From an uncultured Leptolyngbyaceae cyanobacterium (GTDB taxonomy: Bacteria; Cyanobacteriota; Cyanobacteriia; Leptolyngbyales; Leptolyngbyaceae), in NCBI GenBank assembly GCA_938023035.1, contig CALIDI010000001.1, positions 1 through 64,000 on the forward strand: a stretch of 64,000 bases of DNA. Direction: 5' to 3'. The notes beneath the pieces were generated by a model that ran no database searches, was not told the DNA's origin, and saw only the letters and a list, made by a program, of their open reading frames with translations. Shown in pieces: positions 1-64,000 of this stretch; position 1 is the first letter of the stretch, and every line of letters begins with the position of its first letter. Position numbers and translations under genes: made by a program.

Positions 1-138
1 CAGGTCGTTTGTTGGCTAGTAACCTCCCTAGCTATGGGCCAATCACAGCTATGGGTCAATCACTGATGGCCAGGCGCGAATCGCTCAAGAATGCTCTACC
101 CTGGGAAAGAATACTCCTTCCCGCGTGATGCAGGCTCC

Positions 139-1557
139 ATGCAGACCAATCCCTTTCTTTCCCTCGATTATGAACCTAGTCTAGAACGCCTGGGGGATGA
201 CTATTACGATATTGTGGCAGCGGCTGAGTTTCCCCAGCATATTCTCCGGTTTCGGAATGATGATTTGCTTCCCCTTTTGGGTTTGGAAGCAGCCCTAGTC
301 AGCGATCAGGATTTTATCGAGGCCTTTGGTCAGTTTCGGGCCAAAACCCCTTTCCTGGCTTTGCGGTATCACGGCTACCAGTTTGGTGTTTACAATCCGG
401 CGCTGGGAGATGGACGCGGCTTTCTCTATGGGCAATTGCGTGGCCAAGATGGACAACTCTATGATCTGGGTACTAAGGGATCGGGAACAACGCCCTATTC
501 CCGTGGGGGGGATGGCCGGCTCACCCTCAAGGGGGGTGTGCGAGAAGTGATCGCAGCGGAGGCTCTCCACCGGGCTGGGGTGACGACCTCTCGCTGTTTG
601 AGCCTGATCGAAACAGGCGAAGCCCTCTGGCGTGGGGATGAACCCTCGCCGACCCGCTCGTCGGTGATGATCCGAATGCAGCGATCGCACATTCGCTTTG
701 GCACCTTTGAGCGGCTGCATGCTATCAACCGTAAGGATTTGATGATTCCCCTGCTGGATTATGTGATTGACCATTACTATCCTCATCTGGCTCAGCAAAG
801 CGATCGCTATGCCCGTTTCTATGCAGAGTTAGTCCAACGAGTCGCAGAACTGGTTGCCCAGTGGATGGCTGCCGGCTTTTGTCATGCTGTGCTCAATACA
901 GACAATATGGCAATTACGGGCGAAAGCTTTGACTATGGCCCCTTTGCCTTTATCCCGACCTTTGACCCTCACTTTACAGCAGCTTATTTTGACGATTACG
1001 GACGCTACAGCTATGGCAACCAGCCGATGATTTGCCATTGGAACCTGGAAATGTTACAAGTGCCATTGCAGCAGGTGGTACCTGCCAGCGACTTAGAAGC
1101 AGGTTTGAGGCCCTATTGGGAGCTTTATGAAACCGCCTATGCCACCCGCATGCTCAATAAACTGGGCTTGGCTGGGCCTTTGACAGAGGCTCGGCAAGCG
1201 TTGCTCAAGCTGACGCTGCAATTGTTGAAGGAATCCCAAGTCGGCTATCACTCCTTCTTTGCTGATTTGCGGCAGCATCTTCAACCAAGCTGGCGCGAAG
1301 GGGGCGAGCTAATTTTCCTAGGGGCAGAGGTCGCGCCTGAGGCCCTGGCTCAGCTCTGGCAGCAATGGAAGTTAGCCTATAGCCATCAGCTATTTGAACT
1401 GGCCCCAGAGGAATGGGAACGGGTGGGCGATCGCCTAAAACAGTACACCCCCCTCACGGTGCCGCTCCGACCGGCGATCGAAGCGGCTTGGGAAAAAATT
1501 ACTACACAGGATGATTGGCAAGGCTTTTATGAGTTGGTTGAGCAAATCCGGGTTTAG
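139..1557 (+). CDS. selO: Protein adenylyltransferase SelO (YdiU/UPF0061 family)
   Basis: Pseudokinase-fold enzyme of the SelO family, which transfers AMP from ATP to protein hydroxyl groups and is linked to redox homeostasis. The N-terminal [10 protein letters not shown] and [12 protein letters not shown], the glycine-rich [20 protein letters not shown], and the C-lobe NTDNM followed by [13 protein letters not shown] are family hallmarks; the last two carry the metal-binding Asn/Asp residues. The length from this ATG is 472 aa, normal for the family. An ATG 48 bases upstream (position 91) is in frame, but its extra residues do not look like the family's N terminus, and neither start has a clear Shine-Dalgarno. 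The gene stands alone; the glnN remnant lies downstream on the same strand. Function is from family knowledge. Confidence 0.93.
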
Positions 1558-1598
1558 CTCAGTGGGTATCGCGCGATCGCTGGGTTAAGGCTATCGAC

Positions 1599-1640
1599 TG
1601 AGAAGATACCGGAAACACTTGAGAAGATACCGGAAACACT
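1599..1640. repeat. Perfect 21-bp tandem duplication
   Basis: The unit TGAGAAGATACCGGAAACACT occurs at 1599-1619 and again, identically and without a gap, at 1620-1640, just after selO. It looks like a recent slippage or duplication event in non-coding DNA. Confidence 0.9.
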
Positions 1641-1779
1641 GATTTCCTGGTAGCCCTAATGACCAAAGTCGCGGCTATCTGAACCAAATCAGCCTCCGCA
1701 GGTTATGTCGCTTTGGGTAGAAATTCGGCCAAAACCCAGTGCTCAACCGCCACCACCAATGCTGGCGAGGCTTTCGGGT

Positions 1780-1826
1780 GCATGTCACTTTTACCCTTGC
1801 CCTAAATCCCTCTCCTTCCTTGGGCG
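1780..1826 (+). repeat. Partial copy of dispersed MITE-like repeat
   Basis: Starts GCATGTCACTTTTACCCTTG and continues through CCCTAAATCCCTCTCC, matching the left end of the family seen complete at 58257-58388. The right half and terminal GTGACATGC are missing, so this is a truncated copy. Confidence 0.6.
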
Positions 1827-1949
1827 ACTGTGTCTACACATCTTGGTCATGAACCAGAACCCAGCCTTCAAAGATCCCCTCAAACTTGAGTAATCCGATG
1901 AAGATTGTCCTCATTCCGAGAGGCCATTGGCTTTCGAGTCCAGATCATC

Positions 1950-3024
1950 CACCTAAACGCCCACGCTAATGCCCAACTCCTGGTATTCTGTGGTGCGGTG
2001 ATTCGCGGTGTGCATAAGTATGGTGTGCTGCTACGGGCAGTGATTGCTAGCGCCAACAATGATCACCGGTTGGGCACTAACGAGGCCCCTCCGGCTATCA
2101 TTTCAATTTATCTGGGGAGTCAACTTCAGGATGTATTTGACCAGATTGCTTAGGGTGAGGTCAAAGGTTCTCAAGGGAAGGGGGTGATGAATCTTGGGGG
2201 TTGATACGCTCCCTGTGTTCCCGAAAGATCCGGGCGATCGCAACCGCACTTTACCTTTTACGGGCAATCGTTTTGAGTTCCGCGCTGTAGGGTTGGGGCA
2301 ATCGGTAGCGGGGCCACTCGTAGCAATGAACACGATTCTGGCAGCTTTGCTGGATGGGGTGGCCGACCAACTGGAGGCCAAGCTAGGCAGTGGCATGGAG
2401 TGAAATGCCGCAATCCACAACATTTTGCGGGAGGTCATTCGCGATCACGGGGCGATCGTCTTTAATGGCGACGGCTACTCCACTAAGTAGCATGAAATGG
2501 CTGTCAATGGGCAGGGGTTGCCTAACCTGAGGACGACTGCCGATGCTCTGCCGGTGTTACGTGAGTCATCCATCGAAGACCTCTTTACCAAGGAAAAGGT
2601 GCTAACCCCAGTTGAGCTAGGCAGTCGCTTTGAAGCTTACTCGGAGCAGTACATTTAGCATATTGAGGTAGAAGCTAAGCTAGTCATCAGCATGGCCAAA
2701 CCCCTTATTTGTCCTGTGGCTGTGCGTTATCTGGGAGAGTTAGCCAGTGTCATCACTCGCTTGGGAGACCATGGGATTGAGCTAGACAAGGCGAGTGCTG
2801 CCAAAGCAGCTGAGTTGACCAAATCGATAATGGCGGCGGTGGGAAGGCTAGATAATATGCTAACCAAGCATTTTATGTCGATAGAAGAGCATATGCGGTT
2901 CTGCGCAAAGACAATTTGCCCTTTGATGGATGAGGTGCGCCAATCTGCTGATGCGCTCGAAGGTGAGGTAGCGGATGACCTCTGGCCTTTGCCGACCTAT
3001 CAGGAGATGCTGTTTATCAAGTAG
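1950..3024 (+). pseudogene. glnN: Decayed 3' part of type III glutamine synthetase (GSIII)
   Basis: Conceptual translation gives GSIII C-terminal segments in order: [46 protein letters not shown] then [19 protein letters not shown]-like, GLPNLRTTADALP, SRFEAYSEQY, and the terminus VADDLWPLPTYQEMLFIK. The frame is broken. Segment one ends at TAG 2151-2153. The frame then changes near 2190. In the second frame there are stops TGA 2401-2403, TAG 2488-2490 and TAG 2656-2658. Roughly 350 codons of a protein usually near 720 aa remain, and the N-terminal half is absent. It cannot encode a functional enzyme. The last open piece (from 2692) could make 110 aa but lacks the active site. Identity is clear by motif; loss of function is read directly from the stops. 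Confidence 0.88.
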
Positions 3025-3126
3025 GGGGCTAGGCCTAGGCCACGGGTATTGCCTGAAATGGGGACGATCAGCAAGTAGCGAGTCGTCCCCATCTGTGTTT
3101 GGGTTGGATAAATGATACTAGGACGT

Positions 3127-3612
3127 TTAGGCTCGATTTTTCTCTGAGTTATACTGAGCCACCATCGACTCAACTAGCCGCTTTTCGCGTTTAAGGCTGT
3201 CTTCTAGCATTTGAATTTGCTCTCGACGAGCTTCTAACTCCAGCGATCGCCGATTCAAATCCTGACTTTGCAAAGTCAGTGATTGTCGCCACTGCTCTGC
3301 CCGTTCGGTTTCTTCTTGCAAAAACGAAGGGGTAATACCAGTGACCAGAAACTTTTGGATAATGTCAATGACCCAATCTTTTGCGTCTTTGACGGTTAAA
3401 ACTTGTCGAGATGGGGAAATCTCGGCTAGCACTAGCAACCCATCGCTGAGGTTGTCAAAATCTCCACACGGGATAGTATCTTCCTCAGGCACCAATGACC
3501 AGGCATTGTCGGTTTTTTGGTTTGCTAGAAGGCGGAGGGTTACTTTACCCAGAAATCCTTTTTTCTGCACCTGCGCCAGATACAACATCACTACTTCTCT
3601 CATTTCGTCCAA
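3127..3612 (-). CDS. Hypothetical protein with C-terminal coiled coil
   Basis: 161 aa (158 if the internal ATG three codons in is used). I do not recognise a named family. The N-terminal 95 residues look globular, with LLANQKTDNAWSLVPEE and a following segment rich in Leu and Asp. The last 60 residues are heptad-like and rich in Glu, Arg and Gln (LNRRSLELEARREQIQMLED), predicting a coiled coil. There is no signal peptide or membrane segment, so it is probably cytoplasmic. It lies about 150 bp upstream of the valS stop on the same strand but has its own spacing, so co-transcription is uncertain. The coding call rests on composition, length and absence of a competing gene. Confidence 0.7.
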   Translation of the reverse strand: MDEMREVVMLYLAQVQKKGFLGKVTLRLLANQKTDNAWSLVPEEDTIPCGDFDNLSDGLLVLAEISPSRQVLTVKDAKDWVIDIIQKFLVTGITPSFLQEETERAEQWRQSLTLQSQDLNRRSLELEARREQIQMLEDSLKREKRLVESMVAQYNSEKNRA

Positions 3613-3750
3613 GATTAACCATCAAACTAGCGTTTCCTCCTGATTGGCTCAAGGGGAAATTGGCAACTTGACAGAATGCACACAAACTTTGCCTTTATCC
3701 TACCTGTAATTTTTGTTCGTTGTCGGTTGGGTACATGATTTCCTTGAGTT

Positions 3751-3766
3751 AAAAGCACTGGCTTTT
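3751..3766 (-). terminator. Possible weak terminator after valS
   Basis: Immediately past the valS stop, the minus strand reads AAAAGC-CAGT-GCTTTT, a 6-bp hairpin ending in four T. The stem is AT-rich and short, so this is only a candidate. Confidence 0.35.
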
Positions 3767-3767
3767 T

Positions 3768-6494
3768 CTAAGGAGAGAGCCGAGTCAGGCGATCGCGAAG
3801 GATTTGTGCTTGCTTTTCTGCCTCGGCTAGAGCGACTCTGGCTCCGTCTACCACTTCGGGTTTGGCCCGACTGACAAAGTTAGGGTTTGCTAACCGAGCC
3901 TGTAATGACTGAACCTCTGCTTCGATTTTGCCTAGGTCTTTGGTCAATTTTGCTTTGAGGGCTGCAATATCCACCAGCCCACTCAAGGGAATTAATACCT
4001 GCACCGTTCCTACCACTCCCGCAAACATCTGGGTATTCGCTGGCTCAGTTGCCGTGATGGTGAGGTTCTCAACTTTGGCCAAGTCTTGAAGATAAGCCGC
4101 CCCATCCATGAGAATCTGACGTTCGCGATCGCTCTCACTGTGCAAGATCGCCTCAATTTTGACCCCTGGTTTAATTTCGGCCTCGGCGCGCAAATTTCGT
4201 AGGGTCCGAATTGTTCCAAACAAAAGCTCAAATTGCTGCTCTAAATCAGGGTTGATCTGGCTGGCATTGGCTTTTGGATAGGTTTGTAAGGCTAGGTACT
4301 GATCCTCTGACTGTTGAGTGAGGGTATGCCAGATTTCTTCGGTGATGTGGGGCATAAAAGGATGTAAAAGCTTCAAAATACCCTCTAGCACACAGGCCAG
4401 AACTTGTTGAGCGGTTTGCCGCGATCGCCCGTTTTGTCCTTGCAGACGAGACTTGACTAGCTCAATGTACCAGTCACAGAAATCACCCCAAATAAATTCG
4501 TATAACCCTTTGGCCGCTTCACCGAGACCATAGCTATCAATCGCTTGACAGGTTTGATGAGTCACCTGATGGAACCGGGAGAGAATCCAGTGATCGCTGA
4601 GTTCCAGGTTTTCACCAGGGAGGCCGAGTTGTGTCGGGGTTTGCCCATCCAGATTCATCAACACAAACCGAGAAGCATTCCATAGCTTGTTAGCAAAGTT
4701 GCGTGAGGCCTCGACCGTTTCAGATTCATCGGTTTTACGGTTGTAGGCGAGCCGAATATCTTGCCCAGCCCCCACCATCTCTCGTACCAGAGCATAGCGC
4801 ACGGCATCACAGCCGTATTTGTCGATCAGCAAGAGGGGATCGATGCCATTATTGGCTGACTTTGACATCTTCTTATTGTTTTCATCCCGCACCAGGCCAT
4901 GGATGTAAACGGTTTTAAAGGGCATCGTACCGGTCAAGTGCCCAGCCATCATCGTCATCCGGGCGACCCAAAAGAAGATGATATCAAAGCCAGTCACCAG
5001 GGTTGTGGTAGGGTAATACGTCGCCAGGTCAGTTGTTTGCTCTGGCCAGCCCATGGTAGAGAAGGGCCATAGCCCAGAAGAAAACCAGGTATCTAGCACA
5101 TCAGGATCTTGCTCAATCTCTACGGCTTCGCCAAATTGGGCTACCAGTTTGGCGCGGGCATCGGCTTCGTTCAACGCTACGACAAAAGGAGTGGTATCGG
5201 TAATCTCACCGGCGGTTTCACTGATGGCATACCAGGCGGGAATCTGGTGCCCCCACCAGAGTTGACGCGAGATGCACCAGTCGCGCAAATTTACTAGCCA
5301 ATCGCGATAGACCTTGCGCCAGCGTTCGGGCACAAAGGCGGGGGAGTGATGATTGTCGAGGGCATCTAGGGCGCGATCAGCGAGAGGACGGATTTTGACA
5401 AACCATTGGGTGGAGAGCAGCGGCTCTACCGGCACTTTGCCGCGATCGCTATAGGGTACAGTGTGCTTATAGTCTTCGACTTTTACCAACGCACCTAGCG
5501 CTTCCAGTTTCGCTACCACCCGGTTACGAGCCACAAAGCGATCCAGGCCAGCAAACTCACCAGCATTTTCATTCAGGCTGCCATCTTTATTCATGATGTT
5601 GATCATGGGCAGGTGATGGCGTTTGCCCATCTCAAAGTCATTAGGGTCGTGGGCGGGGGTTACCTTGACACAACCGGTGCCAAAGCTAGCATCCACAAAC
5701 TCATCCCCAATAATTGGAATTTCCCGGTTCATGATGGGTAGAGTCAGGGTTTTGCCAATCAACGCCTGGTAGCGCGCGTCTTCTGGATGAACAGCCACCG
5801 CCGTATCCCCCAACATGGTTTCAGGTCGCGTTGTGGCTACTTCCACAAAACCAGAACCATCGGAGAGGGGGTAGCGAAAATGCCAGAGGTGGCCATTGAC
5901 CTCCTGAGGCTCCACTTCTAGGTCAGAAACGGCTGACTGAGTGGCAGGGCACCAGTTAACTAAATAGTTGCCACGATAGATTAAGCCCTCTGCATAGAGG
6001 CGGTTAAAGGCTTCTAGTACGGCTGCCGACAGGCCCTCATCCATGGTGAAGCGTTCCCGTGACCAGTCTACCGATAGCCCCAGGCGACGAAATTGACCGA
6101 GAATCGTGCCACCAGATTCTTCCTTCCATTCCCAAGCACGCTTGAGATAGGCTTCTCGACCAACCTCCTGACGGGTCTTACCCTGAGAACGCAACTCTCG
6201 ATCCAGGATGGTGCTAACGGCAATGCTGGCGTGATCGGTGCCCGGTAGCCAGAGGGTGTTGCGCCCAGCCATACGGTGATAGCGAATGAGCACGTCAATT
6301 AGGGAGTGCTCAAAGGCATGGCCCATGTGCAAACTACCCGTTACATTTGGTGGCGGAATGACAATCGAGTAGGGTTCTCCCGGGTGCGCTGGGTCGGCTT
6401 TGAATACCTCATGGGATTCCCATAGACGTTGCCATTTAGCTTCAGACGATTGGGGTTCATATTGACTAGGCAAGTTGGGAATCGTTGCAGACAT
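3768..6494 (-). CDS. valS: Valyl-tRNA synthetase
   Basis: Class I aminoacyl-tRNA synthetase charging tRNA-Val, cytoplasmic. The HIGH box appears as [18 protein letters not shown] near residue 50, and the KMSKS loop as [11 protein letters not shown] near residue 540. Between them lies the CP1 editing domain, with [17 protein letters not shown] and [19 protein letters not shown]. The C-terminal quarter has the anticodon-binding region and the ValS-specific coiled-coil arm ([20 protein letters not shown] onward). The length of 908 aa is typical. ATG at 6494 is followed directly by the usual N-terminal LPSQYEP region. It is a single gene, with psb32 about 200 bp upstream on the same strand. Confidence 0.97.
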
Positions 6495-6571
6495 GAGTTT
6501 TCGAGGGCGATCGCTAAAGCCTTAATTTTACTTAAAAATCGTGCCATTTCCTGTGGATACCGGCCAAAGCA

Positions 6572-6598
6572 ATTGCCTAGTTGTTAAGGATAGGCAAT
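6572..6598 (-). terminator. Possible terminator hairpin after psb32
   Basis: ATTGCCTA and its reverse complement TAGGCAAT flank an 11-nt loop, about 100 bp beyond the psb32 stop. There is no strong T run, as is common for cyanobacteria, so the role is tentative. Confidence 0.35.
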
Positions 6599-6696
6599 GT
6601 AAGCAAAGAGCCAGGTTTAGGGCACAACGCAGAAACGCCAGTACCAGCCTGCCTCTAAGGACATTTTCCCTTGGCTCCGGTGCAAGACAGATGAAC

Positions 6697-7419
6697 CTAG
6701 CGAGAACCCATGTACTGGTAAAAATAATAAGTTGCCATGGGTACAACGGTTGCCACAATCAAGAAGCCAATCACCCAAACGGTTGCATTGCTTTCCTTGG
6801 TTTTTTCAGGAGAGGCAAACGTACCCTCAACCATAACATCATCAACAATTTGGGGTGGGCCAGGGTCAGGTTGGCCAGATAGCACGGCTACAAGCCGATC
6901 AACCGCATCGGAAATGGCCTGATTGTAGCGATCGCCCCGTTTCAAGGGAGCTAATAGGGTTTCCTGGGCAACACTTTCGGCGATTTCATCGGGCATGACA
7001 GCCTTAACTTGGCTGCCTGTATGAATAGCAGCATTGTTCGTCAAGTTATCGAGCACCAGCAGCGTCACATTCGCCTGATCCTCAGGATCGGGGAACCAGG
7101 CCCCAAACAACTTATCGGCAAAGCTCTGAATCGTCTCACCATAATCCAACCGCCGAATGGTGACAACGTAAACCTCCTGGTTCGAAGTCGCCGCAAGGTT
7201 GGCTAACTGAGCATTAACTTTCCCCTCACTTGCCCGGCTGAGAATTTCTGCCTTATCAACAACCCAAGTGCTCGCTTCTGGTACAGGTACCTCAAAGATG
7301 CTGGTGGCTACAGCCGGTAAAACCATCAGTTGAGTGGCAACAATTGCCATCACGAGCCACTGCATCAGCAATTGGAACCGGATTTTCCAAACATGGGAAA
7401 AATGAGAGCGCCAAGTCAT
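6697..7419 (-). CDS. psb32: TPM-domain protein, photosystem II repair protein Psb32-like
   Basis: 240 aa protein with an N-terminal hydrophobic signal/anchor (LLMQWLVMAIVATQLMVLPAV), a central TPM domain (about residues 45-175, with STWVVDKAEILS and the TLLVLDNLTNNAAIHTG core) and one C-terminal membrane span (VWVIGFLIVATVVPMATYYF). This signal-TPM-TM architecture matches cyanobacterial Psb32, which protects photosystem II from photodamage and speeds its repair. It should sit in the thylakoid membrane with the TPM domain in the lumen. The assignment rests on architecture and cyanobacterial context; other TPM proteins of the YgcG type are an alternative but usually end in Gly/Ser-rich tails, which this lacks. 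Confidence 0.8.
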   Translation of the reverse strand: MTWRSHFSHVWKIRFQLLMQWLVMAIVATQLMVLPAVATSIFEVPVPEASTWVVDKAEILSRASEGKVNAQLANLAATSNQEVYVVTIRRLDYGETIQSFADKLFGAWFPDPEDQANVTLLVLDNLTNNAAIHTGSQVKAVMPDEIAESVAQETLLAPLKRGDRYNQAISDAVDRLVAVLSGQPDPGPPQIVDDVMVEGTFASPEKTKESNATVWVIGFLIVATVVPMATYYFYQYMGSR

Positions 7420-7703
7420 AGGTCTTTACAAAAAGCAGCTTATTAGAGAATACTACGTACCCAGACGCTATAGGTAGAAAGACTCGGAAGATGCATGGCT
7501 GTGCAGGGATTGAGGGTGAGGGCAAAAGTGAAATACACCCCCTATCAACAACCGGTACAGTAGCCAGTTATAAAACTAATTCGCTCTCCATGGCATTAGC
7601 TCATCCGTTTGGATGAAGTAGAAATCAACCGATCCCGTCACGCTAGTGTTTATAGTAGGTGTTTAGAACACCTTCACAAAGCCACCGGCAGTGTTCGCTA
7701 CTA

Positions 7704-9503
7704 ATGGAAGGATTATCAATCTCAAACATGGGTTGGAGTGTGCCGTTACGTCGGCAAGATGGGTTACGAGTGGGAGCCATTGCTGCTGCTTGTTTTGCCT
7801 CTGCCCATTTGGCAAACCTAGTCTTAAATCTGGGCTTAAAGGCATCTCCTGTATGGTTTCCGGCGGGGGTTGGTTTAGCTGCTCTGTTACTCTATGGACG
7901 CCACCTTTGGTTTGGCATTGCTCTCGGCATTTTGAGTTTTGGTCTCTCGATGGGTGCTTCCTGGGGGTTTGCTACTGGGGCGGCGATCGGCAGTAGCCTG
8001 AGTGCCTTCGTCGGGGCCTATTTGCTAGAGCGGATGCAGTTTCAAGCTAACTTGCGGCAACTGCGGGATGTACTGGGCTTTGTGCTGTTGGCAGGTGGCA
8101 TTGCTCCCACGGTTAACGCGACGATTTATACCCTCAATGCCAGTCTGGCGGAAATGATTCCCTGGGAAGCCTCTTTTAACTATTGGGGAACTGTCTGGTT
8201 GGGGGATAGTGTTGGAATTTTGGTCATTGCGCCAGTACCGTTAACGTGGCTGGGTTACACCTCCCTGGCTCAACCTGCTGCAACGCGCCTCCGGGCAGAT
8301 GTCACCATGCTTTTGCCACGGCTGCCTGAATTTCTGACCTGGCTAATTCTTTTGTTAACTATCAGTACGAAAGTCTTTCTGGCTCCTGCCCATGCTGAGA
8401 TTGCCCGTTATCCTCTAGAGTATTTGCCTTTTCCTCTGATTGGGTGGGCGGCCTTACGTTTGGGGCAGCGGGGCACTGTATTGGGGAGCTTATTAGTTTC
8501 CGCGATCGCTATTTTGGGTTTGGTGCGGCAGGCAGGCCCATTTCTAGCGAAATGTCAGGGAGACTTTTTGCAAGCAGCACTGCTGATGCAAATCTTTGTA
8601 GGCATTATTACAATCACGGCTCTGGTCTTAGCTGCCGCCATTGCCGAACGTCAACAGGTTGAAAACCTTCTGCGGATTAATCAAGCCAATCTGCAACGTC
8701 TTGCCTCTAACTTAGAGTGTCGTGTGCAAGAGCGTACAGCAGAGTTGCAGCAACGGATGCAGGAACTGCATGACTCAAATCAGGTTAAAGATCTGTTGTT
8801 GCATGCTGTTGCTCACGATTTGAAGACCCCGATTCAGGGCAGCTTGATGGTGCTTAATAAGCTACACAGTCGTGGCGAAGAGAGCATTACGGTCACTCAG
8901 CCCATGCTGGAATGCATGATTCAAAGTAATGAAAAGTTACTGTACCTCCTGGATTCTTTGCTTCAAGATCCGGCCTCTTTCCCCACGCTTCCACCGTTGC
9001 AGTTAACAACAACCTGTCTGCCCAGTGTCACAGCGGCTAGTCTGGAACGATTGGCCGAAAGCTTAACAGCCAATCATACTCAGGTTATCAACCAGGTAGA
9101 GCCGACCCTGCCTCCGGTGATCGCAGATCCAGGGCAGATCCAGCAGGTAATTGAGTGCCTGATTTCCAATGCTGTTCGGCATAATGCGCCTGGTTTAAAG
9201 ATTACGCTAAAGACAGATTTGATTGCAGCCACAAGTTGTTGTGCAGAAACAGTCACCTCTGCACCAACAATGGTGCGCTACTCAGTCCAGGACGACGGGG
9301 TTGGTTTACCCAAAGAAGCGCGCGATCGCCTGTTTGAATTGCATAGCCGTAGTGCCCATAATTGCCATCTGACGGGGATTGGTTTAGGTTTACCCCGGAG
9401 CCGTCAGATTATCGCAGCCCACGGTGGCCAGATTGGTGTGATTAGCGAACTAACCGAAGGGGCTACCTTCTGGTTTACCTTACCCGTTGCTCCCCACAGT
9501 TGA
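7704..9503 (+). CDS. MASE1-domain sensor histidine kinase
   Basis: Membrane-bound two-component sensor of 599 aa. Residues about 20-320 are the MASE1 integral membrane sensor (around eight hydrophobic spans, SPVWFPAGVGLAALLLYG). A coiled linker (NLECRVQERTAELQQRMQEL) leads into the HisKA domain, with the phospho-acceptor His371 in AVAHDLKTPIQG. The ATPase domain has the N box (CLISNAVRHNAPG), G1 box (VQDDGVGLP) and G2 box (GIGLGLPRSRQIIAAHGG). There is no receiver domain and no adjacent response regulator, so the partner and signal are unknown. ATG 7704 is preferred over the in-frame GTG at 7659 because the upstream residues are not MASE1-like. MASE1 ligands are generally unknown. Confidence 0.9.
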   Translation: MEGLSISNMGWSVPLRRQDGLRVGAIAAACFASAHLANLVLNLGLKASPVWFPAGVGLAALLLYGRHLWFGIALGILSFGLSMGASWGFATGAAIGSSLSAFVGAYLLERMQFQANLRQLRDVLGFVLLAGGIAPTVNATIYTLNASLAEMIPWEASFNYWGTVWLGDSVGILVIAPVPLTWLGYTSLAQPAATRLRADVTMLLPRLPEFLTWLILLLTISTKVFLAPAHAEIARYPLEYLPFPLIGWAALRLGQRGTVLGSLLVSAIAILGLVRQAGPFLAKCQGDFLQAALLMQIFVGIITITALVLAAAIAERQQVENLLRINQANLQRLASNLECRVQERTAELQQRMQELHDSNQVKDLLLHAVAHDLKTPIQGSLMVLNKLHSRGEESITVTQPMLECMIQSNEKLLYLLDSLLQDPASFPTLPPLQLTTTCLPSVTAASLERLAESLTANHTQVINQVEPTLPPVIADPGQIQQVIECLISNAVRHNAPGLKITLKTDLIAATSCCAETVTSAPTMVRYSVQDDGVGLPKEARDRLFELHSRSAHNCHLTGIGLGLPRSRQIIAAHGGQIGVISELTEGATFWFTLPVAPHS

Positions 9504-9647
9504 GATGATTGAGATACCAGAAGCTGCTGACGCCAACTCTACCCAGGCTGCAATTGGCATCCCAGGATTGGGCAATTTTGATGGGGTGTTTCACTCGACG
9601 TTGCTGAATCTGGATAGGAATCACCCAATTCGCCCGCACCCGAATGC

Positions 9648-10298
9648 TTAATCGATCCAGCGTACCTGCACAAATCGAGCAGGACGATTAAAAGCATGGG
9701 GGACTTCAACAACACGCTCGATTGCTAGGTTAAAAGGGATTGCCGTGGTCAAATATTTTTGCGCCAAGTTGCCCAGGGAAGGAGCAATCTGAGCTGTTAA
9801 GGTTGCAGCTACTCCGATTCCTAAGATCTGAGCCAGCGGATGACGCGGCAATAGCGTTGTTGTACCCAACATTAAACTTGCCAGCATCACGACTCCGACC
9901 GAAAGATTAGTGCCGCAACGGGGATGCACCGCCAGATCCCAATCACCTGCTGTGATTTGCTGGAGGGCAGCTTGGGCAGCATGCCGAAGCTCGTCCAAAT
10001 CAACCTGACCGTAAAGATAAAATCCCCGATCAGTTGACATCCCACTCAACGTTTCGCTCTGGGAAGCAGGGCTAACCCTCTGGGCGCGATCGCTTAAAAT
10101 CCAAACAGTCGCGTGCTCCAAGGCATGAACCTGGCGTAACATCAATAGCTCCTTGAGGCCAGGTGCAAACGACAGGTAGCTTAACAACTCAGTATCTTGT
10201 CTGAGATGAGGTGTTGGTTGAAGAGACGCCAGCAACACATCTGCAATTTCGGTGCTCCAAAACCATAGGGGAGGTATCCCCGCTAAAGACTGAGCCAT
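9648..10298 (-). CDS. DUF6391 family protein
   Basis: 216 aa from ATG 10298; an upstream in-frame TTG at 10331 would add 11 residues. The sequence matches the cyanobacterial DUF6391 pattern: a HALEHATVW motif near residue 110 and HPRCGTNLSVG near residue 155, followed by hydrophobic stretches (VVMLASLMLGTTTLLP, LAQILGIGVAATLTAQIAP) that may be membrane-associated. The paired His-Glu-His and His/Cys motifs resemble a metal site, but that is my inference and no biochemical role is known to me. It is convergent with the MASE1 kinase, with a gap of about 145 bp. Confidence 0.75.
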   Translation of the reverse strand: MAQSLAGIPPLWFWSTEIADVLLASLQPTPHLRQDTELLSYLSFAPGLKELLMLRQVHALEHATVWILSDRAQRVSPASQSETLSGMSTDRGFYLYGQVDLDELRHAAQAALQQITAGDWDLAVHPRCGTNLSVGVVMLASLMLGTTTLLPRHPLAQILGIGVAATLTAQIAPSLGNLAQKYLTTAIPFNLAIERVVEVPHAFNRPARFVQVRWID

Positions 10299-10563
10299 TG
10301 CTACAAAACCCCTAACCCGAAACGCATACAAAGCAACGCTTCAATCACTCTAACCCTTAGGGCGACTGAGATTGAGCAACTTAGCAATTTTTTGCCTGTT
10401 TGAATAACTTTAATTAAGGATCTCAAATTAAGGACTTCGGTGACCAGCGATTGTTCATGGGAGTTGTGAGGGGGTGGGGGCTTTATCCAGCCATGGGGCC
10501 AGCGCCGCCCCCCATTCTGACCTTAATTTGTACTTCTAAATAATGCAGGAGAGGCCAGGCTGC

Positions 10564-11364
10564 TTAACCCCGATCAGGGAAAAGTACTTCCTGCTCTTTG
10601 GCAAAAATATAGTCATAATCAAAGACCAGTGATCCTTCGTGACGAATAATTGAAAACCCAAAGTTACTGGTTACTTCTGTCGTAAAAGTTGCCATTGCCA
10701 GCTCAATGAGCTTTTTTTCACTCAGATTTGGGCTTTTGACATAGTAATCTCTGCGAGCAAAGAAAAGGTGTTCATCCTTTGGTGTAATGATTTTATTGAT
10801 CTTATGGGTATGTTGAATCGGGCGAATATAGGTGTTGAGAAAATCTTCTTGATTACGCTGCAGCCGATAAAGCTTTTCCTGTTGATACCAACTCATCCGA
10901 AACATCATTTTAATTAGCTCAAAACCCAGAATGTAGTTGAAAACATGATTGCGCTCCTCAATATTCATAACTAATTTGAGGGCTGATTCAAGATATAAAT
11001 CAGGCTGTCGTCGCACATCCTGGGCTGAGTGAATGTAAAACTGTTTGATATATTTTCGGAGGAGACTACTATTTAGATCCGTGTTAAGCCGAAACTTTTC
11101 CAAATGGGCTTTAACTTTTTCCTTTGTATCCCGATCCTCTAAAACCTTGGAAACAATGCCATCCGCTGTATAGTCGTCGAGAAATTCTGCCCGGGCTTCG
11201 GGTGTTGCCCCACACATTAGGTGGCAAAGAGAGAGCACATAGCGGCGCTCCTGCCATGACAAACTCTCTACCCACTGTTTGGCAGCAGTTGGCATGTGAA
11301 ATAAGATGCCTTCAGCCAGATCGGCCTGCTGATAAACAGATTGGACGTTGGCTGGTCCAGTCAT
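10564..11364 (-). CDS. Conserved cyanobacterial hypothetical protein
   Basis: 266 aa soluble protein with no signal peptide. It is rich in charged and aromatic residues, with a mostly helical N-terminal half (WVESLSWQERRYVLSLCHLM) and a C-terminal part that looks alpha/beta (FATTEVTSNFGFSIIRHEG-like, then VFDYDYIFAKEQEVLFP). I do not recognise a characterised family. Codon use matches its neighbours and there is no competing ORF of similar length. It is separated from the caspase-like gene upstream by about 190 bp and may be transcribed independently. Confidence 0.75.
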   Translation of the reverse strand: MTGPANVQSVYQQADLAEGILFHMPTAAKQWVESLSWQERRYVLSLCHLMCGATPEARAEFLDDYTADGIVSKVLEDRDTKEKVKAHLEKFRLNTDLNSSLLRKYIKQFYIHSAQDVRRQPDLYLESALKLVMNIEERNHVFNYILGFELIKMMFRMSWYQQEKLYRLQRNQEDFLNTYIRPIQHTHKINKIITPKDEHLFFARRDYYVKSPNLSEKKLIELAMATFTTEVTSNFGFSIIRHEGSLVFDYDYIFAKEQEVLFPDRG

Positions 11365-11554
11365 AGGAAATTACTGTGTGAGTAGTGAAGATAGTCCTCT
11401 CTAGACTTCCCATTCTCATGGCGAATTGCTCAACACACTTTGGTGCAGGTTGATCGCGATCGCTAGGTTGCTAAGTCCCTTGGGAGTGGTAAGGGGGAAC
11501 GAGACAACCTCTTATCCCTCAGCAACAGATTCATCTTCCTTACTCTGGGGCGAT

Positions 11555-14035
11555 TCAAGAGCGACGACCTGATAGCTTTGCTAATTGATCCCTAGCATTT
11601 TTTTGCATCACGCGATTGCCCTGCTGCTCGTAAAGCTCGACAGCCTGGTTAAGATCCTGGGTTGCTGCCAAAATATCTCCTTTGGATGCATAGGCTAGCC
11701 CGCGATTGTAGATGGCATCGGCATAATTGCTCTCTCGCTTGAGCGCTTCGTTATAATCAGCGATCGCTGCATCCGCTTTATCTGCAAACAAATGCGCATT
11801 GCCCCGGTTGGTATATGCCCCTGCCAAGAAGAGATTGCCCAGCCCCTCCTGGGTTGCCACTTGAATCGCCCGATCGTAATCTTTAATGGCTTCTTCATAG
11901 TCGTTTTTGTTGGCGTTGGGGAGTTTTAGGCGAGCATTGGCCCGGTTAATCAGCGCCTCTGGCATTCCCGGTTCTCGCCGCACGACGGCCTCCGCATCGG
12001 CAAAGGCGCGTTGGTAATCGCCCTTGTCGTAATGAACATGACTCCGATTACTCAGGGCAATTAACTCATTGCGGGTATTGGGTGACTTGGTAATCACTGC
12101 CGTATAGTCTGCAATAGCCTTGTCATATTCCCCGAGTTTGGTGTGAACGATGCCGCGATTAATATAGGCTGCCACTAAATTAGGGTCAAGCTCAATCGCC
12201 CGGTTGTAGGCCGCGATCGCATCGGTATACTCCTGTGTTTGCATTTTGCTACGGCCAATGTCAAACGCCTCATTTGGGTTCGTAATCGCATTCATAGAGC
12301 CACCCGCCACCGGCAAACGATTCCTCAGACTTGGCAGCAGCACAGCAGCGGCAGTTCCGACCAGAGTCGCAATCAACAGTAGCGGCACTAACCAGTCAAT
12401 AATAAACGGGCGACTACTGGATGGTTGCCTTTCGGTAACAGGGGCCAGTGGGGGTGGGGTGGGGCTAGGGGGCGCTTGTACTTCTGTGACGGGTGGTGAG
12501 GAAGGCTCTGGAGCCGCCACCTCGCCAACCCCCTTATTCTGTACAGGTGCTCCGCCCTGAAAAGCGGTGCGTTCTAAATGTTCAAGCAACCGCTCAAGAT
12601 TGGGTGAGGCGGAGAGCGGAGAATCTATTCCTGAAGGCATCGATTCGGGGGGTTCGACGAGGGGTTCGACAACTTTGGTCGGGTGAGGTTCGTTGATCGG
12701 TGCTTCAGGGGGAACATCATGGGCAACGAGTTGTTGAATCCGATAGACAATTCGGTGCTCGGCGGCTTCAACCTCATCGTTAGTTAGGGCTAGCAATGTT
12801 TGCAGTTGAACTAAACCCTGGCGATCATTCTCAGTCAGGGGATATTGGCGCAGTAAAGCTGCCAAGAAAGCCTGCTCATAACGGGCCAGGTTTTTCAGGT
12901 GGAGTTCTCGTTGTTGCTGGTGCTCGTCCACAAACGTTGCTACATCAATAACGGCGGTTTGCTCATCGGTCAGGTAAAGGGCCTGTTTTAAGGTTTGCAT
13001 TGCCTGCGGCATCGGCTCCAGACGATCGGCTTGGGCCATGAGGGCAGCCAGATGCTGGCGATAGTGCCGCAGCCGCTGATGGTATTCCCACCAGGGGCGC
13101 AAAACCTCAGATTCGATTTGCTCTGCCTGCTGGGATGATAGCTCAAAAATTCGCTGGATATCGGTCAAAAAGTTGCGCCCTGTCAAAACCCGACGGTTTT
13201 CTGAATCAACCTCAACCGAGACTCTGTATTGTTCAATTAGGCGAGCATATTGCAGGGTTGACCGGGATGCTGCAACCCGGTTTAGAGGGGCCTGGGCTAG
13301 TTCAATGGCTCCTAAAAGGGTTGGCACAATTGCTGGGGCGGCAATCTGTAGGCGGGTTTGGGCATAGGTGTGCAAATTTGCTACCGTCATAATGCCGTTG
13401 CCATCAATGTCAGCATAGCCCCGTTGCAAACCCTCGGCAAAGTAATGAAGGTAGCCCCACAGATCAGGTGGATGCAAGTCCATAGGCGCATGATGAGTAT
13501 GGCTATGGGCTACCAAAACCAGGCGATCGCAGGACTTTACTGGACGGGCTGCCGTCGGGTCAAAGCCGCTATGTGCCTGTGTGAGCAACCCTTGCAGATT
13601 AACAGGCGATTCAGGGATGCTGGTTGAATGGAGATGATGACGAAAAATACAGTCTAAGATGACAATCTGCCGTTGTGCAGGGCTGCGATCCATTACCAGT
13701 CGCAAAAATTCACTGGAGAGGGTTGTGCCTAGCCAAACATTGCCTTTGGCATCGGCGTTACTATCAGCCTGAAGAAAGTGCAGGCTCCCGTTTGTTTGGA
13801 GAGCGTAGCCTGTCAACACCAGCAAGACGAGATCCTGGGGTTGCCGTTCTCTAAAAACTTGCTCAACGGTCTCTTGAACCTCTGCCAGGGGGCGATCGCA
13901 GCACAAGTCACTCTGAAACGGAGGATTGGCTTGCTGCAATGCCGCATGTAGTTCTGCCAACCCTTGATCTGTTGCGGCTAACCCCAGGTCTGGCTGATAG
14001 TGATTGACCCCAATGAGGAGTGCCACTTGATTCAT
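11555..14035 (-). CDS. Caspase-fold (orthocaspase-like) TPR membrane protein, dyad lost
   Basis: 826 aa from ATG 14035 (a TTG lies three codons upstream). Residues 1-250 have the caspase-like p20 pattern: VALLIGVNHYQ at the start, a beta strand QDLVLLVLTGYAL where active members have a catalytic His in SGHG, and QIVILDCIFRH where active members have DCC-x-SG. Here Tyr77 replaces His and Ile130 occupies the catalytic Cys position (Cys129 is the preceding, non-catalytic Cys), so it is predicted to be proteolytically inactive. A coiled region and a Pro-rich linker follow, then one membrane span (DWLVPLLLIATLVGTAAAVL, about residues 540-562) and about six TPR units (IGRSKMQTQEYTDAIAAYNR, AAYINRGIVHTKLGEYDKAI). 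It is probably a membrane-anchored scaffold. It is divergent from psb28, with starts 343 bp apart. Confidence 0.85.
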   Translation of the reverse strand: MNQVALLIGVNHYQPDLGLAATDQGLAELHAALQQANPPFQSDLCCDRPLAEVQETVEQVFRERQPQDLVLLVLTGYALQTNGSLHFLQADSNADAKGNVWLGTTLSSEFLRLVMDRSPAQRQIVILDCIFRHHLHSTSIPESPVNLQGLLTQAHSGFDPTAARPVKSCDRLVLVAHSHTHHAPMDLHPPDLWGYLHYFAEGLQRGYADIDGNGIMTVANLHTYAQTRLQIAAPAIVPTLLGAIELAQAPLNRVAASRSTLQYARLIEQYRVSVEVDSENRRVLTGRNFLTDIQRIFELSSQQAEQIESEVLRPWWEYHQRLRHYRQHLAALMAQADRLEPMPQAMQTLKQALYLTDEQTAVIDVATFVDEHQQQRELHLKNLARYEQAFLAALLRQYPLTENDRQGLVQLQTLLALTNDEVEAAEHRIVYRIQQLVAHDVPPEAPINEPHPTKVVEPLVEPPESMPSGIDSPLSASPNLERLLEHLERTAFQGGAPVQNKGVGEVAAPEPSSPPVTEVQAPPSPTPPPLAPVTERQPSSSRPFIIDWLVPLLLIATLVGTAAAVLLPSLRNRLPVAGGSMNAITNPNEAFDIGRSKMQTQEYTDAIAAYNRAIELDPNLVAAYINRGIVHTKLGEYDKAIADYTAVITKSPNTRNELIALSNRSHVHYDKGDYQRAFADAEAVVRREPGMPEALINRANARLKLPNANKNDYEEAIKDYDRAIQVATQEGLGNLFLAGAYTNRGNAHLFADKADAAIADYNEALKRESNYADAIYNRGLAYASKGDILAATQDLNQAVELYEQQGNRVMQKNARDQLAKLSGRRS

Positions 14036-14207
14036 GGCAAGCAATTGCCCAGCTAAATTTGGGAGACAGGCATCGTGATTCCATTATCCGGAGCTGGGGA
14101 TCAATGATCTAAAGTCAGTCATCTCAACTTATCCCCGGTTTCTAGGTGAAATCTTTTTTGAAATCTTTGTAAGGATACTGAATTTAGGCCCATCTGGCGC
14201 ATAAATT

Positions 14208-14274
14208 CGGCCCTCCTTCTCCTAGGTTGGGAGAAGCGGCTGGGGGATAAGAGCCTGAAAAGGTGACACGCTCT
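14208..14274. repeat. Dispersed repeat, right half
   Basis: CTCCTAGGTTGGGAGAAG, then GGCTGGGGGATAAGAGCC and AAAAGGTGACACGCTCT match the right half of the 58257-58388 element. It lies in the divergent region upstream of psb28 and so may carry or disturb promoter elements. Confidence 0.7.
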
Positions 14275-14302
14275 CCATAAATTCTTACACTGGTTAACCA
14301 AT

Positions 14303-14334
14303 GGTTTACCTTGGTTACATCTGTTTCGTATGAT
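14303..14334 (+). promoter_or_regulatory. Possible psb28 promoter
   Basis: TTTACC, an 18-nt spacer and TATGAT precede the psb28 start by about 45 bp, and the palindromic AACCAATGGTTT overlaps the -35 side. The match to the consensus is partial and this is a guess from sequence alone. Confidence 0.3.
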
Positions 14335-14377
14335 AAGAAGACTCACTTGATGGCCCAATAAGGACTGATTGAAGGAT

Positions 14378-14713
14378 ATGGTAGCTAGCATTCAGTTTTC
14401 TCGCGGAATTGACGAAGCAGTTGTGCCGGATGTACGGGTCACGCGATCGCCCGACGGCAGCAACGGTACCGCGACCTTTTACTTTCAAAATCCAAACGCA
14501 CTCAGCAGCCCTACGGAAGAAATTACTGGGATGTATCTAGTTGATGAAGAAGGTGAGATTAGCACTCGCGAAGTCAAAGCCAAGTTTGTCAATGGGCAAC
14601 CTGAGGCATTAGAAGCGGTTTATATCATGCGATCGCAGCAAGAGTTTGAGAGGTTTGTGCGATTTATGGATCGCTATGCCGAGCAAAATGGCCTGGGCTT
14701 CAGCAAGTCATAA
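14378..14713 (+). CDS. psb28: Photosystem II assembly factor Psb28
   Basis: 111 aa protein of the Psb28 family, which binds assembling photosystem II (the RC47 stage) on the cytoplasmic face and shields it during biogenesis. The family features are present: IQFSRGIDE at the N terminus, [29 protein letters not shown] and [16 protein letters not shown], ending in [16 protein letters not shown] 14378 is chosen because it is preceded by AAGGA at good spacing; a TTG three codons upstream is less likely. The length is normal. It appears monocistronic. Confidence 0.96.
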
Positions 14714-14872
14714 CCAAGTTGGTGATAGCAACCACGACCATCACTTTCAACTTCGCTTCAATCTAGTCTTAACGCTGGCTAGGGGCGGGTTTCAACCAAA
14801 GACTTACCAGATTAGATCTGTCAGGTTAAACCCGCTCATGCCTGAGGGCGTATCGCCCACCCAAAGATAGCC

Positions 14873-14947
14873 AAAGAGTAAAGAAGAGAGAAAAAGAGAA
14901 GAGAGAAAAACGGAAAGATAATAAAGAAAAAAGAAAGAAAAAAGTAA
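14873..14947. repeat. Polypurine low-complexity tract
   Basis: About 75 bases are almost entirely A and G on the plus strand, with repeated AAAGA/GAGA words (for example GAAGAGAGAAAAAGAGAAGA), and only a few pyrimidines. It lies between psb28 and a convergent small ORF. Such tracts can form triplex or unusual structures. Confidence 0.85.
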
Positions 14948-14953
14948 GTTTTC

Positions 14954-15172
14954 TCAGCAAGAATGGACAAGACCTCTTCCGTTTCTTGAAGCAAGCCCGA
15001 AAGCCAAGATCGCTGCAACTAGCAAAATCGCCTCTGCAACAAAGCCGTTGACAGCACTTAAGCCGTGCCCAGTAATTGAATTCGCGACGATATAATTCAA
15101 ATCTACTTGATCGAAGCCAATCAACAGTAACTTTCTGAAGCCTGTGGAAGCCAGTTTTACCCGAGTCGCCAT
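14954..15172 (-). CDS. Small hypothetical protein, one hydrophobic segment
   Basis: 72 aa from ATG 15172 (MATRVKLASTGFRK). It has one hydrophobic run (AEAILLVAAILAFGLA) near the C terminus and ends in ASRNGRGLVHSC. I recognise no family and the start lacks a clear Shine-Dalgarno. A longer in-frame reading reaches 15283 but the added residues look non-coding. It may be a small membrane protein or a chance ORF. Confidence 0.35.
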   Translation of the reverse strand: MATRVKLASTGFRKLLLIGFDQVDLNYIVANSITGHGLSAVNGFVAEAILLVAAILAFGLASRNGRGLVHSC

Positions 15173-15399
15173 GATTTCGTTATCAGGCCTGTTCAAGGAT
15201 GAGCGTACAAAGTGTCTTTGACGCGATTTATCTGCTCGCTCACTGCCTCTGCTTATGTGCCCGTTGTCACTAAGGCAAGGCAATGCGTTCTCGCTCGGCC
15301 ATGGGAGTAACCCAAACTCTTGCCGGACTTTATATTTGTTCTAGAAAAAATATCCGCTAAGAATTGAAAATTCTAAACGACTAAACCCGGCCACAACCT

Positions 15400-15660
15400 T
15401 TAACGAGTACCTGAACCCCCTGAGCGCTTGGGCCCTCCTTTTTTCGGAGGGTCATAGGAAGCAAGTAGCCAAGGCTTCACAGACTCTGAATCTTGGGCAA
15501 CCAGTCGCTCAGATGAAACTTCAGACTTATCAGTAATCACAGGTTGATCACTGTCGCAGTTAACAACAGTCGCAAGAGCAGGCATCACGAAACCAAGGCA
15601 ACCAAGGCTGAGAGCGGTTGCTACCTGTACCATTAGTGCCACTTGCTGTATGTTACCCAT
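15400..15660 (-). CDS. Small secreted protein with GTR-type C terminus
   Basis: 86 aa from ATG 15660 (a longer reading to 15720 is possible). Residues 1-31 form a clear signal peptide (VALMVQVATALSLGCLGFVM, then PALATV). The mature part is short and polar and ends WLLASYDPPKKGG followed by PKRSGGSGTR. A terminal PP-x-x-G-x-P-x-R...GTR-like signature occurs at the end of several cyanobacterial exported proteins that I know by pattern only. It is probably periplasmic. Function is unknown, and the coding call rests on the signal peptide and tail. Confidence 0.6.
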   Translation of the reverse strand: MGNIQQVALMVQVATALSLGCLGFVMPALATVVNCDSDQPVITDKSEVSSERLVAQDSESVKPWLLASYDPPKKGGPKRSGGSGTR

Positions 15661-16598
15661 AGTCAAAACCAGATAGGCCTGGGCCGAATTCACCGTTGCG
15701 TAGTTGCCTAATAGGCTCAATTATAGTCATGGTTCACAAGTTTGACCAGTGAATCCACTGAAGACTTGTGTTGATCACCTAGGGGATTTACTGGATTTAT
15801 GATGATTTCTTAATCAAGCTTCATTTCATAAAATACCCATCGATTAACGTAAGATTATCGAATCTTAAATAGCAGTTTAACTTGACCAGAAATCGTAGAA
15901 CCTAATGTAAAGACTACCCTACTCGCGACTCGAACATACTAATGATCAGGCAGGAAATTTTCGAATTTTTTAATTTCCTCGGTTGAACTTACCTTTAGAC
16001 TTCTAGTGTTTATACGGAATCTTTGTTGGTAGAGATTGACCGAATGTAAGCAAAGCATGAGTTTCTTGATTTTCTTTGTCAGAAGTTCATGACTTTTGCG
16101 TTACTTCAGTAGCCACCCATCTTTTCAAAAAATTTAGAATCGAGTAAAGCAGCCAGATGGTGAGAGCGCGTTGATATTTTCTCACTACACCCGCGATCGC
16201 GCCGATTCAGGAGAGTTTGGAAAATTTCTGAGGAAAACCCAGCCGGGTGCCTGCGTCACTAGGTGTGTGCCTGGGAGGCACCCAGTGACGCCATGCTGGC
16301 AATGGCAGAGACCCTCTAAAAATTCCTCGGTGCTGGGTAATGGGTCATCTGTTATCGCTTTGATCAGCCCGCTTATGCTCAACCGCCATGCTGGGTAGTC
16401 TTGTTGAAGTGCTGTCACCAAAGGAAACATGGCGACAGTTAGAATAATCACGCTAGGCGGGATGTAAAGCCTTGATGTAAAAATGGGGTGCAGTCTCCCA
16501 TCTTCTTAATGAAATCGGCAAGATTGGGATTAATGGAATCTCCCTAACTCTTTGACAGAGTAGGGAATGGCTTTAGTTTCTCTGGAGTTGGATCGGTT
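15661..16598. other. Long intergenic region before the PAS/GAF kinase
   Basis: 938 bases without a supported gene. The left 450 bases are AT-rich. A hairpin-forming inverted repeat lies at 16253-16291. Short ORFs here on both strands have no recognisable products. Confidence 0.6.
16253..16291. repeat. 13-bp inverted repeat
   Basis: GCGTCACTAGGTG at 16253-16265 pairs with CACCCAGTGACGC at 16279-16291 with a single mismatch and a 13-nt loop. It could form a stable stem. There is no T run, so it is not an obvious terminator. Confidence 0.75.
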
Positions 16599-19301
16599 AT
16601 GTCGATCGCTGCTGCGACATCCCACAGTGCAAATTTACCGACCGTACAATTGATCTTAAATGGGTTACCCCATCCTACTTATTGGAAGCAGGTAGATGGG
16701 ACATTTGCTGGTTGTAACCAAGCCTTTGCTGAAGCGATTGGTTGCCGCAGCGTAGCAGAGGTTATCGGGCAGGTGGAGGCTAATTTACCCTTACCCGCAG
16801 GGTTTGACTTTCTTGGCGAGCGCGACCAATTTGTGATGCGTCATAATAAACCAGAGCACCATAAAGTTCAAATTTGGTTGGGCGATCGCCAAATCTGGCT
16901 CAGCATCCATAAAACTCCGTTGCAACCAACTCCCAGTGACCCCCCGATTGGAATGCTCTGCACAATCGAAGAGATTCAGCCGCAACCAGCAAAAACTCTG
17001 CAACAAGCGGAAGAACAGTTTGAACAGATTGCCGCCAACCTACCGGGAGCGATTTATCAGTTTTTGCTGCGTCCAGACAACTCAACTGCTTTTCCCTACA
17101 TTAGCCCCGGTTGTCTAGAAATCTTTGGCCTTCAGCAACAGCAGATCATAGAGGATGCCGGCCCCATTATCCAGATGGTTCATCCCGATGATCAACCCCG
17201 CTTTCTCCAAGCCCTGGCTGATTCGGCAGCCAATCTTTCTCTTTGGGCCTGGGAAGGGAGATTTCTGACCCAGTCTGGTGAAATGAAATGGATTCGAGCG
17301 GCGTCTCGGCCTCAACGTTGCTCTGATGGCTCGATTCTGTGGGCTGGACAAATGCTAGATGTCACAGCAACCAAACACATGGAAGCCCAGTTAAAAGAGC
17401 GTGAACAGTTTCTTCGCAGCATTTACGATGGTGTAGAGGTGGGCATTTGCGTGGTTGATGTCACCGAAACCGGTGACTTTCGATTCGCGGGCTTAAACCC
17501 TTACTCAGAGCACATCTGTAATATCTCAAATGAATGGCTACAGGGCAAAACCCCGGAAGAGGCGCTGGGCAGTGAAATGGGTGGAGCAATACGCCAAAAC
17601 TACCAGCGATGTTTGGCGACGGGCACCAGTCTTAGCTATGAGGAGTGTCTGGATGTTGGAGGGCAACCGGTTTGGGGCTTGACCACCTTGACACCATTGC
17701 GTGATGAAACGGGACGGATTTATCGTCTGGTGGTAACAACGCTGAATATCACTGCCCAAAAGCAAGCGGAACAAGAACTCCAGCAATTAAATGAAGACTT
17801 AGAGGCGCGGGTACAAGAGCGAACAGCAGCTTTAGCAGAGGCGATTACCCGCCTAGAAACAGAAATCTTAGAACGGCAACAAGCTGAACAAAAGCTGCGG
17901 TTGTCAGAACAACAATTAAGAGAACAGGCAGAACGGGAACGCTTGCTGAATCGGCTAGCGCGCAAAATTAATAGCTCCCTTGACTTTGACATCATTCTTT
18001 CGACGACCCTGCAAGAACTACGGCAGGTACTACAAGTAAATCACTGCATCTTTGCTTGGTACCGTAGTGAGGCAACGACTCCTCACTGGGAAGTTACCGT
18101 TGAGGCTCGTGAGCCTGACGGCGACCCTATCAAGGGCTGTTACCCGATCACAACCATTGGTACGCTGGCTGAGGAGTTGATTAATCAGCAAATTGTCAAA
18201 ATTAATAATGTGTCAACTGAAGCCGATTCTGGCTGGCGATCGCTGGCTCAGTCCTTTGGCTGGCAGGCCGTTTTAGTGGTTCCCTTACAAATGCCATCGG
18301 GTACCATTGGTGTCATTGGGGCAATTCAATATACCGATACCCGCTTCTGGAGCGATAGTGAAACAACCCTGATGCAAGTCGTGATGGAGCAGTTGGCGAT
18401 TGCACTCAATCAGGCAGAACTCTACAATCAAGCCCGCGCCAAGGCCCAAGAATTGGAAGCCACCCTGCGAGAATTGCAGCAGACTCAAACGCAGATGCTC
18501 CAAAGTGAGAAAATGTCAAGTCTGGGGCAATTAGTGGCAGGAGTCGCCCATGAGATTAACAATCCCGTTAATTTTATTTATGGCAACCTCAACTATGCGA
18601 GTGACTACACCAACGATTTACTCCGCCTGATTCAGACCTACCAGCAATATTATCCTGAGCCTCATCCAGATGTTCAAGCTGAAATGGCTGCGATCGATTT
18701 CGATTTCTTACTGGATGATTTGCCAAAGCTGCTTGCTTCTATGCGCACAGGAGCTGAAAGAATCCAGAAGATTGTGTTGTCGCTGCGCAACTTCTCTCGT
18801 ATGGATGAAGCTGAGCAAAAAGCCGTGGATGTTCATGAAGGCATTGAAAGTACCCTGATGATCCTACAAAATCGAATTAAAGCTGGGGTCAACAACAAGC
18901 CAGTGAATGTGATCAAAAATTTTGGCCATTTGCCCCCCATTGATTGCTATCCAGGACAAGTCAATCAGGTGTTTATGAACATTCTTTCAAACGCCCTCGA
19001 CGCCCTGGAAGAAGCAGAAATCGCTGAACCAGAAATTCAGATTGAGACAAGTCATTGGGATGCTGACCATATCCGTATTCAAATCAGCGATAATGGTCCA
19101 GGCATTGCGAAAGCACAACAAGGCCGACTTTTTGACCCATTCTTTACAACAAAGCCTGTTGGCAAAGGAACGGGGCTAGGGTTATCAATCAGCTATCAAA
19201 TTATTGTTGAAAAACATGGCGGCAGCCTTGAATGCATTTCTGAGCTGGGCCAGGGCACCACATTTGTGATTGAAATTCCTATTCAAATTAGAGAAACATA
19301 A
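16599..19301 (+). CDS. Multi-sensor histidine kinase (PAS-PAS-PAS-GAF-HisKA-HATPase)
   Basis: 900 aa soluble sensor kinase without membrane spans. PAS domains lie near residues 12-120, 140-262 (YISPGCLEIFG, MVHPDDQPRF, DGSILWAGQMLDVT) and 270-390; the second and third end in DVTATK and NITAQK. A coiled coil follows (LEARVQERTAALAEAITRLE), then a GAF domain (about 450-610, FDIILSTTLQELRQVLQVNH). The HisKA H box has the phospho-acceptor His651 in GVAHEINNPVNF, and the ATPase domain has ILSNALDALEEAE, ISDNGPGI and GTGLGLSISYQII. The long insert after the H box is common in cyanobacterial kinases of this class. ATG 16599 follows GGAG at a somewhat long spacing. No response regulator is adjacent. 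The GAF shows no obvious bilin-binding Cys, so light sensing is not claimed. Confidence 0.92.
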   Translation: MSIAAATSHSANLPTVQLILNGLPHPTYWKQVDGTFAGCNQAFAEAIGCRSVAEVIGQVEANLPLPAGFDFLGERDQFVMRHNKPEHHKVQIWLGDRQIWLSIHKTPLQPTPSDPPIGMLCTIEEIQPQPAKTLQQAEEQFEQIAANLPGAIYQFLLRPDNSTAFPYISPGCLEIFGLQQQQIIEDAGPIIQMVHPDDQPRFLQALADSAANLSLWAWEGRFLTQSGEMKWIRAASRPQRCSDGSILWAGQMLDVTATKHMEAQLKEREQFLRSIYDGVEVGICVVDVTETGDFRFAGLNPYSEHICNISNEWLQGKTPEEALGSEMGGAIRQNYQRCLATGTSLSYEECLDVGGQPVWGLTTLTPLRDETGRIYRLVVTTLNITAQKQAEQELQQLNEDLEARVQERTAALAEAITRLETEILERQQAEQKLRLSEQQLREQAERERLLNRLARKINSSLDFDIILSTTLQELRQVLQVNHCIFAWYRSEATTPHWEVTVEAREPDGDPIKGCYPITTIGTLAEELINQQIVKINNVSTEADSGWRSLAQSFGWQAVLVVPLQMPSGTIGVIGAIQYTDTRFWSDSETTLMQVVMEQLAIALNQAELYNQARAKAQELEATLRELQQTQTQMLQSEKMSSLGQLVAGVAHEINNPVNFIYGNLNYASDYTNDLLRLIQTYQQYYPEPHPDVQAEMAAIDFDFLLDDLPKLLASMRTGAERIQKIVLSLRNFSRMDEAEQKAVDVHEGIESTLMILQNRIKAGVNNKPVNVIKNFGHLPPIDCYPGQVNQVFMNILSNALDALEEAEIAEPEIQIETSHWDADHIRIQISDNGPGIAKAQQGRLFDPFFTTKPVGKGTGLGLSISYQIIVEKHGGSLECISELGQGTTFVIEIPIQIRET

Positions 19302-19321
19302 TTGATTGCTTAAAGCCTGGG

Positions 19322-19345
19322 GCTGATTGACGGATCAGCTTTTTT
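19322..19345 (+). terminator. Rho-independent terminator of the PAS/GAF kinase gene
   Basis: GCTGAT-TGACGG-ATCAGC is followed directly by TTTTTT. The 6-bp stem, hexanucleotide loop and U tract, 20 bp after the stop codon, make a classical intrinsic terminator. Confidence 0.75.
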
Positions 19346-19425
19346 CCCTCATCCTTAAATCTCTTCTCTCCTGTGAGGAGAAGGGCCTTAAACCACGGCT
19401 TGGGTCAAAGCTCCTCACCTGTTGA
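19345..19425. repeat. Diverged copy of the dispersed repeat
   Basis: CCCTCATCCTTAAATCTCTT, CTCCTGTGAGGAGAAGGGCC and CTCCTCACCTG resemble the left half of the family (CCCTCACC-TTAAACCCCTCTCC). Similarity is lower than for other copies. Confidence 0.4.
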
Positions 19426-19533
19426 GGAATAAGACAACCCAGAATTATGGGGCCGGTGGAGCAGTCGTCTGGATCTCTGGTGCGATACGCCTTGGCTAAA
19501 AGCCAACGATCAATTTTGATGGCAGGGCGATCG

Positions 19534-19569
19534 CGATCTACAACTTGTGATCGATCTACAACTTGTGAT
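19534..19569. repeat. Perfect 18-bp tandem duplication
   Basis: CGATCTACAACTTGTGAT occurs at 19534-19551 and again at 19552-19569 without a gap, directly after a HIP1-like GCGATCGCGAT sequence. Confidence 0.85.
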
Positions 19570-19691
19570 ATCGATCAGTGTCTGATCAGACTCTACGCAC
19601 CTCAGCGAGCGTGTTTTTGTCATCAGCGATCGCGGTATCGCCTCACTCCTCCAACTGATAACTATCAATCCTGGCGCTGTTTTCACTCACC

Positions 19692-19979
19692 TTGCACTTT
19701 GTGGCAATCACCGATGATGAAAACAACAAAGTAATGGCTCTATGGCCACTTCAACAGGTGCTTATGCCTCCCTACTACTATCGCCATCAAGTGATTCGCT
19801 GGAACCCTACCTCCAACCAGGCTGTGCGTTATTGTTTGCAAACCGTTGCCCTTTCACCCACGGGGGAACCCCTTCAGCAAGCCCAGTGGGACTTTACCAG
19901 CCTACGAGGATTACTCAACTTTCTCAGTAAGCACTTTCCCGATGTGGATGCGACCACCCTGCAATTTTACAGAGCTTAA
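19692..19979 (+). CDS. Small hypothetical protein
   Basis: 95 aa if the TTG at 19692 is used; an internal ATG at 19734 would give 81 aa. The body (WPLQQVLMPPYYYRHQVIRW, then CLQTVALSPTGEPLQQ and LLNFLSKHFPDVD) looks like a compact soluble domain with real-protein composition. I do not recognise the family. It ends about 40 bp before the convergent murG stop. No clear Shine-Dalgarno is visible. Confidence 0.5.
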   Translation: MHFVAITDDENNKVMALWPLQQVLMPPYYYRHQVIRWNPTSNQAVRYCLQTVALSPTGEPLQQAQWDFTSLRGLLNFLSKHFPDVDATTLQFYRA

Positions 19980-20018
19980 GGACTGATCTGTGGACAACCT
20001 TCGCATTTCCCCACACTT

Positions 20019-21122
20019 TTACCTCCGACTGCCTGACGCTCGTTGGCTTGCTGCCAGGCACTCGCGTATGAGCTTTGCTACTCGTACTGCACTATCAGGA
20101 ACGGCAATCGCGGCTGTTTGAGCTGCCATTGCTTTTAGCTCTGCGGATCCGCCGTCCTTGAGTAAGGCTAAAACCTGTTCTGTCAACCTTGCGGCGGTGA
20201 GTTGTTTTTGGGGCATCAGCAGCGCTGCCCCTGCCTCTGAGAAAACCCGGGCATTGACGGTTTGATGATCCTCCGCAGCAAAGGGATAGGGAATCAGAAT
20301 CGAGGGAGTTTGGGCGATCGCTAACTCGGTCAAAGTTCCAGCACCAGAACGCCCAATCACCAGATCAGCCCGCTTCAGTAAGCCTGCCATCTGGTCATAA
20401 AACGGGCGTGGAAAATAATGAGGATGTTGCAAGCTCTGACTGTCAGGGTCATTCTCACCAGTTTGATGCACAATCCAGATGCCTGCCTCTAACCAAGTCG
20501 GGGCACATTCGCGAATTAGCCGATTGACGGCAACTGCACCCTGGCTACCCCCCACTACAACGAGTAGGGGAACGTCAGCAGGAAGGGGCAAATCCGGTAA
20601 CTCCGGACTGGCGGTGAGAAATTGCGATCGCACCGGTGTACCCACCCAAACGGTGTGAGCTTTTGGCAGAGAACGCTGGGCTACCTTAAACCCCAGAGCT
20701 ACTACACTGCACCAACGGCTGAGAAAGCGAGTCACCTTTCCAGGTAAGGCGTTTGACTCATGCAGTAGCACCGGCAATCCCAGTAGGCGGGCCGCAATCA
20801 CAGCCGGCGCGGCAATATAGCCCCCTGTCGTAAACACGCCCTGAAACTTCCCCTGACGTAGTAATTGGTAGGTCTGCCAGGTTGCTCCCAGTAACTTCAA
20901 CGACACCCGCAGCACATCTAGCCCCTTTTTCTGGAAGCCCTCTACCCCAACTAGATGCAGCGGGTAGCAGGCCGGAACTAATTTGGTTTCTAAGCGGTCG
21001 GGTACGCCCAGCCATTCAATCTGATAGTCGGGCAACTCAGCCGCGACGGCGATCGCTGGAAACAAATGGCCGCCTGTACCACTGGCTGCGATTAAGAGTT
21101 TTGGTGGAGACGTGTCTGACAT
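20019..21122 (-). CDS. murG: UDP-N-acetylglucosamine transferase MurG
   Basis: GT28 glycosyltransferase that adds GlcNAc to lipid I to give lipid II on the inner face of the plasma membrane. The glycine loops are intact: AASGTGGHLFPAIAVA at residue 12 and VVGGSQGAVAVNRL near residue 190. The donor-site signature GRSGAGTLTELA lies near 260, and the conserved SILIPYPFAAEDHQTVNA follows. The length of 367 aa is normal. ATG 21122 begins the protein just before the first strand. It stands alone, without the mur/fts cluster of many other bacteria, as is usual in cyanobacteria. Confidence 0.96.
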   Translation of the reverse strand: MSDTSPPKLLIAASGTGGHLFPAIAVAAELPDYQIEWLGVPDRLETKLVPACYPLHLVGVEGFQKKGLDVLRVSLKLLGATWQTYQLLRQGKFQGVFTTGGYIAAPAVIAARLLGLPVLLHESNALPGKVTRFLSRWCSVVALGFKVAQRSLPKAHTVWVGTPVRSQFLTASPELPDLPLPADVPLLVVVGGSQGAVAVNRLIRECAPTWLEAGIWIVHQTGENDPDSQSLQHPHYFPRPFYDQMAGLLKRADLVIGRSGAGTLTELAIAQTPSILIPYPFAAEDHQTVNARVFSEAGAALLMPQKQLTAARLTEQVLALLKDGGSAELKAMAAQTAAIAVPDSAVRVAKLIRECLAASQRASGSRR

Positions 21123-21259
21123 CGGTTGTGGCGGAGTAGAATCTTATCACTCACAGTTATTTGACCAAGCCCAAAAGTTGCCCCGATACCGTGCAATTGG
21201 CAATGTAGGAATATTAAACCGTGAGTTTTAAGATTACACCTTCAGCTTTAGGAATATCC

Positions 21260-22099
21260 ATGCAAAAGCCTCTGCGCCCCTGGTTTGCCTCTGCCTTTTC
21301 GCTTTCTGATTGTGCTCAGCTTCGATCAACCCGACGCTCTGCCTGGCTAGCTTTTGGGATTTTTTTGGCGATCGCAACGGCCCTTCTGCCACAGCGGGGG
21401 TGGGCTAATCCATCGGCAACGGCCCCACCCGCGCTAAAGGAGACTCTCGGTCAAATTGATGCGGCGGCCAGTAAGGCAGATGTAGCCGGAGTAATGAAGC
21501 ACTATGGAGCGGCCTTTAGCCACTCCGACGGGCTGGATCGGAAAAGTTTAGAAGCGGCGTTATCCCGTCTATGGCAACGCTACCCTAACTTGCAATATCG
21601 TACAGAGTTAAAAGCCTGGCGAGCCGAAGGTAATGCGCTGGTGGCCGAGACGATTACCTATGTCACGGGTTCTCAGCAAGTGGGCGATCGCCAATATACG
21701 CTGACTTCTACCCTAGAATCGCGGCAACGCTTTGAGAACCAGCGGATTGTTCGTCAGGATATTTTGGCTGAGCAGAGCAAAGTCACCTCTGGTAGCAACC
21801 CTCCGACCATTCGCCTAGTATTACCGGCTCGCGTAGCACCAGGCCAACAATTTAACTTTGATGCAATTGTGCAAGAACCTTTAGAAGATAACCTACTGCT
21901 GGGGGCGGCGGTCGAAGAACCGATTAAGCCAGACGGGTTTCTCACTCCGGCCAAGGTTGACCTGCGACCACTGAATGCCGGCGGCATTTTCAAAGTAGGG
22001 CGTGCGCCACAGCGAGGCGAAAACCGCTGGCTCTCTGCGGTGATTGTGCGTCATGATGGCATTACTGTGATGACTCAACGCTTGATTGTTGGTAATTAG
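21260..22099 (+). CDS. Secreted SnoaL/NTF2-like protein
   Basis: 279 aa from ATG 21260, preferred over GTG 21221 because AGGA lies at good spacing before it. The N terminus is a signal peptide or anchor (AWLAFGIFLAIATALLPQ, then GWANPSA). Residues about 70-180 read as an NTF2/SnoaL-like cone (LGQIDAAASKADVAGVMKHY, LSRLWQRYPNLQYRTEL, and alternating beta strands such as YTLTSTLESRQRFENQ). The C-terminal domain is beta-rich (IRLVLPARVAPGQQFNFDAI). It is probably periplasmic or lumenal. Function is unknown; NTF2-like is by pattern only. It is divergent from murG with about 140 bp between starts. Confidence 0.75.
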   Translation: MQKPLRPWFASAFSLSDCAQLRSTRRSAWLAFGIFLAIATALLPQRGWANPSATAPPALKETLGQIDAAASKADVAGVMKHYGAAFSHSDGLDRKSLEAALSRLWQRYPNLQYRTELKAWRAEGNALVAETITYVTGSQQVGDRQYTLTSTLESRQRFENQRIVRQDILAEQSKVTSGSNPPTIRLVLPARVAPGQQFNFDAIVQEPLEDNLLLGAAVEEPIKPDGFLTPAKVDLRPLNAGGIFKVGRAPQRGENRWLSAVIVRHDGITVMTQRLIVGN

Positions 22100-22164
22100 C
22101 TTCGTAGTAGAGAGTCTTTGCGCTGACTGTGGTTCCAGTGCTGGCGATCGCGACGATGGTCGCC

Positions 22165-22271
22165 TGTCACTTTGCCCTCACCCTTGCCCTTACCCAATTT
22201 AGGAGAGGCTCCCTTTCCCCAGTTTGGGAGCAGGGGCCGGGGGATGAGGGCCTACAGAGGTGACATGCTCT
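22165..22271. repeat. Dispersed MITE-like repeat copy
   Basis: Left end TGTCACTTTGCCCTCACCC, middle TTAGGAGAGGCTCCCTTTCC, right end GGATGAGGGCC-TACAGAGGTGACATGCTCT. The ends are inverted (GTCAC-TTT against AGAGGTGAC). It lies directly after the SnoaL-like gene. Confidence 0.8.
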
Positions 22272-22347
22272 CGCGACAGTTACCTGAAAGCGACCCAGAG
22301 TTCTGGTGCGATCGTTGCCAAGATCAATCCATTCGCCCTTAGGAACT

Positions 22348-22918
22348 TTATTGTGCTCGATACCTCACCAATAGGGCGTTTAATGACTGCTTCAACTCTT
22401 CTGTTTTTGCAAAGATATGATTTTCAAACTCTTGTGGCCATTGAACTTGTTCAATCTGTTTAATAGTGTCAGGCAGGTAGGGATGCTCGGGGCGCGTGCA
22501 ATACATGCCCCAGATCGTGGATGAGGTCATAAATTGGATGTATTCTGGCGGAAATTCACCCCCATCCATCAGGTGCGCCTTGGTTTTAAGAATCGTTGTA
22601 ATTTCATCATTCTGCTGTTTGAAGAGGGCAATGATATCCTGATTGACTTCGGTTAATTTTCCCTGTATCTACAGTGGATAGATTTCAGAATTTAACTTTA
22701 TAGATTTCAGAATTTAACTTTAAGGATGCATAAATCGGCCCATAAAATTCCTCAATTTGACGTTTTCTAAACTCAAGATCCGTCTCGGTTAAGAGGGTTT
22801 CTCGATGCAGCGCTTTTTGTAATCCAGTTTCGATAGCCTTCTCTGCTGAAAACTTGAGAAATGTCCCAGCACCTAGGGCACTGGCTAGGAAAACTCCAAG
22901 GATTTGGATCAGATCCAT
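22348..22918 (-). pseudogene. Small gene broken by a 22-bp tandem duplication and a TAG
   Basis: The 5' piece (ATG 22918, stop 22685) encodes MDLIQILGVFLASALGAGTF and FRKRQIEEFYGPIYASLKLN; the 3' piece (to 22348) continues TEVNQDIIALFKQQNDE and YIQFMTSSTIWGMY. Between them the 22-base unit ATAGATTTCAGAATTTAACTTT is present twice (22678-22699, 22700-22721). Deleting one copy restores one frame joining both pieces, leaving one TAG (22669-22671). The intact protein would be about 185 aa: an N-terminal membrane segment followed by a helical soluble part. No family is recognised. Confidence 0.75.
22678..22721. repeat. Perfect 22-bp tandem duplication causing a frameshift
   Basis: Two identical, adjacent 22-base units within a minus-strand coding sequence. 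As 22 is not a multiple of three, the second copy shifts the frame and brings a TGA into frame on the minus strand. Confidence 0.92.
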
Positions 22919-23293
22919 GCAATCAAACCTCCATTTGTTGTTTTAGTCCGGTATGCCGTTGACTCAGGGTAAGCTGAGCAAGCGGAGAGTATAGGCACTG
23001 CATGGTTTGGTTGAGCCGGAAGGCAGTTCGCAGAGCGCCAAGAAATGTCTCCTGTGTCCGCAGGGAGAATTTTTCAACCAGGAATTCTGACCCTGCCCTC
23101 CGTCTTTACTAAGCTAAGGGGGAGCTTTATCGCTGCGGCTTGTTGGCCTAGGACGGTCGGTAAAGCTGCTGAAGGCTGCCCTAGGCAAAAAGGTAAGGGT
23201 ACCCAGAAAAACCAGCCCTTTGACAGGGCTGATCGCTTGGAAAATCAGAGAGTAACCCGCTTAGGAATCGCCTATCCTGCGACACCATGGCTC
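22919..23293. other. Intergenic region
   Basis: 375 bases with no supported gene. The only feature seen is the terminator of the downstream minus-strand sugar nucleotidyltransferase gene at 23205-23230. Confidence 0.55.
23205..23230 (-). terminator. Rho-independent terminator of the ManC/ManB-like gene
   Basis: On the minus strand AGCCCT-GTCAA-AGGGCT is followed by GGTTTTTC, a 6-bp GC-rich stem and a T5 tract, about 65 bp beyond the stop codon at 23294. Confidence 0.7.
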
Positions 23294-25834
23294 TTAAGCA
23301 AACTGATTGGCTAACTGCTGCTCAGTGATTTCTTCCTGATCCACAAACTCTTGTACACGGATGCGATATTCCCGCAAGGTATCGTCTACCCAGACGCGAT
23401 CGCTACTGTTCGCAAAAATATGGACGAGGGGTTCTCCCGCATCCGGTAAAATTAGCACCCAGCTATCCCTCGGATAGTTAAAAATCTTAACCCCATCAAT
23501 CAACTCCAGGCGCTCAACGGGGTGCGTTTCCACCAGATAGCGCATCAGTGCCCCCTTCGCGGCCCAGGGACACCGAACCGTATAGGACTTGTGGCAGACC
23601 CTGGGCAGATCAGTGCGAATCTGACCCAGCGATCGCTCCTGAATTGTGAGTAACTCAATCAGTTTGGCAATGCAAAACATCGCATCAAAACCAGGATGAA
23701 ACTGGGGAAAGATAAAGCCCATTTCGGCACTGCCCCCCAGCACCACGTTGGGGTTTGTCTGACAGGCTTCCATCAAAGCGGTCGGGTTTGCCTTTGTGCG
23801 AATGACGCGCCCATCGTGGCGGCAGGCAATTTGTTCAATCGCACTAGAGACATGCACAGGCACTACCACAATTCCCCGGGGTTGGTGGGTCAAAATCATG
23901 TCAGCCACCAGAGCTGTCAGAGCTTCTCCCCGAATTGGGCTACCCGCATCATCAACTAAGATCATTTGCTCGCCGTGGGCTGAGACCTGCACACCGAAGT
24001 TGGCCTTGAGCGCTTCAACAACCTGTCCCAGTTGATTTAGCAAGCCCTCGCGATCGCTCTGAGTCAGGGTTTTCTGGCTTAGACTGGCATTGAGCACCAC
24101 AGCATCACAGCCAAACTTGCCCAGCAATAGGGGTAACACTGCCCCTGAAACTGCATAGGCATAATCGATCACAACCTTGGCATTACCATGGCGAATCGCC
24201 TCAATGTTCAGATGTTGCTCAAACCCTTTACTGTAGATGTCTAAAGACTGACTGGAGAGGGCAACGTTACCAATTTCGTTGATTTGGGCGCGGCGAAAGT
24301 CTTCCTTAAAAAAAGCTCCCTCAATCTTTTTTTCGCGTGCTTTTGAGAGGTTAATGCCCTTCGGATCAAAGAATTCAATCAGCAGATGGTCAAAGCGTTC
24401 GGGGTGCACCCGTACATGAATTCCACCCGCCACACCCAGCGTGGGGATGACGGATCGAGCCATGGGGATAGCCGTGGCCTCTAAATTCTGAACGTTGACC
24501 CCTACTGACATCAGGCCAGCGATCAGCGATCGCGACACCATCCGCGAAATGTTGCGTTGATCACGAGAAACCGTCACACTGGCTCCTGGCTTTAGGGTCG
24601 AGCCATAGGCCGCCCCCAACTTTACCGCAAACTCGGGGGTGATATCTACATTCGCCAGCCCCGACACCCCCCGTTGCCCAAACAGGTTGCGGTGAGCAGC
24701 ATGGCCCCAGATCAAGTTAATATTCAGCGTGGCTCCCGACTCAACTCGCTTGCTGGGCCAGATCCTAACCCCAGGGCTAACCTGGGCCTCTTCACCAATG
24801 GTTGAAAGTGGGCCAACAATTGCCCCCTCCATCACATGGGCGCGGCGGTCAATCCGTGCGCCGCGGGCAACAACGCAGGCAATCATATTGGCTTCTTCCC
24901 CGATGATGGCTCCATTCCAAAGAATAGGGCGCTTCAACTCGGCATCGTTGCCAATGGTAACGTTATCCCCAATCACAGTGCCGCTGTCTATCTGCACCCG
25001 CGCCCCAATCCGGCAGTTACTACCAATTAGGCTAGGGGCCTCAATTCGAGCTGTTTGATCCACATAAGTGTTTTGTCCAATCCAGATACCTGGCGATCGC
25101 TCCTCATAGGGAAAGCGCAACTTTACTCGATGCTGTAAAGCCGCATACTGGGCCTCACGATAGGCATCTAAATGGCCGACATCGCACCAGTAGCCCTCTG
25201 CAATATAACCGTAGATTGGTTCATCCATCTCCAACAACCGAGGGAATAAATCCTTAGAAAAATCTGACTCAACATTAGCCGGCAGGTAATCTAGAACCTC
25301 TGGTTCTAAGACATAAATTCCCGTATTGACCGTATCTGAAAAGATTTCACTGCTGGAGGGTTTTTCTAAAAAGCGATTGATGCGCCCCTGTTGATCCGTA
25401 ATCACAACACCAAATTCAGCTGGGTTGGGCACCCGAGTCAAGATAAGCGTTGCTTTTGACCGCTTCTCATGGTGAAAACGAATCGCTGCCGTCAGATCAA
25501 AATCAGTGATGCTATCGCCGCTAATCACTAGAAAGGTAGAATCGAGCAAATCTTCAATATTTTTGACACAGCCTGCTGTTCCCAAAGGCTGATCCTCCTC
25601 AACGGCATAGGTCATTTGGATCCCAAAGTCACTACCATCTTGAAAGTAATCGCGCAGAATATCGGGCAGGTAATGAAGCGTCGCAATGACCTCAGTGATC
25701 TGATGGCGCTTTAGCAAGTTAATGATGTGCTCGGCAATGGGGCGATTCAATACTGGCACCATCGGCTTAGGCAAATCGCAGGTGAGGGGACGTAACCTTG
25801 TACCCGACCCACCTGCCATTAGAACCGCTCGCAT
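23294..25834 (-). CDS. Sugar-1-phosphate guanylyltransferase/phosphomannomutase-like fusion
   Basis: 846 aa from ATG 25834, which has a strong AGGAGG before it. Domain 1 (residues 1-235) is a nucleotidyltransferase with MRAVLMAGGSGTRLRPLT, LPKPMVPVLNRP and GTAGCVKN. Domain 2 (about 250-370) is a left-handed beta-helix of hexapeptides (IGSNCRIGARVQIDSGTVIG). Domain 3 (about 380-840) resembles phosphohexomutases (GAAYGSTLKPGASVTVSRD), but the TASHNP-type phosphoserine loop is replaced by GGIHVRVHPERFDHLLIEF, so phosphotransfer is doubtful. It probably makes GDP-mannose or a related activated sugar for glycans. Relatives exist in cyanobacteria under the name mannose-1-phosphate guanyltransferase. 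It is a single gene with its own terminator. Confidence 0.88.
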   Translation of the reverse strand: MRAVLMAGGSGTRLRPLTCDLPKPMVPVLNRPIAEHIINLLKRHQITEVIATLHYLPDILRDYFQDGSDFGIQMTYAVEEDQPLGTAGCVKNIEDLLDSTFLVISGDSITDFDLTAAIRFHHEKRSKATLILTRVPNPAEFGVVITDQQGRINRFLEKPSSSEIFSDTVNTGIYVLEPEVLDYLPANVESDFSKDLFPRLLEMDEPIYGYIAEGYWCDVGHLDAYREAQYAALQHRVKLRFPYEERSPGIWIGQNTYVDQTARIEAPSLIGSNCRIGARVQIDSGTVIGDNVTIGNDAELKRPILWNGAIIGEEANMIACVVARGARIDRRAHVMEGAIVGPLSTIGEEAQVSPGVRIWPSKRVESGATLNINLIWGHAAHRNLFGQRGVSGLANVDITPEFAVKLGAAYGSTLKPGASVTVSRDQRNISRMVSRSLIAGLMSVGVNVQNLEATAIPMARSVIPTLGVAGGIHVRVHPERFDHLLIEFFDPKGINLSKAREKKIEGAFFKEDFRRAQINEIGNVALSSQSLDIYSKGFEQHLNIEAIRHGNAKVVIDYAYAVSGAVLPLLLGKFGCDAVVLNASLSQKTLTQSDREGLLNQLGQVVEALKANFGVQVSAHGEQMILVDDAGSPIRGEALTALVADMILTHQPRGIVVVPVHVSSAIEQIACRHDGRVIRTKANPTALMEACQTNPNVVLGGSAEMGFIFPQFHPGFDAMFCIAKLIELLTIQERSLGQIRTDLPRVCHKSYTVRCPWAAKGALMRYLVETHPVERLELIDGVKIFNYPRDSWVLILPDAGEPLVHIFANSSDRVWVDDTLREYRIRVQEFVDQEEITEQQLANQFA

Positions 25835-26726
25835 ATTCCCTCCTGGGTATTCAAAAGCCATCTGCAAAAATTGTGATTCATGATTCAAGGATCGCTAGTC
25901 AGCTCTTGGAGACGATCAGGCCGTTTCTGGCCAACCCGCTTGCCAGCAGCAAAATTCAGAGCCTGACACCAGCAAGAATATTGAGTTTGTCGGGCAACGG
26001 GTGATTTTTCGCCAGGTTGGCTTGGTGTTGCATCAGGGCGATGACGTGACTTCTCCCCAGTTGCTCCCTGGGGCTGCCTCAAAATCGCACAAAGCTCGCT
26101 GAGTTATGGATGAGACGGCTTAGACCGATTTTAGTTAAGCTGTGTCTAAAAGAAGCGATTCGACAGTCCTTTATTCAAAACGTGGATCAATTCACTCAAT
26201 CGTTAGAATTTTCTAGCAATCGCGTTGGGGTTGGTTGCCTGCTGACTACGTCACTGAAGGAATTGAAGACGAGTGTGAAGCTTTAGCAAGCTTCCTGCTC
26301 CAACCCGCATGAACAGCATGCAGGAAATTGACAAAACCCGGTCATTGCCTCAGTAATGTTTTCACCCTTAATGCTGTCCGATTCAATCGAAGCGGCGTTA
26401 TCCTTCCAACACAAGAGTCAGATAGCGCTCAAGCGGCATAAACGATATCCTGATCTTGATCAGAGGTTTTGTTTAGGGAAAGCCCCGATTCAATCTGAAC
26501 CTGGTAAAGCAGCAGTCTTGAGCCCAGCACGATAGGATAGAACTGTGTTAAGGCTACTGCGATTTTGTGGATGGAGCGGTTTGCTATCGAACACTTATGT
26601 ACTCACTTGTATTACACTTTGTGTCACCCGTTGGGGGATAGATGCGTCTCCTTTTTGTTTGGGGATGGATATGTCTCCTTTTAGTTTTAGCTTAGCGTCA
26701 ACGATTGAGACATTTTGAGGAGATCT
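25835..26726. other. Long intergenic region
   Basis: About 890 bases without a supported gene. A hairpin GAAGCTT-TAGC-AAGCTTC lies at 26277-26294. Short ORFs exist, but none gives a recognisable protein. It includes the divergent promoters for the nucleotidyltransferase fusion and the 58-aa membrane protein. Confidence 0.55.
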
Positions 26727-26903
26727 ATGGAACTAGTTGGAATTATTCTGGGGGCTATCTATATCACTGGCATCTGGAAGTTTTTGAGTGGGTTTAAGCG
26801 GACGAATTTCACCCAAAATAAAATCATTCTTGGTCTACTGTGGCCAGTACTGTTAGTGAATCGTTCCTACCGGCAGAATTTTACAAAGGCTCTTAAAGGT
26901 TAA
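26727..26903 (+). CDS. Small cyanobacterial membrane protein
   Basis: 58 aa from ATG 26727, with GAGGAG at ideal spacing. There are two hydrophobic segments (LVGIILGAIYITGIWKFL and IILGLLWPVLLV) around a basic polar loop (GFKRTNFTQNK), ending RSYRQNFTKALKG. I believe close relatives occur in other cyanobacteria, but I know no function. Good ribosome binding, composition and membrane pattern make it a real small gene. Confidence 0.75.
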   Translation: MELVGIILGAIYITGIWKFLSGFKRTNFTQNKIILGLLWPVLLVNRSYRQNFTKALKG

Positions 26904-27122
26904 GAACCGTTGCAAAGTTTAGGAGGTTGAGCGATCGCCCCCTGTTTCTGTTGCTAAAATTTGGCTTCTGCTGTTCATACTACCTAGGTTAGCTGGGTTC
27001 AGTCGTAACGGCGCCCCTTGCTGTTTCTTTACAAGAGAGCGGCAAATGCGAAAGCAGAGCAGAGCTTGCCCTAGTTTGAGGCTAGGCTCTTTGGATAATG
27101 TCTAAGGCTTCCAATCTAACGA

Positions 27123-27866
27123 ATGGCTGGAAAAAAACAACGGGAGAGTCAGGTCTCAGTCAATACCAGTTATTTTGGGGAACTGCATCAGCCTCAAGAT
27201 TGGCAGGCAGCGATCGCTCATGTGGCTCAGCGATTCAACCGAGAGTATCGCGGCGAACGAGCCGAGCTGCCTGCTGAGGTCGATGCGATGCCCATTGCCC
27301 AGGAGTACGCAGCCGGGCTGTTGCAGAGCAAACTAGCCTCGCCATTTTGGCAGCTTGCAAAGCCACAAAAAAACCAGCGCTGGCTTGACCTTGGCTGCGG
27401 AGCTAGCTTTTTGATCTATCCCTGGCGCGAATGGGATGCTAGCTTTTATGGCCAGGAGATTAGTATTGTGGCCAGGGATACGGTGAATTCTCGTGGCTCT
27501 CAGCTCAACTCTAAACGGTTTAAAGGGGTAAAGCTGGCCGCAGCCCATGAGTTAGAGTATGAGCCTAATTTCTTTGATGGGGCGATCGCCACGGGCGTGA
27601 GCTGCTACTATCCCATAACCTATTGGCTAGAAGTCTTAACAAACCTTAAACCTCTGCTAAAGCCCGGGGCTAGTTTCGTGTTCGACCTAGTCGATGGAGA
27701 GCAACCCTTGGCCGAAAACTGGGCCATTCTTGAAACCTATTTGGGTGCAGAGGTCTTTCTAGAGCCAATCGCAAAATGGCGTCAGGCAATTCAAGCGATC
27801 GGCGTCAAGATTGTAAAAACCGTCCCAGGGGAAATCTTCCAGACTCTGAAGGTGCAGTTCAGCTAG
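27123..27866 (+). CDS. SAM-dependent class I methyltransferase
   Basis: 247 aa soluble protein with the Rossmann-type motif I WLDLGCGASFLIYPW near residue 82, an acidic strand end after it (FYGQEIS), motif II FFDGAIATGVSCYYP near 155 and the post-motif LLKPGASFVFDLVDGE. The length and pattern fit the Methyltransf_11 type. The substrate is unknown, and flanking genes give no pathway hint. The start is ATG 27123. Confidence 0.85.
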   Translation: MAGKKQRESQVSVNTSYFGELHQPQDWQAAIAHVAQRFNREYRGERAELPAEVDAMPIAQEYAAGLLQSKLASPFWQLAKPQKNQRWLDLGCGASFLIYPWREWDASFYGQEISIVARDTVNSRGSQLNSKRFKGVKLAAAHELEYEPNFFDGAIATGVSCYYPITYWLEVLTNLKPLLKPGASFVFDLVDGEQPLAENWAILETYLGAEVFLEPIAKWRQAIQAIGVKIVKTVPGEIFQTLKVQFS

Positions 27867-27906
27867 AGCTAAGCCTTACCCGTTTCCTTTACAATCTGAA
27901 CCAAAC

Positions 27907-28095
27907 TCAGGAGCTGGGAACAAGCTGCACTCTGCCCGCATCCATTTCGGCCATCAGCAACTCTAACGCTTCATAGTCCACATCAGAGATATGCCCCAGG
28001 CGGGTTAACTCGTAGTTAATTTCGTTTTCAATATCAGGGGTTAACTTTTTGATATAAAGAGCCTTTTCGACCAGCCCTCGGATAAGACTTCTCAT
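27907..28095 (-). CDS. Small conserved hypothetical protein
   Basis: 62 aa from ATG 28095 (an in-frame ATG at 28122 would give 71 aa). The sequence MRSLIRGLVEKALYIKKLTP with DIENEINYELTRLGHISDVD and YEALELLMAEMDAGRVQLVP is strongly biased to helix and charge, and looks like a conserved cyanobacterial small protein whose function I do not know. It is convergent with the methyltransferase; the stops are about 40 bp apart. Confidence 0.65.
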   Translation of the reverse strand: MRSLIRGLVEKALYIKKLTPDIENEINYELTRLGHISDVDYEALELLMAEMDAGRVQLVPSS

Positions 28096-28426
28096 GATGA
28101 TGTCAAGAACTCTAGGGTGCATTCTCTAGGAATCATAGGAACTGTGAAGTGATCTAGACGAAGGTTGCAGGTGATCTAAATCACGGTAGAGGCCGATTTT
28201 ACTGGGTTTCTCCTTGAAAAAGTGCAAAAGTCAAAAAAACTTATGGCACTCGTCTGCTGAAGTAAGAGACCACACGCTCACCCAGCAGAACAGTCAACGC
28301 TTGCTCGACCCCAAATTTTCAGCCGATCAAAAACATGCTAGGGATGCGAATCTCTCCTATGCTGTAAATAATTGTAAATGAATTGTTGGATTGATCCTGT
28401 CGATTTACTTAGAGAGCGTGACACCT

Positions 28427-28912
28427 ATGGAAAACCTCGGTACCCGTTTAAGTGGGCAGTTAGAACCTCTTGCCGCCTGGTTTCGTAGTTTGAATATTCC
28501 TGAACCGATTACCCATTGGGGGCATCCCATGATGATGGGCACGGTGATTTTTGTGATGGGCAGTTATGTCGCCTATGCCGGTTGGCAGGGCCGTCTGGCG
28601 CAGGATAAAGAAGTTGCTGATCACAATCGCTCGATGCATCGAAAATTGGCCCCCTTGATGTTTACCTTTCTCGCTTTGGGTTATACGGGTGGGTTGTTGT
28701 CTCTGGTGATGCAAAAACAGCCGATTTTGGCTAGCCCCCATTTTTGGACTGGCACTATCGCTTTAGTCTTACTGGCGACTAATAGTGTGCTTTCTAAGCT
28801 GTTTGTTAAGCAATCAGCATTGCGGATGGTTCATGCTTATGTAGGGACTGTCACAATGGGTTTGCTGGTGTTACACACTGCCCTGGGGATAAAGTTGGGG
28901 CTGTCGATTTAG
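28427..28912 (+). CDS. DUF4079 domain membrane protein
   Basis: 161 aa from ATG 28427. DUF4079 pattern: WGHPMMMGTVIFVMGSYVAY near residue 32, an RSMHRKLAPLMFTFLALGYTG-like segment, HFWTGTIALVLLATNSVL, and a final VHAYVGTVTMGLLVLHTALG. Four membrane spans carry conserved His residues (HWGHP, MHRK, SPHFW, MVHAY, VLHT) that suggest haem or quinone binding in the manner of b-type cytochromes, but that is inference. It probably resides in the thylakoid or plasma membrane. Confidence 0.85.
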   Translation: MENLGTRLSGQLEPLAAWFRSLNIPEPITHWGHPMMMGTVIFVMGSYVAYAGWQGRLAQDKEVADHNRSMHRKLAPLMFTFLALGYTGGLLSLVMQKQPILASPHFWTGTIALVLLATNSVLSKLFVKQSALRMVHAYVGTVTMGLLVLHTALGIKLGLSI

Positions 28913-29273
28913 TGTCTGAGGGGTGTCAAGCCGCCAACTTAACCACTTAGGATTATGGATTCAATCAACTGAAAATCTTGGAGTTCTACCACAGACCCAC
29001 AGAGAACACGGAGTACCCTCTTATGGCCTCTGTGTTGTTTGGGTGAGATTTCAGAGAATTAAAACTCTTGTTCCTCATCGCAGAGGTTGTGAGGGGTTAG
29101 GATTTGGTTTTGCAAAGGATTTCATCCACAAGTCCTACGTACTGCTGAAGTGGGGTTAAGGAGGAGGCGCCGTTAAGAGATTCTAAACGACTGTTCGGGC
29201 ACTCTGAACTGAGTAGAGCGGGTGCAGTGAGGTTATCGCTGCACTTTAAGATTGATTCAGAACCGGGTGCATT
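28913..29273. other. Intergenic region before comEC
   Basis: About 360 bases without a supported gene. ACAGACCCACAGAGAACACGG with CTCTGTGTTG downstream looks like a degenerate version of the CAGAGA-type repeats known in cyanobacterial intergenic DNA, but the match is weak. Confidence 0.4.
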
Positions 29274-31493
29274 GTGACTGCAACAGACTTTACCCTCTGG
29301 TGTCTGGCTTACTTGGTTGGGCTGCTGGTTGCCAGGTTTGCCTATGGTGGTTTTGCCTTATTACTGGCAGGGGCGATCGCCATGATGTTAGTGCGCCGCC
29401 TGTGGCGCAAGTCGCCCCGGCCACGGGTCTGGCTGATGGCTGGTTTTATAGGCTTTCTGGCAAGTCTGTGGTTGCAATGGCGTATTCCTCAACCGACTGG
29501 GGATGATGTGAGCTGGTTGATACCGACGACGGATGTAACCAGGCCAGAGATCGCTGTGGAATTGCAGGGTAAAGTGGCGAGTCAGCCGCGTTTAACCCGC
29601 AGTCAAAAGGGGCAATTTTGGCTGGAAGTTCGTCAGGTCTTTCAAGCGGATAGTCCACCACAAAGGGCTTCTGGCAGGGTGTATGTGACGGCACCGCTCT
29701 TGCAAGTTACGGGGGTACAATCGGGGCAGGTGGTGAAGGTCAGCGGCACTCTATACCGGCCCAGGCCAGCGGCAAATCCGGGGAGCTTTGATTTTCAGCA
29801 ATACCTCCAGCGCTCGGGCAGTTTTGCAGCGCTGCGAGGCCGTCAACTGGCTATCATAAAACCAACTGGCTGGGGGTGGTGGTGGGTACGGCAGCGGATT
29901 GCCCGATCGCACATGCAGGGGCTAGGTAGTCCAGAAGCCCCCTTGATCAGCGCTATGGTCATGGGCGGGCGCAGTGTCGATTTGCCCCAGGATATCAGAG
30001 ACCAATTTGTTCAGGTGGGGTTGGCCCACGCTCTGGCGGCATCGGGGTTCCACACGTCTCTATTGCTAGGTGTGGTGTTGGCCTTGACCCAACGGTTGGC
30101 GGCTAGACTGCGGTTGATTATTGGATCGCTGGCTCTGGTTATCTTCGTTGGGCTAACGGGGATGCAGGCATCTGTGGTTAGAGCCGCATTGATGGGTTTT
30201 GGCAGCCTGATAGCCCTCGTATTGGAGCGTAAAGTGAAGCCACTGGGGGCTTTGTTACTGGTTGCAACCCTGATGCTGTTGGTAAACCCCCTCTGGATTG
30301 AGGATTTGGGCTTTCAATTAAGCTTTTTGGCGACGGTTGGGCTGTTGGTCACTGTGCCGCCTCTGGCAAAGGCAATGGATTGGTTGCCCAGCGCGATCGC
30401 GCCAATGCTGGCGGTACCCATTGCCGCTTATCTGTGGACGTTGCCGTTGCAATTACACCAGTTTGGTGTGGTGTCTCCCTATAGTGTGCTGGTGAATTTA
30501 ATCGTGACGCCACTGATCTCACTGTTGAGCCTGGGAGGATTTGCTAGCGCTGTGGCCGCGGTGATGTGGTTGCCTGCTGGAAGCGCGATCGCCTATCTGC
30601 TAAAGTACCCCACCCAACTTTTGCTCGCCCTGGTGAGCTGGTTCAACCAATTGCCTGGCAATCACTATGCTGTCGGCACCGTGCCAGCCCTGGTCGCTCT
30701 TGCCCTCTATGGTTTGCTGTTGCTTACCTGGCTGCAACCCTGGTGGCGTCAGCGGGCAGGGTTGGCACTCGGGTTGGCAGGTTTGTTAGTAGCGGTACCG
30801 GCCTGGCAGGGGCAACAGCGCACCCGTGCCATTCTGCTAACGACTCCCGGCGAACCGGTGCTGCTGGTGCAAGCGGGGGGGCGTACTCTGCTGCTCAATA
30901 CCGGCGATGAAAAGACCGTTCGTTTCTCGCTACTGCCCTTTTTACAAAAAGCTGGGATTAACCAGATTGATTGGGCGATTGCCTCCCCTGATCGCTCGCT
31001 GGGTTGGCAGAGCCTGCACCAACGGCGATTGGTGAAACAGTTTTACTCGACTGTTGCTAACTCGCTATCCCTGGAGAAGCTGCCTCAAGCCATTCCCCTG
31101 TCGCCTGGACAAACGACGCCCCTGGGGGATGGGGCGTGGCGCTGGCTCAGTTCCCTACCACCGGTGGCTGAATTACATCTGCATCACCAGAAGTGGCTGT
31201 GGTTAGGAAATGCCTCCTTTCAGCAGCAGCGTCAACTGCTCCAAACCAAGCTCACATCCGCAGACGTGTTGTGCTGGTCGGGTAAACGGCTTCTGCCAGA
31301 ACTGCTCGAACGACTCCAACCCAAGGTGGCGATCGCCGCTGCCCAGCAGATTCATCCAGCGACCCTGACCCAGTTGCAACAGACCGGAGCCGAGATATTT
31401 TGGACAGGGCAGCATGGAGCGTTGCAATGGACTCCCCAAACCGGATTTCGTTCCACCTTAGATTCTCCAGACAATTCCACCGCATCCCTGTAA
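29274..31493 (+). CDS. comEC: ComEC/Rec2 competence DNA-channel protein
   Basis: 739 aa integral membrane protein for uptake of single-stranded DNA in natural transformation, starting at GTG 29274. N-terminal membrane spans are followed by an OB-like soluble part (about residues 75-190, VSGTLYRPRPAANPGSFDFQ). The competence channel domain (about 210-510) holds LAHALAASGFHTSLLLGVVL and FLGLTGMQASVVRA-like helices. The C-terminal part (about 515-739) has the metallo-beta-lactamase fold order (GEPVLLVQAGGRTLLLNTGD) but lacks the metal-binding HxHxDH motif: the segment reads AIASPDRSLG where that motif is expected. The channel is probably functional, with a non-catalytic beta-lactamase-like domain. 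Confidence 0.9.
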   Translation: MTATDFTLWCLAYLVGLLVARFAYGGFALLLAGAIAMMLVRRLWRKSPRPRVWLMAGFIGFLASLWLQWRIPQPTGDDVSWLIPTTDVTRPEIAVELQGKVASQPRLTRSQKGQFWLEVRQVFQADSPPQRASGRVYVTAPLLQVTGVQSGQVVKVSGTLYRPRPAANPGSFDFQQYLQRSGSFAALRGRQLAIIKPTGWGWWWVRQRIARSHMQGLGSPEAPLISAMVMGGRSVDLPQDIRDQFVQVGLAHALAASGFHTSLLLGVVLALTQRLAARLRLIIGSLALVIFVGLTGMQASVVRAALMGFGSLIALVLERKVKPLGALLLVATLMLLVNPLWIEDLGFQLSFLATVGLLVTVPPLAKAMDWLPSAIAPMLAVPIAAYLWTLPLQLHQFGVVSPYSVLVNLIVTPLISLLSLGGFASAVAAVMWLPAGSAIAYLLKYPTQLLLALVSWFNQLPGNHYAVGTVPALVALALYGLLLLTWLQPWWRQRAGLALGLAGLLVAVPAWQGQQRTRAILLTTPGEPVLLVQAGGRTLLLNTGDEKTVRFSLLPFLQKAGINQIDWAIASPDRSLGWQSLHQRRLVKQFYSTVANSLSLEKLPQAIPLSPGQTTPLGDGAWRWLSSLPPVAELHLHHQKWLWLGNASFQQQRQLLQTKLTSADVLCWSGKRLLPELLERLQPKVAIAAAQQIHPATLTQLQQTGAEIFWTGQHGALQWTPQTGFRSTLDSPDNSTASL

Positions 31494-31554
31494 AATGGGG
31501 AAACGAATAGATGACTTCCTACGGGTTAGCCCAACCTCTAACCGTAGATGATGT

Positions 31555-31641
31555 GGAGAGGTGGCAGAGCGGTTGAATGCGCTTGACTCGAAATCAAGTT
31601 TAGGGTCACACCTAACGGGGGTTCGAATCCCCCCCTCTCCG
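31555..31641 (+). tRNA. tRNA-Ser (anticodon CGA)
   Basis: Acceptor stem GGAGAGG pairs with CCTCTCC, with discriminator G at 31641. The anticodon arm CTTGA-CTCGAAA-TCAAG gives anticodon CGA (reads UCG). A long class II variable arm follows, and the T arm has GGGGG-TTCGAAT-CCCCC. The 3' CCA is not encoded. The length of 87 nt and the long variable arm fit serine. Confidence 0.96.
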
Positions 31642-31959
31642 TTTTCGCAATAGAACGTAACGTACTGGACGCAAGGAATCGCTTAAGAACGGTCTAAACT
31701 TTTCAAATGAATGCTTTCAGCTTCTGGCAACGATTGGGCTGAAGCCACCCCCGCCAGTTACTGGAAGTGACGGGTACTGAGTCCTTTTCGGTTTATTCCC
31801 ACCCGTTCAGACGAAATACCTGCCGGAGCTTGCTCTGTGGGTATTCCATCGATTGGTGGCTCCTGGTAGCGGCTCTAGTTCTGCGTTGTACTCGCCGCAA
31901 TCCTGCTGGCAGAGGCGCTTTTTGAAAATTCCCTAAAACCTTTACCTTCTATCAAATCT
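31642..31959. other. Intergenic region before hemB
   Basis: 318 bases between tRNA-Ser and hemB. I see no gene and no clear regulatory motif. Confidence 0.5.
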
Positions 31960-32943
31960 ATGTTTCCCATCCATCGTCCCCGTCGTTTGCGAACCTCCTC
32001 TACTCTGCGCCGGATGGTGCGCGAAACCGTTTTGACCCGAGATGATTTGATCTACCCCTTGTTTGCGGTGCCAGGGGAGGGGTTTGCGAAGGAAGTGCGA
32101 TCAATGCCGGGGGTTTACCAGCTTTCGATTGATAAAATCGTGGAAGAAGCAAAAGAAGTTTACGACCTGGGAATTCCCGCGATTATTCTATTTGGGATTC
32201 CAGCCGATAAGGATTTAGATGCCACCGGGGCGTGGCATGATTGCGGTATCGTGCAAAAGGCAGCTACAGCCGTGAAGGAAGCAGTTCCTGATCTCGTTGT
32301 GATTGCCGACACCTGTCTTTGTGAATACACCTCTCACGGGCACTGCGGCTATCTCGGCGAGGGCGATTTGCTGGGACGAGTCTTGAATGACCCCACATTG
32401 GAGTTGTTAAAAAAAACAGCGGTGTCTCAGGCCAAAGCGGGCGCAGATATCATCGCACCCTCCGGGATGATGGATGGCTTTGTGCAGGCGATTCGAGCAG
32501 GATTGGATGCCGCAGGCTTTGAAAATATCCCGATTCTTTCCTACGCAGCGAAGTATGCATCGGCCTACTATGGCCCGTTTCGGGATGCCGCGGAGTCGGC
32601 TCCCCAGTATGGAGATCGCCGCACCTATCAGATGGATCCTGGCAATGCCCGCGAAGCCCTGAAAGAAGTCGAACTCGACATCGCTGAAGGAGCCGATATG
32701 CTGATGGTGAAACCAGCCCTGGCTTATATGGATATCATCTGGCAGGTCAAGGCCGCCTCCAACTTGCCTGTAGCTGCCTACAATGTTTCAGGAGAATACT
32801 CAATGGTAAAAGCTGCCGCCCTAAACGGCTGGATCGATGAGCAAAAGGTTGTCATGGAAACGATGACCAGCTTCAAGCGCTCCGGTGCTGATCTGATTTT
32901 GACTTACCATGCCAAGGATATTGCCCGCTGGCTCAATGCTTGA
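31960..32943 (+). CDS. hemB: Delta-aminolevulinic acid dehydratase (porphobilinogen synthase)
   Basis: 327 aa cytoplasmic enzyme joining two 5-aminolevulinate molecules to porphobilinogen, the common step to chlorophyll, haem and bilins. The metal-binding segment reads [14 protein letters not shown], the Cys-containing (zinc-type) version. The Schiff-base lysines lie in [17 protein letters not shown] and [13 protein letters not shown]. The length is typical. The start ATG 31960 precedes [10 protein letters not shown]. The next gene (an SSB-like protein) is on the same strand after about 180 bp. Confidence 0.97.
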
Positions 32944-33121
32944 AGCCAAGCCCAGAGCTAGAATTCTATATCCGGTTCGTTCGATTAGTCGGTCAAAAGT
33001 CGCGCAAGTAACTTTATTCCTTCTCAAGGATCGCTTCAGGCGACTGAATTTGCTTAAGTGCTCACATTTTCTTATCATCCTGATCTCAGGAGCGCCTTAC
33101 TTCCGAATGAAGGAGATGACG

Positions 33122-33577
33122 ATGAACCAGTGCATCCTCATGGCAGAAATCATTCAAGCTCCGGAACTGCGCTACACATCTGATACTCAAACCCCTGTTA
33201 CAGAGATGGTGGTACAGTTTCCGGGCCTGCGGTCAGAAGACCCGGCTTCGACCCTAAAGGTCATTGGTTGGGGAAATCTGGCACAGGAGATTCAGGAAAA
33301 GTATCATCTCGGCGATCGCATATTGATTGAAGGTCGTCTTAGTCTGAATGTATTAGACCGACCAGAAGGCTTCAAAGAAACCCGGGCGGAGCTAACCGCT
33401 CAGCGGGTTCACCCCCTAGGTGCAGATACTCCCTTAGAAGTACCTGCCAACACTGCGGCTGCAAGTAGCGTGCCAACTGCGCCGGCGACTAAAAAGAGCA
33501 GCCCTAGAACCGCTGAAGCAAAGGCTAGTCATCCATCGGTTCCCGCACAGTCAACGTTTGACGACATTCCTTTTTAA
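33122..33577 (+). CDS. Single-stranded DNA-binding protein-like (OB fold)
   Basis: 151 aa from ATG 33122, preceded by AAGGAG at good spacing; a longer in-frame reading from 32909 overlaps hemB and is rejected. Residues 1-100 form an OB fold with the SSB pattern (LKVIGWGNLAQEI, YHLGDRILIEGRLSLN, RAELTAQRVHPLG). A Pro/Ala/Ser/Lys-rich linker leads to the acidic tip FDDIPF, the SSB C-terminal tail that recruits repair and replication partners. It diverges from classical SSB at the N terminus, so it may be a second SSB. It binds ssDNA; which process it serves is unknown. Confidence 0.88.
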   Translation: MNQCILMAEIIQAPELRYTSDTQTPVTEMVVQFPGLRSEDPASTLKVIGWGNLAQEIQEKYHLGDRILIEGRLSLNVLDRPEGFKETRAELTAQRVHPLGADTPLEVPANTAAASSVPTAPATKKSSPRTAEAKASHPSVPAQSTFDDIPF

Positions 33578-33732
33578 GTGCTTTAAGTGCTTCTAATTGG
33601 CCTGCTGGTTTGATACCGCTGTTTCTCACTAGGGCGATCGCCGCTGTCTAATATAGTCATTTGCTTTCAGCAAGGCGACATCCCCCTTCCCTCTGCTCAT
33701 CCTTCAAGTTGGCTTTTTCGCATGACTTAACG

Positions 33733-33766
33733 AAAGGGGTGATGCTAGCCAGACGAATGCCTTAGC
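33733..33766 (+). repeat. Fragment similar to part of the 40229-40351 repeat
   Basis: GAAAGGGGTGATGCTAGCCA with GACGAATGCCTT aligns with GAAAGGGGTGAGGGTAGACA and GACTGATGCCTT at 40334-40365, about six mismatches over 32 bases. It is a truncated relative of the repeat at the phn operon end. Confidence 0.5.
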
Positions 33767-33806
33767 CTGCTAGGGTAACGGCAAATTGGGTGACTCATAT
33801 CCAGGC

Positions 33807-34325
33807 TCAGCAACGCTTGCCTTTCTGGCCCTCCAAAAACTCCTCTAGAAATTCGAAGGGGTCATCTTCCCAGCAAGGAGCAGGCCATAACGCTAGTAAA
33901 CAATGGGCCAGATTGGCCTCAATCACTTCCATATCGACGCGATCAAACCATTGCCCTAAAGCTGCAATATCGCGATCGCGCAGCGGTGAAAGCGGGGCCG
34001 CATGAGTATCATTTTCGATGCGCTTGAATGGCAGAGGATAGTCAGTCTGCTGGTGCAGCGTCGTCTGCTGTTCTCGCTTCTGAGCCAGTTGTTTAAGCGC
34101 TGCCAACCCATCCAAAGGTGCGGAGAGTGCTCCAGTAGCATAAGATGTGCTGCGATCAATACCAAACTGTAAAGCGGATGGAATCGTCCGCAGCCCCACT
34201 ACACGGCTCATGCGTTTCTGAGCACGGCCCCAAAAAGACTGCTGTAAAGGTAGCTTACCATCCATCTCTAATGAGTTGTGTGAGTTGTGCCGCTTAGACA
34301 CATTTGTTCCCTCGTAGCGGGTCAT
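33807..34325 (-). CDS. Hypothetical protein
   Basis: 172 aa soluble, Arg/Gln-rich protein starting at ATG 34325. I recognise no domain. The middle has LPFKRIENDTHAAPLSPL and LGQWFDRVDMEVIEANLAHC, and the C terminus is acidic then basic (DDPFEFLEEFLEGQKGKRC). There is no membrane segment. It is convergent with the SSB-like gene, about 230 bp apart. Confidence 0.65.
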   Translation of the reverse strand: MTRYEGTNVSKRHNSHNSLEMDGKLPLQQSFWGRAQKRMSRVVGLRTIPSALQFGIDRSTSYATGALSAPLDGLAALKQLAQKREQQTTLHQQTDYPLPFKRIENDTHAAPLSPLRDRDIAALGQWFDRVDMEVIEANLAHCLLALWPAPCWEDDPFEFLEEFLEGQKGKRC

Positions 34326-35506
34326 AACAATGGCGCACTCTGCTGCTTCACGACAACCGTGACGATAACTAAGACACTACCGACGGTCAGGTAGTATCAC
34401 TCATCACCGTCAAAGTGCTTGCCTGGCTTTTTAGACCCTGTGGCTCTAAAGCAACTTGGCAAGCAATTGAGTTAAGGCCAAAAAACGATGCAGTGAAACC
34501 GCTTAGAACTCTGTCAAGGTTAAGACCACGCGCTTCTCAAACCTAAATTCAGAGAACTAGAGGGAAAAGCATTCTGTAAGGCCCAAAAGTTTATCTAGAC
34601 TCTTGACTCCCAAACCGGAAAAAATAAAGACGAGTTGATTTTTGTAGATGCGTTGCCTGGTTGCCTGCTGCATTCAACATTTTGAACAGACAGTATTAAA
34701 AAAATCTAAACCCTACCTCTGTTATAGCGCTTAGACCTTGGTTCTGTGTGTGATCCAGCAGTGCTGGTGCACTGAGATCGCTCACATTTCGGCTAGCCAG
34801 CTCTCCTGGAAATTAGGGTGATCAGCAAACGAATCACCGAAGCAAATTCAATCTTTTAGGGGCTTTGATAGAAATGAAAGCGTCACCTTCACTCTTTTTT
34901 TACAGTAAGCCGAAAGAGCCATTTACTCCAAGTGTATCCCTAATAACTAGCTGCGTGTATCCCTGATTACTATTAATTGTAGATGTCTGAGATGATGAAT
35001 CCCAGGAAGTCTCATAATCTTGTAATAATTTTGCTTTGCCAAGAAACCTGTATTATTTGAGTCTGAAAGGATGAAATATTACGCTATTAAGCCGATTTTT
35101 TTGAGTAAGCCTGCGGATGATTGACAGAAATTTCCCGGCGCTTGATTTTGAAACCAGTAATCTTGCGGTTATTTTACTACCCTTACTCCATCTAGAATAT
35201 GAGTAGGATGAGACAAGATTGCCATTGCTATATTGAGCGGCTTAAGTGTTTTTGGCTAAAGCTGTTTGAGTCGGGTTATGAGGAAAAATCGTCGTAAGTT
35301 TTAGCAATCGCAGATTCAAAATTACAGAGTCAATCGCCTTTCAAAATTACGCAACTTTGCCGATTTTTTCGGTTTATAGCCCTCCTCAACTTTCACCAGG
35401 GCTGCATTTCTGAAAGGTTACTTTAGTTTGTTTGCTACTGTTGCTGGAGAGTTTGTCAGTTAGGTCGTTGCAGCTTTAATCGGTTAAGGTTAAGGAGGCG
35501 TTCGCT
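34326..35506. other. Long intergenic region before the FHA gene
   Basis: About 1.2 kb, more AT-rich than the flanks, without a supported gene until the 28-codon ORF at 35507. GTAN8TAC at 34957-34970 resembles an NtcA site but has no matching -10 box at the expected distance. No RNA gene was recognised. Confidence 0.55.
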
Positions 35507-35593
35507 ATGCCTATTGCAAGGTTTCTCCCTAGCTCCCTTATGGCAAAAACGGAGCCGGTAGTTAGAGTCTGGTTGCTGAAGGTAATGTGCTGA
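35507..35593 (+). CDS. Possible 28-aa leader peptide ORF
   Basis: AAGGAGG (35492-35498) lies 8 nt before ATG 35507, the strongest Shine-Dalgarno seen in this part of the window. The ORF encodes MPIARFLPSSLMAKTEPVVR and seven more residues up to TGA 35591. It ends 31 bp before the FHA gene start, so it could be a translated leader or a small protein co-expressed with it. There is no family match and coding status is unproven. Confidence 0.4.
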   Translation: MPIARFLPSSLMAKTEPVVRVWLLKVMC

Positions 35594-35624
35594 AGAATGA
35601 ACTAGGGTAATCAGAGTTCCTGTT

Positions 35625-36338
35625 ATGGTTGACTTTAAAATAGCGGCTGATTTCTCGTGTGAGCTGCCTGGCGGCGATACAGGTAGTGACCTTGATCAAC
35701 GTCTGGGGCTATATCGTGTATTTGTTAAGCTCTATGACCATCACCGTTGGCTATTAGATGAGATTCTTGATCTAGAAAATGGTTCTAGCCGCAATCCCCT
35801 TAATCTATCGGCTCGTTTTGTGCAGGGAGTGATGTGGGATAATCAAGTATATCTCATTTCAAATTTGGTGACCGACTCGACGCAGCTATTTTGTCAGGCT
35901 CAAGGCATCTGGACAATTGGGCGCGATCGCGCAATGGCCCTTTCGATTCCAGATAAGCGCCTATCCCGTCGTCATGCGGCTATTCAGTATGTCGAAGGCG
36001 AAGGCTTTTATCTAATTGATCTCAATAGTACCAACGGCACTTTTGTCAATGGTGAACCCATTCGCCATTGTGTTCGCCTCAAGGATGGAGATAAGGTGCG
36101 TTTGGGAAGCCTTTCTTTTTTATTTTTTGCCTGCTACACCAATCAGAATCTGCCTTTATTGACGGCATCACAAGTGTCTGAGATTGATGCAATGCGTTGC
36201 CAGGGGGTGTCTAGGGTTAAGACGCCAACGACCTCTGAAACAACAGCATCGGCGATGACCAATCGGGATGGGATGGATTCTCCCAGAAGCGTGGAGGATA
36301 CTTCTATGTTTTTGATTTCACGGCCAGAATTGGAATAG
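35625..36338 (+). CDS. FHA domain protein
   Basis: 237 aa. The FHA domain (about residues 95-170) has the phosphothreonine-binding signature: IWTIGRDRAM, then RLSRRHAAIQY, then LIDLNSTNGTFVNGEPI and LKDGDKVRLGSL. FHA domains read Ser/Thr-kinase phosphorylation on partner proteins. The N-terminal 90 residues (LGLYRVFVKLYDHHRWLLDE) are of unknown fold, and the C-terminal 50 are low-complexity and Ser/Thr-rich. It is cytoplasmic. No kinase gene is adjacent. The possible leader ORF lies just upstream. Confidence 0.88.
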   Translation: MVDFKIAADFSCELPGGDTGSDLDQRLGLYRVFVKLYDHHRWLLDEILDLENGSSRNPLNLSARFVQGVMWDNQVYLISNLVTDSTQLFCQAQGIWTIGRDRAMALSIPDKRLSRRHAAIQYVEGEGFYLIDLNSTNGTFVNGEPIRHCVRLKDGDKVRLGSLSFLFFACYTNQNLPLLTASQVSEIDAMRCQGVSRVKTPTTSETTASAMTNRDGMDSPRSVEDTSMFLISRPELE

Positions 36339-36597
36339 GTTGGCTTTACACCGGGATGAGCGGCACCATAGTGTGGTGTTTGCCAGCATAGCGGGGCAGT
36401 TGAATAAAGGGGAGTTAAGGGGGGCGCAGCCTCTAGCTAGAAGTTTTGCTGTTTACCCCATCCTAATCTCAGTTCGTGCTGCTAGATCGCTGCGCTCTTG
36501 CATCTGTGACAATCCTACTCAAGAGCTGCTTAATCTTTTCTTAAGCCAAGCTTGATAAGACTATCTCAGCCTATTGATGTGCTGAGGATTGAACGTT

Positions 36598-37644
36598 ATG
36601 GACTTTTGGCTTAATCGCCGTGCATTTTTGATCTATCTTGCCAGTGGCGTGGCGGTTTCGGTGGTGGCTTGCAACCAGGCTCCTCCAACCCAAACGACTT
36701 CGCCAACGGATTCGGCGCAATCCCCGGGGGGGAATGCAACCGATTGTCCACGACCACCGGAGATGGATGCCCGCTTTTGCGATCGCGATGGGGATTTAGT
36801 CGCGGATCCTCCACAAAATCCGGCTGATTTTGTTAACCCGGCTACGCTGATTTTCTCCTACACCCCAGTGGAAGATCCCGCTGTCTATCGGCAGGTTTGG
36901 GCAGAGTTTATTACTCACATGGAAAAGGTCACCGGCAAAAAGGTGGAGTTTTTTCCGGTAGAGTCGAATGCAGCTCAGTTAGAGGCCATGCGAGCGGGAC
37001 GGTTGCACGTCTGTGGCTTTAATACAGGTAGCGTACCCTTCGCGGTGAATTTTGCTGGATTTGTGCCTTTTACCATGATGGCAGCGGCGGACGGCTCCTA
37101 CGGCTATGAAATGGAGATCATCACCCATGTGGATAGTGATATCCAGAAACCAGCAGACATTAAGGGTAAACAGTTAGCTTTTACTTCCCCAACTTCCAAC
37201 TCTGGATTTAAAGCTCCTTCTGCCTTATTGGAATCAGAATTTGGGTTAAAGGCTGAAAAGGATTACAAGACAGCCTTTTCGGGCAAGCACGATAACTCAA
37301 TTTTGGGGGTTGTGAATAAGGATTACCCGGCAGCGGCGATTGCCAACTCGGTGCTGAAACGCATGGCCAAGCGGGGGATTGTGGATGCCAACAAGATCCG
37401 TAGCATCTACAAATCTCAAACCTTTCCAACAACGGGCTATGGCTATGTTTACAACCTTGATCCTGAACTGGTGAATAAGATTAAGGAAGTCTTTTTTAGC
37501 TTTCAGTGGGAAGGCACAGGCTTACAAAAGGAGTTTAGCGGCAACGATGAGGCCAAATTTATGCCAATTACCTACAAACAATATTGGGAGGTGATTCGTA
37601 AAATCGACAAGACGCTGGGGGTTACCTACACTCAGCCCAAGTAG
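36598..37644 (+). CDS. phnD: Phosphonate/phosphite-type ABC transporter substrate-binding lipoprotein
   Basis: 348 aa from ATG 36598 (GAGG upstream at good spacing). The N terminus NRRAFLIYLASGVAVSVVAC combines a twin-Arg pair with a lipobox (VVAC), so the mature protein is probably a lipid-anchored periplasmic lipoprotein. The mature part is a PhnD-like periplasmic binding protein: TLIFSYTPVEDPAVYRQVWA, LHVCGFNTGSVPFAVNFAG, ADIKGKQLAFTSPTSNSGFK and AKRGIVDANKIRSIYKSQTF-like segments. It likely delivers phosphonate, phosphite or phosphate to the PhnE permeases. It is the first gene of phnDCEE. Substrate specificity cannot be read from sequence. Confidence 0.9.
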   Translation: MDFWLNRRAFLIYLASGVAVSVVACNQAPPTQTTSPTDSAQSPGGNATDCPRPPEMDARFCDRDGDLVADPPQNPADFVNPATLIFSYTPVEDPAVYRQVWAEFITHMEKVTGKKVEFFPVESNAAQLEAMRAGRLHVCGFNTGSVPFAVNFAGFVPFTMMAAADGSYGYEMEIITHVDSDIQKPADIKGKQLAFTSPTSNSGFKAPSALLESEFGLKAEKDYKTAFSGKHDNSILGVVNKDYPAAAIANSVLKRMAKRGIVDANKIRSIYKSQTFPTTGYGYVYNLDPELVNKIKEVFFSFQWEGTGLQKEFSGNDEAKFMPITYKQYWEVIRKIDKTLGVTYTQPK

Positions 37645-37716
37645 TTGCCGTGCAGAACCCGGTTCTGTAGATAGTCAATCTCCGACGGCTTTAGCTAGTA
37701 ATTGAGCCATCTCATC

Positions 37717-38508
37717 ATGCTTCGTCTCGAAAATGTTACAAAACAGTACGGTTCGCGATTGCAGGCACTCCACCCAATCAGTCTAGAAGTGCCTGCTGGC
37801 CAAGTCTTGGCTCTGATTGGTGCATCGGGTGCTGGAAAGAGTACCCTGATTCGATGCATTAATCGCTTGGTGGAGCCGACAACGGGCCAGATCTGGCTGC
37901 ATCAACAGGAAATCACCCGATTACCGCCCAAAGCCTTGCGGCGGGTACGGCGCAAAATCGGCATGATTTTTCAGGAGTATGCGCTGATTGAGCGTTTGAC
38001 CGTGATGGAAAACGTGCTCTCTGGGCAATTAGGTTCTGTCAACTTCTGGCAGAGCTGGTTGCGCCGCTTTCCCCCCGCGACGATCACAGCGGCCTTTGAA
38101 TTATTGGAGCGGGTTGGTTTACCTGAATTGGTGGATCGTCGAGCCGATACTCTATCCGGTGGCCAGCGCCAACGGGTAGGGATTGCCCGCGCCCTGCTGC
38201 AAAACCCAAACTTGCTTCTGGTGGATGAGCCGACGGCAAGTCTGGATCCTAAAACGGCCCGTCAGATTATGCGATTAATCACCGAACTGGCTGAGGAGCG
38301 AGGATTGGCTGTGATCATCAACATTCATGATGTGCCTCTCGCCCAAATGTTTGCCCAACGCATTGTGGGCTTAAAGGCTGGCCAGATTGTTTACGATGGC
38401 ACGCCCCAAGGGCTAACGCCCAATGAATTAACCCAAATCTATGGGGAAGAAGACTGGAGTCACGCCCGCGATTCGGAGTCGGAGACGAAGGTCGCGGTTG
38501 ACGCGTGA
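37717..38508 (+). CDS. phnC: Phosphonate-type ABC transporter ATPase
   Basis: 263 aa from ATG 37717 (a TTG five codons upstream is possible). Walker [10 protein letters not shown] near residue 35, the Q loop in MIFQEYALI, signature [16 protein letters not shown] and Walker [14 protein letters not shown] are all intact, with H-loop INIHDVPLA. It powers import of phosphonate, phosphite or phosphate via PhnE. Spacing from phnD is about 70 bp and to phnE1 about 50 bp, consistent with one transcript. Confidence 0.93.
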
Positions 38509-38560
38509 TCGCCCACAGGATAAACCAATGCTCTTTGCATTTTTCTAAGGCTGACACAGA

Positions 38561-39379
38561 ATGAAAGCCAATACCTCTGCTTCACACCCACCCTACCCGC
38601 GCTGGTCACCCCCACCTTTGATTGCGAATCCCCTCCTGCGCTGGGGAGCACTGCTTTTGGGAGGGCTTTATCTGCTGGCAGCATTTAGCACCCTAGAAAT
38701 TAACTGGGAGCGGGTTACTGCCGGGATAAGCCGGAGTCTACAGGTTTTTGTTGGGTTTCTCCAACCTGATTTTGCTTCTCGCTGGTGGGAGATTCAAAAC
38801 GGTGTTCTAGAGAGTTTAACGATGACGGTGGTCGCGACGGTGGTTGGTACGGCTCTTTCCATTCCAATTGGGTTGGGGGCCGCCCGCACCCTGGTACCCC
38901 TGCCAGTCTATCTTCTTTGCCGAGGAATGATTGCGCTGGCGCGTACCTTTCAGGAGGTGATTATCGCCATTTTTTTTGTGGTTTTGGTTGGCTTTGGGCC
39001 GCTGGCAGGGGTGCTCACCCTCAGCTTTGCCAGCATTGGCTTTTTAGCAAAGCTGCTCGCCGAAGAAATTGAGGCGATTCAACCGGTGCCTTTAGAAGCC
39101 ATCCGGGCGACAGGAGCCTCCTGGCTGCAATTGGTAACCTATGCGGTGCTTCCTCAGGTTTTACCCCGTCTGGTGGGTCTGATCACCTATCGGTTTGATA
39201 TTAATCTGCGGGAGTCGGCGATTGTGGGGGTGGTTGGTGCAGGGGGGATTGGTGCGACGTTGCAAACGGCGTTTAGTCGCTACGACTTTGATGTGGCGGC
39301 TGCGATTTTGCTTATTATTATTGGGCTGGTATGGGCTACCGAGGTTGGAGCCGGGGCCATTCGTCGGAGGATCCAGTGA
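38561..39379 (+). CDS. phnE: Phosphonate-type ABC transporter permease 1
   Basis: 272 aa with about six membrane spans. The EAA loop that contacts the ATPase reads EAIRATGASWLQL and VLPQVLPRLVGLI. The conserved RESAIVGVVGAGGIG segment follows. It is half of the PhnE1-PhnE2 channel. Its TGA (39377-39379) overlaps the ATG of the next permease by one base, which implies translational coupling. Confidence 0.92.
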   Translation: MKANTSASHPPYPRWSPPPLIANPLLRWGALLLGGLYLLAAFSTLEINWERVTAGISRSLQVFVGFLQPDFASRWWEIQNGVLESLTMTVVATVVGTALSIPIGLGAARTLVPLPVYLLCRGMIALARTFQEVIIAIFFVVLVGFGPLAGVLTLSFASIGFLAKLLAEEIEAIQPVPLEAIRATGASWLQLVTYAVLPQVLPRLVGLITYRFDINLRESAIVGVVGAGGIGATLQTAFSRYDFDVAAAILLIIIGLVWATEVGAGAIRRRIQ

Positions 39380-40191
39380 TGCCTGTCTCGGTGGTTCGGG
39401 GGCAGAAGGTCTGGCAACGTCGCGATCGCGCGACGGCCCTCAAGCATTGGTTGGGCTGGATTGTTGGAGTATGCCTATTGATTGGCTGTGGGCGCATAAT
39501 TGCTGGAGCCACCAACTGGAGTTTTGTTTGGGATGCTCCCCGCCAGGGCAGTGAGTTTCTGGGGCGACTTTTTCCGCCGCAGTGGTCTTACATGGTAGAG
39601 CTGGGTCGTCCCCTTTGGGATACGCTCAACATGGCAACGCTGGGCACTCTAATTAGCATCGGCATCGCTCTACCAATTGCCGTGTTAACCGCTCGCAATA
39701 CCACGCCCCATCCGCTGCTGCGCTCTCTGGGATTGCTGATCATCGTCGTTTCTCGTTCTATCAACTCTCTGATCTGGGCCTTGTTGTTGGTGGCGATTTT
39801 AGGGCCGGGAGTGCTGGCAGGCGTGCTGGCGATCGCTCTGCGCTCTATCGGCTTTGTGGGTAAGTTGTTTTACGAAGCGATCGAAGAAGTGAACCCCGCT
39901 CCCATTGAGGCGATCACTGCCACTGGGGCTAGTCCAGCTCAGATTCTCAGTTACGCAATTTTGCCCCAGGTGCTTCCTAGTCTTGTAGGGGTTAGTGTCT
40001 TTCGCTGGGATATTAATCTGCGCGAATCAACAGTAATTGGGTTAGTTGGGGCTGGGGGCCTTGGCTTACAGCTTGATGCCGCCGTCAATGCGCTGCAATG
40101 GTCCCAAGCAAGTGTGATTTTTTTGGTGATCTTGCTGCTGGTACTACTGAGTGAGGCAATTTCTGCCAGAGTGCGGCGAGCGATTACCTAG
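39379..40191 (+). CDS. phnE: Phosphonate-type ABC transporter permease 2
   Basis: 270 aa from ATG 39379, overlapping the previous stop codon (TGATG) with GGAGG upstream. The membrane-spanning permease has EAITATGASPAQI as its EAA loop and RESTVIGLVGAGGLG. It is a paralogue of permease 1 and presumably pairs with it. The N terminus is longer and basic (MPVSVVRGQKVWQRRDRATA), then the first span. It is the last gene of the unit. No C-P lyase or phosphite dehydrogenase gene follows. Confidence 0.92.
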   Translation: MPVSVVRGQKVWQRRDRATALKHWLGWIVGVCLLIGCGRIIAGATNWSFVWDAPRQGSEFLGRLFPPQWSYMVELGRPLWDTLNMATLGTLISIGIALPIAVLTARNTTPHPLLRSLGLLIIVVSRSINSLIWALLLVAILGPGVLAGVLAIALRSIGFVGKLFYEAIEEVNPAPIEAITATGASPAQILSYAILPQVLPSLVGVSVFRWDINLRESTVIGLVGAGGLGLQLDAAVNALQWSQASVIFLVILLLVLLSEAISARVRRAIT

Positions 40192-40517
40192 TACAACAAG
40201 GCAAAAATTTCTGGACTCGCCTAAGCCACCCTCATCCCCCAGCCTCTTCTCCCATTAAGGGGGCAAGGGGTCTGGATCGAAGCCCCTCTCCTACCACCGT
40301 GGGAGAAAGGTATATCTCTAACGGGCATTCAAGAAAGGGGTGAGGGTAGACAGACTGATGCCTTGTGGTACGAGTAACCACCATGGGGAATTCAAAGTTC
40401 GAGGTGAAAAATTTTGGCGTTGCTGAAGAGCGCTAGGGTTTTGCCAAATCCTGAACGAGTTTCTAGGGCTTTGAACTTCTATTCACTGCTTGAATCAGCA
40501 ACGCCTAACGGCGATGG
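40192..40517. other. Intergenic region after the phn unit
   Basis: 326 bases, mostly filled by a dispersed repeat (about 40229-40351). No gene is supported. Confidence 0.55.
40229..40351. repeat. Dispersed repeat copy, variant ends
   Basis: CCTCATCCCCCAGCCTCTTC, CTCCTACCACCGTGGGAGAA and AAAGGGGTGAGGGTAGAC form an imperfect palindrome of the CCCTCAYC/GRTGAGGG type. The ends differ from the 58257 copy, so it is a variant or related family; it may serve as the terminator of the phn operon. Confidence 0.6.
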
Positions 40518-41552
40518 CTACACAGTTGATACCGAAGTCGCTCGAAGATGGCGCAGAATTTCCTGAGTTTGAGCTTCGCCCTCCTGATCGCCCATGGCTC
40601 GAAAGATTCGGGATGCTTGCTCTAGATGCTGAATTGCTTTAGCGGGTTGGCCCGCTGCAATGTAGGCTGTTCCTAGATTGACCAGACTTCTTGCTTCTCC
40701 GTCTTGACTTTTCATCGCGCGATAAATTTCTAGGGCTTGTTCGGCGTAGCGAATCGCTGTTTCTGGCTGAGCGCGTGACTGGTAGATTACACTCAGGTTG
40801 TTGAGCGTTGCGGCCACTCTATAGCTATCCTTCAGTTCACGGTAGATCGGTAATGCCTGCTCGTAGAATTTGATCGCCTGGTCGTTTTGCTTGAGGTTGT
40901 GATGCGCGTGCCCTAGTTGGAACAAGGAACGCGCTTCATCGTTGCGATTATGGGTGACTCGAAATATCGGTAATGCTTGCTGCAAGGCCGCTACAGCCCG
41001 CTCAAACTGGGCCGTGGCATTGTAAGTAGTGCCCTGATTCAAGAGCACCATGGCTTCACCCACGCGATCGCTGACTTCGCGATAGACCGGTAAGGCTTGC
41101 TCATAGTAGGCCACCGCTTGCCGATACTGTCTTAGAGAATTATAGGCTGCTCCTAGGTTATTCAAGGCTCTGGCTTCACCACTCCGACTACCAATTTCGC
41201 GGTAGATCGGCAGTGCTTGCTCGTAATAGGTGATTTCCCTGTCATATTGACGCAACGCACCATGGATAATTCCCAGGTTATTCAAGGCGGCGGCTACCCC
41301 ATGGCGATCGCCAGCTGCTCGAAACAGCGGCAGCGCCTGTTCAAAACTTTGGATAGCGGCTGCATACTGGCGGGCTTCGTATTGTCTTAACCCAGCCGTT
41401 AACAAGCGCTCGGCCTCATCTCGACGCGCATCATTTGTCTGAGCTTGGGCCGGAGCAAACAGCGGCGTAACCGTCACAGGTGCCAGGGATAGGCCGGTAG
41501 AGAAGAGTAAGGTCGCAGCCGTGAGGTGGAGCCAACGAAGACAGGGAGACAT
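40518..41552 (-). CDS. Exported TPR-repeat protein
   Basis: 344 aa with an N-terminal signal peptide (LTAATLLFSTGLSLAPVTVT and AQAQ before the cleavage region), then about seven 40-residue TPR units with the repeating core A-x-x-LNNLG-x-x-Y and YYEQALPIYREI (kinesin light chain type). Positions of repeats run from about residue 47 to 330. It likely acts as a protein-binding scaffold in the periplasm. It is convergent with the phn unit. No enzymatic domain is seen. Confidence 0.85.
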   Translation of the reverse strand: MSPCLRWLHLTAATLLFSTGLSLAPVTVTPLFAPAQAQTNDARRDEAERLLTAGLRQYEARQYAAAIQSFEQALPLFRAAGDRHGVAAALNNLGIIHGALRQYDREITYYEQALPIYREIGSRSGEARALNNLGAAYNSLRQYRQAVAYYEQALPVYREVSDRVGEAMVLLNQGTTYNATAQFERAVAALQQALPIFRVTHNRNDEARSLFQLGHAHHNLKQNDQAIKFYEQALPIYRELKDSYRVAATLNNLSVIYQSRAQPETAIRYAEQALEIYRAMKSQDGEARSLVNLGTAYIAAGQPAKAIQHLEQASRIFRAMGDQEGEAQTQEILRHLRATSVSTV

Positions 41553-41721
41553 AGGGCAACTCTCTCAAAGTCGATGGGTTATCTATTCCTGAATCTATCC
41601 CTGCGATTGGCCCAACCCAGGGCACCTTCAGGCAAGCCTCATTACCGATAAGTGTAAAGATTTTGCAGCTTACCCAAATGCTACCGGGATGGTACCCACC
41701 ACCTACACGAAACACTCGCCC

Positions 41722-42447
41722 CTATTTGAAATTGACAATGCGAGCAAAGCTCTCAGGAGTCAGACTAGCCCCTCCTACCAGCACCCCGTCAATCTCCGGA
41801 GTGGCCATAATTTCGTCAATGTTGCCTGGTTTTACAGAGCCGCCATACTGAATCGGCACCTCGCTATTATCAAGCTGCTTACGAATCAGCCCAATCACCC
41901 GGTTTGCCTCGGAGGCATCACAGGTGTCGCCAGTGCCGATCGCCCAAATCGGCTCATAGGCAATCACCAATCGGGACTGGTCGATATCCAGCAGATCTTT
42001 CTCAATCTGGTTAAAAATCACCGACTCAGTTTCGCCTGTATCCCGCTGTTGTTTGGTTTCACCCACACACAGAATGGGAACTAAGCCAGCGGCCTGGGCT
42101 GCCTTCAGCCGTAAATTCACGGTTTCATCAGACTCACCAAAGTACTGTCGGCGCTCACTATGGCCCACAATGACATAGCGCACCCCAATTTCTGTCAGCA
42201 TTGGGGCAGAGATTTCCCCTGTGTAAGCGCCACACTCCTCCCAGTGCACATTTTGCGCACCCAGTTGGACGCGACTACCATGTAACCCTTGCGACATTGT
42301 GGTTAAAGCCGTAAAGGGAACACAAAGAACGACTTCTCGATCTTCAGGAGTATCTTCCATGTGAGGACGGAACCCATGTAAAAACGTTAAGACCTCTGGC
42401 TGGGTCTTATACATCTTCCAGTTACCAGCAATAATTTTCTTTCGCAC
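41722..42447 (-). CDS. tpiA: Triosephosphate isomerase
   Basis: 241 aa from GTG 42447, the usual N terminus ([13 protein letters not shown]); an upstream GTG at 42474 would add nine residues. It interconverts dihydroxyacetone phosphate and glyceraldehyde 3-phosphate in glycolysis and the Calvin cycle. The catalytic Lys in NWKM, the His in VIGHSERR, the Glu in [11 protein letters not shown] and the phosphate loop YGGSVKPGN and GVLVGGASL are all present. It is a single gene. Confidence 0.96.
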
Positions 42448-42788
42448 TGCTAATCGCTTTGGCTCTATACGCACCGTCTCCGAATTTTACGGCTTTGTGG
42501 GGGCGATCGTCGAAAAATCTTAAGTAAATCTGAAAACTCCGGGGCAATGGTTTCTCTCCTGCGTGCCTTTACCTGGCCAATTTGGGCATGCCCGTTGGGG
42601 CTACACCTTCTCCCCATGGGAGTAGCGCGCGATCAGATCCCTTTCCCAAATTTGGGAGGGGACTGAGGATGTTGCGAGCTTCCCGTAGAGTAGGCAGGCG
42701 GAGTCGTCACTTCTCTTTTGGGTATTTGGAATTTCGCATGGCTGTGCCAGTATGCCAACAGGGACACCTAATGCTTTTCTCAGGGCTT
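42448..42788. other. Intergenic region between tpiA and the GH10-like gene
   Basis: 341 bases with no supported gene; it contains a diverged repeat copy (about 42560-42664: TTGGGCATGCCCG, CCTTCTCCCCATGGGAG, CCCAAATTTGGGAGGGG). The HIP1-like and palindromic segments are otherwise unremarkable. Confidence 0.5.
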
Positions 42789-44300
42789 CTAGGGAGTGCA
42801 ATGTTTGCGCTCGCGATCGGAGCCAGGTTCTTGCCAGGAGTAAGCAAAGTGGCTAATCGAACGTAACTGGGGCATCGACTGGCGTATTGCTTGGGTTTGC
42901 ACCTCCAGCGGCGGGCGATTGCTAGTTGGCTCTTGCCAGATACCGGCTAAAACGGGTTTGACCTGGGTACCACTGGGGGCAAAGTTCAACACCCGTTGTA
43001 CCTGGTTGACCACGCAGTCAGCCCGACCGCACACTGCGTAGGACATTGGGTGCCATTCCAGATAGCGGGGAAAATACTCCCAGAATTGTAGTCGTGAGTC
43101 AAATCCTTGGCCTACAGATTGATTGCCTTCGGGAAAGAACACTACCCCTGCGGGCAATTTGGCTGTTTGTACTGGGGCAACAGCAATGTTCAGAAATTCG
43201 TACACTCCTTGAAAAGCGTGGGCCACACTTAAGCGCCATAGTTCTGATTGCAACACGCTCACCTGCTGGTTTGGCGCAAGGCGACTAATCGGGTTAGAGG
43301 TACGACCCTGCCAAAGCGGTTCTCCCTCCTGGGGGTAGAGCCGATTCACATCGTCTAAATCGCCAATGGTGATAAAACCTTTTTCCAAATAACGCCGGAT
43401 TAGGTCTACCCCCTTGTAATTGAGGGCACGACGAAACAGAATGGTGCGAGATGCTTCGCCATAAATCCATAGGTCTTGTACGCGGGTGGTGACAGAGCCT
43501 GACCCTATGACCCGTGGATAGCGGACATAGTCAAACAGTAAGCCGTCGGGCTGGCGCTGAATAATTGCATTTACCAGGCGACGATAGTCTTGCTGAGCGC
43601 GCTCACTGTAGGGATCCACAAAGACTTCATCCACAGTGGTTAGACCTTGAGTGCCATCTATCGGTGCTAGGCGAGCTGTTAGGGTATCTTGCCCGTAGCC
43701 ATTTTGGGCAATGGTACGGCGGCGATCGCCTTGAAAGTAGTCAGCCCCAAAATTGAGGGTAAACAGCCAGGCATAGACCTTCAGCCCACGGGAACGACCT
43801 TTCTGAATAGCCGTTGCCAATAGGTCAACATTCCGCGCCTTGGTACCAGCCAGGGTTGAACGCCAGGGGGTAGGGTTTTGATTTTCTGGTAACAAAACCC
43901 GGCTAGTGGCAAATACCTCTACATAGACCTGGTTGTAGCCCCGATCAACAATGCGATCCATGACGGCTTCTAGGCTCCCAGGGCGAGCATCACAGGGGTA
44001 AAGCCGAAGCCAAATAGCAGCCGTTTGCGGCCAGGTTTGTTGGCGGCACTGACTTAGGCGAGTCGCATGCTGGGCCACTAGAGCCTTATAGCGCTCTGTA
44101 GCGGCGCGATCGCCCTTAAGCAAACCTTGCAGTTGCCGTGATTTATCAGCGATCGCCTGAGGGGTTTGCTGGCAATAGGGAGGGATCTGGGCCAGCGCTG
44201 GCCCTACTTGGCCCCAGCCGAACCCACTTAGAGTCGCCAGCAAAATCATACCGGGCTTCACAAGCCCGTTCTTCAAAACCCGTCGTATACTAAACGCCAT
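42789..44300 (-). CDS. Family 10-like glycosyl hydrolase (GHL10), exported
   Basis: 503 aa from ATG 44300 (an upstream GTG at 44327 would add nine residues). The N-terminal signal or anchor (LVKPGMILLATLSGFGWGQV) is followed by a coiled segment, then a TIM-barrel of the GHL10/DUF187 type: YNQVYVEVFATSRVLLPENQ, LKVYAWLFTLNFGADYF, VFVDPYSERAQQDYRRLVN and PDGLLFDYVRYPRV. The Asp in LLFDYVRYP is part of the conserved active-site loop. It likely acts on polysaccharide in the periplasm or outside. The true substrate is unknown. Confidence 0.85.
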   Translation of the reverse strand: MAFSIRRVLKNGLVKPGMILLATLSGFGWGQVGPALAQIPPYCQQTPQAIADKSRQLQGLLKGDRAATERYKALVAQHATRLSQCRQQTWPQTAAIWLRLYPCDARPGSLEAVMDRIVDRGYNQVYVEVFATSRVLLPENQNPTPWRSTLAGTKARNVDLLATAIQKGRSRGLKVYAWLFTLNFGADYFQGDRRRTIAQNGYGQDTLTARLAPIDGTQGLTTVDEVFVDPYSERAQQDYRRLVNAIIQRQPDGLLFDYVRYPRVIGSGSVTTRVQDLWIYGEASRTILFRRALNYKGVDLIRRYLEKGFITIGDLDDVNRLYPQEGEPLWQGRTSNPISRLAPNQQVSVLQSELWRLSVAHAFQGVYEFLNIAVAPVQTAKLPAGVVFFPEGNQSVGQGFDSRLQFWEYFPRYLEWHPMSYAVCGRADCVVNQVQRVLNFAPSGTQVKPVLAGIWQEPTSNRPPLEVQTQAIRQSMPQLRSISHFAYSWQEPGSDRERKHCTP

Positions 44301-44389
44301 AGAGCAGGAGCAAAACAGATGAATCACCGTGATTATGCCCCTTATTACCCTACATTGCGCTAAAAATAACGAGTCTCAATATAGCCGCG

Positions 44390-45622
44390 CTAACCCAGCC
44401 AGCCCTTTAAGCGCTCAGCAATTTGAGGACGACGCAGTTTACGCATTGCTTTGCTTTGAATTTGTCTGACCCGCTCGCGGGAAAGATTAAACACTCCTCC
44501 CACTTCTTCCAGGGTGCAAGGACGGTTAGAAACCAGCCCATACCGCAGCGAAATCACATCCTTCTCCCGCTCTGTTAAGACATCTTCTAACACCTCCCAA
44601 ACCTCCTGGCGCATCATGCCCTCACTCATTTGTGCCTCAGGAGACTGGGTATCGGCATCCTCCAGCAAATCCATTAACTCAGTATCTTCTCCTTTGCCAA
44701 CCCGGTGATTCAGCGAAAGAGAACTGCGGCGCACCTGGAGTAAACCCTGCAACTGCTCCACTGTGAGATCTAATGCCTCAGCCAGCTCTTGATCAGTTGG
44801 CATCCGATTCAATTGTCGCCGCAAATCTCGCTGAGCTTTCTTTAACTTGTTGAGCTTTTCAACCACATGAATGGGCAGGCGAATCGTGCGGGCATCATTG
44901 GCAATAGTGCGCGTAATGCCCTGACGAATCCACCAATAGGCATAGGTCGAAAATTTATAGCCCTTATCGGGGTCAAACTTTTCCGTGGCCCGGTTCAAGC
45001 CCAGCGCCCCCTCTTGAATCAGATCCAAAAAGGGAACGCCACGATTTAAGTAGCGTTTGGCGATCGACACAACTAGCCGCAAATTCGAGCGAATCATTTT
45101 ACGTTTGGCTACCCGACTGCGATAGAGCTTATTTTCTAGTTGGCGTTCGGTTAGGCCCAGCGCGGCGGCAACTTCGGCCTTTGTCGGAGAATGCCCTAAC
45201 TCAGTCGCTAACCGAGTCTGGAATTCTTCAATTTCCACAAGATACCGAATTCGCCGGGCCAGTTCGACTTCTTCTTCTGGCTTCAGCAGGGGATAGCGAG
45301 CCATCTCTTTGAAGAAAGCCCCAACGGCATCATCCGCAACGGTCTTGCTATAGCCAGAAGCACGGGCGGCAGCGATTTCGGTAACACCTTCATCACCAAA
45401 ACCATCCCCGCCCTCTAGATCAGATAACCCAGCGGCTGAGCCATCGGGTTCATCGATAGACAAATCAAATCCATCGGCCTGAAAATCTGAACCTTCTTCG
45501 AATAAATTGGCTTTATCGACTGAAATCGTTTCATCTAATGCTTCCAAATCGAGCGTTTGGGTCGTCTCTTGATTTGTGCGTGAGGAGTATAAAACGTTTG
45601 AGGGGCTATTTCTACGTGACAT
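44390..45622 (-). CDS. sigC: Group 2 RNA polymerase sigma factor, SigC-type
   Basis: 410 aa primary-like sigma factor. A long acidic N-terminal extension (FEEGSDFQADGFDLSIDEPD) is followed by region 1.2 (DDAVGAFFKEMARYPLL), region 2 (SIAKRYLNRGVPFLDLIQEG and YKFSTYAYWWIRQGITRTIA), region 3, and the region 4.2 helix-turn-helix (EEVGGVFNLSRERVRQIQ). The core is that of cyanobacterial group 2 factors; SigC is my best subgroup guess from the N-terminal 1.2 segment and the 404-410 aa length. SigC-type factors act in stationary-phase and heat/carbon responses in other cyanobacteria. It is a monocistronic gene. Confidence 0.9.
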   Translation of the reverse strand: MSRRNSPSNVLYSSRTNQETTQTLDLEALDETISVDKANLFEEGSDFQADGFDLSIDEPDGSAAGLSDLEGGDGFGDEGVTEIAAARASGYSKTVADDAVGAFFKEMARYPLLKPEEEVELARRIRYLVEIEEFQTRLATELGHSPTKAEVAAALGLTERQLENKLYRSRVAKRKMIRSNLRLVVSIAKRYLNRGVPFLDLIQEGALGLNRATEKFDPDKGYKFSTYAYWWIRQGITRTIANDARTIRLPIHVVEKLNKLKKAQRDLRRQLNRMPTDQELAEALDLTVEQLQGLLQVRRSSLSLNHRVGKGEDTELMDLLEDADTQSPEAQMSEGMMRQEVWEVLEDVLTEREKDVISLRYGLVSNRPCTLEEVGGVFNLSRERVRQIQSKAMRKLRRPQIAERLKGWLG

Positions 45623-46875
45623 AGGAATTTAGAAAAAACATTCAAAATGGCAAACAATCGAGCATTTAGCCGAGTCACGGGCTTGGGAGCTTATTTTTTT
45701 GAGTGATTTAGATAGACGTGTGGCACACTTGACACACTGCAAACAGGGGTGACGGAGGAAAGCAACGGGTGAATCTCTGGAATCAGCATGGAATCGGCAC
45801 ATTTATGGAATAGCGATAGGAATGACTGGTGCTCAGTAATCGGAGCCTTCTTTGGCTTCTGATTACAGCCCCGAAGCTGAGGAAAAATAGGCGCAGCCCT
45901 AGGAAGGAGAAAGGTTTGGAAAACAATCAGAAGAGGATTGGGGAAAAATCGGTAAACGCAACACTCTAAAGTTTCTTCAACCTCTTGTAGAACGTTAGCC
46001 AACCTCCCTTGTAGTGTTGTCTGATTGCTAGTAAAGCTACTGGATATAAATTTTGGGATTGTTTTTTATACTACAAAAAGCAAACTGGAGCTTGGATTCA
46101 AGGGTGACGCAAACACTGTGAATTATGACTAACACGTTATGGAAGAATCTTTAAAGATCCACAGGGTTTCTTCAGATTAGGATGACAGTTTGTAACACTT
46201 GAGTGTTTTACTAGGTGCATATCACTTTTGCTTTCACCCTTTTCTGGTATGCCCGGATTGCTCTAATCGCTCTCCCAATTTGGGAGAGGGCCTTTGAAAT
46301 GGCTCGGCTTCTCTTCTTCTAGGTTGGGAGAAGGGGCTAGGGGATGAGGGCCTGCAAAGGTGACATGCTCTTGCTTTGCTTTTTCTTAATCTTCTTAACC
46401 TCCTGTTACGTTTCGGGCTGTAACCTTCAGACCCTGGACGATCGCGCCTTGATAGCCGTGATTACGCAATTCCTTTTCAGTTAAATCCACTCTGTTTAGA
46501 AGACCGATCAGCCAACTCAATCAGGTTGAATGTTTGGGCCACCACCTCTGCGTTCCAATGTGCGACCAAATCAATAGCTAGAGCCTGTTTCGAACTAGCT
46601 GAGCTGCTAGCCTCAAGGCAATGCCTGGCTCTTTGACTGCAACAAGGTGCATTGCAGTGCCACAACGAGGGAACAATTCTGTTATAGAAAGATTGTCACA
46701 ATTGGTTGGGGGTAGCATTCTGCCGAAAGACGGAACTTTAACGCTGCCGTGAGAATACGGCTAGCGCTGGTGATTACCACGGGCAAAGTTGATTTTCTAC
46801 CCCCATCAATGACAAGTTGGACTAAGGCCAATCAGAAACGTTGCAGATTTAGTCGATGCATCCAGCAGGTTCAAT
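45623..46875. other. Long divergent region between sigC and priA
   Basis: 1.25 kb with no supported gene. It includes a full-length dispersed repeat (46217-46371). It must contain both promoters, but no confident boxes were identified. Short ORFs on both strands give no recognisable product. Confidence 0.55.
46217..46371. repeat. Dispersed MITE-like repeat, full-length copy
   Basis: From GCATATCACTTTTGCTTTCA to GCAAAGGTGACATGCTC. The inner 95 bases (CCCAATTTGGGAGAGGGCC through CTAGGTTGGGAGAAGGGGC) are nearly identical to the copy at 58257-58388. Ends are inverted: GCATRTCACTTT and AAAGGTGACATGC. Confidence 0.85.
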
Positions 46876-49371
46876 GTGAGTGTGACTTCTGGCGATCGCC
46901 GCTTCGCTGTAGCGGAGCAATTCCCGCATGACCCCCCGTTTTCTCTGTGGCTTGAAGTATTAGTAGATTGCCCCGGGGCACAGGGGGCCTTTACCTATGG
47001 CGTGCCTGTGGGCATGACGGTTCAGATTGGCGACATTGTTGGGGTGCCTTTTGGCCATCAGCAAGTTGGGGCGATCGCCCTGCGCTCCTCCACCACTCCG
47101 CCTCAGGAGATGGCCGCCAACCAAATTCGGGCAGTTGAGAGTGTCATTGCTAGGGGGTTCTTTCCAGAGCATTACTGGCCATTGCTACAACGGGTGGCCG
47201 ACTACTATTTGACGCCTTTAATGCAGGTCGTCAAAGTAGCCCTACCCGCAGGCCTGCTGACCCGTTCCCAAAGACGGGTGCGGTTGGCATACCCCCCGCC
47301 CTCTGGTACCCCCACCCTATCTGCAAGTGCACAGGCACTGTTGCAGCGCTTGCAAAGCAGCAAAACGGGAGACTATAGCTGGCAGTTTTTACAGCGTCAG
47401 CAGCCGGGCATGGCGCGGGCCTTAGCAGAATTGCTCGCCCACGGGTGGGTGGAGAGCTATCTGTCACCTCCCACAACCCTGCGACCTAAGTTGCGCCAGG
47501 CCGTGACCCTGACCCCCGCCAGCGGAGAGTTAACCCGTCGCCAGCAAGAGGTTGTAGGGATTTTGCAACGGCAGGGGGGCGAAATGTGGCTGACCGACTT
47601 GCTGCAACAGGCCCAAACCAGTAGCACCATGCTCAAAACCCTTTCTAGTAAGGGTTGGCTGGTACTGCAACCAAGGGAAGTGCTGCGGCAGGAGGGAGGG
47701 GCAGACCTCAATCGCGATCGCCCGAAGCAATTGACGCCTGCGCAGGCAAACGCTCTCAAGCAGATCCAAGAATTGCAAGGATTTTCTCAAGTCTTGCTAC
47801 ATGGGGTGACTGGGTCGGGCAAAACGGAGGTCTATCTGCAAGCGATCGCGCCACTGCTCGCCCAGGGTAAGTCAGCACTGATCTTAGTACCAGAGATCGG
47901 CTTGACCCCCCAATTGACCGATCGGTTCCGTTGTCGCTTTGGTAACCAGGTGTGTGTTTATCACAGTGCCCTTTCTGATGGAGAACGCTACGATACTTGG
48001 CGACACCTGCTCAATGGGCAAGCCCAGGTCGTTATTGGTACCCGTTCTGCCGTGTTTGCTCCGATTACTAACCTGGGACTGATTGTGCTGGATGAAGAGC
48101 ATGACAGTAGCTTTAAGCAAGATCAGCCAATGCCCTGTTACCATGCCCGCACGGTTGCTCTCTGGCGGGGTGAGTTAGAGCAATGTCCAGTGATTTTAGG
48201 ATCGGCTACACCCGCTTTAGAGAGTTGGGTGCAGGTACACCCCCAATCAAAGCATTCACCCCGCGCGCACTTGGCTCCAACTCTTTACCTATCCATCCCT
48301 GAACGGGTAGAGGCCCGCCCCCTGCCCACTATTGAAGTGGTTGATATGCGGCAGGAGTTGCAGGCCGGTAATCGCTCTATCTTTGGGCGATCGCTCCAAC
48401 AGGCCCTGCGATCGCTGATCGAGCAGAAGCAACAAGGCATTCTTTTCATCCATCGTCGTGGCCACAGCACCTTTGTCTCTTGTCGAAGTTGTGGCTATGT
48501 AGTGACCTGTCCCCACTGTGATGTTTCCCTGGCCTATCACCAGCCCTACCAGAATGCCACCCCCCTGCTACGCTGCCACTACTGCAACTATATGCAGGCA
48601 ATGCCACCGGCCTGCCCAAGTTGCGGTTCGCTCTACTTTAAACAATTCGGCAGCGGCACCCAGCGACTGGAACAGGAACTGCAACAAGCCTTCCCAGCAT
48701 TGCGAATACTCCGATTTGATAGTGATACCACCCGCACCAAAGGATCCCATCGTGCTTTGCTCAGTCGCTTTGCTACGGGTGAAGCAGATATTTTAGTCGG
48801 CACCCAGATGTTAACCAAGGGGATTGACTTGCCCCAAGTCACGCTAGTAGGCATCGTTTCCGCCGATGGCCTACTCAATCTCTCTGATTACCGGGCAAGT
48901 GAGCGCGCCTTTCAGACCCTAACCCAAGTTGCTGGCCGCTGTGGTCGGGGCGATCGCCCAGGGCGGGTGATTTTGCAAACCTACACCCCCGATCATCCAG
49001 TAATCCAGGCTGTCCAGATGGGCACCTATGAAACTTTTATGGCTACAGAGCTAAACCATCGAGCAGCGCTCAATTACCCCCCCTGCGATCGGCTGATTCT
49101 TTACCGCCTTAGTAGCGAAAACCCAGTAGCCGTGCAAACCGCCGCCGAACGGGTTGCCACAGCCTTACAACCCCTCGAAACAGCCGGTGCTCGCCTACTA
49201 GGGCCTGCCCCCGCAACGATCCTAAGGGTGGCCCGCCGTTACCGCTGGCAAATCTTACTCAAACTCTCCCCCCAGTTCTCTAGTCCCTTGCCCGACCTAG
49301 CTAGCCTGCGGAGCATCTGTCCCAAATCAGTCAACCTGCTCATCGATGTCGATGCCCTCACGTTACCCTGA
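46876..49371 (+). CDS. priA: Primosomal protein N' (replication restart helicase PriA)
   Basis: 831 aa superfamily 2 helicase reloading the replisome at stalled forks. The start is GTG 46876. Walker A LLHGVTGSGKTEVYLQ, Walker B LIVLDEEHDSSFKQDQ, GSATPALESW and the later motif QVAGRCGRGDRPG are intact. The zinc-binding Cys clusters CRSCGYVVTCPHC and CHYCNYMQAMPPACPSC lie mid-protein. The 3' DNA-binding domain at the N terminus (FTYGVPVGMTVQIGDIVGVP) is present. Length is normal to slightly long. It converges on frp with only 29 bp between stops. Confidence 0.96.
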   Translation: MSVTSGDRRFAVAEQFPHDPPFSLWLEVLVDCPGAQGAFTYGVPVGMTVQIGDIVGVPFGHQQVGAIALRSSTTPPQEMAANQIRAVESVIARGFFPEHYWPLLQRVADYYLTPLMQVVKVALPAGLLTRSQRRVRLAYPPPSGTPTLSASAQALLQRLQSSKTGDYSWQFLQRQQPGMARALAELLAHGWVESYLSPPTTLRPKLRQAVTLTPASGELTRRQQEVVGILQRQGGEMWLTDLLQQAQTSSTMLKTLSSKGWLVLQPREVLRQEGGADLNRDRPKQLTPAQANALKQIQELQGFSQVLLHGVTGSGKTEVYLQAIAPLLAQGKSALILVPEIGLTPQLTDRFRCRFGNQVCVYHSALSDGERYDTWRHLLNGQAQVVIGTRSAVFAPITNLGLIVLDEEHDSSFKQDQPMPCYHARTVALWRGELEQCPVILGSATPALESWVQVHPQSKHSPRAHLAPTLYLSIPERVEARPLPTIEVVDMRQELQAGNRSIFGRSLQQALRSLIEQKQQGILFIHRRGHSTFVSCRSCGYVVTCPHCDVSLAYHQPYQNATPLLRCHYCNYMQAMPPACPSCGSLYFKQFGSGTQRLEQELQQAFPALRILRFDSDTTRTKGSHRALLSRFATGEADILVGTQMLTKGIDLPQVTLVGIVSADGLLNLSDYRASERAFQTLTQVAGRCGRGDRPGRVILQTYTPDHPVIQAVQMGTYETFMATELNHRAALNYPPCDRLILYRLSSENPVAVQTAAERVATALQPLETAGARLLGPAPATILRVARRYRWQILLKLSPQFSSPLPDLASLRSICPKSVNLLIDVDALTLP

Positions 49372-49400
49372 TCGATTTCCACAGCCTCACGCAGGTCAAA

Positions 49401-49727
49401 CTACATCCGAGTCAGAGCCGAAATTTTACGCAGCTTTTCGCTCGCTAGCCCCTCTAGCTCCTGGATTTGGAGCCATCCTTCCTGAATCAGGCTGGCAAAA
49501 ACAAAAATAAGTGCCGCTTCACGATTGTCATACTTTCCATCTAGCTCATGTCGCTTTGCACTGAGAAAATCATGAAGATGCCACATGTCATCCAATTCAT
49601 CGAGGGCCTGTGCCCGCTCCGAAACCTCCCGCATTAACGCCCTAACCTCGCGCTCAAAAGCTCGTTCAAAGGCCGCTTGGGCAATTTGCTTTTCTCGCTT
49701 CGACCACTCCACTTCAGTCACTTGCAT
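49401..49727 (-). CDS. frp: Fluorescence recovery protein (FRP)
   Basis: 108 aa helical protein. The core ELDDMWHLHDFLSAKRHELD followed by GKYDNREAALIFVFASLIQE and LEGLASEKLRKISAL matches cyanobacterial FRP, including the HDFLSAKRHE segment that contacts OCP. FRP speeds return of active (red) OCP to its orange form and helps detach it from phycobilisomes. ATG 49727 has GAAGG at good spacing. It sits 162 bp downstream of ocp on the same strand, the usual arrangement. Confidence 0.95.
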   Translation of the reverse strand: MQVTEVEWSKREKQIAQAAFERAFEREVRALMREVSERAQALDELDDMWHLHDFLSAKRHELDGKYDNREAALIFVFASLIQEGWLQIQELEGLASEKLRKISALTRM

Positions 49728-49889
49728 TGAACCCTTCTCTCAAAACCCTCTAAAAAACAAATGTTTAACCCACTCTTACAACTAGCAGCGTTGCCCCGCT
49801 GGTTCAGAAGAGTCAACGCTGCCGTACAGTCGAGTCGCCTTGAACTAGCTTACCCGCGCTACATACTCCGCTGAAACGTAAACAGCACC

Positions 49890-50846
49890 CTAACGAACCA
49901 GATTAAGCAACTCCTTCGGAGAAGCTAATAAATCAATGGCAACAAAGAAAATCTTGTCATCCGGCGTCAGTAAGAAACGCCAGGCCATATTCATACCAAC
50001 CGCTGCACCAAACCACGGCGTTTGCACCTTGCCAGTCACCTTAATTTGTGTGTAGCCATCATCGGCTGGCTCCACCACCCCCCGTTCTGGCATCAACTGA
50101 AGGTTTTGACATTCTTCTCGGAAAAATCGGAAGACATTATCTTTTCCGACGATTGGGCGCTGAAACGGAGGTTGTAGAGCACCATCCGGTGCGAATAGCT
50201 GAATCAACGCATCAAAGTCGTTGGCATTTAGATTGTTCATATAGGCCAAGACGGTAGGGTTGGTTACCCCCTCAATCGTCACTTGAGTACGCTGAGACAT
50301 TTCTTTGGGCGGCACGACCGGTTCAGACACCCGATTACCGTCGAGCTTGCTGGGGTCATAGCCCATGTTCACCACTGCATTGCGCAGAACGGTAATTTGT
50401 TGCCCTGGATCCAGCTCTTTAAGCGTGTTGAGAACGGCTCTGGCATTTGCAGAGAGTTGGTAACCCTGGGGGATTGGAGCCACAATCCCTTGCTCCATCC
50501 ATTGCCCTAGCTGATACCAAAAACCTAACTTAATGTTAGGAGTCCAACTGGCATAAGTGCGACAAATCGGGGTATCAGCATGGTTGGCCAAATCACACAT
50601 GACTTGGGTTTGTTCCTGGAAGCTCATCTGCCGCATTTGTTCCAGCGTGCCTTCTGCAAGTTGCATGCTCGCCGCCCCAGGTGCAGCAACGGTCACGGTC
50701 TTACCCATTTCAAGATAGGCAAACCAGATCCAGGCAAGTTGATCTTCGGCACTGAGCTGATTAAACCGGGCAATTGTAGCGGGAACAACATCAGCCGCCA
50801 GCGTATTAGGAAAAATTCCCCGAGCTGAATCGATAGTAAATGGCAT
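49890..50846 (-). CDS. ocp: Orange carotenoid protein (OCP)
   Basis: 318 aa soluble photosensor that binds a keto-carotenoid, converts to a red form in blue light and quenches phycobilisome energy. The N-terminal helical domain (residues 1-165, PFTIDSARGIFPNT onward) keeps Trp41, Tyr44, Trp110 and Arg155, the last being essential for phycobilisome binding and the interdomain salt bridge. The C-terminal NTF2-like domain has Tyr202 and Trp289, the equivalents of the carotenoid hydrogen-bonding Tyr201 and Trp288 of Synechocystis, plus Trp278 and Glu245. All key residues are intact, so it should be functional. Adjacent frp marks it as OCP1-type. The start ATG 50846 has AGGTG upstream. Confidence 0.97.
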   Translation of the reverse strand: MPFTIDSARGIFPNTLAADVVPATIARFNQLSAEDQLAWIWFAYLEMGKTVTVAAPGAASMQLAEGTLEQMRQMSFQEQTQVMCDLANHADTPICRTYASWTPNIKLGFWYQLGQWMEQGIVAPIPQGYQLSANARAVLNTLKELDPGQQITVLRNAVVNMGYDPSKLDGNRVSEPVVPPKEMSQRTQVTIEGVTNPTVLAYMNNLNANDFDALIQLFAPDGALQPPFQRPIVGKDNVFRFFREECQNLQLMPERGVVEPADDGYTQIKVTGKVQTPWFGAAVGMNMAWRFLLTPDDKIFFVAIDLLASPKELLNLVR

Positions 50847-51472
50847 AGTTAAGCACCTAACTAACTAGATTCGCATCTGAACAAGAAATGCAACGTCTCA
50901 TCCCAAGACCAGCTATCGAACTGACAGGTTACTGACAGGTTTAGATAGAAAACCTACCCTCTAAAAAACAGGCAACGCACTAAAAGTCACCGCTTGCCAG
51001 AGTTACTAGCTAGTCAGCCAGTCAGTCAAACGGAGGGAATATTGCTTTTCTATCCTCAAGGTACCATGCCCTCTTATCAGAAAGGAAACAAATCTTTATG
51101 TTATCGAAGTGCGAGCTAAATTTAGGACGATATACAGGGGTGGAACCTCCTGCTAGAGGCTCGATTCATAAATCGAACACTGTTTTTGGTTAACTGTTTT
51201 AACGTATTTGCGTAGCACTATCACGTGAGATGATGGCACAGATGTGTTATCAGGTTTTTGACTGAAGGGGGCGTTACTTCATAGACAGATTTCTGTAAAA
51301 CCGATGCCAAAGTAGATACTAAGGGATGGGCTATTGAAACAGTTTCTGAGAGCTGATTTGTCAATTCCCGCGTCTCTAGCCAGATCAGTCGGTTTACCTG
51401 TGGGGCTATGGAAAGCGAACCAACTGACGACAATTGGGTCTGAATTGTTAACGCGTGAATGGAGGGAGTGAA
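50847..51472. other. Intergenic region between ocp and a divergent secreted protein gene
   Basis: 626 bases containing the ocp promoter and the promoter of the gene at 51473. No clear -10/-35 pair was identified and no short gene is supported. CTAGTCAGCCAGTCAGTCA at 51010-51028 is a small direct-repeat cluster. Confidence 0.5.
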
Positions 51473-51964
51473 ATGCCAAAAGTAAAGAGGACGATCGTAA
51501 GGACTTTAGTAGGGGCGATCGCCTGGGGTGTAGTTCCTGGCTATTTTTTCAGCTTCGACCCGGTCGGGGTCGCTCAAACCAATGATGCAACCTGTAGAGT
51601 GGCGATCGCCGCCGGGCGTAATCGCCTAGCCCAAGGCAGAAATCTCCGGGTTAGAGGCGTGATGCAGAGCCTTACCTCCTTTTATAAGGACTATCCTAGG
51701 GGCCGAGATCAAAGCTATCTCTATGCCATGACAGGTCGATCCGCTGACGCGGTAATGGCTTCGCCCCAATTAATGCGGGCGATCGCCCAAACCGTGATTC
51801 AAAATTGTCCTGCCATTGGCATGGTTTTTATTGGGGTTGATCGCTCAGGTTTTATCGCTTCAGTAGGATTATTTAATGATGGCAAAATCGACTTTTTTGA
51901 ATGCGTGGAGCCATCCGCTAACTCTCCCCGGTTCTTACCTTGGGGAAAACGTTATTGCACCTGA
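51473..51964 (+). CDS. Secreted hypothetical protein
   Basis: 163 aa from ATG 51473, with GGAGG upstream (an ATG at 51455 is less likely). The N terminus is a signal peptide (GAIAWGVVPGYFFSFDPVGV then AQTND). The mature part has Cys residues (TCRVAIA, QNCPAIG, FFECVEPS, KRYCT) that could form disulfides. I recognise no family; similar short cyanobacterial exported proteins exist by pattern. It is probably periplasmic. Confidence 0.65.
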   Translation: MPKVKRTIVRTLVGAIAWGVVPGYFFSFDPVGVAQTNDATCRVAIAAGRNRLAQGRNLRVRGVMQSLTSFYKDYPRGRDQSYLYAMTGRSADAVMASPQLMRAIAQTVIQNCPAIGMVFIGVDRSGFIASVGLFNDGKIDFFECVEPSANSPRFLPWGKRYCT

Positions 51965-52393
51965 TCCAGATTCCGCAGTTGTCATACAGCAACAGTCCAG
52001 ACACCTTTGTGCCAAACCGATCTCATCCCCCCTGATGAAAGGCCCGTCAGGGCAATGCTCTGGCTGTGCACGCCCTCTGGTCTACTCTCAAACTTGAGAA
52101 GGGGAGGCAGATTCAAAGTCCCTCTCCCTCTTTGGGAGAGGGATTTAGGGTGAGGGTTAAAGCTGACAGGACAGCCGGTCTCCATTCTCGATTTCTCTTT
52201 CCTCACTGTGGGTGAGGGTTAAAGCGAATGGCGTGAAGGGCTGTCAGCATTTTCACAAAAACTGGCTGAAGTATTGATACAGGCCAGTGAGGATGTTTAT
52301 AGTTCGCACCGAAGTTCGCATTACACGCTTTAAGAGAAAGAAAAGCTTTCATAAGTCAGCTTGCTCTGACTACTAGCCAACAAACCATCACCC
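51965..52393. other. Intergenic region
   Basis: About 430 bases with no supported gene. A dispersed repeat fragment lies at 52115-52165; a similar GTGAGGGTTAAAGC word occurs again at 52209-52222. Confidence 0.5.
52115..52165. repeat. Dispersed repeat fragment
   Basis: TCCCTCTCCCTCTTTGGGAG then AGGGATTTAGGGTGAGGGTTAAAG matches the left end of the family in reverse orientation. Short palindrome CCCTCTCCC-TCTTT-GGGAGAGGG. Confidence 0.6.
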
Positions 52394-52427
52394 AAAAAAA
52401 GCGGTACAAGGGTTTTCCTTGTACCGC
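52394..52427 (-). terminator. Rho-independent terminator of the DUF4278 gene
   Basis: On the minus strand GCGGTACAAGG and CCTTGTACCGC form an 11-bp perfect stem around a short A-rich loop, followed by TTTTTTT. It lies about 95 bp beyond the stop of the gene at 52523. This is the strongest intrinsic terminator in the window. Confidence 0.9.
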
Positions 52428-52522
52428 CCTCCACTGAATCAGAACTCTAACCAGCCAACAGCAAACCCAACTTGCTTAATTCGCAGGAAATCAACAACCA
52501 AACCGACGTGCTCTGAAGTGCT

Positions 52523-52759
52523 CTAATGGGGAATACATTGATTTAATGGATAGGCTGCCCCTCGGTAAAAAAGATTGCGGATAGGGCGGCAAATTAACTC
52601 ATGAATGGGTGTCTCTAACCCATGAAAGTAAGGGGCACCTCGATATTTTAGGCGTGTCGAAACAGCAGGAACGAGTTCCCCGTTTTCACTGATTACCTCT
52701 GTTGCGACAACAGGAGCGGGTGCATAGTCGTAGGTAACGCCACGATAGATAAGTTTCAT
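52523..52759 (-). CDS. DUF4278 domain protein
   Basis: 78 aa starting MKLIYRGVTYDYAPAP, the DUF4278 signature. The short YRG-x-x-Y motif repeats three times (IYRGVTY, KYRGAPY, FYRGAAY), a small internal repeat. It is cyanobacteria-restricted with unknown function. AGAGG precedes the ATG. A strong terminator follows. A second, different DUF4278 gene lies at 60084-60269. Confidence 0.85.
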   Translation of the reverse strand: MKLIYRGVTYDYAPAPVVATEVISENGELVPAVSTRLKYRGAPYFHGLETPIHELICRPIRNLFYRGAAYPLNQCIPH

Positions 52760-53391
52760 AATGTTCGCCTCTTGGGATTCAATACGATGGAATTGAGGCG
52801 CGTTCCTTCGGGAAATCCCTACTTCCGTCTTTCTTAGCGGTTAATCTTGTAAGACTCAACTGAATATTCAGCTAAGAGAGATGAACGTTTTCTTACATAT
52901 TTGTATCTTAAGCTACAGAAAACCATCTGGGGATTTTTTTGGTAAAACTTCATAGAAGCCACAAAAAATCGTGTTTTCCTTTGCCCTTTCCTATAACAGG
53001 CTTTACCATTGACTGAGGTTACGAGCCTCAGTGTTTTCAATGACTGATCGCAGCGGACAGGGGATAGGAGGCGTGAAACAAGGCCACAAGGTTGGCCTGA
53101 TACAGAATTTATGAACGCTAAGGTGTCCTTCCTGCATGGCGAGAACAATGGACTCACCAGTTCAACATTGACACTGACAATCAATAGGTAGTCTGTCCAA
53201 GCAAACGATTTTGAACTAGCCATCAGCGCAGCCCAAAACCCCAAATATCGCTGTGGTTAAAAAGCTTGGGACAAAACCTAGTGATCAAGCACCAATGACT
53301 TGGTAGGCTTTCTGACTCGCTATCGCTATCCTTCTCACGGCGACGGCTACAATAACCATTTTTTGTCTCCATCTGGTCAAAACGAGTGTCC
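52760..53391. other. Intergenic region
   Basis: 632 bases between divergent genes. The minus-strand ORF 52834-53244 shows no recognisable protein, biased composition or ribosome site, so I do not call it. Nothing else is seen. Confidence 0.5.
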
Positions 53392-54132
53392 ATGTATTTT
53401 CTTGGAGTTGATTTAGGCTGGAGTTCGGGAGCTAGTGGCCTGTGCTGTTTGGCCGCCCAGGGCGATCGCCTCTTGCTGATGGATTTACAACGGGTTGCCC
53501 GACAGGCTGATGTCCTTGCCTGGGTCGAGCACTGGCTGCCCCCACCAAAGCCCGGTGGGGTGGCTGTGGATGCACCAACGGTGATTGGCAACCCGACCGG
53601 GATGCGCTTGTGCGATCGCCTCACCCACCAGTACTTTGGCCGATACCATGGAGGCAGTTACCCCGCCAATCTGGGCCGTCCCTTTGCAGCGCAGACAATT
53701 GCGATGGGGCAAAGCCTAGAAAGCCTGGGCTTCCACCATGCGCCTGAGATTGCCCCGCGACAGCCAACCCGCTTTCAGATTGAGGTGTTTCCCCATCCCG
53801 CGATGATCCAACTGTTTGGCTTAGAGCGAATCTTGAAGTACAAAAAAGGGCCAGTCAGCGAACGCCGCATAGAATTAGCTAAGCTGAGAGACTACATTCA
53901 CGATCGCCTTCCCCAGCTCACGCCCGCCCTAGATTTCGCCGCTAGCCCTGAATCGCTGCCAGAATTGCCGCCCCCTGGTAAAAATCTCAAGGTTGTTGAA
54001 GATCAGCTCGATAGCGTGATCTGTGCCTACGTAGCGGCCCATTGGTGGTTTTGGGGGCAAGAGCACAACCAAACGTTAGGCCACTTACCGGAGGGTTACA
54101 TCATTGTGCCGATGCCCCAATCGACTGATTAA
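53392..54132 (+). CDS. DUF429 domain protein
   Basis: 246 aa from ATG 53392 (a GTG two codons upstream is in frame). DUF429 pattern: [18 protein letters not shown] at the N terminus, [20 protein letters not shown] with GGSYPANLG downstream, [17 protein letters not shown] and [17 protein letters not shown] near the C terminus. The acidic residues in VDLGW, VDAPT and EDQLD recall an RNase H-like metal site, and DUF429 is assigned to that fold; the activity is unknown to me. It overlaps the end of arsH by 32 bp tail-to-tail. Confidence 0.85.
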
Positions 54133-54757
54133 CAATGTTCTGAGCCTGCTTTTGGGCTTTTTCCTTGCGTTCACTGTGGCGATCGGTCAGGTAATCCACC
54201 TGATCTCGCAGTAAAAGCGTAAATTTGTATAGCTCTTCCATTACATCAATGACGCGATCGCGATAGGGGGAATCTTTCATCCGGCCATCTTCATGAAATT
54301 CCTGATAGGCCTTGGGCACAGACGACTGATTTGGAATTGTAAACATCCGCATCCAACGGCCCAAAATTCGCAGCGTATTCACAGCGTTGAAAGATTGAGA
54401 CCCGCCAGAAACCTGCATTACAGCTAGGGTTTTGCCCTGGGTCGGGCGAATCGCCCCGATACTCAAGGGAATCCAATCAATCTGATGCTTCATCAAGCCA
54501 CTCACATTGCCATGGAGTTCCGGGCTTGACCACACCTGCCCTTCTGACCAGTACACGAGTTCACGCAGCTCCTGCACCTTCGGATGGGTGTCCGGCACAC
54601 TGGCATGAAGGGGCAAGCCGTGAGGATGAAAAAACTTCACCTCTGCCCCCATCTCCTCAATAATTCTGGCAGCCTCTTCTGCTAACAGACGACTGTAGGA
54701 GCGTTCTCGTAATGAACCATATAAAAACAAAATTCTCGGCTTATGGTCAAAGCTCAT
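54101..54757 (-). CDS. arsH: Arsenical resistance NADPH-dependent FMN reductase ArsH
   Basis: 218 aa flavodoxin-like protein. The FMN site is [20 protein letters not shown] near residue 8, followed by [31 protein letters not shown] and [15 protein letters not shown], all typical of ArsH, which oxidises trivalent organoarsenicals or acts as an NADPH:FMN oxidoreductase. It lies 16 bp downstream of arsR on the same strand, so an arsRH operon is likely. The last 32 bp overlap the DUF429 gene on the opposite strand. Confidence 0.93.
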
Positions 54758-54773
54758 GCGGTTTCCCCTTAAT

Positions 54774-55103
54774 TTACTCCTGGCAAGTTTCAGATGCCTG
54801 ATCGCACCAAATCAGTGGGTCTGCTTTACAGCAATCCTCGGTTAAAAAGCTGAGCAGTTGCCCGGTTCCATGCCAATCAACTGTATAAAATATCTGCCGC
54901 TGCACCCGACGCGAAGACAACAACTGCGCCCGCTCTAGCTGCGCCAAATGGCGAGACATTGTCGAAGGATTGACCCCTAAAGTAGCAGCAATTTCTCCAG
55001 CAGATAACCCACCCGACCCAGCGCAAACGAGCAAACGGTAAGCCGCCAGCCGATTTTCTTGGGCCAGTGCTAATAAAGCGGCAATGGCAGTTTCTGACTT
55101 CAT
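54774..55103 (-). CDS. arsR: ArsR-family metalloregulator
   Basis: 109 aa winged-helix repressor with the HTH region [20 protein letters not shown] and wing [13 protein letters not shown]-terminal Cys residues in [19 protein letters not shown] suggest a C-terminal arsenite-binding site, as in some ArsR types, rather than the classical ELCVCDL in the recognition helix. It should repress its own promoter and arsH and respond to As(III) or Sb(III). Inference is from family and context. Confidence 0.9.
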
Positions 55104-55348
55104 TCCTGTATTTTAGCGCAATTGCGCAACTATGCAAATAAGAATCAGCAGATCTGCGGAATCGGGAGTACAAGCCAAACTCAGCCCTAACCCTCAAAAA
55201 CTTCTAGAGTGTGCTATGTTGGTAACCAGAGCATAAGTATCGGTTAGCAACATTTGTTTCTAGTATTAGCGGGTTTTCACGTTTTTCCATTGACAGACTT
55301 CTCTCCGAATTTTGACTCTACTTACCCTTTCATTTTTGGAGATAAGCT

Positions 55349-55654
55349 ATGTCAATTTATGTCGGCAATTTATCCTATGACGTTACGGATGCAGACTTGA
55401 CTTCTGTGTTTGCAGAGTACGGCTCTGTTAAGCGCGTTCAACTGCCTGTTGATCGTGAGACTGGCCGTATGCGTGGTTTTGGTTTCGTCGAAATGAGTGC
55501 AGATTCTGAAGAAGCGATCGCCATCGAAGCACTTGACGGTGCTGAGTGGATGGGTCGCGATTTGAAAGTCAATAAGGCCAGGCCTCGCGAAGAGCGCGGC
55601 GGTTCGTTTAGTGGTGGACGTAGAGGTGGTAATCACTTTTCTCGTGGCTACTAA
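55349..55654 (+). CDS. RNA-binding protein (RRM, glycine-rich tail)
   Basis: 101 aa. One RRM (residues 1-80) with RNP2 IYVGNL and RNP1 RGFGFVEM, then a basic Gly/Arg-rich tail (GGSFSGGRRGGNHFSRGY). These cyanobacterial Rbp proteins bind RNA and are often cold-induced; some help place mRNAs at membranes. Its leader is AT-rich and about 240 bp long to the next gene, with no coding sequence. A hairpin follows the stop. Confidence 0.93.
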   Translation: MSIYVGNLSYDVTDADLTSVFAEYGSVKRVQLPVDRETGRMRGFGFVEMSADSEEAIAIEALDGAEWMGRDLKVNKARPREERGGSFSGGRRGGNHFSRGY

Positions 55655-56063
55655 CTAGGAGTGATAACTAGAGGCTACGCTGTAGCAAGTTAGCTGATTG
55701 TAATAATCTGGTTGATTCTGAAAGGGTTCAGACACAATTGCCTGAACCCTGTTTAGTACGGAGTGTTGCTGTTATAGAAACTCCCTTCTGGATTTTGGGG
55801 CCATTCACAGTAACCCGTACACCACGGTGACAATCAGTTAACGTTTCAGACAGCTTCAACTAAAGCCTTACTGAAAACAATGAAGCATTCTACACTTGAC
55901 TTTTCGTATTCCGTAGGCGGACTTAGGATCGAGAGTGTCAGCACCTGTAAGCTCACTACAAAGACCCAAAGCAAGCTTTGGTTAGGTGTCTGGTGGTTCT
56001 GCTCCAAAACGACATCTTTGTTCACTCACCTTCCCTAGTGATGTGATCCATTTTCGGTGGTGG
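55655..56063. other. Intergenic region between rbp and the hopene cyclase gene
   Basis: 409 bases. It contains a strong inverted repeat after rbp (55723-55750) and a palindrome CCAAAGC-AA-GCTTTGG (55966-55981). No gene is supported. Confidence 0.55.
55723..55750 (+). terminator. Hairpin after the RRM gene
   Basis: AGGGTTCAG (55723-55731) and CTGAACCCT (55742-55750) form a perfect 9-bp stem with a 10-nt loop, followed by a short GTTTAG. It probably terminates rbp transcription; the T tract is weak. Confidence 0.6.
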
Positions 56064-58004
56064 TCAATTGGCTGCTTGAAGCCCTATTTGCTGGTAGCGG
56101 CCCAATGCGGTTAGGGGGAAATGCAGCCGATAGTAGTGATAGTTTAAGTAAAAGTGACAAGGGAAGCCAGTGCCTGTAAATTCTGGTTCATTCCAGGACC
56201 CATCGGTTTGTTGGCTGCGCAGTAGATAGGTGACCCCTCGCTTAAGGGCAGTTTTGGCATAGGTACCTGTGGCTTGGCCTGCGGCCATTAACCCGAGCAA
56301 GGCCCAGGCCGTTTGAGAGGGGGTACTGTTGCCCTGGCCTTTCAAACTGGGGTCGTTGTAGCTGTGACAGGTCTCTCCCCAACCGCCATCGGCATTTTGG
56401 CAACTCACTAGCCAGGCGGCTCCTTGGGCGATCGCCCGCTGTTGGGCTTGGGGTGCGATCAGAGCCAAGGCCGTCAGTACACCGCTAGTACCATAGATGT
56501 AATTCACCCCCCAACGCCCAAACCAACAGCCCTCAGGTTCTTGCTCACGCTCTAGATAGGCAATGGCGCGGTTAATTGCAGTGGTTGAAAGCGGAAGGTC
56601 ACCTGGAGGAGAAGAACCTGTTTTGCTCAATCGACCGACCATTTCTAATACGCGGGCGGTGACATCGGCGGTGTTAGGGTCAATCATGGCTCGCAGATCG
56701 CCGTAGGGAATTTCATTTAGCCAGTCTTGGTCATTATCCAGATCAAAGGCGGCCCACCCTCCTGGCCGGCACTGCATGGTTGCAATCCACTCAACGGCAC
56801 GGGCGATCGCCTGTTGCTTCAATGGCTCAAAGGGGGTCTGCACCCCATCCAGCGCCATCACCACGACAGCCGTGTCATCTACATCAGGGTAAAAGCGATT
56901 ATCAAATTCAAACGCCCAGGCTCCTGGCTTACCCGACCGATTCTTTACGGCCCAGTCACCATAGTCTAGAATTTGCCGATCAATTAACCACTGTGCTCCC
57001 CTTACCAGGGCTGGATGGTCAGGAGCTAGGCCCGAATCCACCAGCGATCGCAGCACTAGGGCCGTATCCCACACGGGCGACACGCAGGGTTGTACCCAGT
57101 AAATGGTCTCCGTTTCAACAGCAAAGTTGTCAATCGCCCGCAGCCCGCGTTCCACAATTGGATCCGCCACGTTGTAATTGAGCGCCCGTAGGGCCAGCAT
57201 CGAGTTAAGCATCGCTGGAATAATGCCGCCCCAGTCTCCCGTTGCTTCTTGTCGTTCTAGCACCCATTTCTCAGCAGCCTTGAGTCCCTCCTCCCGCAGA
57301 GGCATCAGGTTTAAATCCGCTGCCAGTTTCATCGCATCATCCAACCAGACAAACAGATCTGTCCAATCACCGCGCCGGGGTAAGGCATACTGCCGCTGGG
57401 TGCCCTCGGTGTAGAGTTCATCTAGGTTGATCCCCTGGGGATAAACGGGTTGCTGATCAAAGACAATCAGTAGGGGCACAGTGCTACCCCGCGCCCAACT
57501 CGACATTTCATAAATAGTGACGGGTGCTTGATCGGGCAATAGCATCAACGCTGGGGGAATTGAAGGGATACCTCGCCAACCGTAGCAACCGATCAGGGCC
57601 AGGTGAAACTTGGTAAAGATGCGAGTTTTGCTGATTCCACCCCGCGCCAGAATAAAGGACTTGGCGCGTTGCAAGGCCGGATCACAAGACGGCACCCCCA
57701 GCAAACGCAAAGCCATGTAGGCTTCCACTGAAGTGCTGAGGTCACCGCCATCGCCATAAAACAATTCCCACCCGCCGTGGGGTCGTTGCTCCTGTAGCAG
57801 ATAGGTTTTGGCTTTTTCTAGAGGGCGTGTGGTGTCAGTGCCCCAAATCTTGTGTAAAAGAATAACCTCAGCCGTAATGGTGACGTTGGATTCTAGATTG
57901 GCCCACCAGTAGCCCTCTGGCGTTTGCCGCGCGAGCAAATAATTCTGAGTGCGGGCGATCGCTTCGGCGAGATCGGGCGTTGTCAACGGGTCTTGGGTCA
58001 GCAT
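56064..58004 (-). CDS. shc: Squalene-hopene cyclase
   Basis: 646 aa from ATG 58004, with AAGGA upstream; the longer reading from 58031 is rejected. It cyclises squalene to hopene for membrane hopanoids. The catalytic DXDD-type acid DVDDTAVV lies near residue 373, the expected place. Multiple QW motifs (Q-x3-G-x-W) include QTPEGYWW, QRPHGGW, QEATGDWGG, CRPGGW, QNADGGWGE and QTDGSWNE. The amphipathic membrane-dipping region is present. It is normally associated with the plasma or thylakoid membrane. No other hopanoid genes are adjacent. Confidence 0.96.
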   Translation of the reverse strand: MLTQDPLTTPDLAEAIARTQNYLLARQTPEGYWWANLESNVTITAEVILLHKIWGTDTTRPLEKAKTYLLQEQRPHGGWELFYGDGGDLSTSVEAYMALRLLGVPSCDPALQRAKSFILARGGISKTRIFTKFHLALIGCYGWRGIPSIPPALMLLPDQAPVTIYEMSSWARGSTVPLLIVFDQQPVYPQGINLDELYTEGTQRQYALPRRGDWTDLFVWLDDAMKLAADLNLMPLREEGLKAAEKWVLERQEATGDWGGIIPAMLNSMLALRALNYNVADPIVERGLRAIDNFAVETETIYWVQPCVSPVWDTALVLRSLVDSGLAPDHPALVRGAQWLIDRQILDYGDWAVKNRSGKPGAWAFEFDNRFYPDVDDTAVVVMALDGVQTPFEPLKQQAIARAVEWIATMQCRPGGWAAFDLDNDQDWLNEIPYGDLRAMIDPNTADVTARVLEMVGRLSKTGSSPPGDLPLSTTAINRAIAYLEREQEPEGCWFGRWGVNYIYGTSGVLTALALIAPQAQQRAIAQGAAWLVSCQNADGGWGETCHSYNDPSLKGQGNSTPSQTAWALLGLMAAGQATGTYAKTALKRGVTYLLRSQQTDGSWNEPEFTGTGFPCHFYLNYHYYRLHFPLTALGRYQQIGLQAAN

Positions 58005-58622
58005 GTTACATCCTTCACCATTCGAATTCACAGACTAAGATCCACACAGGAATCCACAATGAACTTTTGTTACACCATCGCAAATGTTGTATTCTGCGTT
58101 GAATCGGCTTACTTTGGCAACAACAAAACGGGTGAAAATTTGCTCTGATAAGGTCTTGGCACCGCACCCAGGAAAGCGGAAGGGGAAAGGCGGAAAGGGC
58201 ATCCTGATTCTGTCAAGGCGGTTCTGCCTTGCAAGCACAGGAACTGGAGTAGGGGGCATGTCACTTTAGCCCTCACCTTAAACCCCTCTCCCAATTTGGG
58301 AGAAGGACTTTGAAATGGCTCGGCTCCCCTTCTCCTAGGTTGGGAGAAGAGGCTGGGGGATGAGGGCCTGCAAAGGTGAGATGCTCTTGTTGAGTACTGG
58401 CGGTTGTTCACTGGCTCAGCTTACGATGGTGATGGGGTGTGGTTGAATCAAGTGGGCGTCTTCTGGGGTGACAACCTGCTATCTGTCTAGGCCGAGCTAA
58501 AACAGGCATGAATTCAGCCTCTTTTAGTCCGACAGTCAAAACCTGGAAATCCCTAACTCAAGGGAAGGGGTAGAATCGCTCACTGTCATTTCTCATCGTT
58601 CTAAAATGGCCAGAATCCTCCT
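58005..58622. other. Intergenic region before the LprI-like gene
   Basis: 618 bases. A full dispersed repeat lies at 58257-58388. No gene is supported on either strand. Confidence 0.55.
58257..58388. repeat. Dispersed MITE-like repeat, best copy
   Basis: GCATGTCACTTTAGCCCTCA at the left, CCCAATTTGGGAGAAGGAC and CTCCTAGGTTGGGAGAAGAGG in the middle, GATGAGGGCCTGCAAAGGTG then AGATGCTCTT at the right. The outer ends are inverted (GCATGTCACTTT and AAAGGTGAGATGC) and each half holds a smaller palindrome. The 46217-46371 copy is the closest relative. Confidence 0.85.
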
Positions 58623-59126
58623 ATGACTCACCAAAACTGGATGCTGACTCAATTTGGCTTTGCGGCTCTGCTCTGTCTGGGGACAATCGGGGTCAAGTGG
58701 GTACGGCCTGAAGCCCTAGCAGTGACCCCAAAGGCCCCTCCTAGTTCTGAAGCACCTGCTTTAAAACTGTATCGCCCTTTGTCTCTTTACCTGGCAAAGG
58801 AACACCCCTGTGCAGGCGCAGGCACCCAACGACAAATTAATGAATGTAATGCACGCGCTGCTCAAGTCGCCGATCGCCGCCTCAATCAGGTCTATCAAGC
58901 GTTGCGCAAAACCCTGTCATCTCAACAACAGTGGAGACGGCTCCAAGAAGCTCAGTTAGCCTGGATTCGTTTTCGCGATCGCAACTGTGAATTTTCCACA
59001 GGCCGATTTGAGGGTGGTTCCATCGCCCCAACTGTCTACAGCCAATGCCTGGAACGGGTGACCCAACAGCGCACAGAAGAACTAGAGGCCTATATGCGGG
59101 GGATGCAGCGAGATGGGATTTTCTAA
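58623..59126 (+). CDS. LprI-like (DUF1311) exported protein
   Basis: 167 aa. An N-terminal hydrophobic anchor or signal (LTQFGFAALLCLGTIGVKWV) is followed by a linker and the LprI/DUF1311 core (about residues 60-150) with CAGAGTQRQINECNARAAQV, QVYQALRKTLSSQQQWRRLQ and WIRFRDRNCEF. The spaced Cys residues are the family disulfides. Family members have been linked to lysozyme inhibition or are uncharacterised; the biological role here is unknown. Its stop overlaps the start of the next gene by 14 bp. Confidence 0.88.
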   Translation: MTHQNWMLTQFGFAALLCLGTIGVKWVRPEALAVTPKAPPSSEAPALKLYRPLSLYLAKEHPCAGAGTQRQINECNARAAQVADRRLNQVYQALRKTLSSQQQWRRLQEAQLAWIRFRDRNCEFSTGRFEGGSIAPTVYSQCLERVTQQRTEELEAYMRGMQRDGIF

Positions 59127-59768
59127 CCAGATCTTTGGGCTTAGCATTTTACTGGCCAGTTGCATTCAATCACAGACCATAAGTGCTCCTGATGTTGGCT
59201 CAACAGCAATGCTTACTGACCCAGACACCATCGCTTTGGTCAGAAAACGGAGGTTCCAACCGAGTGCTCAACTGCTAAGTTGGGCAGGTTTTCTGAATCG
59301 CCGCTACCACGAAAACAGGGTGATGTCTACACTGCTCAACGGCATAACCCAGCAAAGATTCAATTTGGCACAGAAACCATCCGCCTGAGTATGGCAGAAG
59401 CCACTGTGCTTAAAGTTCTGGGGCAACCGACCCAAATTGAGCCATTTCAGGATCCTAATCTCCCTGCCGACATTCAACTGCGACGCTGGCTTTACCCGGG
59501 TTTAGCCCTGGAATTGGCAGGCCCCAAAGGAGCTGGCTATGTCAGTGCCATTGCTATTGAGTCTGAGGGGATTGCAACCGCCAATGGACTGCAAGTTAGG
59601 GATAGCTACGCTACCGTCCTGATGGTCTATGGACACCCGCAGGCAAGGGAATCGCTAGGGGGCGATCGCACCCGGCTGATCTTCTATCCCCATCGAGGGG
59701 ATGGTTGGCTTCAGATTGACTTAGAAGGCGATCGCGTCATCCGCATTGAATTTGGCCTACCCGCCTGA
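59113..59768 (+). pseudogene. Lipoprotein gene with a probable 1-base frameshift
   Basis: The ATG at 59113 overlaps the previous gene's end, and the N terminus (QIFGLSILLASCIQ) carries a lipobox. That frame continues to a stop at 59386-59388. A second frame (open from 59220) carries the convincing domain: QFGTETIRLSMAEATVLKVL, LGQPTQIEPF, LYPGLALELAGPKGAGYVSA and GWLQIDLEGDRVIRIEFGL, to a stop at 59766-59768. Adding one A to the AAAA at 59312-59315 would join the frames and give about 218 aa. It may be a real frameshift or a sequencing error; alternatively the second frame starts at a TTG such as 59280. Function unknown. Confidence 0.6.
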
Positions 59769-60083
59769 GTCGCTGGGCGCAACTAAATCGATGAGGATTT
59801 CAGGAATGGAGCCCCCTTTAACCCTCAATAAACTCAGAAACCGGGCGATCGCTACATATCGCTATACAAAGTGATGTCCCATCATTAGAAAACCCTTCGC
59901 ACAGAATGCCAAGGATCCCCTTACCCACCATTAACGGTGAGTTGATTGTCAAACTAGAGTGCGTGCATGACAGATCATCGGAAGGTCGATAAAGCCTAAA
60001 TTTTGAAGATCCATCCCCATCAAATTGCCCGATGGCATACCTGGGCGATCGCCGTTCTCGCAACAACGACGCCCTTCAACAAA
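59769..60083. other. Intergenic region
   Basis: 315 bases between convergent genes. The minus-strand ORF 59818-60066 shows no recognisable product and its first residues run into HIP1-like sequence, so I do not call it. Confidence 0.45.
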
Positions 60084-60269
60084 TTACAAATGCGCTTCGT
60101 AAGCAGCGCCCCGATAACTGAGTCGAAGGGTGCCGTGGTCGGGTAACTTCCGCCGGGGGATGCGGAAGCTAAAACGAGCACCGCGATACATACCAGAGGT
60201 TGGGGACTGCACCGTTTCTACAGCCGCCAAGTCGGCATCGTATTGAACACCACGATAAGAAAGATGCAT
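60084..60269 (-). CDS. DUF4278 domain protein, short form
   Basis: 61 aa starting MHLSYRGVQYDAD and containing a second YRG motif (MYRGARFSF) and a third near the end (LRLSYRGAAYEAHL). DUF4278 family, cyanobacteria-restricted, unknown function. ATG 60269 has AAGGAG at good spacing. A small basic peptide gene lies 65 bp upstream on the same strand and is likely co-transcribed. Confidence 0.82.
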   Translation of the reverse strand: MHLSYRGVQYDADLAAVETVQSPTSGMYRGARFSFRIPRRKLPDHGTLRLSYRGAAYEAHL

Positions 60270-60334
60270 TGCGTTACTCCTTGAGTCATTGAGAAGAATT
60301 CGAGCCTTGAGGAAAGGCCCTAACCACTAGAAAA

Positions 60335-60478
60335 TTAGTTCTGACTCGTTTCGACATAGGTCAGCGGCTGGTCGAGGCCCAGCTCGACAGCAGCGCGAAC
60401 AACCATAGAAGATTGCCGATTTCGGTCAGAATGACGACGACGAGTGGTCAAAGTGCGAAGTTGGGTTTGAACAGTCAT
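60335..60478 (-). CDS. Small arginine-rich peptide, 47 aa
   Basis: ATG 60478 follows AGAGG at 7-nt spacing and the ORF runs to TAA 60335-60337. The sequence is MTVQTQLRTLTTRRRHSDRN, then RQSSMVVRAAVELGLDQPLT and YVETSQN. The central TRRRHSDRNRQSS is strongly basic and the tail is acidic to neutral. It is too short for the usual gene-finding length cut-off but has a good ribosome site and lies 65 bp upstream of a DUF4278 gene on the same strand. No family is recognised. Confidence 0.55.
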   Translation of the reverse strand: MTVQTQLRTLTTRRRHSDRNRQSSMVVRAAVELGLDQPLTYVETSQN

Positions 60479-60790
60479 GATGAGACCTCTGCAATAGGTA
60501 AATTTGAGTGAAATAGAAACGGTAGCTTTTGCTACAGTTTTATCTTAACTCAACCGACATAAAGGTGGGGTTAACAGGAGTAAAAAATTTGAGAAATTCT
60601 GTATTTAAAAGCACAAAAATCGAAAATTGTTAGGATATCCCCACCTTTAGGCTGAAAAATCGAACGTTATCGACCGCAGGCAGCTCCTAAAAACTCGAAT
60701 AACTGTTCATCCTTTCCCGATTGTCTACAATCCGGGGCCTTCCGCAGGCCTGGTGAGCAGTAGCAATCATGCTCTAGCAAGTCGAACCTC
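60479..60790. other. AT-rich region upstream of the small peptide gene
   Basis: 312 bases, AT-rich, likely carrying the promoter of the peptide/DUF4278 pair. No box pair was confidently identified. Confidence 0.45.
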
Positions 60791-61516
60791 CTAGGTGATT
60801 TGAAGAATGGGAACAGTGGCTTGTGCTACGCTTTTGACTGTGAAATTGGGAGAACCGCAGGTGCCCCCAACTGCCGTGGGAGTGACCTGAATCTTAGTAA
60901 ATCCGGCCTTGGTTAAAATCGCTGCGATCAGACTGGCTGTATTGTGGCTGGCCGCAGTGAGTAGGGAACTGGTGCAGGCCTGCTGACGAATTTCTGCGAT
61001 TGCCTGCCGCTGCGCGGCCTCATACAAATCAGCACCCGCCTTAGGACCAAACCAGCGGCGATAGTTTGCCAGAGTGGTAGATCGATCCACATCCAGACTC
61101 ACAGCTTGAATCTGGGGAGGCGGCAGTTGCACCTCAATTCGACGCTGAGCCGGATCAAGGGCCTGCACTTGCAAGGCATCTAGGGCAATTCCAGCTCGCA
61201 CCGTCCCCACTCCCTCATAGACTAGGTTGGTATCTCCTAGAGGAATTCCCAGGGCTTGGATCGTTTGATGTAAAACAACCGTGGCTTTAATCGTGGTGGT
61301 GGCACTGGTTAACTCTGTCGCATCTTGCACGCTACTGACAATCAGGTTACGCACCTGAGCCTCGGTCGTGAAATGGAACGGCGACAGCAGGGAATGTAGC
61401 CCAATCCAAAGTGCCAGGGACAGAGCGATCGCCCCAGTCACCGGCCAAAAGGCGCGATCGGCAAACCTCTCTAGGGTGGTCTGTGCCATTTGTCGCAGGA
61501 CGTTCAACGATGCCAT
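60791..61516 (-). CDS. DUF4230 domain membrane-anchored protein
   Basis: 241 aa. An N-terminal anchor (WPVTGAIALSLALWIGLHSL, residues 24-43) precedes the DUF4230 region (about 55-235) with FHFTTEAQVRNLIVSSVQDA, VYEGVGTVRAGIALDALQVQ and RIEVQLPPPQIQAVSLDVDR, a pattern of beta strands seen in this family. The C-terminal helix YEAAQRQAIAEIRQQAC is also typical. It probably has a large soluble part on one membrane side. Function unknown. Confidence 0.82.
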   Translation of the reverse strand: MASLNVLRQMAQTTLERFADRAFWPVTGAIALSLALWIGLHSLLSPFHFTTEAQVRNLIVSSVQDATELTSATTTIKATVVLHQTIQALGIPLGDTNLVYEGVGTVRAGIALDALQVQALDPAQRRIEVQLPPPQIQAVSLDVDRSTTLANYRRWFGPKAGADLYEAAQRQAIAEIRQQACTSSLLTAASHNTASLIAAILTKAGFTKIQVTPTAVGGTCGSPNFTVKSVAQATVPILQIT

Positions 61517-61584
61517 AACGTTTACAACCCTCTGAGCAACGCGCTAAACCAAACAGTGGTGCTCCCCATTTTAGCGCTGGCTAC

Positions 61585-62193
61585 CTAGCCCTGACTGCTT
61601 TGGGGCTGCGCTTGAGTTCGCAAGCAGCCCTGAAACACCCAGCGGTAAAAATGCCCGGTTAGATAGGAGAGATTTAATGCGACCAGCAAAAAGCGCACAA
61701 CCCAGAAATCGACATGGGGAAAGAGATAGATTGAAATCACCAAAACCAGGCCCCGCTCCACCCAGGCAACTACTCGCCCATGGTGACGGGGATCCCAATA
61801 GGAAATCGGGCTGATAAAGCGATACTGGCTGAAGGGTAAAAAGTGGCGATGGGCATCGTGATTGTGAATCGGCAAATCCCCCAGGGAATGCAAAATTGCA
61901 CTTAAACCAACGAGTTTGAGCCATTGCCATCCTAAAAAATGGGCCAGAGTTGCCGCGATCGCTGCTAGCGGAATGGAATGAAATAAATGAACAACTTGCT
62001 GCCAGTGAGGCTGCCAGTAGGTTTCAGACCAAATCTTTGCCTCTGACTGACGCCGGATGCGCTTTGCCCAAAAGTACATAACAAACATAGGAATGTCGGG
62101 CAAAGTTGCCCCTATAATGACTGGCAAAACCGCTTCAGAGCGTCCATTCATCAGTAGAGCAAGATTAACGATCGCGTGGCTCGGAGTATTCAT
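61585..62193 (-). CDS. Integral membrane protein (YdjM-like pattern)
   Basis: 202 aa from ATG 62193, with GAGGGG upstream (an in-frame start at 62232 is less likely). About five hydrophobic segments. N-terminal NTPSHAIVNLALLMNG and the later LFHSIPLAAIAATLAHFL and SLGDLPIHNHDAHRHFLPFS hold paired His and Asp residues, as in membrane-bound metal-dependent hydrolase-like proteins (YdjM type). No enzymatic activity is assigned. It is divergent from flv1 with about 290 bp between starts. Confidence 0.72.
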   Translation of the reverse strand: MNTPSHAIVNLALLMNGRSEAVLPVIIGATLPDIPMFVMYFWAKRIRRQSEAKIWSETYWQPHWQQVVHLFHSIPLAAIAATLAHFLGWQWLKLVGLSAILHSLGDLPIHNHDAHRHFLPFSQYRFISPISYWDPRHHGRVVAWVERGLVLVISIYLFPHVDFWVVRFLLVALNLSYLTGHFYRWVFQGCLRTQAQPQSSQG

Positions 62194-62480
62194 GCTTCCC
62201 CTCTGAGAAAGTCCACGTCCAGTATGCTCCAAAATAGATGGATTTTTGTGAAGATCCGATTGGGTTGGCTCTGGGCAAGCCTTTGACCACAGGTGAGAGC
62301 CGGCGGGTCGGTGGCCTGACCCTGCTTAAATCACTGTTCCATTTGGGGTGCGTGCTGTTCAACTCTGCTTATGGACAGCATCAAGGATTTTTAGGTTTCG
62401 CGACCGGGGCAATTGCCCCTGCCAGGCCCACGGGGTGTTATCGTGCTTGTATGCCGTTACCCCTAGGTTAACTGGTTAAG

Positions 62481-64000
62481 ATGATAGACGCCCAACCGCT
62501 CTTATCCCCCAATCGCACCCGGGATGTGCAAGTGGCTTCCCTGGGAAATGACACGCTAGTGTTGCGATCGCGCACGTGGGATCGGCTGAAATTTGAGGTA
62601 GAGTATGCCCGCCAACGGGGAACGACTGCCAACTCCTATTTGATTCAGGCAACAGAGCCGGCCTTAATTGATCCACCCGGCGAATCCTTCACTGATTTGT
62701 TTTTAGATGAGCTGCAACTGCACGAATACTATCAGCGGTTGAGCTATGTCATCCTAGGGCATGTCAACCCCAATCGGGTTGCGACCTTAAAGCGCCTGTT
62801 AGCCTTAGCGCCCTATGCCACGGTTGTTTGCTCAAAGCCGGGGGCGATTGCTCTGCAATCACTCCTGTCTGATCAACCCACGAGTGCCACTACGGCCTAT
62901 CCAGAAGAGGCACTGGAACTAGGAATCGCCTATGCTGGCGATCGCACCCTCAAACTGCGAATTGTTCGCGATGGTGACCAGCTCGACCTGGGCAACGGCC
63001 ATGAGCTGCTCTTTTTCTTCGTGCCCACACCCCGCTTCCCCGATGGGCTAGTCACCTTTGACTCCAGCACTCAAGTGCTTTTTACAGACAAGCTGTTTGG
63101 TGCCCATGTTTGTGGTGAAGCTGTGTTTGACGAACACTGGAAAGAACTCCAAGCGGATCGTCGCTACTACTTTGATTGCATCCATGCCGCTCAAGCCACT
63201 CAAGTTGAAACCGCGCTGGGCAAACTGGCAACCGTTAAAGCGAAGTTGTATGCTCCGGGGCATGGGCCAATGGTGCGTCATAGTCTTAGCCGTCTCACCC
63301 TGGATTACCAGCAATGGTGCGCCGAGCAACAGACCCAAGATTTCTCTGTGGCATTGCTCTACGCCTCTGCCTATGGGAACACCGCAACGATGGCCCAGGC
63401 GATCGCCCAGGGAATTACCCAAAGCGGAGCAACCGTCAAAGCCATTAACTGCGAGTTTGCTGACCCGGCTGAAATTGAACAGGCGATCGAAACCTGCGAT
63501 GGCTTCGTGATTGGCTCTCCGACCCTGGGGGGGCATGCACCCGTACAAATTCAAACCGCTCTCGGAGTCGTCTTGGCGACAGCCGCCAAAACTAAGCTAG
63601 CGGGAGTATTTGGCTCCTACGGCTGGAGTGGAGAGGCCGTTGATATGTTGGAAAGTAAGCTACAAGATGCGGGCTATCGCTTTGGGTTTGAAACCCTGAG
63701 GGTGAAGTTCAAACCAACCGAGGCAGTCCTCAAGCAATGTGAAACCGCCGGCAGTGAGTTTATCTACACCCTCAAGAAAACCAGAAAGTCGGTCGCTCCG
63801 CGCCAGTTTGTTGCTGAAACCCAAACCGATCGCACCGGGCAGGCCGTCGGGCGGGTGACCGGTTCTCTTTGCGTCGTCACCACCCAAAAAGCTGGAAAAA
63901 ACGTGGGGCTGGTCACCTCCTGGGTATCCCAGGCAAGTTTCAACCCGCCGGGCATTACAGTCGCGATCGCCCAGCATGGCACCATCGAGTTTCTCGCCAC
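62481..64000 (+). CDS. flv1: A-type flavodiiron protein Flv1, partial
   Basis: Open from ATG 62481 to the right edge (506 codons seen; the full protein is near 570). Domain order is beta-lactamase-like (residues 1-260), flavodoxin-like (LLYASAYGNTATMAQAIAQG, IGSPTLGGHAPVQIQTALG) and the start of the flavin reductase domain (SLCVVTTQKAGKNVGLVTSW). The diiron motif H-x-E-x-D-H is altered to HVNPNR: His94 is kept but Glu, Asp and the last His are replaced, as in Flv1-type proteins. Flv1 pairs with Flv3 to reduce oxygen to water behind photosystem I. Flv1 rather than Flv2 is a judgement from the GHVNPNR and VCSKPGA segments. Confidence 0.9.
   Translation, partial: MIDAQPLLSPNRTRDVQVASLGNDTLVLRSRTWDRLKFEVEYARQRGTTANSYLIQATEPALIDPPGESFTDLFLDELQLHEYYQRLSYVILGHVNPNRVATLKRLLALAPYATVVCSKPGAIALQSLLSDQPTSATTAYPEEALELGIAYAGDRTLKLRIVRDGDQLDLGNGHELLFFFVPTPRFPDGLVTFDSSTQVLFTDKLFGAHVCGEAVFDEHWKELQADRRYYFDCIHAAQATQVETALGKLATVKAKLYAPGHGPMVRHSLSRLTLDYQQWCAEQQTQDFSVALLYASAYGNTATMAQAIAQGITQSGATVKAINCEFADPAEIEQAIETCDGFVIGSPTLGGHAPVQIQTALGVVLATAAKTKLAGVFGSYGWSGEAVDMLESKLQDAGYRFGFETLRVKFKPTEAVLKQCETAGSEFIYTLKKTRKSVAPRQFVAETQTDRTGQAVGRVTGSLCVVTTQKAGKNVGLVTSWVSQASFNPPGITVAIAQHGTIEFLA

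Follow-up and report, generated by a model that had tools for sequence, protein, structure and literature searches.

Pseudo-orthocaspases, orthocaspases in which the catalytic His-Cys dyad has been replaced, are the described proteins with which the present locus is most readily compared. As far as the available text of the respective papers goes, 193 of them have been reported from cyanobacteria, mostly with Tyr-Ser (YS) or Tyr-Asn (YN) at the dyad positions and without further domains, while the others are scattered, with YA, FS and YY as rare dyads and YG and HG given in a table (Klemencic 2019, PMC6426788). Another paper gives 16 further dyad pairs, including YC, YQ and YH, and finds a further domain in 10 of 133 dead forms, one of which has TPR_1 (PMC8283722). 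Membrane segments are reported in 25 of 98 orthocaspases (PMC7475262), and caspase systems such as EACC1 have been described (PMC8195603). The orthocaspase of Synechocystis PCC 6803 is a Tyr-Gly form (PMC6426788 Table 1), and removal of SyOC results in higher tolerance of oxidative stress (PMC7889975).

The window, i.e. the whole stretch of 64,000 nucleotides that was analysed, carries on its minus strand an intact frame (11555..14035) that encodes a protein of 826 amino acids, with an ATG start, a stop codon at 11555-11557 and no internal stops. Comparison with its relatives indicates that this is a real, selected and catalytically dead orthocaspase, and that its clade has to date been encountered in a single family. 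Its caspase-fold (p20-like) domain comprises residues 1-253 (13277..14035), as located by profiles, AlphaFold2 and VIA-align. Pfam C14 matches the protein below its cut-off (E 6.7e-4, 19.8 bits against 21.4), and a C14 search of the same genome at E 0.001 found six other genes but not this one. The NCBIfam model caspase_w_EACC1 (NF047832) matches residues 4-230 (E 6.3e-15) with 55.2 bits against a curated cut-off of 140, a score that does not place the protein among the EACC1-associated caspases, and PADLOC, run to see whether the gene belongs to a defence system, matched it solely as a generic caspase (E 0.0029). The fold is clearer in the structural prediction: an AlphaFold2 model of residues 1-447 built on a 63-row alignment has a mean pLDDT of 89.3 and a pTM of 0.83, its top 50 PDB hits by Foldseek comprise MALT1 and caspases plus a single protein of Geobacter, and VIA-align superposes it on MALT1 (3uo8_B) over residues 1-253 with a Z score of 18.0 (206 residues, rmsd 2.9). 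The p20-like region recognized by the first-pass annotation, which had recommended structure prediction of residues 1-250 as a check, is confirmed.

In the model, Tyr77 (codon TAC, 13805..13807) lies within the strand of residues 69-81 and Ile130 (codon ATT, 13646..13648) within the strand of residues 122-132, as expected for the dyad residues; the assignment of the two positions is based on alignment, together with this strand location. Alignment columns 71-81 have no gaps across the 63 rows, and columns 123-135 have a single gap, in row L070, just past the Cys column. The GHG of MALT1 pairs with the GHG columns of the family, where the window protein reads GYA. Tyr77 and Ile130 thus occupy the His and Cys positions just as had been claimed, and the window protein has no other His/Cys pair in these columns of the 63-row alignment. 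With a caspase p20 fold and a replaced His-Cys dyad, the protein qualifies as a pseudo-orthocaspase. The first-pass annotation, which correctly noted that both residues are replaced, had treated the additional loss of Cys as special; that part does not stand, because YS and YN, the commonest published pairs, also lack both residues (PMC6426788 and PMC8283722, in their available text). Loss of both dyad residues is already normal for pseudo-orthocaspases and is nothing new.

The comparison set consisted of 18 clade members, including the window protein, and 45 wider relatives, which are part of a larger match set. Ten loci were left out before the count of 45, namely six repeats of kept loci (L018, L022, L056, L058, L061, L066), three near-copies (L027, L029, L031) and L035, a profile match that was short; every one of the ten has the His-Cys (HC) dyad in an earlier alignment. 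Both dyad residues are present in 44 of the 45 wider relatives and in none of the 18 clade members. The one exception among the relatives, L011, lies outside the clade, has Arg-Gly in place of the dyad, and contains extra helical repeats. A search of relatives for the Tyr-Ile pair, as proposed in the first-pass annotation, gave a divided result: the Tyr is a clade trait, kept in 16 members (the other two have His, and Tyr in the Cys column), but the Cys position varies, being Tyr in seven, Cys in six, Ile in two, and Gln, Ser or His in one each. The loop that follows is altered as well: past the nucleophile column, 43 of the 45 relatives have Ser at the second residue and 42 have Gly at the third, whereas no clade member has either. 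Two residues ahead of the nucleophile, 15 clade members have Asp and the other three have Asn.

Column 25 is presumably the N-terminal pocket Asp, a placement of ours that combines the pocket residues named in PMC6426788 with residue numbering. It is Asp in 44 of the 45 relatives and, within the clade, Asp in ten members, Asn in seven and Gly only in the window protein (Gly25); the genus sister of the window protein (L067) has Gly at this column in alignments A1 and A2 and is shifted in A3, and the true count may be 9 Asp, 7 Asn and 2 Gly. Row L070 starts at a contig end without its first residues. With Gly25 at one of the two mapped pocket Asp positions, the window protein may have lost peptide binding too. 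Elsewhere in the domain, residues 209-214 (13394-13411) make up a DxDxDG-like loop, with D209 and G214 kept in all 18 clade members, that is possibly a calcium-binding candidate.

A family search gave matches somewhere in each of the 42 genomes of the source family, many through TPRs or other caspases alone, and a profile search confirmed the N-terminal part of the clade in 18 of them. One genome outside the 18 (G419) has only the C-terminal half of the gene, at a contig end. The order is represented by the same 42 genomes as the family. When 388 genomes of the class were searched, no clade member was seen in the 346 that belong to other families, and the lowest score of a clade member against the clade profile was 483.2 bits, compared with 364.5 bits for the best match outside the clade. 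These genomes are a sample of a larger class and at most four candidates were scored in each, so rare clade members may exist elsewhere.

In a tree from which six active-site columns were omitted, a branch supported at 100/100 separates the 18 clade members from the rest. The window protein pairs with its counterpart in G387, and the branch that carries the two is 1.0 changes per site long; the window row was flagged for an odd letter make-up. At minimum, the tree requires two changes at the His position, five at the Cys position, and one between a fused gene and a split gene. A single fission fits because the split set and the window pair group together (support 95/85); on the other side the support is 83/24, so the root within the clade is not secure.

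The remainder of the protein had been described in the first-pass annotation as a membrane span and six or so TPRs. Both of these parts were recovered, but a region of helical repeats at residues 255-438 (12722..13273), evident in the AlphaFold2 model, had been overlooked. It is followed by a Pro-rich linker (residues 439-544, 12404..12721; AlphaFold2, mostly with pLDDT <50) and a single membrane helix (residues 545-573, 12317..12403), which is modelled at low confidence and backed by a hydropathy maximum of 2.5 over residues 549-567. Near the C-terminus (residues 587-823, 11567..12277), TPRs are strongly recognized by Pfam, with six TPR_2 stretches, and the full-length AlphaFold2 model has thirteen helices, mostly with pLDDT >90, that are predicted to form six TPR hairpins and a cap helix, the tandem helix hairpins that characterize a TPR protein. 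The full-length model was built on a 10-row alignment (mean pLDDT 68.6, pTM 0.41), and at this pTM its domain arrangement and membrane helix should be regarded as unreliable.

The gene is fused in 11 of the 18 genomes, including G421, where it leaves the contig past the split point. In the other seven (G400, G411, G422, G423, G396, G397 and G398; L077-L083), two frames of the same strand take its place, the first encoding p20 and the first repeats (325-356 amino acids) and the second the remainder (517-574 amino acids). Sequencing error is unlikely because the split recurs in seven genomes, near residue 335-345. If the first possible start is taken, the frames overlap by 4-14 bases, with ATGA in four of the seven, which suggests translational coupling, and the split form suggests two partners that are made together. 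The seven genomes with the two-gene form thereby provide a natural test of binding between the pseudo-caspase and the membrane-TPR protein.

The orientation of the protein in the membrane was assessed from the charges that flank the best-scoring helix of each row. In 16 of 17 rows, the 15 residues on the N-terminal side of the helix contain more Lys and Arg than the 15 on its C-terminal side; in the window protein the two numbers are the same (2 versus 2). When Asp and Glu are subtracted, the net charge of the 17 rows is higher on the N-terminal side in eight, equal in eight, and lower in the window protein (0 on the N-terminal side, +2 on the C-terminal side). According to the positive-inside rule, cytoplasmic flanks of membrane helices are the more positively charged. 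The pattern weakly suggests that the pseudo-caspase is cytoplasmic and the TPRs are outside the cytoplasm.

The best explanation of these features, with a probability of about 0.58, is that the protein is a catalytically dead orthocaspase working as a membrane-tethered adaptor. The computed basis for it consists of the fold, the clade-wide loss of the dyad and of the post-nucleophile loop, purifying selection, and the domain architecture. The pseudo-caspase and helical repeats would bind a partner or peptide on the cytoplasmic side without cleaving it, the TPR superhelix would bind a second partner across the membrane, and the protein would link or sense the two sides of either the plasma membrane or the thylakoid membrane. 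The description of the protein as a membrane scaffold in the first-pass annotation is likewise an inference.

A dead p20 domain might instead serve as a decoy that pairs with an active orthocaspase and controls it, as cFLIP-L does caspase-8. This is possible but doubtful. The six other C14 genes of the same genome include four of the HC type that could be partners, the other two being dead orthocaspases with Tyr-Gly (L005) and Tyr-Asn (L006), all as read from one MAFFT alignment, and dead caspases such as cFLIP-L and TbMC4 are known to act together with live ones (PMC6426788). However, the clade profile at E 1e-30 matches nothing but the clade member itself in six of the 18 clade genomes, some of which are drafts, whereas the remaining 12 have further matches; a close active paralogue therefore seems unneeded. 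The occurrence of strains with a dead form alone has also been considered an argument for partner-free function, in the available text of PMC6426788.

Nor is the p20 domain likely to be an evolutionary relic that drifts while the TPR part alone is still important, an explanation that we consider improbable. In five close pairs of clade members, the dN/dS ratio of the p20 domain is just 0.04-0.24 (0.059, 0.036, 0.242, 0.175 and 0.116, with dS >1.4 in two), values that indicate purifying selection. All 18 genomes have an open p20 frame (its start is clipped by the contig end in G418), and the seven split loci have retained p20 as a separate gene. What a relic would explain is the variability of the Cys position and the following loop, the long branch of the window pair, and the p20 ratios that exceed those of the TPR part in both of the pairs for which the two could be compared (0.242 and 0.175 versus 0.127 and 0.109). 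Between the window protein and that of G387, which are 54% identical in amino acids over their full length, dS of the p20 domain is saturated and a ratio is unobtainable, so selection on the p20 domain of the window protein itself is judged only through its relatives; the ratios of the helical part (0.155 at dS 1.8) and the TPR part (0.156 at dS 2.8) are rough.

It is most improbable that the protein is still an active enzyme with a different nucleophile such as Cys129, the residue before the nucleophile column. Cys129 is present in 11 of the 18 clade members, and six members have Cys in the true column, but 36 of the 45 wider relatives have Cys129 as well, and the usual general base is missing wherever His has been replaced by Tyr, whereas the two members that have His are those with Tyr in the Cys column. 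On the alignment, an alternative active site formed by Cys129 or by the His cluster at residues 133-134 was ruled out.

The idea of a photosystem II assembly factor functionally tied to psb28 (14378..14713, plus strand; Pfam, NCBIfam) can be dismissed, because this divergent neighbour, which is probably not part of the system, adjoins the clade gene in only two of the 18 genomes, the window and G387, both of one genus. It is absent upstream in 14 of the other 16, whose psb28 matches are at distant positions or on different contigs; adjacency is undecidable in G418 and G423, where the contig breaks off close to the start of the gene. The first-pass annotation had suspected that the pairing was due to chance and had suggested synteny in other genomes as a check, and its suspicion is upheld by this count, which came from a search for psb28 in 19 genomes, including G419 with its C-terminal half. 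Grouping by BLASTP found no neighbour common to all loci. The commonest neighbours are a methyltransferase-like gene and a Tic22-like gene, which lie tail to tail with the clade gene at nine loci (eight of the clade, and G419); the Pfam identity of both comes from the L073 copies alone, one of which matches methyltransferase families and the other Tic22 (E 1.7e-48). These neighbours are represented by L073:4158-4967 and by relatives in L068-L072, L075, L078 and L084. A DUF6391 gene is nearby in three loci, including the window, at differing places. The 266-amino-acid frame downstream of the gene (10564-11364) has no match in Pfam up to E 1 or in NCBIfam up to E 0.1.

The helical repeats have a likeness of their own. 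When a profile of p20 and the repeats (A3) was searched against PDB sequences, the best match was TIC110 of Cyanidioschyzon (4bm5, E 8.8e-8), and a profile of the repeats only (A4) ranked the same protein first (E 3.2e-6, runner-up 0.04); the two stretches that make up the 4bm5 match are weak singly (0.054 and 0.01). Pfam Tic110 (PF16940) has no match in the same genome at E up to 10, which leaves the protein outside the TIC110 family as defined there. Over 145 genomes, PF16940 has weak matches in four, all below the cut-off, of which the best (G494) covers residues 245-342 of a frame and overlaps the residues 249-403 matched by the repeat profile. Chance seems to account for the remaining three, as two of their frames, read by eye, are gyrA-like and one is cyclase-like. 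The structure of TIC110 has been called HEAT-like and scaffold-like (Tsai 2013, PMC3823011, in its available text). The likeness may be due either to homology or to a shared HEAT-like pattern. We know of no caspase domain in TIC110. It would be a very long shot to suppose that the caspase-side repeats are ancestral to the TIC110 scaffold of chloroplast protein import and that the clade is a protein-handling scaffold of the envelope, with its Tic22-like neighbour; if it were true, the clade would show the form of TIC110 before the loss of its caspase partner.

Among known systems, TIC110 (4bm5) thus resembles the window family in being the best PDB sequence match of its helical repeats. The closest relatives found are the HC-type orthocaspases (the 45 wider relatives), in which p20 is likewise followed by these helical repeats, and which include one with TPRs too (L009), but which differ in having the His-Cys dyad in 44 of 45. 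SyOC of Synechocystis PCC 6803 is, by its published description, also a dead orthocaspase, and its knock-out has a phenotype when oxidative stress is applied (PMC7889975, in its available text). With the YS and YN clades, as far as the available text of PMC6426788 and PMC8283722 describes them, the window protein shares a caspase p20 domain with Tyr at the His position and the nucleophile Cys gone; it differs in that those clades are without other recognizable domains, whereas its YI pair is accompanied by helical repeats, a membrane helix and TPRs, and its pair, TPRs and membrane helix keep it out of their membership. The YI pair is absent from the main-text dyad lists of the same two papers, and no account of this membrane-anchored clade was found in the available text of the literature searched; its novelty is modest. 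What it adds to the published picture is that substitutions described as scattered among orthocaspases can form a coherent, selected clade with a retained Tyr and a drifting Cys position, a combination that argues for a binding role of the dead p20 domain.
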